Shown piece by piece: positions 1 to 42,653 of a stretch of 42,653 nt of DNA. The DNA is from Odoribacter sp. Its GTDB lineage: Bacteria; Bacteroidota; Bacteroidia; Bacteroidales; Prolixibacteraceae. Made by a program: the position numbers and the translations under genes. The stretch is from positions 1 through 42,653 of the forward strand of contig PNOH01000038.1 of assembly GCA_013824715.1 (NCBI GenBank), written 5' to 3'. Positions within the stretch are counted from its first letter, which is position 1, and every line of letters begins with the position of its first letter. The notes under the pieces were generated by a model. That model did not search any database, was not told where the DNA came from, and saw nothing but the letters and a program-made list of their open reading frames with translations.

Positions 1-36
1 TATTATTGAAATCCTTGTTATCTATAATCATTCTAA

Positions 37-1728
37 TTAGTTTGATTTCCTTTTTGCCGGCAAACTAAAACTAAAGGTGCTCCCTCCTGCCTTTCCGGTA
101 GTAAGGTTTCCCTCCCGATGGCCATCAGGATCATTTTCGACCCAAATTTGCCCACCATGTTTCCCGATAAACTCTTTTACAAGCACAAGTCCCAATCCGG
201 TACTGGGTTCGCCGTCTGTTCCAGGCGAGCTGACTTTTTCATCGATCCTGAAAAGCCGGCCAACATCTTGTTGCGAAATTCCAACGCCTGTATCCTGTAC
301 CGAAACCTCAATCCTATCGTGGCTAACGGTTTTTGACCGGATGGTAACTTTCCCGTTTACTGGTGTGAACTTAACAGCATTGCTCAGGAGATTGCGAAAG
401 ACAGAATTGATCATCTTTTCGTCGGCAAATACGTTTTGGTTTGCAGGAACTTCGCTTTGGATGGTTATTTTTTTTTGTATTGCCCTCGAGTTTATCTGTT
501 CAATATTTTCGGAAACTATTTTTGACAGGGAAAGCTTTTGCGGTGAAAAACTAAAAGAACCTTTTTGCAACAGCGCCCAGTCGAGCAGATTATTTAAAAG
601 TTTATAAAGGTTTTCGGCCGAATGTTTCAATGTGCCCGAAAACTCTCTGATTTCTTCAGGGGTGTATTCATTGTTTTCGTCGGCCAATAATTCCGAAATA
701 CCCAGAAAGCCAGTGAATGGGCTTTTCAGATCGTGCGCAATGATGGAGAAGAATTTGTCTTTCTCGGCATTGAGTTTCACCAGCTCGGTATTGGTTTCTT
801 TCAGGATTGAGTCTTTTTTTATGTCCTCGCTGATATCCCTGGTAATTCCAACGGTGGCATACCGTTCTCCTTTTTCATTAACTATTTGTGCCACTGAAAG
901 TGAGACTGGAAATTCGCTCCCATCTTTCCGTTTGTTCAGCACTTCGCCATGCCAGCTTCCTTTTTCAGATAAGTCAGAAAAAAGATCAGCAATTACTTCC
1001 GGTGGGTTATTTTCTGAACGTATCAGTTCGAATGGTTTACCAATAAGCTCCTTTTCACGAAAACCATAAGTTTTGCAAAACGAATCGTTTATAAAAATGA
1101 ATTTTGAATCTTTATCGGCGATAGCAATACAATCGGCAGTATATTTAATGGCCTTGACGAGCATATCTTTTTGTTCTTCGGCGTGCTTCTGTTCACTAAT
1201 ATCCGAAATAATCACCCGGTTTTCATAAATACCTTCCTTTTTCCAGGAAAGAACCGTTATAATTTGAGCCCAGAAGAGAGTATTGTCATTCCTTTTCAAC
1301 CGAAGATCGAACTGCTGCCTTTCGCCGGAAGTAACCAATTGGTTGTGTTTCAAATAATAGGTATCCTGATCTGCGCTGCAAATAAAGCGGTAGAATAGTT
1401 TGTTTTCCAATTTCTTTCGTTCTACACCAAGCATTTTTGCTGCTGTTAAGTTGGCATGGCAAATTATGCCGGATTCGGTCAGGGTAAGGTAACCAACAGG
1501 AGCCAGGTCGTAAAGGTCGAAGTATTTTTCGCGCGATTCATCAAGTTCCTGTTTGGCCAGTTGCAATTCTTCGTTTTGCAACTCAAGTTCAATCTGGTGA
1601 ACTTCAAGTTCATGAATCAGTCTTTGGGGGTCGTGCTGACCTAATTTTTTAACATTCATCTCGTATTCGTGCCATTTTTCTTCAGCAAGTTTTCTGAGTT
1701 CAGCTTTGGGGTCATTTGAGGGTTCCAT
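37..1728 (-). CDS. PAS-domain sensor histidine kinase
   Basis: A 563-residue sensor kinase that should autophosphorylate on His and pass the phosphate to a response regulator not found in this window. Residues 30-70 form a coiled coil containing LIHELEVHQIELELQNEEL. Two PAS domains follow (about 70-180 and 190-305), then the dimerisation H-box AHDLKSP with His332, the N-box NLLSNAVKF near 445, the G1 box DTGVGIS and the G2 box GLGLVLVKEF. All catalytic boxes look intact. There is no membrane segment or signal peptide, so it is probably a cytoplasmic sensor. The coiled coil plus first PAS closely resembles the orphan PAS protein at 3017-3577. The input signal is unknown. Confidence 0.93.
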   Translation of the reverse strand: MEPSNDPKAELRKLAEEKWHEYEMNVKKLGQHDPQRLIHELEVHQIELELQNEELQLAKQELDESREKYFDLYDLAPVGYLTLTESGIICHANLTAAKMLGVERKKLENKLFYRFICSADQDTYYLKHNQLVTSGERQQFDLRLKRNDNTLFWAQIITVLSWKKEGIYENRVIISDISEQKHAEEQKDMLVKAIKYTADCIAIADKDSKFIFINDSFCKTYGFREKELIGKPFELIRSENNPPEVIADLFSDLSEKGSWHGEVLNKRKDGSEFPVSLSVAQIVNEKGERYATVGITRDISEDIKKDSILKETNTELVKLNAEKDKFFSIIAHDLKSPFTGFLGISELLADENNEYTPEEIREFSGTLKHSAENLYKLLNNLLDWALLQKGSFSFSPQKLSLSKIVSENIEQINSRAIQKKITIQSEVPANQNVFADEKMINSVFRNLLSNAVKFTPVNGKVTIRSKTVSHDRIEVSVQDTGVGISQQDVGRLFRIDEKVSSPGTDGEPSTGLGLVLVKEFIGKHGGQIWVENDPDGHREGNLTTGKAGGSTFSFSLPAKRKSN

Positions 1729-1763
1729 ATTAATAGTTTTTAATCGTACTGGATTGAATTTTA

Positions 1764-1809
1764 GAGCCGTAGGCTCGTAATATCTTTTAGGGATGGAATT
1801 TTTTCCATC
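1764..1809. repeat. Paired short hairpins, REP-like
   Basis: Two adjacent inverted repeats: GAGCC-GTA-GGCTC at 1764-1776 and GATGGAA-TTTT-TTCCATC at 1792-1809. They lie in the predicted 5' leader of the histidine kinase. The first resembles short palindromes dispersed in Bacteroidota intergenic DNA, but no second copy is seen in this window. Confidence 0.4.
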
Positions 1810-1881
1810 AGCAAGTTGTCTTGGGGTGAAGGTGACATATTTATATGTTTGTGTTTGGTTATAAAGTCCTTACGTTACTTT

Positions 1882-1889
1882 CAAAGTTA
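1882..1889 (-). promoter_or_regulatory. Candidate -7 promoter box for the histidine kinase
   Basis: The minus strand reads TAACTTTG, an exact match to the Bacteroidota -7 consensus TAnnTTTG. It would give a leader of about 150 nt that contains the two hairpins at 1764-1809. No TTTG is seen at the ideal -33 spacing, so the call is tentative. Confidence 0.35.
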
Positions 1890-2016
1890 AGGTTTTAATT
1901 TCAAATCTGTTTAATATTATCATTTTAATATTTTGAACAGGTGATTTCGGCTTTCGGGATTTTGAAATTTGCAAACCAGGGCTGGTCTTATTTCGCTGAA
2001 GATGCAGATCACTCAC

Positions 2017-2056
2017 AAAAAAAGCCGTCTCAAATTAAATTGAGACGGCCTTTTAG
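2017..2056 (-). terminator. Intrinsic terminator of the cold-shock gene
   Basis: A perfect 10-bp stem, GCCGTCTCAA (2024-2033) with TTGAGACGGC (2040-2049), has a six-base AT loop. On the minus strand it is followed by seven Ts (2017-2023). It lies about 35 bp past the cold-shock stop codon. Confidence 0.88.
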
Positions 2057-2084
2057 ATGATAAATGTCTTAATATAAGGATAAA

Positions 2085-2276
2085 CTAAGCTAGTTTAACA
2101 TTTACGGCATTTAATCCTTTGTTTCCTTCCTGAAGGTCAAAGGTCACTTCGTCATTTTCTCTGACTTGGTCGTTTAAACCAGATACGTGTACAAAGTACT
2201 CTTTATCTGATCCACTGTCTTTAATAAATCCAAATCCTTTGGATTCGTTGAAAAATTTTACTGTTCCTTTATTCAT
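2085..2276 (-). CDS. Cold-shock domain protein (CspA family)
   Basis: A single-domain OB-fold RNA/DNA-binding protein of 63 residues, a typical CspA length. It shows RNP1 as KGFGFI (residues 13-18) and RNP2 as YFVHVS (27-32), after the usual GTVKFFN start. Family members act as RNA chaperones that melt secondary structure during cold shock or growth transitions. It has its own strong terminator, and only 83 bp separate it from the upstream AraC-type gene, so it may be transcribed from that gap or by readthrough. The name cspA is not assigned because Bacteroidota carry several paralogues. Confidence 0.95.
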   Translation of the reverse strand: MNKGTVKFFNESKGFGFIKDSGSDKEYFVHVSGLNDQVRENDEVTFDLQEGNKGLNAVNVKLA

Positions 2277-2359
2277 GATAATTTAAATAATAATTAATTC
2301 GGGCAAGATACGGATTAATATTTGATAATTCGTTTATTTTCAATAAATTAATTTTAATA

Positions 2360-2920
2360 TCACACCTTTTCAATAGGTTTGCGCATTTTAACCCTGAGAT
2401 GCTTGTAATCGGAAGGCGTAAGTCCGGTAATTTTTTTAAATTGGTTCGATAAATGAGCGACACTGCTGTAGTGAAGTTTGTCAGCGATTTCAGAAATATT
2501 AAGTTCGTCGTAAACCAGCAATTCTTTTGCCCGTTCAATTTTATGGTTCAGAAAGAAATGTTCAATGGTGTTGCCCTGATTCTCCGAAAAAAGATTGGCC
2601 AGATAAGTGTAGTCATAATTTAGTTTCTGGCTTAAATAATCAGATAAGTTAATCTTGAGCTTTCTTTCTGTATAATGAACCAATTCAATAATAATGTTTT
2701 TTATTTTCTCAACCAGGATGATTTTTTTGTCTTCGATTAATGCAAGCCCCGATTTTTTCAGGTTGAAATTCAGTAAGTCTCTCAGTTCCACGGAGATGTC
2801 TTCAATAATTTCGACTTTACCTAAATTGATGCTTTTATATTGCACCCCAAGTTTTTCAAGTTCGGATTTAACTATCAGTTTGCAGCGATAACTGACCATA
2901 TTTTTGATGTGGAGATCCAT
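2360..2920 (-). CDS. AraC-family regulator with an HMA-like N-terminus
   Basis: A 186-residue DNA-binding protein. Residues about 85-180 form the two-helix-turn-helix AraC domain; the second HTH includes ISEIADKLHYSSVAHLSNQF and the GLTPSDYK signature. Residues 1-60 lack the usual cupin and instead resemble a heavy-metal-associated ferredoxin-like domain (IKNMVSYRC, then a helix KSELEKLG and a strand LGKVEI). The motif expected in such proteins is MVCxRC; here the first Cys is Ser, leaving one Cys, so metal binding may be lost or altered. It is a clear paralogue of the protein at 8838-9398. Targets are unknown; the neighbouring cold-shock and PAS genes are candidates. Confidence 0.85.
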   Translation of the reverse strand: MDLHIKNMVSYRCKLIVKSELEKLGVQYKSINLGKVEIIEDISVELRDLLNFNLKKSGLALIEDKKIILVEKIKNIIIELVHYTERKLKINLSDYLSQKLNYDYTYLANLFSENQGNTIEHFFLNHKIERAKELLVYDELNISEIADKLHYSSVAHLSNQFKKITGLTPSDYKHLRVKMRKPIEKV

Positions 2921-3016
2921 GCTACTAACAGATTTTCAAATTTTTCTGGCTGATTAATGGCTATTGTACTACTTTTTGATGGCAAATGTTACTTAATAGG
3001 CATTACTTTTTGTAAG

Positions 3017-3577
3017 TTAAAGGTAGTTTTGCTTGTTAAATGCTGAAATATCGACGACAGATAAAAGGCATTTATTTTCGTCGCCGGTAACTATGGCCTC
3101 CACATACACGTTACAAAAATGTTCAGGGTCACTACCAATCATCAATTCGCACGATTGTTTAGATTTGCCCAAATAAACCATACTTAAAAAATTATTAAAT
3201 GTTAGAAGTGTTTCTTCTGAAACATATAATTTAAAGTTACTGTTTAATAAGCTGAAACGTCTTTCTCCAAGCAACTCGGCCCCGGTAAAATTCAGCTCGC
3301 AGATCAGTCCTGTATGATCGAGTGAAAAATAGCCCATCGGTGCAAAGTCATACATCATGGTATATTTTCTAAGGGCGGCTTCTGTTCTTTCATTGGCCTT
3401 ACGCAACTCTTCGTTTTGCATTTCCAATTCAATCTGGTGAACCTGCAATTCGTGAACGAGCCTTTTTACATCGGTTTCTATCCCTGTGATGGAATTTTCA
3501 TTTTGCGTCAACTTGAGTTTTTTTTCAGCATTCATGCGCAAAACCTGTTCATCTGTTAAATCGCGTTCTTCGTTCAT
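3017..3577 (-). CDS. Orphan PAS-domain protein without output domain
   Basis: A 186-residue protein with an N-terminal coiled coil containing LVHELQVHQIELEMQNEEL, then one PAS domain (about residues 65-180) that ends at a TGDENKCLLSVVDIS-type terminal strand. There is no kinase, cyclase or DNA-binding domain. The coiled coil and PAS match the first 180 residues of the histidine kinase at 37-1728, so it looks like a kinase N-terminus without its output. It sits 59 bp after the CheB-CheR fusion on the same strand and is probably co-transcribed with it. Possible roles are a heterodimer partner or competitive adaptor for the kinase or for the fusion's PAS domains; both are inferences. Confidence 0.8.
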   Translation of the reverse strand: MNEERDLTDEQVLRMNAEKKLKLTQNENSITGIETDVKRLVHELQVHQIELEMQNEELRKANERTEAALRKYTMMYDFAPMGYFSLDHTGLICELNFTGAELLGERRFSLLNSNFKLYVSEETLLTFNNFLSMVYLGKSKQSCELMIGSDPEHFCNVYVEAIVTGDENKCLLSVVDISAFNKQNYL

Positions 3578-3601
3578 GTATTTTTATTTTAGTTAATTTA
3601 T

Positions 3602-3633
3602 AGTCCGAAGTCCGAAGTCGGAAGACCGGAGTC
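3602..3633. repeat. Short degenerate tandem repeat, 7-8 bp unit
   Basis: Four to five imperfect copies of a unit like AGTCCGA (variants agtcgga, agaccgga) lie between the CheB-CheR fusion and the orphan PAS gene. The short purine-rich repeat has no coding potential. Confidence 0.6.
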
Positions 3634-3636
3634 AGA

Positions 3637-6558
3637 TTACTTCTTTGCCACCAGAATCATTTCATTAGCAGTATGAAGGCTGTTGAGCAATACATTTACC
3701 GACCATTCAAGTTCGCAAACCTTATCTTCGGCTGTTATCACTTTCATTTTATATTTGGAACCTACCTTTTCTTTGATCAGTTTTTGGATTTCATTTTCAG
3801 TCTTTTTTTGTTTTGTTTCCGGAATAAACAGTTGAATAAAATTTTGACTGATTGCATCTTTACGTATTCTTCCGAAGAATTTTTCTGCTTCAGGATTAAA
3901 TTCCACAATCTTCCAATCGGTTGATAATTTAACGATTACATCTGACGTTGAATTCATAATTAACCGGTGCATCTGTTCATTTTCGTGCAATTTTGCTTCC
4001 AACTGCTTCAGGTCGGTGATGTTGAAGAATGTGATGACCAGCCCGTCAATCCGGTCCTCGAAGGTGCGGTAAGGCATGATGCGGATGGAAAACCAACGCC
4101 TGTCTTTTGTCGGGATTTGTTTTTTGATAAAAACTAGTGTCTTTAATACTTCGCTCGCATCTTCAACCAATCCGGGATAAATCAGATCGGAGACCAGGTC
4201 GGTAAATGGCCGGCCTACGTCGCTTTTTATGAGTTTAAAAATCTGTGTCGCCTGAGGGGTGTAACGCCTGATATTTAAATCCTTGTCGAGAAACAGGGTT
4301 GCAATATCAGTGCTGTTAAGCAGGTTTTTCATATCATTGTTCACCCTCTCATAATCGTCAATCTTCGATTGCAGTTCAGCATTTACTGTTTGCAGTTCTT
4401 CATTAAGGCTCTGCATTTCTTCTTTCGAACTCGTAAGTTCTTCATTGGTTGACTGGAGTTCCTCATTGGTTGATTGTAATTCTTCGTTGGTGGATTTCAG
4501 TTCTTCCTGCGAAGTCTGCATTTCTTCCAACGAGTTTTGCATATTTTCGCGGGTATGCTGTAACTCTTCTTCTAACTCTGATTGCATCAAACTTATGATG
4601 GTTTCCTTTCCTTTTTTTGTCTGTATTCCTGCGACAGCAACCTGGGGCAAATCAGTAAAAATTATCATTACCATACCGTTTAGCGGTTCAGGTTTATCTA
4701 TCCGTTTAATCGTAACATTCAGGTTTTGTGAACCACCGTTTGTACCTACTTTCAAGTTGTGCAAAACCACAACTTCCTTTTTCAAAATGGCTTTGCGGAA
4801 GGCGGCTGGAAATTCGTTGCGAATACCTTCGCGCAACATGGCAAAAATATTCAGGTTTGCTTTACCCACTGCCGGTTCCAGATATTTTCCGGTACGTCCG
4901 CTGATGTAGATAATATCGCCATTTTCGTTCACCAACACGCCTGGAGGCGAAAAGTGCTGAAGTAACAGTTTATCGGTAAGTTCCTCGATGTTTGGTGTTG
5001 ATTTTACTGGCATTTTTTTCTCCATGTTGGTGAGTTGTGATCGGGAAAAAGAAGAAGGAAATTCGAATAGCCCGGGAGTTGATACAGGTGTTGAAGAACG
5101 TTGGTAAATTTTTAATTTGTCATCAACCGATTTAAAAAGAATGCTTTGCGTTCCAAGGGTTTCTGAGCTTCCAAGTATTACAATTCCTTCAGGATTAATA
5201 CTGTAATAAAACAGGCCAAGTATTTTCTTTTGCAAGTCCGCATCCATGTAAATCAAAAGATTACGGCATGTAAGTATGTCTAGATTGGTAAAAGGCGGGT
5301 GCATGATGATGTTGTGCTGGGCAAATACAACCATTTCCCTTATTTCTGTTGTGACACGATAGTTTTCATCCTGAACAGTAAAAAACCGGTTCAGTCGTTC
5401 AGGTGATACGTCGGTAGTAATATTTGCAGGAAAAATTCCTTTTCTGGCTGTTTCAATGGCTTCATTGTCGAGATCGGTTGCAAAAATCTGTAAAAAGATA
5501 CATCCGTACGGTTTTACTTTTTCGAGCGCTTCTTTAAAAACTATGGCCAGTGAATATGCTTCTTCTCCGGTTGAACACCCGGCTACCCATGCCCTCAGGA
5601 TGGAACCCTCGTGAATGTTGGCGATCAGATTTGGAATAACTGTCGCTTTCAACTTTTCCCATACCAGCGGATCCCGAAAAAAATTAGTTACACCAATCAT
5701 CAATTCCTTGAAAAGTATTTCCACTTCCTTTGGGTTCTCCTTCAAAAAGCTGACATATAAATTTATTTTATTGATTTTGTGAACGCCCATGCGCCTTTCG
5801 ATTCGGCGATACATGGTGTTTTTTTTATATGACGAAAAGTCGTTGCCGGTATGGATTCGCAACAGTGCAATGATTTTTTCGAGCGAATTTTTGTCTTGAA
5901 ACTCTATCCCCTGATCTGATTTAACTTCAGGAATATGTTTAAATAAATTAATGAGACTTAAAGGCAGTTCATTGGCCGGAGCCACAATGTCAACCACCAC
6001 TGAATTGAGAGCATTGCGGGGCATACTGTCGAATTTTGCCGTGGCAGGATCTTGTACCATAACAATCCCGTTTTGTTCTTTTATGGCGCTAAGTCCTAAA
6101 CTGCCGTCGGAGCCCATTCCCGAAAGAATAACACCGATAGCTTGTTTTTGCTGGTCGTAGGCAAGCGAACGCATAAAAAAATCGATCGGAAGGCGAAGTC
6201 CCCTTATTTCAACCGGATCGACCAGATAAAGCGCCCCTTTTGAAATAGACATGCTCTTGTTGGGTGGAATAACATACACGAAGTTGGGCTTAACCGCCAT
6301 ACGGTCTTTTACCTGAAAAACTTTCATGCTGGAAATTCGCTGAAGTAATTCGGGCAACATACCTTTTTGTGTTGGATCAAGGTGTTGGATAACCACATAG
6401 GCCATTCCGCTATTCTGGGGTACATGACCTAAAAATTGCTCCAGCGCTTCCAGTCCGCCGGCCGAAGCTCCGATACAAACTATTGGAAATTTGCCTGTTT
6501 CCGATCCAGAATGCTTTTCTGCTGAGGTTACTTTAGATTTTAGTTTTCCGGATTTCAT
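3637..6558 (-). CDS. CheB-CheR-PAS fusion protein
   Basis: A 973-residue fusion of a protein-glutamate methylesterase and a methyltransferase with PAS domains. The CheB domain (about 25-205) has its catalytic triad: Ser32 in GASAGG, His59 in QHLDP and Asp151 in GMGSDG. There is no receiver domain in front of it. The CheR domain (about 220-490) shows the SAM-binding motif GCSTGEEAYS. A long coiled coil (about 655-730) follows, built of repeats such as STNEELQ, then two PAS domains (about 735-860 and 860-973). Many relatives end in a histidine kinase; this one stops after the second PAS. No MCP, CheA or CheW gene is nearby, so its role is probably outside classical chemotaxis, signalling with the neighbouring PAS proteins. 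Confidence 0.92.
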   Translation of the reverse strand: MKSGKLKSKVTSAEKHSGSETGKFPIVCIGASAGGLEALEQFLGHVPQNSGMAYVVIQHLDPTQKGMLPELLQRISSMKVFQVKDRMAVKPNFVYVIPPNKSMSISKGALYLVDPVEIRGLRLPIDFFMRSLAYDQQKQAIGVILSGMGSDGSLGLSAIKEQNGIVMVQDPATAKFDSMPRNALNSVVVDIVAPANELPLSLINLFKHIPEVKSDQGIEFQDKNSLEKIIALLRIHTGNDFSSYKKNTMYRRIERRMGVHKINKINLYVSFLKENPKEVEILFKELMIGVTNFFRDPLVWEKLKATVIPNLIANIHEGSILRAWVAGCSTGEEAYSLAIVFKEALEKVKPYGCIFLQIFATDLDNEAIETARKGIFPANITTDVSPERLNRFFTVQDENYRVTTEIREMVVFAQHNIIMHPPFTNLDILTCRNLLIYMDADLQKKILGLFYYSINPEGIVILGSSETLGTQSILFKSVDDKLKIYQRSSTPVSTPGLFEFPSSFSRSQLTNMEKKMPVKSTPNIEELTDKLLLQHFSPPGVLVNENGDIIYISGRTGKYLEPAVGKANLNIFAMLREGIRNEFPAAFRKAILKKEVVVLHNLKVGTNGGSQNLNVTIKRIDKPEPLNGMVMIIFTDLPQVAVAGIQTKKGKETIISLMQSELEEELQHTRENMQNSLEEMQTSQEELKSTNEELQSTNEELQSTNEELTSSKEEMQSLNEELQTVNAELQSKIDDYERVNNDMKNLLNSTDIATLFLDKDLNIRRYTPQATQIFKLIKSDVGRPFTDLVSDLIYPGLVEDASEVLKTLVFIKKQIPTKDRRWFSIRIMPYRTFEDRIDGLVITFFNITDLKQLEAKLHENEQMHRLIMNSTSDVIVKLSTDWKIVEFNPEAEKFFGRIRKDAISQNFIQLFIPETKQKKTENEIQKLIKEKVGSKYKMKVITAEDKVCELEWSVNVLLNSLHTANEMILVAKK

Positions 6559-6618
6559 GAATCACATATAATTTGCAGCAAAAAAAGAGTATTCGCACCT
6601 TTTTATTTAGTGTAAATA

Positions 6619-6626
6619 CAAAACTA
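6619..6626 (-). promoter_or_regulatory. Candidate -7 box for the CheB-CheR gene
   Basis: The minus strand reads TAGTTTTG, matching TAnnTTTG, about 60 bp before the CheB-CheR start codon. No good -33 TTTG is seen. Confidence 0.4.
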
Positions 6627-6677
6627 GCGAAATATATTGTATAAATAATAGATTGAATGGATACCAGTGAATTCGCT

Positions 6678-7229
6678 TTAAACTAATGATGGATTTTCAT
6701 AAATGGCTGGTTGATTGTTATTTATTCGAATTCGGTTTTTAACATTAATTTCGGGATTAGACATGAATAACCGGATCATCCATGCCATTTTTTTGTGCTT
6801 CTCCAATATTTCTGTTAAGAAAATGGCAGTACGACGATTACTAAATACTTGTGATATTGGAGATAATTCATGTTTAATTATGTGGATAATCCTTTGGTGA
6901 TCGTTTAGAAGTGTTTCAAAAACTTGTCCTGCATTTCTGAAGTTTTGATTATCGTCGTTCATTTGTGCAATACTCAGGAAATCTTTCAGGGAGCCTAACG
7001 CGTAATGTCCCAGTGACCGGATCTGTTCTGCAATTTCATCAATCATCAGATCCAGCACATTATACTGGTTTTCAAGAAACACATGCAGTTCGAAGTAGTT
7101 TGACCCATCAAGGTTCCAGTGTGCAGTCCTTGTTTTGGTATATAATACATACTCATCAGCCAATAAAAGATTGAGAAAAGTCACAACCACTTTATTGTTT
7201 TCGATCGAAGTTTCGGTAGTCTGGTTCAT
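6678..7229 (-). CDS. Dps-family ferritin-like protein
   Basis: A 183-residue Dps (DNA-binding protein from starved cells) homologue. The inter-subunit ferroxidase ligands of the family are all visible: His37 in TAHWN, His49 in ELHVFLE, and Asp64 and Glu68 in IDEIAEQI. Such proteins form 12-subunit cages that oxidise ferrous iron with peroxide and protect DNA. The C-terminal 20 residues are a non-conserved tail rich in Asn, Arg and Pro. It starts 10 bp after the radical SAM gene and is probably translated from the same transcript, an unusual pairing. Confidence 0.92.
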   Translation of the reverse strand: MNQTTETSIENNKVVVTFLNLLLADEYVLYTKTRTAHWNLDGSNYFELHVFLENQYNVLDLMIDEIAEQIRSLGHYALGSLKDFLSIAQMNDDNQNFRNAGQVFETLLNDHQRIIHIIKHELSPISQVFSNRRTAIFLTEILEKHKKMAWMIRLFMSNPEINVKNRIRINNNQPAIYENPSLV

Positions 7230-7239
7230 AATTTATGAT

Positions 7240-8730
7240 TTAAAATTTATTATTTAATCCATATATAGTCCTGAAATGATAACCGTACACTGAAAAAGTG
7301 AGCGCATCAGTGATTAGCGCTGGTCGCCTGAAAAGTGTCCAGATTAAAAGTTTCCAATATTCACTTCTGTCTTTATTTACAATCCCAATAATAATTACTG
7401 ATTTCAAAAAACCAAGGAGAAAGGGAAAATCCCTGGTTTGCCGCCCGGCATGAAGCTTTTTATAATTCAGCAAAAACTGCCGGATTCTTTTGTAGTATGG
7501 TTTTGCGGAATAGATATTCTGTATGATCTTTTTATATCCATCCAAAAGCTCCTGATGGTTCATTACGGGGACAAAATTCATGGATGAATCGGTGTTGTTC
7601 CCTGATGATTCGGAGGTTAACCTGTTTTCGGCTTTAAGCCGTTTGTAAAGTACCGTATTTTTGGGGGCGTTTAACAAACCGACCATTGCCGAAACAATAC
7701 CACTTTGCTGTATAAAATCGATCTGCTTCTGAAAAACAGTTGGAGTGTCTGAGTCAAATCCTACTATAAATCCGCCCGAAACCTGTAAGCCGGAATTTTG
7801 TATTTTTTTTACGCTTTCGAGCAGGTCCCTGTTTTTGTTCTGTCCCTTGTTACATTCCTGAAGTGATTTTTCCTCGGGAGTTTCAATACCAACAAATGTG
7901 GACGTAAACCCTGTTTCGGCCATTAACGACATCAGTTTTTCATCATCAGCCAAATTAATAGAGGATTGAATGTTAAATGTAAACGGATATTTATGGTTTT
8001 GCATCCATTTTTTCATGGCCGGGAGCAAGTTGTTTTTGACCTGGTTTTTGTTCCCGATAAAATTATCGTCAACAATTAATATGGGTCCGCGCCAATTCAA
8101 ATGATAAAGTATTTCAAGTTCTTCAATAATCTGACTGGTATTTTTCATCCTTACCCTGTGACCCAAAAGAGAAGTTATTTCGCAAAAATCGCAGGAGAAA
8201 GGGCAACCGCGCGAAACCTGAATATTCATGGTAACATAGTCATTCATTGATAACAGGCGGTAATCGGGAACCGGTGATTTTGTTATATCAGCAAATTCAT
8301 TGGTTTTATACACTTTTTCAGGTTTCTTTCCAGTATTTAAGTCATTCAGAAACATCGGCATCGTAATCTCTGCTTCATTCAAAATAAAATGGCTGATTTG
8401 TGGATAGTTCTCATATTCCTGGGTAAACAGCGGGCCGCCTGCAATTATTTTTACTTCATACTTCAGGCAAAGTTCAATAATTTTGTTCACCGATTCCCTC
8501 TGTATGTACATGGCGCTAATGAAAACATAATCAGCCCAAAGGATATCTTTTACCTGAAGTGTTGTAATATTGAGGTCAACGAGTTTTTTATGCCAGTTGT
8601 CTGGAAGCATGGCCGAAACGGTGATTAATCCAAGAGGTGGCACAGTGGCTTTCTTGGCAATAAACTGCATAGCATGTTTAAAACTCCAAAAAGAATCGGG
8701 GTATTGCGGATATACTAATAATACATTCAT
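7240..8730 (-). CDS. B12-binding-type radical SAM protein (DUF4070-like)
   Basis: A 496-residue radical SAM enzyme. The N-terminal 140 residues form a Rossmann-like cobalamin-binding-type domain, though no DxHxxG motif is visible. The radical SAM core carries Cys176, Cys180 and Cys183 (RGCPFSCDFC) for the 4Fe-4S cluster. The C-terminus resembles the DUF4070 extension of this subgroup, whose members include hopanoid- and lipid-modifying enzymes. The ATG at 8730 (MNVLLVYPQ) is preferred over a TTG two codons upstream. The substrate cannot be told from sequence. The gene heads a two-gene unit with dps, and no lipid pathway genes are adjacent. Confidence 0.85.
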   Translation of the reverse strand: MNVLLVYPQYPDSFWSFKHAMQFIAKKATVPPLGLITVSAMLPDNWHKKLVDLNITTLQVKDILWADYVFISAMYIQRESVNKIIELCLKYEVKIIAGGPLFTQEYENYPQISHFILNEAEITMPMFLNDLNTGKKPEKVYKTNEFADITKSPVPDYRLLSMNDYVTMNIQVSRGCPFSCDFCEITSLLGHRVRMKNTSQIIEELEILYHLNWRGPILIVDDNFIGNKNQVKNNLLPAMKKWMQNHKYPFTFNIQSSINLADDEKLMSLMAETGFTSTFVGIETPEEKSLQECNKGQNKNRDLLESVKKIQNSGLQVSGGFIVGFDSDTPTVFQKQIDFIQQSGIVSAMVGLLNAPKNTVLYKRLKAENRLTSESSGNNTDSSMNFVPVMNHQELLDGYKKIIQNIYSAKPYYKRIRQFLLNYKKLHAGRQTRDFPFLLGFLKSVIIIGIVNKDRSEYWKLLIWTLFRRPALITDALTFSVYGYHFRTIYGLNNKF

Positions 8731-8837
8731 AAACAAATTATTTATGAATGAAAGTTAGATAGAGCTCAAAGCAGATGTATTACACAATTTTTGGAAATAT
8801 TTACATCTTTCACACATTTAACAGAAGTTGGTGCGGT

Positions 8838-9398
8838 TCACCGACTATCGGGTGGGGTAACCCTTTTCATTTTGAGGCTTTTAAAGAAAGTAGGATTCAA
8901 TCCTGTAACTTTTTTAAATTGGTTGGATAAATGAGAAACGCTGCTGTAATTCAGTTTATATGAAATTTCGGTAAGACTAAGTTCATCATAGATAAGCAAT
9001 TCTTTTACCCTTTCAATTTTATTCGAAATAATGAAGTGTTCGATGGTAATTCCGGTTACTTCTGAAAAAAGACTGGCCAGGTAGTTATAGTCGTGCTTGA
9101 GTTTATCACTGATGTATTCAGAAAAATTAATTCCGGAGAGTTCATTTGTATAATGCACCATTTCTATAATGACGTTTTTAATCCTTTCAATCAGAATAGA
9201 TTTTTGATCGTCCATCAGTTCAAGGCCTGATTGCATTAATCTGTATTTAAGCTGGTCAAACTGCTCTTCATTGATATTCTCAATGATCTCTACTTCGCCT
9301 AATTCAATCTTTCCATAATGGAGGCCTAGTTTATCCAACTCAGATTTCACCACCATTTTGCAGCGCATCGAAACCATATATTTGATAAAAATTTTCAA
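8838..9398 (-). CDS. Second AraC-family regulator with an HMA-like N-terminus
   Basis: A 186-residue paralogue of the regulator at 2360-2920, the same length and aligned end to end. The N-terminus has IKYMVSMRCKMVVKSELDKLG, again with Ser in place of the first Cys of an MVCxRC-type motif. The AraC domain occupies about residues 85-180 and includes LTEISYKLNYSSVSHLSNQF and KKVTGLNPTFFK. It lies upstream of the radical SAM-dps pair on the same strand, with a 107-bp gap, and is a candidate regulator of that pair. That two such regulators bracket the PAS/CheB-CheR/dps block suggests a duplicated regulatory unit. Confidence 0.84.
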   Translation of the reverse strand: MKIFIKYMVSMRCKMVVKSELDKLGLHYGKIELGEVEIIENINEEQFDQLKYRLMQSGLELMDDQKSILIERIKNVIIEMVHYTNELSGINFSEYISDKLKHDYNYLASLFSEVTGITIEHFIISNKIERVKELLIYDELSLTEISYKLNYSSVSHLSNQFKKVTGLNPTFFKSLKMKRVTPPDSR

Positions 9399-9525
9399 TT
9401 TTGGTTTTTAGTTATTTTACATCTGTTATGAACACTCATACCTAAGGGATTGTAAATTTAAGCACGAATAAATATACCAAATAACTTTGAAACTTATTAA
9501 TTTTTTGGATTTTGAACCCTATAAA

Positions 9526-9562
9526 AAGTAGAGGGGAGCCGGGCGGCTCCCCAATAATCTAC
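9526..9562 (-). terminator. Terminator of the small 80-codon gene
   Basis: A GC-rich 9-bp stem, GGGGAGCCG (9533-9541) with CGGCTCCCC (9544-9552), is extended by GTAGA/TCTAC flanks around a bulge. On the minus strand it continues into TCTACTTTTTA. It sits directly after the stop codon at 9564. Confidence 0.82.
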
Positions 9563-9563
9563 A

Positions 9564-9806
9564 TTATTGCGATTCGTGAAAAAGGGACTTGTTTTCTCTG
9601 ACTGAAAGGCAATGATGATGCTGTTGTATTAAAACATTTCTTTCAATAAATGTCAGAGCTTCGTAATAATTTATCCTTTCTTTAGCAGTTTGTTGTCTCA
9701 TTTTTTTAAGTGCACATTCAACAAGTTCACTTCCAAAAGGACAATTGAATAAAAGACCGTAATAGTTTGAATAATTTTCTCCCATTCTTTCCGCTATCAG
9801 GTACAA
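9564..9806 (-). CDS. Small conserved-looking protein of unknown function
   Basis: A protein of up to 80 residues that I do not recognise with certainty. It contains a Cys-bearing first half (NCPFGSELVECALKKM), a YYEALTFIERNVL helix, an HHHCLS motif and the C-terminal end SLFHESQ. I have a general impression of similar small Bacteroidota proteins with this ending, which I cannot verify here. The frame opens at a TTG at 9806; the first ATG is at 9785, and either could be the start. It has its own strong terminator, which supports it being a real transcription unit. The three Cys and the His cluster could bind metal, but this is only a possibility. Confidence 0.6.
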   Translation of the reverse strand: MYLIAERMGENYSNYYGLLFNCPFGSELVECALKKMRQQTAKERINYYEALTFIERNVLIQQHHHCLSVRENKSLFHESQ

Positions 9807-9918
9807 ACTACACTTATTACTATTTACATTAGTTTATTCTATAAATACAGAAAAGGTAACCCTCAAAATCAATATATTTTTAAATTAAAAGTTTAAAGAT
9901 CGCTTTAGCATATTTTTA

Positions 9919-9926
9919 TATTTTTG
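9919..9926 (+). promoter_or_regulatory. Promoter -7 box for ffh-folD-M48
   Basis: TATTTTTG followed by CAG is an exact TAnnTTTG match. It places transcription start near 9932, giving a 5' leader of about 120 nt before ffh that contains the hairpin at 9951-9993. Confidence 0.55.
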
Positions 9927-9950
9927 CAGAAGTTTTTTTTAATGTAACGA

Positions 9951-9993
9951 GCCAGGAGAGATAATCTCACTCAGACACATGATTATCGCTGGC
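9951..9993 (+). other. Structured element in the ffh 5' leader
   Basis: An inverted repeat pairs GCCAG (9951-9955) with CTGGC (9989-9993) and GATAATC (9960-9966) with GATTATC (9981-9987). A GAGA/G internal loop separates the two stems and the apical loop has 14 bases. It lies downstream of the predicted promoter and is not followed by a T run, so it is a leader structure rather than a terminator. No known RNA family was recognised. Confidence 0.5.
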
Positions 9994-10052
9994 GAGTTCC
10001 ATCTGACAATTAAAAAACAAATTATAAACAGATGAAAATCTTTTAAATAGAT

Positions 10053-11384
10053 ATGTTTGAGAATCTGAACGAAAAGCTGGAACGGTCATTTAAACTTCTA
10101 AAAGGCCAGGGGAAAATAACCGAAATCAATGTTGCCGAAACTTTGAAAGAAGTTCGTCGCGCTTTGCTCGATGCCGATGTTAACTTTAAGATAGCCAAAT
10201 CATTCACCGAGAATGTCCGTAAAAAGGCATTGGGTATGGATGTTTTAAACTCGATTAAGCCAAGTCAGTTGATGGTTAAGATCGTACACGACGAGTTGGC
10301 TGAATTGATGGGAGGAAAATTTGTTGATATCAATTTAAAAGGAAATCCTTCTGTTATTCTCATCGCCGGTTTGCAGGGATCGGGAAAAACCACTTTCTCA
10401 GGAAAACTGGCTAAAATGCTGAAAAGCAAAAAAGGGCGTCACCCATTACTTGTTGCCTGCGATGTTTACCGGCCTGCTGCAATCGAACAGCTTAAAATTC
10501 TCGGACAGCAAATAAATGTTCCTGTCTATTCTGAAGATGGCAACCTCAATCCGGTAAAAATTGCATTAGATGCTATCAGGCAGGCCAAATTGCAGGGAAA
10601 TGATGTTGTTATCATTGATACTGCCGGACGTTTAGCCATTGATCAGCAAATGATGAACGAAATCAGTGCGGTTAAAGATGCGGTAAAACCTCACGAAATT
10701 TTGTTTGTCGTAGATGCTATGACAGGGCAGGACGCCGTTAATACTGCCAAAGAGTTTAACGACAGGCTTGATTTCGACGGCGTCGTACTCACCAAACTGG
10801 ATGGTGATACCCGCGGTGGTGCTGCTATTTCGATTCGCGCGGTGGTTGATAAGCCAATTAAATTTGTTGGTACGGGTGAAAAGCTGGAGGCGCTGGATAA
10901 TTTTCACCCTGAACGTATGGCCGACCGTATTTTGGGGATGGGCGATATCGTTTCACTGGTCGAGAAAGCACAGGAACACTTTGATGAAGATGAAGCAAGG
11001 AAACTTCAGAAAAAACTGGCTAAAAACCAGTTCAGTTTTACCGACTTCCTGAAGCAAATTCAGCAGATTAAAAAAATGGGAAACCTGAAAGATCTGGCAA
11101 CCATGATTCCCGGAATGGGAAAGGCCTTAAAAGATGTTCAGATTGAAGATGACGCTTTTAAACACATCGAAGCTATTATTTATTCGATGACACTGGCTGA
11201 ACGGGAAGATCCCAGCTTATTGAATGGTTCGCGCAGGAAAAGGATTGCTGATGGATCAGGCACTAATATTCAGGAAGTTAACAAGTTGATCAAGCAGTTT
11301 GCTGAAACCCGAAAGATGATGCGTGTTGTTTCGCAAGGAAATAACATGAAACGGATGATGGGAAATATGGGCCAGAAAAGATAA
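10053..11384 (+). CDS. ffh: Signal recognition particle protein Ffh (SRP54)
   Basis: A 443-residue SRP GTPase, the usual length. It binds 4.5S RNA and signal peptides of nascent membrane proteins and docks with FtsY. The N domain covers residues 1-95. The G domain has the P-loop GLQGSGKTT (106-114), DTAGR (189-193) and TKLDGDTRGGA (247-257). The methionine-rich M domain runs from about 325 to the end and contains MMRVVSQGNNMKRMM. It is first in a three-gene run with folD (18 bp on) and an M48 peptidase (13 bp further). Confidence 0.98.
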   Translation: MFENLNEKLERSFKLLKGQGKITEINVAETLKEVRRALLDADVNFKIAKSFTENVRKKALGMDVLNSIKPSQLMVKIVHDELAELMGGKFVDINLKGNPSVILIAGLQGSGKTTFSGKLAKMLKSKKGRHPLLVACDVYRPAAIEQLKILGQQINVPVYSEDGNLNPVKIALDAIRQAKLQGNDVVIIDTAGRLAIDQQMMNEISAVKDAVKPHEILFVVDAMTGQDAVNTAKEFNDRLDFDGVVLTKLDGDTRGGAAISIRAVVDKPIKFVGTGEKLEALDNFHPERMADRILGMGDIVSLVEKAQEHFDEDEARKLQKKLAKNQFSFTDFLKQIQQIKKMGNLKDLATMIPGMGKALKDVQIEDDAFKHIEAIIYSMTLAEREDPSLLNGSRRKRIADGSGTNIQEVNKLIKQFAETRKMMRVVSQGNNMKRMMGNMGQKR

Positions 11385-11402
11385 CCGGATAAATTTTTAC
11401 CA

Positions 11403-12272
11403 ATGATATTAATTGACGGAAAAAAAACAGCGGACGAAATCAAAAAGGAAATTGCCGAAGCAGTTAAGCTGATTGTTTCAACGGGCAGAAGGCCTCCGCA
11501 TTTAGCTGCTGTTTTGATTGGTCACGATGGCGGCAGCGAAACCTATGTGGCCTTCAAGATTAAAGATTGTGAAGAAGTTGGTTTTCGTTCGTCGCTTATA
11601 CGTTTCGAAGACGATGTAACTGAATCGGAGCTTATTGCTAAGGTTCATGAATTAAACAATGATCCTGATCTGGATGGATTTATTGTCCAGCTTCCTCTTC
11701 CGAAACACATTTCAGAGCAAAAAGTAATTGAAGCTATTGATGCCAGAAAAGATGTTGATGGATTTCATCCTGAAAATGTTGGGCGTTTGGTGCTCGGTTT
11801 ACCGGCATTTTTATCGGCTACTCCTTTCGGCATTGTTGAACTACTTAAGCGATACCAGATTCCAACTTCAGGAAAGAATTGTGTCATAGTTGGGAGGAGC
11901 AATATTGTTGGTCGTCCGTTGAGTATTTTGATGTCGCAAAAGGCTGTAAATGCTACAGTTACCGTTGCGCACAGCCAGACAAAAAACCTGAAGCAGGTAT
12001 GTGCTGAAGCCGACATCCTGATTGCAGCGCTTGGCTCTCCTGAATTCATTAAAGCTGATATGGTCAAAGAAGGAGCGGTGGTTATTGATGTTGGAACCAC
12101 CCGGGTAAATGCACCAGATACCAAATCAGGCTGGCGTTTAAAGGGAGATGTAAAATTTGATGAAGTAGCTCCCAAGTGTTCATACATTACACCGGTACCC
12201 GGAGGTGTTGGGCCAATGACCAGGGTTTCCCTCTTGCAAAATACTTTATTGGCAGCCAGGCGTAACACATAG
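11403..12272 (+). CDS. folD: Bifunctional methylenetetrahydrofolate dehydrogenase/cyclohydrolase
   Basis: A 289-residue FolD. It oxidises 5,10-methylene-THF with NADP and hydrolyses the methenyl form to 10-formyl-THF, feeding purine and formyl-Met synthesis. Visible signatures are the catalytic region [15 protein letters not shown] (with the active-site Lys), [11 protein letters not shown], the nucleotide-binding [12 protein letters not shown] and the C-terminal [13 protein letters not shown]. It is in the ffh operon, an association common in Bacteroidota. The cofactor was not determined from sequence. Confidence 0.97.
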
Positions 12273-12285
12273 AACAAGGATATTT

Positions 12286-13101
12286 ATGAAACAGAAATTA
12301 GGAAAAAATTTGGGAAAAGTTTTTTTACTTTCGTTGGTGTTGGTTATTCAGGCATGTAGCACTGTGCCGCTAATCGGACGAAAGCAGGTCAGCCTCTTGC
12401 CTGAATCGAATATGGTGGAAATGAGTTTAACCAATTATAGTCAGTTCTTAAAGGAAAATAAACTATCATCCAGCAAAGAACAGACGGATATAGTAAAGCG
12501 GGTTGGCGCCAGAATGTCGGTAGCCGTCGAAAAATACCTGAATGAAAACGGATTTAAGGACCGGATTGCAGATTTCAAATGGGAGTTTAACCTGGTGGAA
12601 AATAATGTGCCCAATGCCTGGTGCATGCCGGGAGGAAAGGTTGTATTTTATACCGGAATATTGCCACTGACACAAAATGATGCAGGTGTTGCAGTAGTTA
12701 TGGGACACGAAATTGCGCATGCCGTTGCACGTCATGGTAACGAACGGATGAGTCAGCAAATGTTGGTTCAATTTGGAGGTATTGCACTTTCGGAAGCAAT
12801 CAAAACCAAACCGGAACAAACTCAGGCCATCTGGCAAACAGCCTACGGACTGGGGACACAGGTTGGGGTAATGTTACCTTATTCGCGGCAGCACGAGTAT
12901 GAAGGAGACAAGCTTGGCCTGATTTTCATGGCTATTGCAGGATATGATCCCAAGGAAGCCATTGGTTTTTGGGAACGAATGGCAGCAAATTCTTCAGGAA
13001 AAATGCCTGAATTTTTAAGTACTCACCCAGTTGAGCAAAATAGAATTGAAGCAATCAGACAATTTTTACCTGAAGCAGCAAAATACAATACGGCTAAATA
13101 A
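12286..13101 (+). CDS. M48-family metallopeptidase lipoprotein
   Basis: A 271-residue zinc peptidase of the M48 (Ste24/LoiP/BepA-like) group. A signal peptide ends in a lipobox at VIQAC, with lipidated Cys24. The zinc motif HEIAH is at 141-145, and the third ligand is expected in the ExEGD motif at 204-208 (RQHEYEGDKLG). It probably acts on the periplasmic side of the outer membrane in protein quality control. It lies 13 bp after folD, the last gene of the ffh run. There is no C-terminal TPR domain, so it resembles LoiP/YcaL more than BepA. Confidence 0.92.
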   Translation: MKQKLGKNLGKVFLLSLVLVIQACSTVPLIGRKQVSLLPESNMVEMSLTNYSQFLKENKLSSSKEQTDIVKRVGARMSVAVEKYLNENGFKDRIADFKWEFNLVENNVPNAWCMPGGKVVFYTGILPLTQNDAGVAVVMGHEIAHAVARHGNERMSQQMLVQFGGIALSEAIKTKPEQTQAIWQTAYGLGTQVGVMLPYSRQHEYEGDKLGLIFMAIAGYDPKEAIGFWERMAANSSGKMPEFLSTHPVEQNRIEAIRQFLPEAAKYNTAK

Positions 13102-13233
13102 TGCCCACACTAAAACTGAATAATTTTATATCGGTATTTATATCCTAATTCAGGTATATATTTGTTTATCATCCAATATAATTTATGTTCACGTGTTTGT
13201 TAACATTTTTTTTTAATTCTCATTTTTTTTGCC

Positions 13234-13241
13234 TATTTTTG
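13234..13241 (+). promoter_or_regulatory. Promoter -7 box for the PUR protein gene
   Basis: TATTTTTG matches TAnnTTTG exactly. A start site near 13248 lies downstream of the ATG at 13229, which rules that codon out and points to the ATG at 13277. Confidence 0.55.
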
Positions 13242-13276
13242 AAAAACAAGAATGGAATAAACTTTATAAGAGCACG

Positions 13277-13681
13277 ATGGAAGATTTAGAAAAAAATGAG
13301 AATCGTATAGAGAATGACAGCAAATTCAGGGAAGAAATTTATTCTGTAGCTGTCAGGGCAGGGAAAAGAACCTATTTTTTCGATGTGAAATCAACGAGAA
13401 GAAATGAATTTTACCTGACCATTACTGAAAGTAAAAAACGATTCGAACAGGATGGAAGCTTCCATTTTGAAAAACACAAAATTTTTCTGTATAAAGAAGA
13501 TTTTGAAAAGTTTATGGATGGATTACAAGAGGTAGTTACTTATATTGATCAAAATCAGCAAGATGATTTTGAAAGTCAGGCTGATTTGGAAAACTATCAA
13601 AACAAGGAAGAACGGGTTCTTGAAGATGTGGCTATTTCAAAAGACTATACTAAGCTCGAATTTGATGATTTAAATAAATAA
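13277..13681 (+). CDS. PUR-family DNA/RNA-binding protein (DUF3276)
   Basis: A 134-residue Bacteroidota PUR-alpha-like protein. The core has IYSVAVRAGKRTYFFDVKS, then NEFYLTITESKKR and KIFLYKEDFEKF, the beta-beta-beta-alpha pattern of a PUR repeat. Family structures show single-strand nucleic-acid binding as dimers. The C-terminal 40 residues are acidic and likely disordered. The frame opens at 13229, but the promoter box at 13234-13241 means translation more likely begins at 13277 (MEDLEKNENRIEN). It has its own promoter and terminator. Confidence 0.9.
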   Translation: MEDLEKNENRIENDSKFREEIYSVAVRAGKRTYFFDVKSTRRNEFYLTITESKKRFEQDGSFHFEKHKIFLYKEDFEKFMDGLQEVVTYIDQNQQDDFESQADLENYQNKEERVLEDVAISKDYTKLEFDDLNK

Positions 13682-13712
13682 ATGTTTGGCTGCTATTTCC
13701 AATTCCAATATA

Positions 13713-13750
13713 CAATCAGCCGGATAATTATCCGGTTGATTTTTTTTTTG
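13713..13750 (+). terminator. Intrinsic terminator of the PUR gene
   Basis: The inverted repeat ATCAGCCGGATAA/TTATCCGGTTGAT (one G-U pair) is followed by ten Ts at 13740-13749, about 30 bp after the PUR stop codon. Confidence 0.9.
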
Positions 13751-13788
13751 TACCAGACCATGAGTTTGAAAAAATCGATCAAAAAGAA

Positions 13789-13817
13789 AAAGGATTATCA
13801 TAAAATGATAATCCTTT
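13789..13817. repeat. Perfect 13-bp hairpin
   Basis: AAAGGATTATCAT (13789-13801) pairs perfectly with ATGATAATCCTTT (13805-13817) around a 3-base loop. On the minus strand it runs into T-rich sequence, but no minus-strand gene ends there. Its role is unknown. Confidence 0.6.
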
Positions 13818-14086
13818 GTTCCAATTTTAGTTTAGTTCGATCGGAAAATAGATATTTGGTTAAAAGAGAAAAGGTTTTCTATTCTATTGAACCGCGATGC
13901 TAATGTAATAGTTATTTGACAACTCCCTTTAAGATTATTTAAAAATTTAATAATGTTTAATAATGTTTAAAATAGTTGGTTTTGTAAATCACTGTTTTTC
14001 AGGAGTTAAATTTTTGGTATATGTTTTATAATATCTGATCGCGCATTTACATGCGGAAAATGAAGAATAAAAACCAGTAAAGTAAT

Positions 14087-15076
14087 ATGTCCAATTTTTG
14101 GGAAACCCTTCAGAAGCCAATTTTTGCACTGGCGCCTATGGAAGATGTAACGGAAACTTCATTTCGGGAAATTGTTGCAGGGCTTTCTGATCCTCAATAT
14201 CTTCATATCCTTTTTACTGAATTTACATCGGTTGATGGAATGAATCATCCGGTTGGAAGAATCAGGGTAGGAGAGAGGTTGCTGGTCAGCGAATCGGAAA
14301 AGCAATTATTGAAACAGAAGAACATTAGGCTTATCGCCCAGATTTGGGGTAAAAAACCAGAATTGTTTCATAAAATCGCCCGCGAAATTACCCAGGAATA
14401 CGAGTTTGATGGTTTGGATATTAATATGGGTTGTCCGGTTAAAAATATAGTGAAAAACGGCTGCTGTTCGGCTTTAATAAATGAACCAGGCCTTGCTAAA
14501 GAAATCATACTGGCCACCAAAGAGGCCACACATTTGCCGGTTTCTATCAAGACCAGAACAGGCATCAAATCACATGATACCGAAGTGTGGATCGAACATC
14601 TGATGGAAACCAAACCTGCTGCTGTCATTCTGCATGGACGTACCCAGAAGCAACAATCTGACGGACTGGCTGACTGGGAGGAAATATCAAAAGGTGCGCG
14701 GATAAGAGATCGAATTCATCCAGGAACCAGATTTTTGGGAAATGGCGATGTTTCATCTGTTTCACACGGAATGGAGCTATGCAACAATTACAAACTTGAC
14801 GGAGTCATGATTGGACGGGGAATTTTTCATAATCCATGGTTTTTTAATCCTCAACATTTACCTTCTTCAAAATCAGAGAAACTGAATCAGTTGTTGCTTC
14901 ATACCCAGTTGTTCGAGCAAAATTGGGGTGGAAAAAAGAACCTCAATATCCTGAAACGTTTTTATAAGATTTACACCAACGATTTTGTCAATGCAGCAAA
15001 ATTACGTACTGAACTGATGGAAGCAAAAACATTTGAAGAGGTTTACCACCTTGTTCAGAAAGAACTTAATTCCTGA
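14087..15076 (+). CDS. tRNA-dihydrouridine synthase
   Basis: A 329-residue flavoprotein of the Dus family (COG0042) that reduces uridines in tRNA D-loops with NADPH. It shows the N-terminal APMEDVTETSFR signature, the active-site stretch DINMGCPVKNIVKNGCCSAL, the FMN-binding KTRTGIKSHD region, LHGRTQKQ and GNGDVSS, and the DGVMIGRGIFHNPW phosphate-binding loop. Length and domain order are normal. Which Dus subgroup it belongs to, and hence which uridine it modifies, is not clear; it looks closest to DusC-like Bacteroidota proteins. Confidence 0.93.
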   Translation: MSNFWETLQKPIFALAPMEDVTETSFREIVAGLSDPQYLHILFTEFTSVDGMNHPVGRIRVGERLLVSESEKQLLKQKNIRLIAQIWGKKPELFHKIAREITQEYEFDGLDINMGCPVKNIVKNGCCSALINEPGLAKEIILATKEATHLPVSIKTRTGIKSHDTEVWIEHLMETKPAAVILHGRTQKQQSDGLADWEEISKGARIRDRIHPGTRFLGNGDVSSVSHGMELCNNYKLDGVMIGRGIFHNPWFFNPQHLPSSKSEKLNQLLLHTQLFEQNWGGKKNLNILKRFYKIYTNDFVNAAKLRTELMEAKTFEEVYHLVQKELNS

Positions 15077-15335
15077 TATTTTCTTTCGGTTGTTGAAAAA
15101 TACCTTTCACTCCTAATCCTTTTCAAAATAGAAATAGTTGAATTCCGAAAAAAATGAATTGGATGGCGAAATGAATGATTTTATTCCTTGTCTGTTAATT
15201 CAATTTAACTTTAATTTGAATTAAATTGAATTTCAAGAAATTGAATGCATATCGTTTTGTAACGGTTTCGTGCTCATTTTATTCATACAGCGGATTTTTT
15301 TGTTATAGCCAATCTTCAAACTAAATTAATTTTGG

Positions 15336-15890
15336 ATGAACATTAGAAAAACATTGCGGTCATTACATCGGGATTTTGGTTATTTTGTGGTTGGTATTAC
15401 CTTTATTTATACTGTTTCGGGCATTGCATTGAACCATCGGCAAGACTGGAACCCCCATTATTTTCTTATTTCAGAAGAACTAACTATTCCTTTTTCAAAT
15501 CGTACTGACCTTAATAAAGACGAAATACAGGCGTTGTTGGATCAATTTGAATTCAGTCCGGTTTATAAAAAGCACTTTGTAACCAAAAGTGGAAATATAA
15601 AAATTTTTGTAGAAGAAGGAACCGTAATTTACAACCCTCAGAAAGGTATTGCCGAACTCGAAATCTTGAAAAAACGACCTTTCTTTTTCCAAATCAATAA
15701 AATTCACCTGGCGCAAACCGGTAATCTTTGGATTTGGATTTCGGATGCGATGGCTGTTTTCTTGTTGTTTGTTGCTATTTCAGGTCTTTTTTTATTGAAA
15801 GGCAAATATGGAATAAAAGGACGCGGACTTTGGCTAACCAGCTTCGGAGTTGTTATTCCATTGGCAATTATTTTATTCTATTTATCCTGA
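15336..15890 (+). CDS. PepSY-associated TM helix protein
   Basis: A 184-residue inner-membrane protein with an N-terminal TM helix (about 15-32, YFVVGITFIYTVSGIALNH, typical of PepSY_TM proteins), a periplasmic segment of about 100 residues, and two C-terminal TM helices (about 133-155 and 165-183). The NxxRxxWNPHY stretch and the conserved INKIHLAQTG resemble the short PepSY_TM subfamily. Larger relatives are linked to siderophore or flavin reduction across the membrane. The next gene, 26 bp on, encodes an OB-fold lipoprotein, so the two probably act together. Confidence 0.82.
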   Translation: MNIRKTLRSLHRDFGYFVVGITFIYTVSGIALNHRQDWNPHYFLISEELTIPFSNRTDLNKDEIQALLDQFEFSPVYKKHFVTKSGNIKIFVEEGTVIYNPQKGIAELEILKKRPFFFQINKIHLAQTGNLWIWISDAMAVFLLFVAISGLFLLKGKYGIKGRGLWLTSFGVVIPLAIILFYLS

Positions 15891-15916
15891 TTTTATGAAC
15901 CTTAATCAAAATAACT

Positions 15917-16480
15917 ATGAAAAAATCATTGATCCTAATTTTTGGCTTATCAGTATTGTTGTCTTGTTCCAATCAGAACAAACAGAAAAAAGAAGATAAA
16001 TCGGCTGAATTGGTTGTTTTAACTGTTGATGAACTGCTGGCTCAAGGGAAGGACCTGGTAGGAAAAGAAGTGACGGTAAAAGGGACAGTTACACATGTCT
16101 GTAAGGAAAGTGGCGCCCGTTGTTTTGTGATGGGAAGTACCGAAGACATCAGTATTCGGATTGAAGCCGGAAAGATCGGTTCGTTTTCGCAAGAGCAAAT
16201 GGGAAGCGATATTCAGGTTAGCGGTATTCTTCAGGAAGTAAAACTGGATGAAGAAGACCTGGCTGAAATGGAAAAGGCAGCAGAGGCTGGAGAATCGGCA
16301 AATGTTGGACACGCCTTAGGTCACGACGGCCCCAAATTGCATGATGTTGATGGAGGCAAACACGACAGTGTTAACCAGAACAAAAAGCTGGAGGAAATGA
16401 ACCGGAAACTTGCTGAAAGCAATGAAGGATATGTTCCGGTTTATTATCTGGAAGGATTAAAACTCGTTGAACAGAAATAA
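15917..16480 (+). CDS. OB-fold lipoprotein with a His-rich segment
   Basis: A 187-residue lipoprotein with signal peptide and lipobox LLSC (lipidated Cys17). Residues about 34-115 form an OB-fold (tRNA_anti/nucleic-acid-binding type): LVGKEVTVKGTVTHVCKESGARCFVMG then IQVSGILQEV. Two Cys (in HVCKESGARC) could pair or bind metal. A His-rich stretch follows (VGHALGHDGPKLHDVDGGKH) with six His in about 25 residues. The C-terminus returns to a helix and a YYLEGLKLV strand. The likely partner is the PepSY-TM protein upstream. Metal or haem handling is plausible from context but unproven. Confidence 0.75.
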   Translation: MKKSLILIFGLSVLLSCSNQNKQKKEDKSAELVVLTVDELLAQGKDLVGKEVTVKGTVTHVCKESGARCFVMGSTEDISIRIEAGKIGSFSQEQMGSDIQVSGILQEVKLDEEDLAEMEKAAEAGESANVGHALGHDGPKLHDVDGGKHDSVNQNKKLEEMNRKLAESNEGYVPVYYLEGLKLVEQK

Positions 16481-16523
16481 TTTACAAGTTGTTATTTGAA
16501 CGTTTACAATTAGAGTAATACAT

Positions 16524-16580
16524 AAATCATCCGGTCAGTCAATTTTCAAAATTGTCGCATCCGGATGATTTTATTTTTTA
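16524..16580. terminator. Bidirectional terminator between convergent genes
   Basis: AAATCATCCGG (16524-16534) pairs with CCGGATGATTT (16561-16571), enclosing a second hairpin CAATTTT-C-AAAATTG (16540-16554). A T-rich tract follows on the plus strand and an A/T tract on the other side. The stem reaches into the msrB stop codon. Confidence 0.78.
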
Positions 16581-17035
16581 GGCCCGGCGACAAAATTCAG
16601 TGAAACTGAATTTACACAATGCCGCGTATTTTTTGAGGTGAAGCCTTCGCCCATAAAAACATGGCCCAAATGAGCGCCACATTTGGCACAGGTTATTTCA
16701 GTCCTCCGGCCATCAGAATCTGTTGTCCGTTTAACAGCTCCCTTTATTTCATCGTCAAAACTGGGCCAACCACAATGTGCGTCAAACTTATCGGTTGAGC
16801 GGTAGAGTGGGGCATTGCATTTCCTGCACAAATAAGTTCCTTTTTCTTCGAATTTGTAATAGATCCCTGTGAAAGGCCTTTCTGTTCCTTTACCTTCAAT
16901 AACCGACTTTTCAAATGCATTCAATTCATTGAATTTCATAGAAGTATCTTTTTTTTGCTTGTTAATGTCCTGTGCATTGACAATCATTGATAATAATGTC
17001 AATATCCCAATCAATTTGCGTTTCATCATTTTCAT
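16571..17035 (-). CDS. msrB: Exported methionine-R-sulfoxide reductase
   Basis: A 154-residue MsrB with a signal peptide (residues 1-21, ending NAQ), so it is likely periplasmic. It reduces the R-epimer of methionine sulfoxide in proteins. Zinc ligands are Cys70/Cys73 (LCRKC) and Cys116/Cys119 (CAKC). The catalytic Cys140 is in NTRHCVNSVSL. Cys88 in HCGWPSF is at the position of the resolving Cys in related enzymes. It stands alone on the minus strand, convergent with the OB-fold lipoprotein. There is no fused MsrA domain. Confidence 0.96.
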   Translation of the reverse strand: MKMMKRKLIGILTLLSMIVNAQDINKQKKDTSMKFNELNAFEKSVIEGKGTERPFTGIYYKFEEKGTYLCRKCNAPLYRSTDKFDAHCGWPSFDDEIKGAVKRTTDSDGRRTEITCAKCGAHLGHVFMGEGFTSKNTRHCVNSVSLNFVAGPKK

Positions 17036-17156
17036 TTTTGATTAAATACAATTTAGACAAGCGGAATGTTTACGACCCAAATAATAATTATTTAAGACTC
17101 ATATACTGTTCCTCCTTCGATGAGATCGGTAAAAGTCGTATCTTTCACAAAAAAAT

Positions 17157-17726
17157 ATGAAACGGCTTTTTAAATATTTTCTTCAGGGTTTATTGTTTTC
17201 CGGGCCTTTGGCGGTGACACTTTATACGGTTTTCCTGCTGTTTAATTACGTCGATCGTTTAATTGGGGATCCGTTGAAAAAGCATTTTCAATTAGATATT
17301 CCGGGTATCGGAATTGTTCTATTATTTATTGCCCTGACTCTTTTGGGACTCATCGGACAAACTATTATTGCCCGGCCATTTATCAGTTTTACCAAGAGGC
17401 TGCTAGCCCGTGCCCCTCTCCTTAACGTTATTTACACTTCGCTGAACGATTTGTTCACAGCATTTGTAGGTAAAGAGAAAAAATTCAATGTTCCGGCCAT
17501 AGTTTGTATGAATCAAGAAAACAATTTATGGAAACTGGGGTTTGTTACTGAGAAGAATGTCAGTGAGTTTGGCCTGAATGAGATGGTTGCTGTTTATTTT
17601 CCGCATTCTTATAATTTCTCAGGAGAGTTATATATTGTTCCTGAAAAATCAGTAAAGTTGATCGGTTTAAGCCCGTCAGAAGTGATGAAATTTGTGGTTT
17701 CGGGTGGAGTTACAAAAGTTAATTAA
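17157..17726 (+). CDS. DUF502 membrane protein
   Basis: A 189-residue protein of the DUF502 family. It has two TM helices near the N-terminus (about 7-29 and 48-70), the family signature PGIGIVL between them, then RAPLLNVIYTSLND and a soluble C-terminal domain with WKLGFVTE and VAVYFPHSYNFSGELYIVP. The biochemical function of the family is not established. The TerC gene starts 5 bp after its stop, which suggests tight co-expression and a possible membrane or metal-homeostasis link. Confidence 0.88.
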   Translation: MKRLFKYFLQGLLFSGPLAVTLYTVFLLFNYVDRLIGDPLKKHFQLDIPGIGIVLLFIALTLLGLIGQTIIARPFISFTKRLLARAPLLNVIYTSLNDLFTAFVGKEKKFNVPAIVCMNQENNLWKLGFVTEKNVSEFGLNEMVAVYFPHSYNFSGELYIVPEKSVKLIGLSPSEVMKFVVSGGVTKVN

Positions 17727-17731
17727 GATAT

Positions 17732-18781
17732 ATGTCAACAGAAGTAATTTTAATGGGTGGTTTTTTGTTGTTAATCATTTTTGTGTTAATGATTGACTTA
17801 TTGGTGGTCGGACGACATTCGCACATTGTTTCGACCAAAGAAGCCCTGGGTTGGACCAGTGTTTGGGTTGCCCTTTCAATGGGCTTTTATGTGTTTTTAA
17901 GGTTTTATGGACATTTACTTCATGGAATCGAAACGCCCGCTGAACTAATCGAAATGGCAAACAGGTATGCTCCTGAATTGCGTTTCAGGCTGACTGATTT
18001 TGAAGGAATGCTTGATGAATACCGTGCAAATATGTCGATGAGCTATCTGGCAGGTTATTTCATTGAACAAACGCTTTCAATTGATAATGTTTTTGTGATC
18101 CTGCTCATTCTTCAGGGATTTGCAGTTCCGCTGAAAAACTATAAAACGGTACTGTTTTGGGGCGTTTTGGGAGCTATTATTTTGCGTTTCATCTTCATTT
18201 TTGCAGGTGCAGCCCTGATTCATCGGTTCGAGTGGGTGTTATATATTTTTGGCGCCTTCCTGGTATTTCAGGGAATTAAAATCCTGGCTAAAAAAGACGG
18301 TCATAATAAAGATCCGCACGATTATGCCATTGTCAAATTCTTGTCGAGATATCTCAATATATCAAAGGAATATCATGGCGATAAGTTTGCCTTTAATCAC
18401 AACAAAAAGGTCTATTTTACGCCGTTAATGTTGGTTTTGGTTTTGGTCGAATTTACTGATGTTATTTTTGCACTCGATTCTATACCAGCAGTATTCTCAG
18501 TTTCACTCGATCCATTCGTGGTGTTCTTTTCCAACATTTTTGCCATCATCGGACTTCGCTCCTTGTTTTTCCTGTTAGCCAATATGGTTGATAAATTCAG
18601 GTTCCTGAATGTCGGTGTAAGTATTTTATTGATTTTTGTTGGTGTCAAATTACTGGCACACCACTGGCTCGATGAAATTGGCTTTAAATCGTCGTATTCG
18701 CTTTTTTTTATTGCTGCTACCCTGGTTTTAAGTGTGGTTTTTTCTGCTCTTTACCCTGAAAAAGAAAAAGCAAAGCAATAA
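17732..18781 (+). CDS. TerC/Alx-family membrane protein
   Basis: A 349-residue integral membrane protein with about nine predicted TM helices. The two TerC signature regions are visible: EQTLSIDNVFVILLILQ around residue 110, and LVEFTDVIFALDSIPAVFS around 240, both with acidic residues in the membrane. Alx-type homologues export manganese and affect metal loading of exported proteins; older tellurite-resistance labels reflect this family. It is translationally close to the DUF502 gene. No yybP-ykoY-type manganese riboswitch is possible in the 5-bp gap, and none was noticed upstream of the pair. Confidence 0.92.
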   Translation: MSTEVILMGGFLLLIIFVLMIDLLVVGRHSHIVSTKEALGWTSVWVALSMGFYVFLRFYGHLLHGIETPAELIEMANRYAPELRFRLTDFEGMLDEYRANMSMSYLAGYFIEQTLSIDNVFVILLILQGFAVPLKNYKTVLFWGVLGAIILRFIFIFAGAALIHRFEWVLYIFGAFLVFQGIKILAKKDGHNKDPHDYAIVKFLSRYLNISKEYHGDKFAFNHNKKVYFTPLMLVLVLVEFTDVIFALDSIPAVFSVSLDPFVVFFSNIFAIIGLRSLFFLLANMVDKFRFLNVGVSILLIFVGVKLLAHHWLDEIGFKSSYSLFFIAATLVLSVVFSALYPEKEKAKQ

Positions 18782-18857
18782 CTATTTGTTCCCGGTTCAA
18801 ATTTCAGGATTTGAATGAAGCTGAATTTATTTTTTCACCTTTTTACAATATTATAAA

Positions 18858-20462
18858 ATGTCCACATTCGCATATCAAAAACCGTTTCCACTTAAGAAAG
18901 ATACGACCTTATATCGTCTTCTGACCAAAGATTTTGTGTCAACTGTGGAGTTTGATGGCCGCAAAATTCTGAAAGTTGCTCCTGAAGGACTTGAATTGCT
19001 GGCCAAAGAAGCTTTTGCCGATGTTTCGTTTTATCTGAGGGCATCGCATCTCGAAAAACTGGCTTTAATTCTGAAAGATCCGGAAGCTACCGACAATGAC
19101 CGTTTTGTGGCTCACACTATGTTGATGAACCAGGTAGTTTCTGCTGAAGGTGAATTACCAACCTGCCAGGATACCGGCACTGCTATTGTTATGGGGAAAA
19201 AGGGCGAAGATGTATATACAGGCGTAAATGATGCTGAGTTCCTTTCAAAAGGCATATTCAACACTTATCAGGACCGCAACTTACGATATTCGCAAGTGGT
19301 TCCGTTAACCATGATGGACGAAAAAAATACCGGGACAAACCTGCCTGCACAGATTGATATTTACTCAGAAAAAGGCAGTACCTACGAATTTTTGTTCATG
19401 ACAAAAGGAGGAGGTTCTGGTAACAAAACTTATCTGTATCAGCAGACAAAATCATTGTTAACTGAAGAAAACCTGACCAAATTCATCAAAGACAAAATCA
19501 TGGATTTGGGTACTTCTGCTTGTCCGCCATATCATTTGGCCCTTGTTATTGGCGGAACTTCAGCCGAAACAACTTTGGCAACCGTTAAGAAAGCTTCAGC
19601 CGGATATTTAGATCATCTGCCAACCGAAGGAAACGAAGGCGGACAGGCTTTCCGCGATCTGGAATGGGAAAAGAAGATTGAAAAAATTGCCTGGGAATGT
19701 GGCCTCGGCGCCCAGTTCGGAGGTAAATACTTTGTTCACGATGTGAGAGTGATTCGTTTACCCCGCCATGCTGCTTCTTGTCCGGTTGGTCTTGGCGTAA
19801 GTTGTTCGGCCGACCGCAACATTAAGGCAAAAATTACCGAAGACGGTATTTTCCTTGAAGAACTGGAACGTAACCCGGCTCGTTTCCTTCCGGCAAAAGC
19901 CCCAAGTATTCAACCTGCGGTTGATATTGATCTGGATCAACCGATGGAAGAGGTACTTAAAAAATTATCACAATACCCGGTCAAAACCCGCCTGAACCTT
20001 TCAGGAACATTGATTGTAGCACGCGATATGGCCCATGCCCGCCTGAAAGAAATGCTTGATTCAGGCGAACCAATGCCAGAATATTTGAAAAGATATCCGG
20101 TTTATTATGCCGGACCTGCCAAAACGCCGAAAGGAATGGCTTCCGGTAGCTTCGGGCCAACCACTGCCGGGCGCATGGATCCCTATGTTGATTTCTTCAT
20201 GAGCCGTGGAGGTTCAATGATCATGTTGGCCAAAGGAAACCGGACGCAACAGGTAACCGATGCCTGTAAAAAACATGGTGGTTTCTACCTCGGTTCTATT
20301 GGCGGACCGGCTGCAATCCTGGCAAAAGTAAGCATCAAATCGAGTGAGGTGATTGATTTTGAAGAACTGGGCATGGAAGCCATCCGCAAAATCCGTGTCG
20401 AAAATTTCCCTGCATTTATTATTGTTGACGATAAAGGAAACGACTTTTTCAAACAACTGTAG
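18858..20462 (+). CDS. Class I fumarate hydratase (4Fe-4S)
   Basis: A 534-residue iron-sulfur fumarase that interconverts fumarate and malate in the TCA cycle. The N-terminal alpha part has TCQDTGTA with cluster ligand Cys103. Further cluster Cys are expected in GTSACPPYH and [15 protein letters not shown]. The C-terminal beta part carries [16 protein letters not shown] and the signature [11 protein letters not shown]. Both parts are fused, as in FumA/FumB. Class I enzymes are oxygen- and superoxide-sensitive, so the organism may live at low oxygen. A small gene follows after 1 bp. Confidence 0.96.
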
Positions 20463-20463
20463 T

Positions 20464-20844
20464 ATGCATTTACCCAACCTGCAAAACAGTAACATCGGTA
20501 ATTTTTTGAATAAGGAGGATATTATACTGGAAACAGCACAGCAAATCATGAAAGATTTTGGCATGTTTGGTATAGAAATCTCCTTCTCCGGAAATGTAGA
20601 AAATGCCTATCACGAGTTGCACGAGCAATTGATTAACCAGATTTCGGTTTACCTCGAAAAAGATTACAGCCGGTTAATGGCCGTTTTGTACCAGGTTGAC
20701 ATTACCGAACATGAAATTGCAAAGGCCCACCGCGAATTGCCACACTACAACGATCTGGAAGTTCTTGCCCATCAGGTCATCTTCCGCGATCTGAAAAAAG
20801 TGCTGTTCCGGAGGTATTACAAATCGAAGCCGGAATATGACTAA
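20464..20844 (+). CDS. Small protein of unknown function downstream of fumarase
   Basis: A 126-residue soluble protein that I do not recognise. It is mostly helical, with LETAQQIMKDFGMFGIEISFSG, then NAYHELHEQLINQISVYLEKDY, a VDITEHEIAKAHRELP stretch and the basic end VLFRRYYKSKPEYD. There is no signal peptide or TM segment. The open frame extends upstream into fumarase in another frame; the ATG at 20464, 1 bp past the fumarase stop, is the natural start. Tight coupling suggests a role linked to fumarase or its cluster, which is inference only. Confidence 0.78.
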   Translation: MHLPNLQNSNIGNFLNKEDIILETAQQIMKDFGMFGIEISFSGNVENAYHELHEQLINQISVYLEKDYSRLMAVLYQVDITEHEIAKAHRELPHYNDLEVLAHQVIFRDLKKVLFRRYYKSKPEYD

Positions 20845-20872
20845 ATTTCAATATCTTTGAGTACGTCTGGTC

Positions 20873-20913
20873 AAACAAAAAAAAGAAAGCAACCTGATTT
20901 TCAAATTGCTTTC
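20873..20913 (-). terminator. Terminator of the T9SS protein gene
   Basis: GAAAGCAA (20885-20892) pairs with TTGCTTTC (20906-20913). On the minus strand the stem is followed by a TCTTTTTTTTG run. It lies 30-70 bp past the stop codon at 20945. Confidence 0.8.
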
Positions 20914-20944
20914 CAATGATAAGAGAGTTAAAATGGTATCCTGC

Positions 20945-21523
20945 TTAATTGATGATCATTAATTTCTGGATTATACTTTCTGAGGTTAAAATTGACTTCA
21001 CCAAATACAAACCAGCGGGTTGGTATCCGATATTAAACTCTTCAGAAATTCCCTGAATAACACGAGAGGCAATTTTTCTACCTGAAAGGTCGGTTACTTC
21101 AATTGTACTTCCATTTACTGGCATTTGGGAGTACCGGACAGTAAATTTCGTTGTGGCAGGATTTGGAAACACCTCAATTTCGACTTCATTTCTGAGATTT
21201 TTAGCCGAAGTTGTCAAGGACTTCATGGTAGCTGAAACACTGGCGTTTTTTTCATATTTTAATTCGCCATCAATTATTTCAGCCTGTACTGCTGATTTAT
21301 CGCCGGTAAGTTTATTCCATTTATAGATTTGAATCGGATTGCCGGTAGTAAATCCATTTTGATTTATTTCATCTGTTGATGTGGCAATTATGCTGGCTAA
21401 ATCTTTAGAAAAATGATCTTCAGTAAGTTTCAGCGTCCCTACACAAATCTCTCCGTCAAATGCAGCCATTTCATCTCCAACCGATAGGCCAGTTCCGGCG
21501 AGTCCGGTCAAATTGATATTCAT
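20945..21523 (-). CDS. T9SS sorting-domain protein, C-terminal part after frameshift
   Basis: A 192-residue frame that opens in the middle of a domain (MNINLTGLAGTGLSVGDEMAAFDGEICVG) and has no signal peptide. It ends in a type IX sorting domain (about residues 115-192): VFPNPATTKFTVRY, ITDLSGRK-type strand, and NIGYQPAGLYLVKS. Its first 90 residues repeat the N-terminal domain of the adjoining upstream frame (NHMNFMVVSAI, NDEIAVFSGLSCVG). In its own frame the sequence upstream of the ATG reads NYEGNGSNH, which matches GENGQNH in the other copy. So this is the second half of one gene (20945-22623) separated by a one-base shift, not an independent gene. Confidence 0.8.
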   Translation of the reverse strand: MNINLTGLAGTGLSVGDEMAAFDGEICVGTLKLTEDHFSKDLASIIATSTDEINQNGFTTGNPIQIYKWNKLTGDKSAVQAEIIDGELKYEKNASVSATMKSLTTSAKNLRNEVEIEVFPNPATTKFTVRYSQMPVNGSTIEVTDLSGRKIASRVIQGISEEFNIGYQPAGLYLVKSILTSESIIQKLMIIN

Positions 21524-22623
21524 GTGGTTAGACCCATTTCCTTCATAATTTGGAATGAGTATTCTGTTTTTTCAGGTTGTGCCAAACTGACAACTGATTT
21601 TACATAGATCTTCTGGATTGTTAAAACGGCAGTTGCATTTACGTTAATTTTATAGCCCTTGCCCGGAACAAAGTTTCCAATATTATTTATCCATTTCCCT
21701 TTTATTTTCTCAATGGCATAACCTTTTTCATCTTGAACTTTCACTAATTTCTTCTGGTCTATTAAAGGTTGGATTACGGTCATGGCATTCACAAGTTCCA
21801 TACGGGGAAATGAAATGAAGTTCCAGCCTAACTTCAGGGGAATATCAAGAGGCAGGGCGACAAGCTTACCGGTTAGGTTTAAAGTTGAATTTAAATTTAG
21901 ACTGATACTATAACCCTCTGTTTTTGAAACCGATCCTATTTTATTTACCCAACTTGCAGTACTGGCCAGATATTCAAATGAAAGCCCGGCTTCATCCAGA
22001 ATATTAATCAAAGCTTTCTGATCAATTTGCGGTTTCATTACATCACCTACATTGGGATTTGCAGGAATGACGTAGGTTGAAAATAAGTTGGCTCCTTTTA
22101 AAAGCGGTATTGATTGAGTATAGTCCGTATATGAAACTATCTCAACTATTGCTGTAGCCCCAACAGTAAATCTCCCATTTGTAAGCCATGAAGAAATGTC
22201 ATTTCTGTATTTAATCGCTTTTGCAAGCATTTCTCTTTGGTTTTTACTATCCCAAATTTTGAAAATAATGGTATCATTCACAATGAATCCATTTTTCGTT
22301 CCATCGTCGGCTGAAGCGGCAAAAATAACGTAAGTTGAACTGTTGCCGGAAACAATAGTTTGGGTCAGCTTTTTGGCGCCTACGCATGATAAGCCACTAA
22401 AAACCGCAATTTCATCATTCGCACCTAAAGACAAATCTTCCAGAATTGCCGAGACAACCATAAAATTCATGTGGTTTTGACCATTTTCTCCCTGCCAAAC
22501 TGTTGTGAAATGATTTGGGACAATGACCTGAGCATAGGCAGCAGCATAACCAGACATTGATATAAGTACAAGCAGGGAAAAATGTCTGATTGTTTTTTTT
22601 GTTGTTTTGTAGAATCGTTTCAT
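21520..22623 (-). CDS. T9SS-exported repeat protein, N-terminal part before frameshift
   Basis: A 367-residue frame with a signal peptide (about 1-32). It has one copy of a domain with NHMNFMV and GANDEIAVFSGLSCVGAKKL (about 50-165), then two internal repeats ending in SWVNKIGSVSKTEGY and KWINNIGNFVPGKGY. It stops four codons after MKEMG, overlapping the downstream ATG (ATGA). An A6 run on the minus strand (21567-21572) is the probable shift site: one added A, or a -1 slip, joins the frames as PEKNRILIPNYEGNGSNH. The rejoined protein would have about 559 residues and carry the T9SS sorting tail. It is a probable cell-surface or secreted protein of unknown role. Confidence 0.82.
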   Translation of the reverse strand: MKRFYKTTKKTIRHFSLLVLISMSGYAAAYAQVIVPNHFTTVWQGENGQNHMNFMVVSAILEDLSLGANDEIAVFSGLSCVGAKKLTQTIVSGNSSTYVIFAASADDGTKNGFIVNDTIIFKIWDSKNQREMLAKAIKYRNDISSWLTNGRFTVGATAIVEIVSYTDYTQSIPLLKGANLFSTYVIPANPNVGDVMKPQIDQKALINILDEAGLSFEYLASTASWVNKIGSVSKTEGYSISLNLNSTLNLTGKLVALPLDIPLKLGWNFISFPRMELVNAMTVIQPLIDQKKLVKVQDEKGYAIEKIKGKWINNIGNFVPGKGYKINVNATAVLTIQKIYVKSVVSLAQPEKTEYSFQIMKEMGLTT

Positions 22624-23183
22624 CTGTTTCGCTTAAATTAATAATCTGTGAATAATCCAACCATCTTACTTAAATCTCTCTCTTCTATTCTTCAAATTAT
22701 TGATTCAACGACCAATAACTTTTGGGTATCAAAGTGTACCATCTATTCTTTTGGCAGAATAACACGTTTACAATTCAAATGCAATACCATGATTTAAAAA
22801 TTTCGTGAAAAACAAGATTATAAATCGTAAAGCCTTAAATTTGAAATCTATACAGCACATACGATTTGAAAATATTTGAACCGGGCAATTTAAACCGAAT
22901 TTTTAAATCGTTTTTAATTATCAGAAATCACACAATTGTGCGACATTTTATAATCGTTCATAAAATCAACACTCAAAATCCTCATTTCGATAACTAAAAA
23001 TTCAGGCACTTGGTACTTTTGGTACTTATTACCAAAAAAAAGTAAATAATTTACATCTTTCTCCCTGAAAATATTATTCTTTGCTGCTTGATAAGCCTTA
23101 CATTTGAATACTTAAAATTCTTAACCCGATCCACAAGGCTTAGTTGAATATCTGAATGTTAAAATTGCCTGAAAAGAATTATC
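22624..23183. other. Divergent intergenic region between T9SS gene and split metH
   Basis: A 560-bp region of very low GC with no credible gene. It contains a 10-bp palindrome CACAATTGTG (22931-22940), a direct repeat TTGGTAC-TT-TTGGTAC (23010-23025) that includes the candidate promoter of the methyltransferase gene, and an 8-bp stem TAAGCCTT/AAGGCTTA (23092-23099 with 23135-23142) in its leader. No SAM or cobalamin riboswitch signature was recognised. Confidence 0.6.
23014..23021 (+). promoter_or_regulatory. Candidate -7 box for the methionine synthase modules
   Basis: TACTTTTG matches TAnnTTTG exactly and implies a leader of about 155 nt before the ATG at 23184. The box lies within a repeated TTGGTAC motif. 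No -33 TTTG is seen at ideal spacing. Confidence 0.45.
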
Positions 23184-24068
23184 ATGAGCAAAATAATAAA
23201 GGAAATACAAAAAGGCAGGGTATTGGTTTCGGATGGAGCCTGGGGTACTTTCCTTCAGAAAAAAGGACTAAAACCTGGCGAATGTCCCGAAGCTTGGAAT
23301 ATTACCCGGCCCGACGATGTTTTTGATATCGCGCAAAGTTATATCAAGGCTGGTTCCGACATGATTGAAACCAACAGTTTTGGCGGCAACTGGTTTAAAC
23401 TGAAAGGTTATGGACTGGAAGATCAGGTTTTCGAATTAAACAGAACTGCCGCCGAAATAAGCCGGAAAGCTGCCGGATCTGATCACTTTGTGCTCGGTTC
23501 TGTTGGCCCGACAGGCAAATTGCTTATGATGGACGAAGTGACTGAAGACGAACTTTATAAAGCGTTCAAAGAACAATCCATAGCATTGGAAGCTGGTGGG
23601 GCAGATGCTATCGTAATTGAAACCATGACTGATTTGGAAGAAGCGCGCATCGCGGTGCAGGCTGCCAAAGAAAATACCGCTTGCGAAGTAATTTGTACCA
23701 TGACTTTCGATAAAATCCTGAGCGGGGAATACCGCACGATGATGGGAATTTCGCCATCCGAAATGACGGAAACACTCATAGAAGCCGGCGCTACAATTAT
23801 CGGCGCCAACTGTGGAAACGGGATTGCCGATATGATTGGAATCGTAAAGGAAATCAGGCAGGTAAACGAGACTATTCCTATACTTATACATGCCAATGCC
23901 GGAATGCCACACTATTGCGATGGCAAAACCACTTTTCCCGAAACTCCTGCCGATATGGCCAGACGGGTAAAGGAAATTACTGAAGCAGGTGCAAACATTA
24001 TTGGCGGGTGCTGCGGAACAACTCCCGATCATATTTGTGAAGTTCATCATGTGGTGAAAAACCTGTAA
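23184..24068 (+). CDS. Homocysteine S-methyltransferase module (split MetH)
   Basis: A 294-residue protein equivalent to the N-terminal homocysteine-binding barrel of cobalamin-dependent methionine synthase. It shows LVSDGAWGTFLQ at the start and the zinc ligands Cys210 (GANCGNG) and Cys276-Cys277 (GGCCGTT). It would hold and activate homocysteine for methyl transfer. The folate barrel, corrinoid-binding domain and activation domain of full-length MetH are absent; the last is encoded 9 bp downstream as a separate protein. The corrinoid and methyl-donor partners must be elsewhere. A homocysteine methyltransferase using another donor is the alternative. Confidence 0.9.
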   Translation: MSKIIKEIQKGRVLVSDGAWGTFLQKKGLKPGECPEAWNITRPDDVFDIAQSYIKAGSDMIETNSFGGNWFKLKGYGLEDQVFELNRTAAEISRKAAGSDHFVLGSVGPTGKLLMMDEVTEDELYKAFKEQSIALEAGGADAIVIETMTDLEEARIAVQAAKENTACEVICTMTFDKILSGEYRTMMGISPSEMTETLIEAGATIIGANCGNGIADMIGIVKEIRQVNETIPILIHANAGMPHYCDGKTTFPETPADMARRVKEITEAGANIIGGCCGTTPDHICEVHHVVKNL

Positions 24069-24077
24069 ACACCCGGC

Positions 24078-24782
24078 ATGATACACGAATTTGCATATTC
24101 GTTTAACGAACTTACGCTGGATCGGGATTATCTTTCAGCAATGCTTGGTTTTCCCGACTGCGTTCTTCCTGAACCTTTTGATAAGTTTGTAGCCGAGGCT
24201 TTTCAGGAGGCAGAAATGATCTGCGATATCCGGGGAGCTTTCTGTTTTTCGAAAAAGTGCGGATTTGCAGCAGATAATAGTATAGTGATTGTTGACGGAA
24301 TTAACTTCGAAGTTGGTAATACAGTTGCTAAAGAATTCAGGAATTCCACAGATTTTGCTTTGTTTATTTGTACGGCAGGCCCGGGAATCAGCTATCGGTC
24401 GCAGGAGTTGCTGTCAGGTGAAAATCCGGTTTTGGGTTATGTTTTTGATGTTCTTGGCTCGATGATAGTCGAAGCTGCTACCGATCAGATGCAAAAGGAA
24501 ATTACCCGAATTGCGAAAGCTAACGGCATGGAAATCACTAACCGGTACAGTCCGGGCTACTGCAATTGGAGTGTGGCCGATCAACATAAGCTATTCTCAT
24601 TTTTTCCGGCAAATTGCTGTGGAATCAGCCTGACCGGATCAGCATTAATGTACCCGATCAAATCAGTCAGCGGAATTATTGGCATGGGCAAAGAGGTAAA
24701 ATTCAGGGAGTATTCCTGCGATTTGTGCAGCCAGGTCGAATGTTTTCACCGGAATTATCAGCATAAAAAGTCGAATGAATAA
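24078..24782 (+). CDS. Stand-alone MetH reactivation-domain protein
   Basis: A 234-residue protein resembling the vitamin B12-dependent methionine synthase activation domain. The key SAM-binding region is visible as ITNRYSPGYCNWSVADQHKLFSFF, matching the RxSPGYxxxP-type motif with Cys-Asn-Trp in place of the usual residues, followed by ISLTGSALMYPIKSVSG, close to the MetH TxSxAMxPxxSVSG motif. The C-terminus has a CDLCSQVECFH cluster that could bind metal or Fe-S. In MetH this domain re-methylates oxidised cobalamin with SAM and an electron donor. Here it would reactivate a separate corrinoid protein. Confidence 0.88.
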   Translation: MIHEFAYSFNELTLDRDYLSAMLGFPDCVLPEPFDKFVAEAFQEAEMICDIRGAFCFSKKCGFAADNSIVIVDGINFEVGNTVAKEFRNSTDFALFICTAGPGISYRSQELLSGENPVLGYVFDVLGSMIVEAATDQMQKEITRIAKANGMEITNRYSPGYCNWSVADQHKLFSFFPANCCGISLTGSALMYPIKSVSGIIGMGKEVKFREYSCDLCSQVECFHRNYQHKKSNE

Positions 24783-24848
24783 GAATCATCAGTTCGTAAG
24801 TTTTCGCTATTTTGCACCATAAATAAAAACCTGTAACATAATTTATTC

Positions 24849-25805
24849 ATGAAAATAGTTGTACTGGATGGTTTTGCCCTTAATCCGGGTGATCTGTCAT
24901 GGGAAAGGTTGATAGATTTGGGTGATTGTCACATTTTCGACCGCACCAAACCTGAAGAAATGTTCGAGCGTATCAGCGATTCGGAGGTAATAATCACCAA
25001 CAAAGTGGTGATTGATAAAGAATTGATCAGTCGTTTGCCCAAACTAAAATACATTGGTGTAACAGCGACTGGCTACAATGTGGTTGATGTTAAGGTTGCC
25101 AGTCAACGATTTATAGTAGTAACCAACATTCCGGCATACAGCACCGATTCGGTTGCCCAACTGGTTTTTTCGCATATACTGAACGTGGCCAATCGTGTTG
25201 AACTGCACGCGAACTCGGTAAAAGCCGGTGATTGGACAATCAACCCTGATTTTGCTTACTGGAAAACCCCTCAAATTGAATTAGCCGGAAAAACGCTTGG
25301 AATTGTTGGCTTTGGGCGCATTGGGCGAAGAGTTGCAGAAATTGCAATAGCTTTCGGGATGAAGGTCATTTTTCAGAACCGTTCACTAAAAGTTGATACT
25401 CCTGAAGGTATAGTCCAAAAAAACATGGAAGAAGTTTTTGCTGAAAGTGATTTTGTGAGCCTGAATTGTCCGCTAACACAGGAAAACAGTGCATTTGTGA
25501 ATATGGAATTGCTTCAAACCATGAAAGCTACCGCTATACTCATAAACACGGGAAGGGGTGGATTGATCAATGAAGCTGATTTGGCAAAGGCACTAAATTC
25601 AGGTCTCATTGCAGGAGCTTGTCTTGATGTTCTGTCAACAGAACCGCCATCGAAGGATAATCCGCTAATTTCGGCTAAAAACTGTTTTATTACTCCACAT
25701 ATCGCCTGGGCAACCTTTGAAGCTCGTCAGCGATTAATGAACATCACAGTTGAAAACTTGAAATACTATCTTTCAGGAAATCCTAAAAATGTAGTTAAGG
25801 AATAA
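24849..25805 (+). CDS. D-2-hydroxyacid dehydrogenase (glycerate dehydrogenase-like)
   Basis: A 318-residue NAD(P)-dependent D-2-hydroxyacid dehydrogenase. It has the nucleotide-binding motif GIVGFGRIGRRVA near residue 150 and the catalytic trio: Arg in INTGRGG, Glu in LSTEPPSKDNPL, His in ITPHIAWAT. Such enzymes reduce hydroxypyruvate, glyoxylate or 2-keto acids. The sequence is closest in style to glycerate dehydrogenase/hydroxypyruvate reductase, which would link to serine and one-carbon metabolism beside the methionine genes, but the substrate is not proven. A TATTTTGCAC box near 24811 could be a weak promoter. Confidence 0.92.
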   Translation: MKIVVLDGFALNPGDLSWERLIDLGDCHIFDRTKPEEMFERISDSEVIITNKVVIDKELISRLPKLKYIGVTATGYNVVDVKVASQRFIVVTNIPAYSTDSVAQLVFSHILNVANRVELHANSVKAGDWTINPDFAYWKTPQIELAGKTLGIVGFGRIGRRVAEIAIAFGMKVIFQNRSLKVDTPEGIVQKNMEEVFAESDFVSLNCPLTQENSAFVNMELLQTMKATAILINTGRGGLINEADLAKALNSGLIAGACLDVLSTEPPSKDNPLISAKNCFITPHIAWATFEARQRLMNITVENLKYYLSGNPKNVVKE

Positions 25806-25880
25806 ATTGCACTGGATTTCAGCAACCCGAATGATTTGGTAATCGTAAACAGAAGTAGAAAATTCACTAAACAGAGTAAA

Positions 25881-26381
25881 ATGAAAACTATCAGTTTACT
25901 TGTTTTGATCAGTTTATTTCTAGGATTAACTGGATTTCAGGAGAGAAATAAAAAAGAAAAAAAGGCCAAACAACAATTGGAAATGGCCCAACTCATTGAT
26001 TCCGGAAAGTTTCGGTTTGTTGCCCGATCTGCAAATTCTGAGTTAGGTAATTTCAATCAGCTTTCTTCCAACTATGATTTGGTTTTTGACAGTCTTCAAA
26101 TCACAGCTTTTCTTCCTTATTACGGAAGGGCTTATCATGTTCCTTATGGTGGAAGTGGTGGTGTGAAATTTGATTTAAAAGCCCAAAAAATAGATAAAGA
26201 ATGGAATGAACGGAAAAAAATGTTTTACATTAAAACTCAACTGGCTGATTCACAAGATTCCTATTCCATATACCTGACAACCGGATTGGATGGTTTTGCT
26301 GATTTAAAGATTAATTTCAGAAACCGAAGCTGGATCAATTATTATGGAACCATTGAAAAAATAGAATCGGATAAAAAGTAA
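25881..26381 (+). CDS. DUF4251 exported protein
   Basis: A 166-residue protein with an N-terminal signal peptide (MKTISLLVLISLFLGLTGFQ) followed by a Lys-rich linker. The DUF4251 family signature is visible: FVARSANSELG, a DSLQITAFLPYYGRAYHVPY core, GGSGGVKFDL, and a YSIYLTTGLDGFADLKI C-terminal half. The family is widespread in Bacteroidota and has no known function. The ATG at 25881 is chosen because the signal peptide starts there; an upstream start at 25836 would add 15 basic residues. The stop codon lies inside the long palindrome at 26379-26433. Confidence 0.86.
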   Translation: MKTISLLVLISLFLGLTGFQERNKKEKKAKQQLEMAQLIDSGKFRFVARSANSELGNFNQLSSNYDLVFDSLQITAFLPYYGRAYHVPYGGSGGVKFDLKAQKIDKEWNERKKMFYIKTQLADSQDSYSIYLTTGLDGFADLKINFRNRSWINYYGTIEKIESDKK

Positions 26382-26433
26382 GATATCCAATAAAAAAGAC
26401 CAGAATTTCTGGTCTTTTTTATTGGATATCTTA
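26379..26433. terminator. Perfect 55-bp palindrome, bidirectional terminator
   Basis: A fully self-complementary sequence centred on base 26406, with 27 paired bases on each side. Its inner part is AAAAAAGACCAGAA/TTCTGGTCTTTTTT, which gives a T6 run on both strands. The outer part is AAGATATCCAAT and its complement. It serves as terminator for the plus-strand DUF4251 gene, whose TAA it contains, and probably for the minus-strand gene at 26479-26676. Confidence 0.88.
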
Positions 26434-26478
26434 AATGTCATCCCCTTGGGAAGCATTTATATTTATAGAATTTTTGTT

Positions 26479-26676
26479 TCATTCATCCTCAAATTGATTG
26501 TCTCTGTAGTTAAAATCAAGTTCATTAAGATTTTCATCTGCAAAATCATCATAAATAGATAATCTTCTTTTAGAGCTCTTATCCTTATGCAATTTGGCGC
26601 TTTTAATCGCGTCTCCATCTGCTTTTAAAGGATCGATACCTTTTTTTGTCATTTTCAGATTCTTGTGTGCTTTCAT
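26479..26676 (-). CDS. Small charged protein of unknown function
   Basis: A 65-residue protein with a basic N-terminal half (14 Lys in the first 36 residues, MKAHKNLKMTKKGIDPLKAD) and a strongly acidic C-terminal half (SIYDDFADENLNELDFNYRD, ending FEDE). It has no Cys, signal peptide or TM segment. It is probably disordered or nucleic-acid associated. The coding call rests on the clean frame, the polarised charge pattern and the bidirectional terminator just past its stop. Confidence 0.62.
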   Translation of the reverse strand: MKAHKNLKMTKKGIDPLKADGDAIKSAKLHKDKSSKRRLSIYDDFADENLNELDFNYRDNQFEDE

Positions 26677-26907
26677 CTCGAAAAATCTAAAAGTTTGATA
26701 ATTAAAATTTTAAAAGTTAATAAATACTATTTTTATTCGTTCGTTAAACTATGAAAAAAAAACATATATTCCAGTTTTCTGATTTAAAAAATATTTTTTG
26801 TTTTTTATTGATTTCTGATTATCTGAATATTATGACTTGTGCGAAAAATATTTAGTTACGACAATATGAACTAAAAAGTTCCCGTTTCTATTTAAAATAT
26901 ATTTGTG

Positions 26908-28848
26908 ATGAATCGATTCATCGGACTAATCCTTTTCACAATTTTTTCTGGCTTAAGCTTTGGGTTAGGTAATAATCCCGAAGATAAAAAGGTTTTAAGA
27001 CTGTTTGAGCAGGCTCAGCAGGCTTTTAACAGTAACTTATTCAGCAAATCGCTTTCACTTCTTAATAATGTCATCCTGATTGATTCAGGTTTTGTAGATG
27101 CTTATCTTCTGAAATCGGATATTTATCAGGAGTTGGATTCTGTTGTCCCGTTGATAAAAACTCTTGAGATGGTGATACAAATTAGTCCTGAAAAGTACCC
27201 GAAGTCATATTTTATTCTTGGTAATGCTTATTACAAGTCGGGTTTTTATCAAAAAGCCGGTGAATCTTTTCAGGGATATCTGCAACGGGTTGATGAAAAG
27301 GCCACATTGGTATCCCGGGCCCTTCAGAATATTAAAAAATGTTCAGGTGCAGTTAACTTACTGAAACGTCCGGTACCATTTAAGTCAGTAAACCTTGGCG
27401 AAAATATTAATTCTGTTGACGATGAATACTGGCCGAGTATTACAGTGGATGGAAAAACGATTATATTCACCCGGCTTGTGGGCTCGAATACACCTGTTGG
27501 AGAACGAAAAACATTGGTTCAGGAAGATTTTTACACAGCATACAAGGAAAACAAAATCTGGCAACCTTGTGAACCGATTACCACTATTAATACGGAATAC
27601 AACGAAGGAGCCCAAACCATTTCGACTGATGGTAAACTGCTGTTTTTTACTGCCTGTACCCGAATTGATGGAAACGGCAGTTGCGATATTTATTTTTCAA
27701 GAAATAAAGCAGGCGACTGGTCAATTCCGCAAAATGCCGGTGAGCCAATTAATTCTCCGGTATGGGAATCGCAACCATCTATTTCGGCCAATGGTGAAGC
27801 TTTGTATTTTGTAAGCAACCGGAAGGGTGGAAAAGGGGGAATGGATATCTGGAAATGCGCACTTAAAGGATTTTCGGATAGGGGAAGGCCTGTTTGGGGC
27901 TATCCGGTCAATTTGGGCGATTCTGTTAATACACCCGGAAATGAGATGTCGCCTTTTATTCATGCCGATGGGAAAACACTTTATTTTGCCTCCGATTACT
28001 GGCCTGGAATGGGAGGGTATGATATTTTTTACTGCCATCAGAAAAACGACAGCCTGTGGTCACAACCGCAAAATATTGGCTATCCGATTAATTCTTATAA
28101 AGACGAACAAGGATTGGTTGTTGATGCTGCCGGATTAAATGCCTATTATTCCTCAGACCGGCCCGGTTCAAAAGGAATGGATATCTATTCGTTCGAACTG
28201 TATAAAGATGCGCAGCCTTCTCCGGTTTCGTATATCAAGGGTAAGGTGGTAGATGAAGATTCGGGTTTGCCGGTTTGTGCGCGGGTTGAACTGATTGATC
28301 TGGATAATTCAACGTCAGTCATTAAAGGTGAATCGTGCTGGGAGAAAGGTGAATTCCTGATGTGCCTTCCTTTGGGAAAAGAATATGCTTTCAATATCTC
28401 GACGGAAGGTTACCTGTTTTATTCCGATAATTTTAAACTGAAGGAAATGACCAATATTATTGATCCTTATATTTTGGAAATCAAATTGAAAAAAATAAAA
28501 ATAGGAGGTTCGGTGGTGCTCCGGAATGTCTTTTTTAATACGGGATCATTTGAATTACTTCCTGAATCAAAAATTGAACTTCAGAAATTAATTGATTTCC
28601 TGAACCTTAATAAATCACTGGTCATTGAAATTGGCGGACATACTGATAATGTCGGAACTGCAGAACTAAATCAGAAACTATCAGAATCGAGAGCTAAGGA
28701 GGTTTACAAGTACTTACTCAATCATCAGATTGACGAAGGCAGGATGAAATACAGTGGATATGGACTTTCTATGCCAGTCAGTTCGAATGACGGGCCTGAA
28801 GGGCGTGCTCTTAACAGAAGGACAGAATTCCGGATTATCAAAAAATGA
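26908..28848 (+). CDS. PorE-like OmpA-family protein with TPR and PD40 repeats
   Basis: A 646-residue exported protein. A signal peptide (about 1-19) is followed by TPR-like helices (30-150) including YFILGNAYYKSGFYQKAGES. Five PD40/WD40-like beta-propeller blades run from about 170 to 430 (DGKTIIFTR, DGKLLFFTA, NGEALYFVSN, DGKTLYFASD and YYSSDRPG motifs). A carboxypeptidase-regulatory-like domain follows (445-520), then an OmpA peptidoglycan-binding domain (540-646, IEIGGHTDNVGTAELNQKLSESRA). This order matches PorE of the type IX secretion system. No lipobox Cys is present. The ATG at 26908 is preferred over the GTG one codon earlier. It links to T9SS cargo elsewhere in the window. Confidence 0.85.
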   Translation: MNRFIGLILFTIFSGLSFGLGNNPEDKKVLRLFEQAQQAFNSNLFSKSLSLLNNVILIDSGFVDAYLLKSDIYQELDSVVPLIKTLEMVIQISPEKYPKSYFILGNAYYKSGFYQKAGESFQGYLQRVDEKATLVSRALQNIKKCSGAVNLLKRPVPFKSVNLGENINSVDDEYWPSITVDGKTIIFTRLVGSNTPVGERKTLVQEDFYTAYKENKIWQPCEPITTINTEYNEGAQTISTDGKLLFFTACTRIDGNGSCDIYFSRNKAGDWSIPQNAGEPINSPVWESQPSISANGEALYFVSNRKGGKGGMDIWKCALKGFSDRGRPVWGYPVNLGDSVNTPGNEMSPFIHADGKTLYFASDYWPGMGGYDIFYCHQKNDSLWSQPQNIGYPINSYKDEQGLVVDAAGLNAYYSSDRPGSKGMDIYSFELYKDAQPSPVSYIKGKVVDEDSGLPVCARVELIDLDNSTSVIKGESCWEKGEFLMCLPLGKEYAFNISTEGYLFYSDNFKLKEMTNIIDPYILEIKLKKIKIGGSVVLRNVFFNTGSFELLPESKIELQKLIDFLNLNKSLVIEIGGHTDNVGTAELNQKLSESRAKEVYKYLLNHQIDEGRMKYSGYGLSMPVSSNDGPEGRALNRRTEFRIIKK

Positions 28849-28868
28849 ATGTCAAGTCAATCAATTCC

Positions 28869-29801
28869 TCAAATTTCGAAATTCAGGTACAGATTATCAA
28901 GGTTGTATGGGGTTGCCTGATACACGTAATAATTCAGCCAGTTGGAAATTAGCAGATTGGCATGTCCACGCCATCGCATCAACGGTTCTTTCTCCGGGTC
29001 ATTGTCTGTATAATAATTAAGGGGTAATTCGATGGGTAGCTCTTTCTTTAAATCCCTCTTGTATTCGGTATCCAGTGTAAATCTGGAATATTCGGAATGG
29101 CCGGTAACAAAGAATTGCCGTCCATCTTCGGTCATAACCATATTCACTCCCGACTCAACCGATTTCGAAACAATTTTCAATTGCGGAACTTTCAGGACAT
29201 CTTCTTCCAAAATTTCAGTATGGCGGGAGTGTGGAACGAAATATTCATCGTCGAAACCCCTGAAAATGGGCAAAGTATCGTTCAGATTACGATGCCTGAA
29301 AACCCCAAACATTTTTTTGCTGAGCGGATATTTGGGCACGCCATAAAAATGGTACATGCCTGCCTGTGCAGCCCAGCAAATAAATAATGAAGAGGTTACG
29401 TGACGTTTCGACCAGTCGAAAATCCCGGTCAGCTCCTTCCAATAGGTAACATCTTCAAAAGGAAGCATTTCTACGGGCGCTCCGGTAAAAATCATTCCAT
29501 CATAATTTCTGGATTTAAGCTGGTCAAAGGTTTTGTAAAATGCCTTCATGTGAATGTCGGGTGTATTTTTTGATTCATGACCTTTCATTCTCAGAAAATC
29601 AATTTCAATCTGAAGAGGTGTGTTCGATAGCAAACGGATCAGATCGGTTTCGGTCGTTATTTTAACGGGCATCAGATTGACAATGATGATCTTTAACGGA
29701 CGGATATCCTGGTGCGAAGCACGCGATTCGTCCATGATAAAAATGTTTTCTTTTTGCAGCAATTCGATGGCTGGTAATTGATCAGGAACATTTATAGGCA
29801 T
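28869..29801 (-). CDS. metA: Homoserine O-acetyltransferase, MetA type
   Basis: A 310-residue MetA-family homoserine acyltransferase (usually called metA, or metAA for acetyl users). The catalytic Cys142 ([11 protein letters not shown]), His235 and Glu237 (VTGHSEY) are at the family positions. Residue 111 is Glu ([13 protein letters not shown]). In characterised enzymes Glu111 favours acetyl-CoA and Gly111 favours succinyl-CoA, so this should make O-acetylhomoserine, the substrate of the next gene's product MetY. An automated label of homoserine O-succinyltransferase would probably be wrong. It is the last gene of the minus-strand methionine operon, 73 bp after metY. Confidence 0.93.
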
Positions 29802-29874
29802 GATAAATTCAGTTTAATTAAAATCCGGAATTTCAGTCTTGTGACTAAAACTCCGGAAATATAAAATGATAAAA

Positions 29875-31185
<1,311 letters not shown>

Positions 31186-31199
31186 TTATTTTTAGGGTT

Positions 31200-32549
31200 T
31201 TAAAATTTAGTAAAAAATATTCGATGTATTTCGGTAATTGCTTTCCGCGTATCTTTCTGGTCAATAATAAGGTAGCTTACCAAATCTGAAGCGCCGGAGC
31301 CGCTAAGCAGAACATTAATTTTATGCTGGGCGACAGCGGTAAACAGTTTCGCCGACACACCATGATGTTGCTGCATTCCGTGACCCACAACCGCAATGAG
31401 CGATACCTGATCTTCGATGACAATTTCACTTACCGAACTGAGGGGCAGACGCTGACAGATTTCGCGGGCTTTCTCAATTTCATTTTTATTCAGTATGATG
31501 TTGATGCTTACCTGCGAAGTGATAACTGAGCGGATGTTGATAGCAGCATGATGGAAAGCTGTTGTTACTTTAGCCAAAATACCTGGTTTGAAACCTACTC
31601 CCGGGCCATTCAGTTTTAAAACTGCGATTTCTTCGGTATGCACCACACTTTTAACCACGTTTGGCGAGACAAACGTTTCGGAATTGATGATCGTAGTCAG
31701 CTCTTTTCCCTTATTTTTAAGGCGATAGACTTGAATGGGGATGTGTTGGCTGATTAATGGCTCAACGATTCGGGGATGAATGGAAAGCTCACTGAAATAG
31801 GATAATTCAGATGCTTCGGCATAAGTCAGCCGGGGAATAAGCTCCGATTCTGCAATAAACTCTGAATCGGAGGTGCGAAATTCCTTCTCCAATTCCCATA
31901 ATTGCAGGGAATCAGCGCCGATAAGCCTCGTAATTGCGGCTGCAGAATAATCAGCCGGACGTTTTCCCAGCCTGGCTATCTTTCCCGATGAAGTTATGCC
32001 ATACGATCCGGGTATCAGATTAATACCTTCAGGAACCAGATCTTTCAGGTGACAGGATTCTTCCAGTAGAAAAGTTGCATTGCCGTATTCTTTGGTCACA
32101 TAAAGTCCAATATTTTCAGGAAAAATCAGGTTTGAAATTATTTGGTTTTTATTCAGAAATAAATACAGAATGCTTGCCGTAATACGTTCGGCAAAGCTGA
32201 TTACCTGATCTTTAAGAGCCAATGAAAAGTCGCCGGTAAACTCGATCCCTTTCAGCAAATTATGCAGGTTATTACTCTCGGATTTCAGGATTTCATCGGG
32301 TTCTGAAAGTTGAAATACCATTAATTTTTGAGTTATAACATCGTTTACCTTGCTAATAATCATATCTGAAGTGGAAGAATGGCTAATCAGAAGATCGATG
32401 CCCTGTTCAATGGTTTGTTGTAACTCTGGAATAGCGGAAACCACTATTGTCATGTTATTTCCTGATTCGGCCAAAAGGTTGGCAAAAGCTTCGAGAACAG
32501 GAAATTTGGACAAACTGTTCCCGCCAAATCGTACGACACAATTTGACAT
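31200..32549 (-). CDS. Aspartokinase-like protein with degenerate catalytic motifs
   Basis: A 449-residue protein aligned over its length with aspartate kinase, most like the kinase half of ThrA/MetL, including the tandem ACT-type domains (about 300-449, with LNGPGVGFKPGILAKVTTAFHHA and VAVVGHGM-like strands). The fold markers AEASELSYF and HPRIVEP are intact. The catalytic signatures are not: KFGGTS reads RFGGNS (Lys to Arg7, Thr to Asn11), LGRGGSD reads LGKRPAD (194-200), and the DVDG loop reads LEKE within WELEKEF (218-224). Glu121 and Asp200 remain. It may be weakly active, or a non-catalytic effector-binding subunit. It is the first structural gene of the operon, 85 nt after the leader ORF. 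Confidence 0.8.
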   Translation of the reverse strand: MSNCVVRFGGNSLSKFPVLEAFANLLAESGNNMTIVVSAIPELQQTIEQGIDLLISHSSTSDMIISKVNDVITQKLMVFQLSEPDEILKSESNNLHNLLKGIEFTGDFSLALKDQVISFAERITASILYLFLNKNQIISNLIFPENIGLYVTKEYGNATFLLEESCHLKDLVPEGINLIPGSYGITSSGKIARLGKRPADYSAAAITRLIGADSLQLWELEKEFRTSDSEFIAESELIPRLTYAEASELSYFSELSIHPRIVEPLISQHIPIQVYRLKNKGKELTTIINSETFVSPNVVKSVVHTEEIAVLKLNGPGVGFKPGILAKVTTAFHHAAINIRSVITSQVSINIILNKNEIEKAREICQRLPLSSVSEIVIEDQVSLIAVVGHGMQQHHGVSAKLFTAVAQHKINVLLSGSGASDLVSYLIIDQKDTRKAITEIHRIFFTKF

Positions 32550-32634
32550 GATGAAAGATTAAAATAAGAAATAGGATAATGAAAATTGTGGGTTCAGCCT
32601 TCAAAACAACATGAATAATCACACCGCCTGAAGG
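32550..32634 (-). promoter_or_regulatory. Candidate attenuator between leader ORF and operon
   Basis: After the leader stop codon the RNA can form AGCCTTC/GAAGGCT (overlapping the stop at one side; second strand near 32592-32604). Two other pairings compete: GATAATG, within the last Met codons of the leader, with CATTATC at 32575-32581; and GTGGG inside the leader with CCCAC just after the hairpin. A tract of about 40 nt with no G, C/T-rich, then leads to the first structural start codon. There is no classic T run, so Rho-dependent or translational control is as likely as intrinsic termination. Confidence 0.5.
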
Positions 32635-32721
32635 CTAGCGCATTATCATAGACATCATAAAATCATTGCACCCCACTGGAAGGGAAGCCGGAAGAGCGAT
32701 ATTTTTTGCCGAATGATTCAT
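32635..32721 (-). CDS. Methionine-codon-rich leader peptide
   Basis: A 28-codon ORF (ATG at 32721, TAG ending at 32635), too short for usual gene calling. It begins MNHSAKNIALPASLP and ends DFMMSMIMR, so four of the last seven codons are Met. It starts about 20 nt after the predicted transcription start and precedes a methionine operon by 85 nt. The placement of the Met run just before alternative RNA pairings is the pattern of a ribosome-mediated attenuation leader, where scarcity of charged Met-tRNA stalls the ribosome. The Met clustering and position are seen directly; the mechanism is inferred. Confidence 0.68.
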   Translation of the reverse strand: MNHSAKNIALPASLPVGCNDFMMSMIMR

Positions 32722-32747
32722 TTTTGATATCCTGATGAAATAGAGTG

Positions 32748-32778
32748 CAAACATAGATAGTTTTTCAAGATAGACAAA
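32748..32778 (-). promoter_or_regulatory. Promoter of the methionine operon
   Basis: On the minus strand TTTG (32775-32778) is followed by exactly 19 nt and TATGTTTG (32748-32755). Both match the Bacteroidota sigma-ABfr consensus (-33 TTTG, -7 TAnnTTTG). Transcription should start near 32742. It is the best promoter in the window. Confidence 0.8.
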
Positions 32779-32787
32779 ACTATCTTG
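32766..32787. promoter_or_regulatory. Candidate operator overlapping the -33 box
   Basis: An 8-bp perfect inverted repeat, CAAGATAG-N6-CTATCTTG, spans the -33 element of the methionine operon promoter. A third half-site, CTATCT, lies about 5 bp further toward the -7 box. A repressor dimer bound here would block the promoter. No regulator gene is adjacent. Confidence 0.55.
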
Positions 32788-32804
32788 TATTTGTTTAAAC
32801 AAAA

Positions 32805-33509
32805 TCAGGTTAAATAATTGTTAAGGGCAAGCCTGTCGTCTCCAAAAAGGATTTTGAAATTGTTGAAAATCATTTTGGCGAGCTTGTTTAGGTCAATTTT
32901 AAGTACTTGAATCGCAAGAAAATAAACACTTTCGATGGAAATTTCGCGGTCATCGGTTTCAAGAAATAGCCGGTCAGTTGGGATGGCCAGAAAAACAGCG
33001 TGTTTTGATTCGTTGCTCAATAACTTTTCGCCTGCCGAAAAATAAAAACCATGCCTGACCAGATTTTTGGTTGTTTCCAGATTGCCATTATACCCATGAA
33101 TAAGCCAGGGAACATTGGATTTTGTCTCCTTTTTAAGTTGCATTAAATCGGAATAAGCCCGCACACAATGAATAATCAATGGCTTTTGATACTTTTCGGC
33201 AATTTCAATTTGTTTTTTGAAATGCGATACCTGAAGTAAAAATTCAGTTGATATTGACCGGTCAAGGCCACATTCTCCTATAGCCAGCATGTTTTTCTGT
33301 TTTGCTGCAAGTTCAATAGCCTGAAAACATGCTTCCGGATTTACTTTTCCGATGTGCCAGGGGTGAAGCCCGGTTGAAAAAAGCTGTTTTTTTTCATTCA
33401 GCGGCAAATCCTGTGCAAACACATTCAATACCTGAATTTGCCCACCATTCACGATTTGGTGTGTATGTAAATTTATCTTCGGCAGATGTGACTGAAAAGG
33501 ATTTTTCAT
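32805..33509 (-). CDS. TatD-family metal-dependent hydrolase
   Basis: A 234-residue protein (from ATG at 33509) with the TatD barrel motifs: metal ligands in INLHTHQ, then STGLHPWHIG, IGECGLDR, the IIHCVRA strand, LIHGYNG and FLETDDRE. TatD proteins are DNases or other phosphoesterases. The sequence is shorter and more divergent than typical TatD (about 260 residues). A promoter box at 33573-33580 puts transcription start downstream of the frame opening at 33575, so the Met at 33509 just before the first motif is the likely start (33563 is possible). It ends 17 bp before the methionine promoter region. Confidence 0.86.
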   Translation of the reverse strand: MKNPFQSHLPKINLHTHQIVNGGQIQVLNVFAQDLPLNEKKQLFSTGLHPWHIGKVNPEACFQAIELAAKQKNMLAIGECGLDRSISTEFLLQVSHFKKQIEIAEKYQKPLIIHCVRAYSDLMQLKKETKSNVPWLIHGYNGNLETTKNLVRHGFYFSAGEKLLSNESKHAVFLAIPTDRLFLETDDREISIESVYFLAIQVLKIDLNKLAKMIFNNFKILFGDDRLALNNYLT

Positions 33510-33572
33510 GAATTCTAAAATATTTTTATGTCCATTGTAATAAATTAGGACTGATTCTTGCATTAAGTCAAA

Positions 33573-33580
33573 CAAATTTA
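33573..33580 (-). promoter_or_regulatory. Candidate -7 box for the TatD-like gene
   Basis: The minus strand reads TAAATTTG, matching TAnnTTTG, about 65 bp before the preferred start at 33509. Confidence 0.42.
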
Positions 33581-33623
33581 ACTGCTTTAACCGGAAAAAA
33601 ATAGTGATAATAATATTTTATCT

Positions 33624-33631
33624 TATTTTTG
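33624..33631 (+). promoter_or_regulatory. Promoter -7 box for the secreted protease
   Basis: TATTTTTG followed by AA matches TAnnTTTG. It overlaps the first codons of an upstream-extended reading frame, so translation must start later, at the ATG at 33652 that begins the signal peptide. Confidence 0.5.
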
Positions 33632-33651
33632 AATTCAATTGGAGACTGATT

Positions 33652-35841
33652 ATGAAAATAAGGGAGATTCTTGCTATACCGTTAATCCTATCTGTTCTTT
33701 TACCTTGTGTGGTAAATGGGCAGATCGCCCGGTACGGAATTCCTATTCAAATTATGAAACAAAAATCAGCTTTGCCCAATACTGACCTGGTTTTGATGCC
33801 TTCTGTTGATAACCTGAAAATGCGGACGATGTATCGCAAACAAAATCAGGATATGCTGAAATCATTTCGCTTTGCACACACATTCGAGGTATCGCTCACT
33901 CCCCAAAATTCAGGAAAATGGTATGCTACTTCGAAAGTAAATGTTTGGCAATTGCGTATTCGTTCAACAAATGCCTATTCCTTAAACCTGATTTTTGATC
34001 AGTTTAACTTGCCCGAAAACGCACATTTGTACCTTATTAGCGCTAAAACCGGGGTAGTGAAAGGCGCTTATACTTCGGACAATAATTCAGGAAACCATAT
34101 TCTTGCCATTGAACCTGTTGAAGGAGATGAGCTGATGGTGCAATATGAAGAACCCGTAAATGTATCCTTTCCGGGCGAACTACGAATTGCTAAGGTCGCA
34201 CATGATTTTGTCGGCATTCTCGGTATAGATCCAAGGATTCCTCTCGGACTTTCCGGGGCGTGCAATGTCAATGTGAACTGCGATTTGGTTAACGGCACCG
34301 AAAATATCAGGGATGCTGTTTGCAGGATAATCATCGAAGGAAGTGAAATCTGTTCAGGAACGTTGATGAACAATACTGCAATGGATGGAACTCCTTATGT
34401 TTTAACGGCGAACCATTGCATCCCAACCGATAAAAAAGCTCTTTCCTCGGTATTCCTTTTTAATTTCGAATCACCTTATTGTTCTTCCATAATAGGGGAT
34501 ATTTCCCGATCGCTATCGGGCAGCGCTTTAAAAGCCTCATTCGACAGCCTTGATTTTTCATTGGTCCGGTTAAATACCATACCTCCATATAACTACCGTC
34601 CATACCTGGCTGGCTGGAACCGTATGAATGTTGCGCCAACTTCGTCAATGTGCATTCACCACCCGCTGGGTGATATCAAAAAGGTTGCTGTTGACCGGAA
34701 TCCCGCTGTTTCTGCCAAATTTAATTCCAGCTATCATCCATTGGGATTCTGGAATATTCAAAGATGGGAGAATGGCGTAACAGAACAAGGATCCTCAGGC
34801 GGACCATTATTCGATCAAAATAAGCAGTTGATTGGAACATTGACTGGTGGTGCAGCAACCTGTACATTGCCAACCAACGATTATTTCGAGAAATTTGCTT
34901 TATCGTGGGATTACCGGAAAGAGACAAATAAACAGTTAAAAGTTTGGCTCGATCCGTTAAATTCAAATGTTGAAAAGCTGCAAGGCATGTCGCTCAATTC
35001 AGCCAAATTGCTTTGCATGCCAGTTACCAACTTTAAAGATAACGATAAGCATGCAGCCATTCAGATTTCGAACGGATTGACGAAAAAAGGTTACTGGAGC
35101 GGCTCAAACCTGGTTGGATATACCGATTTTGCCGAACAATTTAAATTCTCGAAAAACTGTGAAATACAAGGAATAACGCTTGGGGTAGCAAAAATAAAAA
35201 CCAATACAGCTTTTGCAAATTCTTACATTGACGTACAGGTTTATGGAGGGACAGACAAGCCCGAAACGTTATTGTACTCCGAGAAATTTGATGCGAAGAA
35301 ATTTTGGGCCGATGGAATGAATTATCTTCCGTTTAAGACCTCAGTAAAGACGACGGGCAATTTCTTTATTTCGTACAACATTTCACAAATGAATAGTGGC
35401 GATACCCTGGCCGTTTTTATGGCCAATCGCACTGCCGATATTACCAATAGTTTTTGGCTGAAGAATCAATCGGGTTGGTCAAAATACAATTCAACCAATG
35501 ATCCTGGCAATGGATCAGCCTTGTTAATGGAAATTGTTGCGTGTAATGTGGATGATCCTAATGGAATTAATGATTTCAAAACTGAATTGGCAGGTGCGCG
35601 CTTTTTTCCAAACCCGCTTTCAGGCAGTTCGCTGTTAAATGTACAAACTGTAAATCAGGTTGACTGCCCTGAGGAAATAGCCGTTTTTGATCTTATGGGA
35701 AAACAGGTTGAAGTTCAGGTTGCGCAAACAGGACAGAATAATCTGACCCTGAATTTTTCCGGGAAAAGGCCTGGAATTTATATGGTCCACCTGGAATCCG
35801 GAGGTCGGTCAGTCATTGGGAAAATCGCCTATATTCCTTAA
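33652..35841 (+). CDS. Secreted lysyl-endopeptidase-like serine protease (T9SS cargo)
   Basis: A 729-residue trypsin-fold protease resembling lysyl endopeptidases (S1 family). A signal peptide (1-24, ending VVNGQ) leads into a propeptide-like region (to about 200). The catalytic triad is visible: His in VLTANHC, Asp in DSLDFSLVRL, Ser in EQGSSGGPLF. Conserved Cys around the domain (GACNVNVNCDLVNG, PYCSS, SSMCIHHP, TGGAATC) should form disulfides. A middle beta domain (about 470-640) is followed by a type IX sorting domain with FFPNPLSG and IYMVHLESGG. It should be secreted or surface-attached through T9SS. Confidence 0.92.
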   Translation: MKIREILAIPLILSVLLPCVVNGQIARYGIPIQIMKQKSALPNTDLVLMPSVDNLKMRTMYRKQNQDMLKSFRFAHTFEVSLTPQNSGKWYATSKVNVWQLRIRSTNAYSLNLIFDQFNLPENAHLYLISAKTGVVKGAYTSDNNSGNHILAIEPVEGDELMVQYEEPVNVSFPGELRIAKVAHDFVGILGIDPRIPLGLSGACNVNVNCDLVNGTENIRDAVCRIIIEGSEICSGTLMNNTAMDGTPYVLTANHCIPTDKKALSSVFLFNFESPYCSSIIGDISRSLSGSALKASFDSLDFSLVRLNTIPPYNYRPYLAGWNRMNVAPTSSMCIHHPLGDIKKVAVDRNPAVSAKFNSSYHPLGFWNIQRWENGVTEQGSSGGPLFDQNKQLIGTLTGGAATCTLPTNDYFEKFALSWDYRKETNKQLKVWLDPLNSNVEKLQGMSLNSAKLLCMPVTNFKDNDKHAAIQISNGLTKKGYWSGSNLVGYTDFAEQFKFSKNCEIQGITLGVAKIKTNTAFANSYIDVQVYGGTDKPETLLYSEKFDAKKFWADGMNYLPFKTSVKTTGNFFISYNISQMNSGDTLAVFMANRTADITNSFWLKNQSGWSKYNSTNDPGNGSALLMEIVACNVDDPNGINDFKTELAGARFFPNPLSGSSLLNVQTVNQVDCPEEIAVFDLMGKQVEVQVAQTGQNNLTLNFSGKRPGIYMVHLESGGRSVIGKIAYIP

Positions 35842-35846
35842 CCAAA

Positions 35847-35892
35847 GGATTGAAGGATTGAAGGACGGAAGGATTGACGGAGTGAAGGATTA
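35847..35892. repeat. 8-bp purine-rich tandem repeat
   Basis: Six imperfect copies in exact 8-bp register: GGATTGAA, GGATTGAA, GGACGGAA, GGATTGAC, GGAGTGAA, GGATTA. They lie between convergent genes, just after the protease stop codon. Confidence 0.7.
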
Positions 35893-35903
35893 AAAAAATG
35901 AAT

Positions 35904-36710
35904 TTACTTTACTGCTCCAAAGTAACCTGCCATTCGGGCAGCTTCCCGGGTATTAATAAAATCAGCTTTTGAGCTTTGGATCAGATCGGCGATTGTTTTG
36001 GATGACGGGCAATTGGTTATGCTGATTTTCTTATTTTGGGCATGAACTTTGGCCACAATCTCCTTAATTTTCATAAATTCCTCGAAAGGAATTGTCCCGA
36101 TACCTTTCCAACTGGTAATCTCTGAAAATTCAACTTCAATCAGGGGCATTTTTCCCGGATCAACATTTTTATCAATATCGCTCAGGTTGCCCACCAAACT
36201 TAAAAAGCTGGGTTTGACAGCATTAATTTTATCCAGATATTCTTTGTCTTTGATTAAAATCTTTAGTTTCCCTTTATGCTCTGCAGCTTCGGTTTTGTAA
36301 CTGAGCATATCCGAAAACGGCCTCATTTCGGCGGCGAGTTGTTTATAAATCTGGATAGGCTGGTTATTGAATTTCAGAATCAGAAATATATCTTCAGGAT
36401 AGCCCTGAAGAATCTCTCCATTGTTCTTTTTATACTGATTGTAAAGAGGGTAGAGGTAGGCATCTGTAAGGGTAGGTAATTTATGACTGGCGCTATCGGG
36501 CATCAAAGCGGTAACGAAAAGTTTTCCATAAATATACATGACATCAGCCTGAAAATTAATGACACCGTTACCAATCGATTCCCACAATTCAGCATTAGTT
36601 GTGAAATTATGGGAAGAAATAATCGGTTTTGCATTCTTCTGTGCAAGAGACAACTGAGTTGTTAATATGACTACAACACATATAAGTACAAGCTTTTTCA
36701 TGTTTTTCAA
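35904..36710 (-). CDS. Exported PLC/GDPD-like protein with altered active site
   Basis: A 268-residue protein with a signal peptide (about 1-23, ending SLAQ). The fold resembles PLC-like phosphodiesterases of the AIM6/glycerophosphodiester group: an opening PIISSHNFTTNAEL, then GVINFQADVMYIYGKLFVT, a TLTDAYLYPLYNQY segment and a C-terminal NTREAARMAGYFG. In active relatives the opening is HxHND and the second strand has EADV with a later HD. Here these read SSHNF, QADV and TALM, so the metal ligands and both catalytic His look lost or changed. It is probably non-catalytic or acts on something different. The family assignment is by recollection. Confidence 0.7.
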   Translation of the reverse strand: MKNMKKLVLICVVVILTTQLSLAQKNAKPIISSHNFTTNAELWESIGNGVINFQADVMYIYGKLFVTALMPDSASHKLPTLTDAYLYPLYNQYKKNNGEILQGYPEDIFLILKFNNQPIQIYKQLAAEMRPFSDMLSYKTEAAEHKGKLKILIKDKEYLDKINAVKPSFLSLVGNLSDIDKNVDPGKMPLIEVEFSEITSWKGIGTIPFEEFMKIKEIVAKVHAQNKKISITNCPSSKTIADLIQSSKADFINTREAARMAGYFGAVK

Positions 36711-36881
36711 TTTATAAATACTTTATTGATTTATAGTTGAATAAATAAGGTTAAAAACAAATGGAATTATGCTTACTACTAAGGTTATTTCATGAAAAAT
36801 AAGGTTTTTCTTAGCAAAGAACTCCCTCGTTTGACATACACTTTGTAGTCAGTAAAAATTCTTACCCACGCCAAATGTAAT

Positions 36882-37403
36882 TCAATGGGTTCCAAATTTT
36901 TCCCAATGAACCATTTCCTCAAGAGGTTTTCGTGATTTTACTGGTGCTTCTGATGTTGTATATCCCAACGGAATAATTGCCAGTGGTTCAATTTCATCGG
37001 GTAATTTCAGTTTCTTTCTGGCTAACGGAACATCAAAATTGCAAATCCAACAGGAGCCAAGTCCCAGGTCAGTTGCTTTTAGAACTAAATGGTCGATAGC
37101 GATGGCAACATCAACATCAGCAAAATCCTTACCGTCCGATTTCCGTTTCCAGGATTTGGAATAGTCGGAACAAATTACAATACAGGCAGGCGCCTCTCTG
37201 AACCAAGCTCTTTGATAAACTTCATGAAAATCCTCCAGGTTTTCATGATCAGTAATTACAATAAAATGCCAGGGCTGAAAATTAACTGCCGAAGGGGCCA
37301 AACGTGCAGCTTCCAGAATTTCAAGAATAAGGCTTCGGTCAATTTTTTGGTTAGTGTACGATCTGACTGAAAACCGGCTGGAAATGACTTTATCCAATTC
37401 CAT
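36882..37403 (-). CDS. Nitroreductase-family flavoprotein
   Basis: A 173-residue FMN-dependent oxidoreductase of the nitroreductase superfamily. It opens with the typical SRFSVRSYTNQKID (FMN-phosphate contact), then LEAARLAPSAVNFQPWHFIVI, and has VAIAIDHLVLKATDLGLGSCWICNF and PLAIIPLGYT toward the end. Length fits the short single-domain group. Members reduce nitro compounds, quinones or flavins with NAD(P)H; the native substrate is not predictable. It is a single gene with a -7 box at 37444-37451. Confidence 0.93.
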   Translation of the reverse strand: MELDKVISSRFSVRSYTNQKIDRSLILEILEAARLAPSAVNFQPWHFIVITDHENLEDFHEVYQRAWFREAPACIVICSDYSKSWKRKSDGKDFADVDVAIAIDHLVLKATDLGLGSCWICNFDVPLARKKLKLPDEIEPLAIIPLGYTTSEAPVKSRKPLEEMVHWEKFGTH

Positions 37404-37443
37404 AATAGCATTTTCTCTTTTAATAAATTGTACAATTTCAGAT

Positions 37444-37451
37444 CAAATGTA
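37444..37451 (-). promoter_or_regulatory. Promoter -7 box for the nitroreductase gene
   Basis: The minus strand reads TACATTTG, an exact TAnnTTTG match, with a TTTC 19 nt upstream. It gives a leader of about 35 nt. Confidence 0.55.
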
Positions 37452-37639
37452 AGGCAATTAATCAGGATTCGAAAGTTCTTTTTCGCCAGGTTTTGTCATT
37501 CATATCCTGATCTGTTCCTTTCTTTAACTGATTTATTGGCAGTAATTCCCTGTATAGGTGTAATTCTGGCTGATCTTTTGGTAATTAGGCCGGTGGCACG
37601 ATTATCGTATAAACCAATTCAAGTTTTAAACATTATAAC

Positions 37640-37647
37640 TACATTTG
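37640..37647 (+). promoter_or_regulatory. Promoter -7 box for secA-lgt
   Basis: TACATTTG matches TAnnTTTG and lies 33 bp before the secA ATG. Transcription would begin near 37653, downstream of alternative upstream start codons in the same region. Confidence 0.55.
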
Positions 37648-37680
37648 TCACTCTAATTTTTGATACTAAAATCCCGGAAA

Positions 37681-40600
37681 ATGGCATTTATAAATAAAAT
37701 TCTAGGCAAATTCTTAGGCTCGAAAGCTGATAAAGATATGGTTGAGCTAACACCAATTCTTGGAACTATTAAAAAAGAATATGAACGAATCAACTTACTG
37801 TCAAACGATGAGCTGAGAGAAGAATCTGTCCGTTTAAAAGCATTGATTCAGGAGCGCATTAAACCCGAAGAAGACCGTATTAACGAACTTAAAGAACTTA
37901 CTGAAACAGTTGATATTCAGGAAAGTGAAAAAATTTACCAGGAAATTGACAAGCTTGAAGAAAAAATTGTTGATAAACTGGAAGCTGTCCTGAATGAAAT
38001 ACTGCCAGTTGCCTTCTCGGTAGTAAAAGCAACTGCCCGGTTGTTTTACGAAAATGAACGAGTAATCGTTAAAGCCAGTGATTTCGACCGCGATCTGGCC
38101 GCCGTAAGAAACAGTATCGTAATTGAAGGCGAAAATGCCATCTGGATGAATAAATGGATGGCCGGTGGCAACCAGATTACCTGGGACATGGTACATTATG
38201 ACGTGCAGTTGATTGGTGGAATTGTCCTGCATCAGGGGAAAGTGGCAGAAATGGGAACCGGTGAAGGAAAAACGCTGGTGGCAACACTCGCAGTTTTCCT
38301 GAATGCCCTTACCGGCCGCGGGGTACATTTGGTTACCGTGAACGACTACCTGTCGAAACGCGATTCGGAATGGATGGGGCCAATGTTCGAGTTTCACGGT
38401 TTGAGTGTTGATTGCATTGACAAGCACCAACCCAATTCGGAGGGCCGCCGCAAAGCCTATCTGGCCGATATTACCTACGGGACAAACAACGAATTTGGCT
38501 TCGACTACCTGCGCGATAACATGGCCATCAGCCCGCGCGACCTTGTTCAGCGCAAGCATCATTATTCGATTGTTGACGAGGTTGACTCTGTATTGATTGA
38601 TGATGCCCGTACCCCATTAATTATTTCAGGTCCAATTCCGAAAGGCGAAATTCAGAAGTTCGAGGAGTTAAAACCCAAAGTTGAGAAACTCATCTCGGCA
38701 CAGCGAAACGTGGTTAACCAGTGTCTTTCTGATGCCAAACGTATCCTGAATAATCCAAACTCGACGAAGGATGAAAAAGAAGCTGGCTCAATTTTACTTT
38801 TACGGGCACACAAAGGCTTGCCAAAAAATAAAGCGCTGATCAAATTCCTTAGCGAAGAGGGAATCAAGGCGATGATGACCAAGACCGAGAATTATCACAT
38901 GCAGGACAACAACAAGCTCATGCATATTATTACTGATCCTCTGTATTTTGTGATTGAAGAAAAACAGAATTCGGTAGAAATGACCGATATAGGCATAGAC
39001 CTGATTTCTGGCGATGTTGATGATCCATCCTTCTTTATTTTACCCGATGTTGGTTCTGAGATTGCTGAGATTGAAAACAATAAATCACTGACCAAAGAGC
39101 AGGTACTGGAGAAAAAAGACGAATTGCTGACCAGTTATGCCATTAAATCGGAACGCGTCCATACCATCAACCAATTACTGAAAGCATACGCCATGTTCGA
39201 GAAAGATGTGGAGTATGTGGTGATTGAAAACAAGGTAAAGATTGTTGATGAACAAACCGGCCGTATTATGGAAGGCCGTCGTTATTCAGATGGTTTGCAC
39301 CAGGCTATTGAGGCCAAGGAAAACGTAAAAGTTGAAGCTGCAACGCAGACTTTTGCAACCATTACCCTTCAGAATTATTTCAGGATGTATCACAAACTGG
39401 CCGGTATGACCGGTACTGCCGAGACTGAAGCAGGTGAGTTGTGGGACATCTATAAATTGGATGTAGTCGTAATTCCAACCAACCGGAAGGTCATTCGCGA
39501 CGACCGTGAAGATTTGGTTTACAAAACCAAGCGTGAAAAATACAATGCTGTTGTTGAAGACATTGTCACGCTGAATATAATTGGAAGGCCGGTTTTAGTT
39601 GGGACAACTTCGGTCGAAATCTCAGAATTGTTAAGCCGTTACCTGAAAATGCGGGGCATTAAACACAATGTACTGAATGCCAAATTACATGCCCGCGAAG
39701 CCGAAATTGTTGCCAGTGCCGGGGTAAATGGAATGGTGACCATCGCCACCAACATGGCCGGTCGTGGTACCGATATTAAATTAACTCCTGAAGTAAAGGC
39801 ATTGGGCGGTTTGGCCATTATTGGTACTGAACGCCACGAATCGCGTCGTGTTGACCGTCAGTTGCGCGGACGTTCAGGCCGCCAGGGAGACCCGGGTTCT
39901 TCTCAGTTCTTTGTTTCGCTCGAAGACGATTTAATGCGTTTGTTTGGCTCCGCCCGTATTACCGGAATCATGGACAAAATCGGACTGAAAGAAGGCGAAA
40001 TGATTCAGCATTCGATGATTACCAAATCAATCGAACGCGCCCAGAAAAAAGTGGAAGAAAACAACTTCGGCATTCGTAAACGTTTGCTCGAATACGACGA
40101 TGTAATGAATTCGCAACGCGAAGTTATCTACAAAAAACGTCGGCATGCCTTGTTTGGCGACCGATTGGAAGTAGATATCCTCAATACGATATACGACACG
40201 ATCGAAAACCTGGTGGCCGAATATCAGGCCAACGGCTTGTTCGAAGAGTTCAACCTGGAATTGATCAGGCTAATGTCTATGGAATCTCCGGTATCGGAGC
40301 AGGATTTCTCCAGAATGAATGCTGATGAACTGGTTGAGAAAGTTTATCATGAAATGGTTGCAACCTATACACGCCGGACCGAAATCATAGCCAAACAGGC
40401 TTATCCTGTTATCCGCGATGTGTATGAACAAAAATCGCATCTTTATACGAACATCGTTGTTCCAATTTCGGATGGAAAACATGTTTTCCAGATCATTACC
40501 AATTTGGAGAAAGCGTATAAAAACCAGGGAAAAGAGCTGGTAAAATCGTACCAGAAACAAACCGTCCTTTCAACCATAGACGAAGCCTGGAAAGAGCAGC

Positions 40601-40992
40601 TCCGCGAAATGGACGATTTAAAACAGTCGGTTCAGAACGCAACTTACGAACAAAAAGACCCGCTTTTGATCTACAAATTCGAGTCGTTCAATTTGTTCAA
40701 AATCATGATCAGCAAGGTAAACAAGCAGATTGTATCCATTCTGGCCAAAGGTCATATCCCGATCAGTGAACCGGATCAGGTACGCGAAGGTCACGAACGC
40801 AGGGGACTGGATATGAGTAAATTATCAACCTCAAAATCAGAAGTGCCATCCAGTTCAAACCGTCAAAATGTGCCGCAGGTACCCAAACACGAACCTGTAC
40901 GGGTTGAGAAAAGGGTAGGCCGCAATGATCCTTGTCCATGTGGAAGTGGCCGAAAATTTAAAGCATGCCACGGAAAAGATATGACAGATTAA
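37681..40992 (+). CDS. secA: Preprotein translocase ATPase SecA
   Basis: A 1103-residue SecA, long because of Bacteroidota-type insertions in nucleotide-binding domain 1. It drives protein export through SecYEG by ATP hydrolysis. Seen are the Walker [11 protein letters not shown], the NDYLSKRD helicase motif, the DEAD-box variant [23 protein letters not shown] in NBD2, and [16 protein letters not shown]. The C-terminal zinc SEC-C motif is [18 protein letters not shown]. The ATG at 37681 (MAFINKILG) matches the family start; an in-frame ATG at 37660 lies within a few bases of the predicted transcription start. The lgt gene follows after 10 bp. Confidence 0.98.
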
Positions 40993-41002
40993 AATAAAAA
41001 AT

Positions 41003-41833
41003 ATGGACATTCTTTCATTTATTCACTGGAACGCTAGCCCTGAAATATTTTCGTTAGGACCAATACATGTTCGCTGGTACGGACTTATGTTTGCGGCGGG
41101 ATTCCTTTTTGGTTACAATCATGTTGAGAAGATGTTTAAACATGAAAATGATAATCCTAAATGGCTCGAAAGCTTGTTTATTTACCTGATCGTGGCCACT
41201 GTTGTTGGTGCACGTTTAGGACATGTTCTCTTTTACGGATGGGACTATTATTCACAACATCCGATCGAAATTCTGTACGTATGGCAAGGTGGTCTGGCTA
41301 GTCATGGAGGCGTTATCGGGATTATAATTGCCATGATCATCTGGAGCAGGAAAGTTTCGAAACGCAATTTACTTTGGGTTTTGGATAGGGTAGTGGTACC
41401 CTCGGTTTTTGTGGGCGCTCTAATTCGATTTGGAAATTTAATGAATTCCGAAATCTACGGCAACCCAACCAGTTTGCCATGGGGTTTTATCTTCGAACGA
41501 AATCATGAAACAGTAGCCAAACATCCGACACAGATTTACGAATCGTTAAGCTACCTGTTTACTTTTGGTGTGTTGCTCTATATGTACTGGAAAACCAAGT
41601 CAAAAGATTATCTGGGAATTTTAACCGGAGTATTTTTAATTTTCGTTTTCAGCGCCCGTTTCCTGATTGAATTTATTAAAGAAGTACAGGAACCTTTTGA
41701 AACAGGCATGACCCTGAATATGGGACAATGGCTGAGTATTCCGTTCGTTTTGGCAGGAATAATCCTGATTGTTTTGGCAGTACAGAAAGGACCGGTGATT
41801 TACCAGAATAAGGTAAGTTCAGTAAAGAAATAA
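41003..41833 (+). CDS. lgt: Prolipoprotein diacylglyceryl transferase
   Basis: A 276-residue inner-membrane enzyme with about seven TM helices. It transfers diacylglycerol from phosphatidylglycerol to the lipobox Cys of prolipoproteins. Family motifs seen are IHVRWYGLMFAAGF, VGARLGHVLFYGWDYY, QGGLASHGG, the Lgt signature IRFGNLMNSEIYG, HPTQIYESLSYL and RFLIEFIKE. Its substrates in this window include the M48 peptidase and the OB-fold lipoprotein. It is probably co-transcribed with secA, joining two export steps. Confidence 0.97.
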   Translation: MDILSFIHWNASPEIFSLGPIHVRWYGLMFAAGFLFGYNHVEKMFKHENDNPKWLESLFIYLIVATVVGARLGHVLFYGWDYYSQHPIEILYVWQGGLASHGGVIGIIIAMIIWSRKVSKRNLLWVLDRVVVPSVFVGALIRFGNLMNSEIYGNPTSLPWGFIFERNHETVAKHPTQIYESLSYLFTFGVLLYMYWKTKSKDYLGILTGVFLIFVFSARFLIEFIKEVQEPFETGMTLNMGQWLSIPFVLAGIILIVLAVQKGPVIYQNKVSSVKK

Positions 41834-41943
41834 ATATTCCAAATTACAAGAAGATCAATTAAAATGTTGATAAAGCTGTCCGGTAGTTTTAAAGTTCTTG
41901 TATCCATAGTTTTTAATACGGTGTTTGCTTGAAATGGTTTTCC

Positions 41944-42012
41944 CAAACCCGGAGGGTTTGTATGTTTATAGAAAAGCAAAGATCAGCGGAAAATGCGACC
42001 CCGCCGGGGTCG
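41944..42012. repeat. REP-like palindrome pair, left copy
   Basis: CAAACCC-GGA-GGGTTTG (41944-41960) is followed by TATGTTTATAGAAAA, about 20 variable bases, and the GC-rich palindrome CGACCCCG-C-CGGGGTCG (41996-42012). The same composite occurs in the same orientation at 42576-42647, on the other side of the transposase gene. Confidence 0.85.
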
Positions 42013-42030
42013 TATATTGCATTGTTAAAT

Positions 42031-42062
42031 GTTTTCTATAAACATGCGATGCCTCTGGCATC
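42031..42062. repeat. Inverted, diverged half-copy of the REP unit
   Basis: Read on the minus strand this is GATGCC-AGA-GGCATC, then GCATGTTTATAGAAAA. The second part repeats the ATGTTTATAGAAAA core of the left copy in inverted orientation, while the hairpin has changed sequence but kept its pairing. With 41961-41975 it brackets the GC palindrome. Confidence 0.75.
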
Positions 42063-42083
42063 AAACTTCTGAATGTGCATTGA

Positions 42084-42548
42084 TCAATCGTCAATCCATT
42101 CGAATAAATATTCATCCTTAAATTCAATTTCAAATGCCTTTAAGAATGCCAGGTATTCTTCTTTAAATGTCTTTTTCTTGTGATGTTCTTTTTGCCTTTC
42201 AATGTATTGAATGACATCGGTTAATTGCGAATGACTATATGAAAAGGCTCCAAACCCTTCCTGCCATCGAAAATTGAAGTTCGTAAATCTCTTTTCTTTG
42301 ATGAAGGTATTCGATGATTTTTTTACTTCACGCACCAAATCAGATAAACAACATGTTGGTTTCATGCCAATGAAGAAATGGATATGATTAGATGCTCCGT
42401 TGATTGCAAGCATTTTTTGCCCTTTGTTTTGAACGATTCCGGTTATGTATTTGTAAAGTTCTTCTTCCCATTCGGGTTTGATGAGGGCATTGCGGTTTTG
42501 TACGGCAAAAACCACCTGAATGTAAATTTGTGAAAAGGTATCGGCCAT
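42084..42548 (-). CDS. REP-associated HUH transposase (IS200-like, RAYT)
   Basis: A 154-residue Y1-type single-strand DNA transposase of the IS200/TnpA-REP superfamily. The HUH motif is His55-Ile-His57 in NHIHFFIG; the candidate nucleophile is Tyr115 in VIQYIERQKEHH. The typical WQEGFGAFSYS stretch is present. The frame extends to a TTG at 42578 inside the right-hand palindrome; the ATG at 42548 (MADTFSQIYIQ) is the natural start. Flanking repeats on both sides support a domesticated REP-associated transposase rather than a plain IS200, though no ORFB/TnpB or terminal structure of a full IS was seen. Confidence 0.9.
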   Translation of the reverse strand: MADTFSQIYIQVVFAVQNRNALIKPEWEEELYKYITGIVQNKGQKMLAINGASNHIHFFIGMKPTCCLSDLVREVKKSSNTFIKEKRFTNFNFRWQEGFGAFSYSHSQLTDVIQYIERQKEHHKKKTFKEEYLAFLKAFEIEFKDEYLFEWIDD

Positions 42549-42575
42549 ATCGTTATTTTTTAGAGTTCGCTTCCC

Positions 42576-42647
42576 CAAACCCAGCGGGTTTGCATGTGTA
42601 TAGAAATACCAGTGATGTGCGCAGAACGTGCGACCCCGGCGGGGTCG
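42576..42647. repeat. REP-like palindrome pair, right copy
   Basis: CAAACCC-AGC-GGGTTTG (42576-42592) is followed by CATGTGTATAGAAA, about 24 variable bases, and CGACCCCG-G-CGGGGTCG (42631-42647). It is a direct repeat of the left copy. It sits just upstream of the transposase start and runs to near the window's end. Confidence 0.85.
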
Positions 42648-42653
42648 AATATC

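Follow-up and report, generated by a model that had tools for sequence, protein, structure and literature searches.

In the amino-acid attenuators of the thr, his, trp, ilv and leu type, a short leader ORF carries clustered codons for the regulated amino acid, and the position of the ribosome on this ORF sets how the downstream hairpins fold. To our knowledge, methionine genes are controlled by SAM riboswitches, T-boxes or repressors, and a Met-codon leader is missing among the amino-acid attenuators. Within the Bacteroidetes, the Bacteroid-trp RNA has a Trp leader peptide. This RNA (RF01692) is described as a Bacteroidetes cis-regulatory leader of an amino-acid operon, in this case for tryptophan (PMC2864571). 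It had no match in the DNA analysed here, a stretch of 42,653 nucleotides called the window below, or in the 95 locus sources scanned. Clues for leader-peptide attenuation ahead of amino-acid operons were also reported in Flavobacterium psychrophilum, methionine not being named in the main text (PMC9723704), and short ORFs were described in Bacteroides 5' UTRs (PMC7366714).

Other described systems join a methionine gene to more than one element. The SAM-I met riboswitch of Xanthomonas, which binds uncharged initiator tRNA, also couples SAM and Met-tRNA status; its expression platform, however, binds tRNAfMet and frees the Shine-Dalgarno sequence, and the main text of the report names neither a leader peptide nor a uORF (PMC7270179). 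In Mycobacterium tuberculosis, a riboswitch and a short translated uORF stand before the methionine gene metE, and Rho is discussed in the report, but the ligand is B12 and not SAM, and the uORF lies within the aptamer (PMC11260477). No methionine leader peptide was found in the accessible text of PMC2965389. Likewise, no Met leader-peptide attenuator was found among the matches listed in the open-access PMC literature, subscription papers being outside the scope of this search.

The window locus shares with the thr, his, trp, ilv and leu attenuators a codon-rich leader ORF right before a biosynthetic operon and a hairpin placed for control by the ribosome. Judged by its sequence, it appears to be a form of ribosome-mediated attenuation which differs from them in the amino acid it would sense (Met), in a hairpin that begins in the stop codon, and in the terminator and competing structure, neither of which was found in the window. 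Moreover, no more than two of its Met codons are constant, in alternation with free codons. Methionine would fill the missing case among these attenuators, both in the window-type form, in which no terminator was found, and in terminator forms before some metY genes.

We consider it likely that the locus is a ribosome-mediated, methionine-responsive, attenuator-like leader element. The sensing half, putative stalling at the Met codons, is well supported by comparison, and the output half is a proposal. An earlier note on this DNA had proposed a Met-rich leader peptide and a methionine attenuator. The comparison strongly supports the Met leader and a ribosome-based methionine sensor, whereas a classical attenuator is unsupported in the window.

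The leader locus

The features of the locus are the following, with positions given in the window.

32775..32778, minus strand: TTTG, -33 element of the putative Bacteroidota-type promoter, called from sequence; a TTG lies at the matching distance from the -7 box in 30/31 leaders
32748..32755, minus strand: TATGTTTG, putative -7 element; the box lies 20-26 nt ahead of the leader ATG in 30/31 leaders
32635..32721, minus strand: leader ORF MNHSAKNIALPASLPVGCNDFMMSMIMR, 28 codons, ATG at 32721, stop TAG at 32637-32635, ending DFMMSMIMR
32641..32658, minus strand: putative regulatory codon cluster ATG ATG TCT ATG ATA ATG, with Met(-4) at 32649-32647 and Met(-2) at 32643-32641
32595..32637, minus strand: hairpin AGCCTTC...GAAGGCT with an inner stem; the 5' arm starts at the T of the stop codon
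32550..32594, minus strand: G-free tract of 45 nt before the start of the first gene at 32549, candidate Rho-loading region
31200..32549, minus strand: aspartokinase-like protein (AK), first operon gene, with degenerate catalytic motifs (RFGG, GKRPAD)
29875..31185, minus strand: metY, O-acetylhomoserine sulfhydrylase (TIGR01326, 659 bits against a cut-off of 495)
28869..29801, minus strand: metA, homoserine O-acetyltransferase type (NF047918 MetA_acetyl, 484 bits against a cut-off of 460.5)

The near-ideal promoter, the 28-codon Met-rich ORF and the stem AGCCTTC/GAAGGCT that the earlier note had described are all present, and the G-free tract that it placed ahead of the first structural gene is confirmed, with 45 nt (32594-32550). 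The layout TTTG-N19-TATGTTTG on the minus strand is called a promoter from the Bacteroidota consensus, which we take to hold here. From the position of the -7 box, transcription is predicted to start at about 32741. Of 31 leaders, 30 have a TAnnTTTG box at a distance of 20-26 nt on the 5' side of the leader ATG; among 1657 background tiles of 90 nt, 114 contain the box at any place. Because of this position, a longer ORF that begins within the -7 box is probably not transcribed. Two overlapping inverted repeats surround the -33 element (32755-32787; AGATAGTTTT/AAAACTATCT and CAAGATAG/CTATCTTG). The palindrome was rejected as a conserved site, as it beats shuffled sequence in 3 of 30 leaders and is unconserved past the nearest relative.

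Four Met codons stand among the last seven codons of the window leader. The window contains 509 ATG ORFs with 10-60 codons, and none but this leader has at least four Met in its last eight codons; 20 dinucleotide-shuffled windows contained no such ORF. This rarity, together with the conservation described below, indicates that the Met-rich leader ORF is not a product of chance. The entropies of the three codon positions in the leaders are flat (0.46, 0.54 and 0.51) and pN/pS is 0.55, so that selection does not plainly act on the leader peptide.

As for the downstream genes, the metA product scores above the cut-off of the NCBIfam exception model for homoserine O-acetyltransferase and below that of the O-succinyltransferase model; the acetyltransferase match is consistent with the neighbouring metY. 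KFGG and GRGGSD are presumably the catalytic aspartokinase motifs. In the window AK, the Lys of KFGG is replaced by Arg and GRGGSD by GKRPAD, and the ACT domains are kept. None of the NCBIfam aspartokinase models reaches its cut-off on this protein, the best being TIGR00657 with 201.1 of 208.7 bits. The Arg for Lys and the absence of GRGGSD recur in the AK of L005-L033, L051 and L114, and both motifs are intact in G028, G029, L057 and genus g12, which has Thr leaders. By its motifs, the window AK may be a pseudo-kinase or a regulator. The AK start region with the first codons (32519-32551, minus strand) can fold a hairpin, in both modelled ribosome states.

Conservation of the leader and its hairpin

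The comparison set was independent of the motif and consisted of the regions upstream of AK genes. In the family, 36 loci were found by AK protein search, and a 37th, G302, was read as the gene preceding metY. One such search, in 61 genomes, gave an AK at E 1e-60 in 34 of them. The 37 loci are made up of 22 from the window genus (window included) and 15 from other genera, L051 being counted in the family. The 18 named AK-bearing relatives are labelled Prolixibacteraceae (9), Bacteroidetes/Bacteroidota (7), Gaoshiqia sediminis (1) and MAG Chitinophaga (1), which makes Prolixibacteraceae the probable family of the window. Gaoshiqia sediminis, a cultured species, has the leader at locus L051.

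With codons numbered back from the stop position at the hairpin, 34 of the 37 loci have Met at both -4 and -2; these are all of a set of 31 leaders, and G028, G029 and G302. Both codons occur in every Met-type leader of the window architecture that was read. The earlier note had regarded its proposal as lost if relatives kept the operon and lacked any small Met-rich ORF at this position. Such an ORF is kept at these 34 loci, and the other three, which are of Thr type, depart from this in part, with one Met codon near the stop in each. Among family genomes without such an AK match, G027 has the leader before metY, G025 has a Met-run leader, and G034 has a tandem of two Met-run leaders ahead of metY. 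Outside the family, the AK locus L057 also has a Met leader; at the AK locus G052 of another family, no leader was seen within the 420 nt read.

Of 140 family genomes, 105 gave a match to the covariance model R2, one each and in 16 of 23 genera; the remaining 35 genomes gave no model match. Sixty further family loci were taken from these 105 matches and are biased to the motif, as they were selected by the model, so that their variation alone, and not their Met, counts as independent evidence. Of these, 58 could be parsed, and Met stands at -2 and -4 in all 58. Position -3 ranges over eleven amino acids, and position -1 is Arg in 46, Gln in 10, Cys in 1 and Leu in 1. The other two loci keep M-x-M and have a different codon at the stop position.

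The same element precedes metH (L054), metY (L056, L058, L086, L094), metX (L085) and AK (L057), with the genes behind the out-of-family leaders named by NCBIfam. Order-wide searches by model and by pattern, each in 393 genomes, yielded six genuine cases outside the family (L054, L056, L057, L058, L085 and L086). Among the nine matches of the model search, L059 falls within a coding sequence and L060 is antisense to one. The pattern matched in 15 genomes, six of them genuine and the remainder in coding sequence or unclear, and the reversed pattern, used as a control, matched in four. In a phylum-wide model search of 395 genomes, ten matches were obtained besides the window, none of them a recognisable leader before a methionine gene; the strict filters used for searches of more than 40 genomes lose weak matches, so that absence is not established by these counts. 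One phylum-wide match, L069, lies outside long ORFs. On this sequence comparison, the element is judged to be a real, conserved Met leader with a hairpin, spread across several Bacteroidales families.

In the window, the folding energy of the hairpin is -19.2 kcal/mol (z -3.97). When 42 leaders were each folded from the stop codon, z averaged -4.63 and ranged from -7.9 to -1.1; in 40 of them, the first pair is at an offset of 0-2 nt within the stop codon. Some of the out-of-family hairpins are weak, with z -1.1 in L056, L085 and L086 and -2.1 in L058; the low score of G033 reflects a hairpin cut by the 48-nt folding window. In alignment A3, which was fitted to the structure and on which the pair counts were taken, 10 of the 16 pairs have changed on both sides, and none of 500 shuffles scored as high. 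In A3, 88% of cells are paired, and no more than 44% once the partner strand is slid. The first base of the stop belongs to the two outermost pairs, and these are made in no more than 8 and 10 of the 21 sequences. Furthermore, the gaps in the leader ORFs of the genus come in multiples of three, and those in the hairpin loop are of single bases. A search for the hairpin motif elsewhere in eight family genomes gave five matches in three genomes, two of them known leaders; in some of these genomes the reversed-pattern control exceeded the match count.

The stop codon itself is less constant. It is replaced by a sense codon in several relatives: GAG in L009, CAG in L016, L024 and L200, CTG in L198 and AAG in L205 (the latter two in genomes G831 and G852). 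In L009, L016 and L024, the reading frame ends at a TGA within the 3' arm of the hairpin, and the first base of the former stop position is still paired in L009 (G-C) and L016 (C-G), not in L024. L028 has a stop, TGA, already at codon -1. Hence, the end point of the ribosome is not fixed.

The three exceptional AK loci belong to genus g12. An AK match was obtained in three of four g12 genomes (G033, G861 and G863), and all three have Thr-rich leaders at the same place (MITMTTITRTSISML, MITIYYITRTNTSML and MITNNNTIRTNTSML), with a hairpin as in the Met-type leaders (TAGCCTTC; UAGCCUUC). In G033, AK is followed by metY and metA. With Met codons exchanged for Thr codons and the hairpin kept, genus g12 offers a natural experiment on the signal that such leaders read. 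Since place and hairpin stayed when the codons switched, the swap speaks for tRNA sensing through the codons rather than for an aptamer or an arrest peptide specific to Met. Nonetheless, the Thr-type leaders keep Met(-2), which pure codon sensing leaves unexplained.

SAM-I riboswitches and Met-run leaders in the order

In 9 of the 20 sources scanned with Rfam, a set without the window congeners L005-L024, a SAM-I aptamer (RF00162) lies directly upstream of the leader (L056, L057, L058, L085, L086, L089, L148, L149 and L150). Aptamer and leader ATG are 11-21 nt apart, and 39 nt apart in L085. Among the 60 further loci, SAM-I was found in three, all from g7 genomes (L231-L233). There was none in the 15 other family sources at E 0.05 and none in the other 57 of the 60 loci. 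The window itself gave no Rfam match at the gathering score, SAM-I and T-box included, and within 32400-32900 nothing sensible appeared at E up to 10, neither SAM-I nor T-box. A riboswitch reading of the window leader was rejected on this absence of an Rfam match. In short, the aptamer adjoins the leader in other loci, whereas the window leader stands alone.

Since SAM-I is still upstream in sister lineages, the simplest reading is that the leader grew behind the aptamer and outlived it. From these sequence arrangements, the element seems to have originated downstream of a SAM-I riboswitch, and the window lineage seems to have lost the aptamer later. A tandem of SAM-I and leader peptide would be a natural two-input switch for SAM and Met-tRNA, and the window lineage looks like a case where the riboswitch was lost and the downstream sensor kept.

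Leaders closer to the textbook occur before metY elsewhere in the order. Met-rich leaders with possible antiterminator/terminator pairs were found in G034, L151, L152 and L153; the last three come from 30 order-wide metY loci scanned and from three other families, and a further one, L156, is weaker. These Met-run leaders stand in tandem in G034 (locus L115), L151 and L152. Some sister operons have plain Met runs, e.g., MMMHMIAMMM and MMMAMFMMMWM. Over seven such leaders, the 2:3 antiterminator duplexes have a mean z of -3.35, with segments picked by eye, the weakest being L153 (-2.07). U-tracts follow the terminator hairpins and are short or late in the second leader of L151 and in L153. A terminator scan flagged two of the seven leaders; the others were recognised by eye, their hairpins being present in the minimum-energy folds. 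In all seven, the minimum-energy fold of the free RNA contains the terminator and not the antiterminator. Methionine leader attenuation of near-textbook form therefore seems to exist in the same order. These leaders and the window have in common the Met codons, the pathway and the bacterial order. They differ, however, in that the former have contiguous Met runs with an antiterminator and a terminator, neither of which was found in the window.

Proposed mechanism and competing explanations

Comparison establishes the leader ORF, its constant Met codons, the covarying hairpin, the promoter position, the association with met genes and the Thr switch of g12. The conserved codons, the hairpin at the stop and the codon switch, along with the recurrence before metH, metX and metY and the textbook-like attenuators before metY, support the ribosome-based sensor that the earlier note had put forward. 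A transcript would begin about 20 nt before the leader ORF, and the ORF would be translated. Elongation across its Met codons would need charged elongator Met-tRNA. When Met-tRNA is scarce, a ribosome would wait at -4 or -2 against the folded hairpin; when it is plentiful, the ribosome would reach the stop and open the lower 5' arm. For a ribosome whose P site is at Met(-4), the hairpin begins near the mRNA entry, 12-14 nt past the first nucleotide of this codon. Given this distance, it would come up to the entry channel when the ribosome is at or near the two constant Met codons. Stem-loops 11-12 nt from the P-site codon are reported to hinder tRNA binding in the A site (PMC7282821).

The same Met codons could act through the peptide and not through the tRNA. 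A nascent-chain arrest peptide with the C-terminus M-P/S-x-M-x-M-x-M-R would stall in the exit tunnel on methionine or SAM, and not on a lack of Met-tRNA. Such a peptide is suggested by P or S at -8 and -5, by hydrophobic residues in place of Met at -9, by N/D and then F around -12/-11 in many leaders, and by the Met(-2) that persists even in the Thr-type leaders. Besides, Met has a single codon, so that codon and residue are inseparable by synonymous change. Across leaders, the Met at -2 and -4 alone are constant, and the preferences at -5, -8 and -9 are weaker. Against an arrest peptide, positions -3, -1 and -5 vary, the leaders differ in length, some sister operons use plain Met runs, and g12 has Thr and Ile codons with the same hairpin. 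We regard an arrest peptide as unlikely. It is still more improbable that the hairpin is a structured RNA that binds a ligand or protein and that the small ORF is incidental; we would give this very little credence. Leader conservation is indeed partly at the nucleotide level, and the hairpin outlives the loss of the stop, whose first base is still paired in L009 and L016, not in L024. However, the Met codons are kept in families with a very dissimilar hairpin sequence (L057, L085, L086), and triplet gaps in the ORF and the switch to Thr codons also speak against it.

As for the output, the earlier note had proposed competing pairings. The paired segments it named are present in the window but are not conserved: GATAATG/CATTATC is found in 2 of 31 leaders, the window and its nearest relative, and GTGGG/CCCAC in 1 of 31, the window. 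Complementarity between the leader ORF and the sequence after the hairpin is no better than in shuffled sequence (mean z +0.16 over 31 leaders, lowest in L009 with -3.35), and the leader strand has no terminator-like site within 32400-32900. A classical transcription attenuator, with mutually exclusive hairpins and an intrinsic terminator, is therefore highly improbable in the window, even though the metY leaders of G034, L151, L152 and L153 look like one. What the window does have of an attenuator is a predicted-translated ORF with Met codons and a match of these codons to the pathway (metY and metA in the window, metH and metX behind the element elsewhere); mutually exclusive structures and an intrinsic terminator were not found there. 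Translational attenuation, in which access to the start region of the first gene would depend on the state of the hairpin, seems quite unlikely. Modelled start accessibility is lower by 0.06-0.23 in the window and its near relatives L005-L008 once the 3' arm is freed. Across 39 leaders modelled with assumed ribosome footprints, however, it falls by more than 0.05 in seven and rises by more than 0.05 in four, the rest hardly move, and there is no trend.

Rho-type termination in the conserved G-poor tract is our favoured output, a step that is drawn from composition only. An unstructured tract with C over G, as expected of a Rho-type site, is present by composition. At most two G in 45 nt were counted in 19 of the 21 genus leaders, against 3 of 77 control upstream regions, from which 18 copies of the tested region had been dropped. 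The mean G content is 2.9% in the 21 genus leaders, 7.1% in ten more (nine other genera and L025) and 13.6% in the 77 controls; the leaders are related, so these values are not independent. A stalled ribosome and the folded hairpin would shield the leader and the short G-poor tract from Rho, and polymerase would reach the operon; otherwise, Rho would stop transcription ahead of the first gene. If the hairpin also folds in untranslated leader RNA, its formation cannot by itself serve as the ON signal.

The ribosome-mediated Met leader can be combined with the tandems described above. It would then be a terminator-less Met-tRNA sensor that was once the expression platform of a SAM-I riboswitch with two inputs, is now free-standing in the window lineage and acts via Rho; this full account is offered tentatively, as a possibility that we consider less likely than not. 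In the window genome itself (assembly of 4.6 Mb), metK is preceded at some 110 nt by a SAM-II riboswitch (L185 459-518; C6:116258-116317). From this position, the window genome may sense SAM ahead of one gene and Met-tRNA ahead of another.
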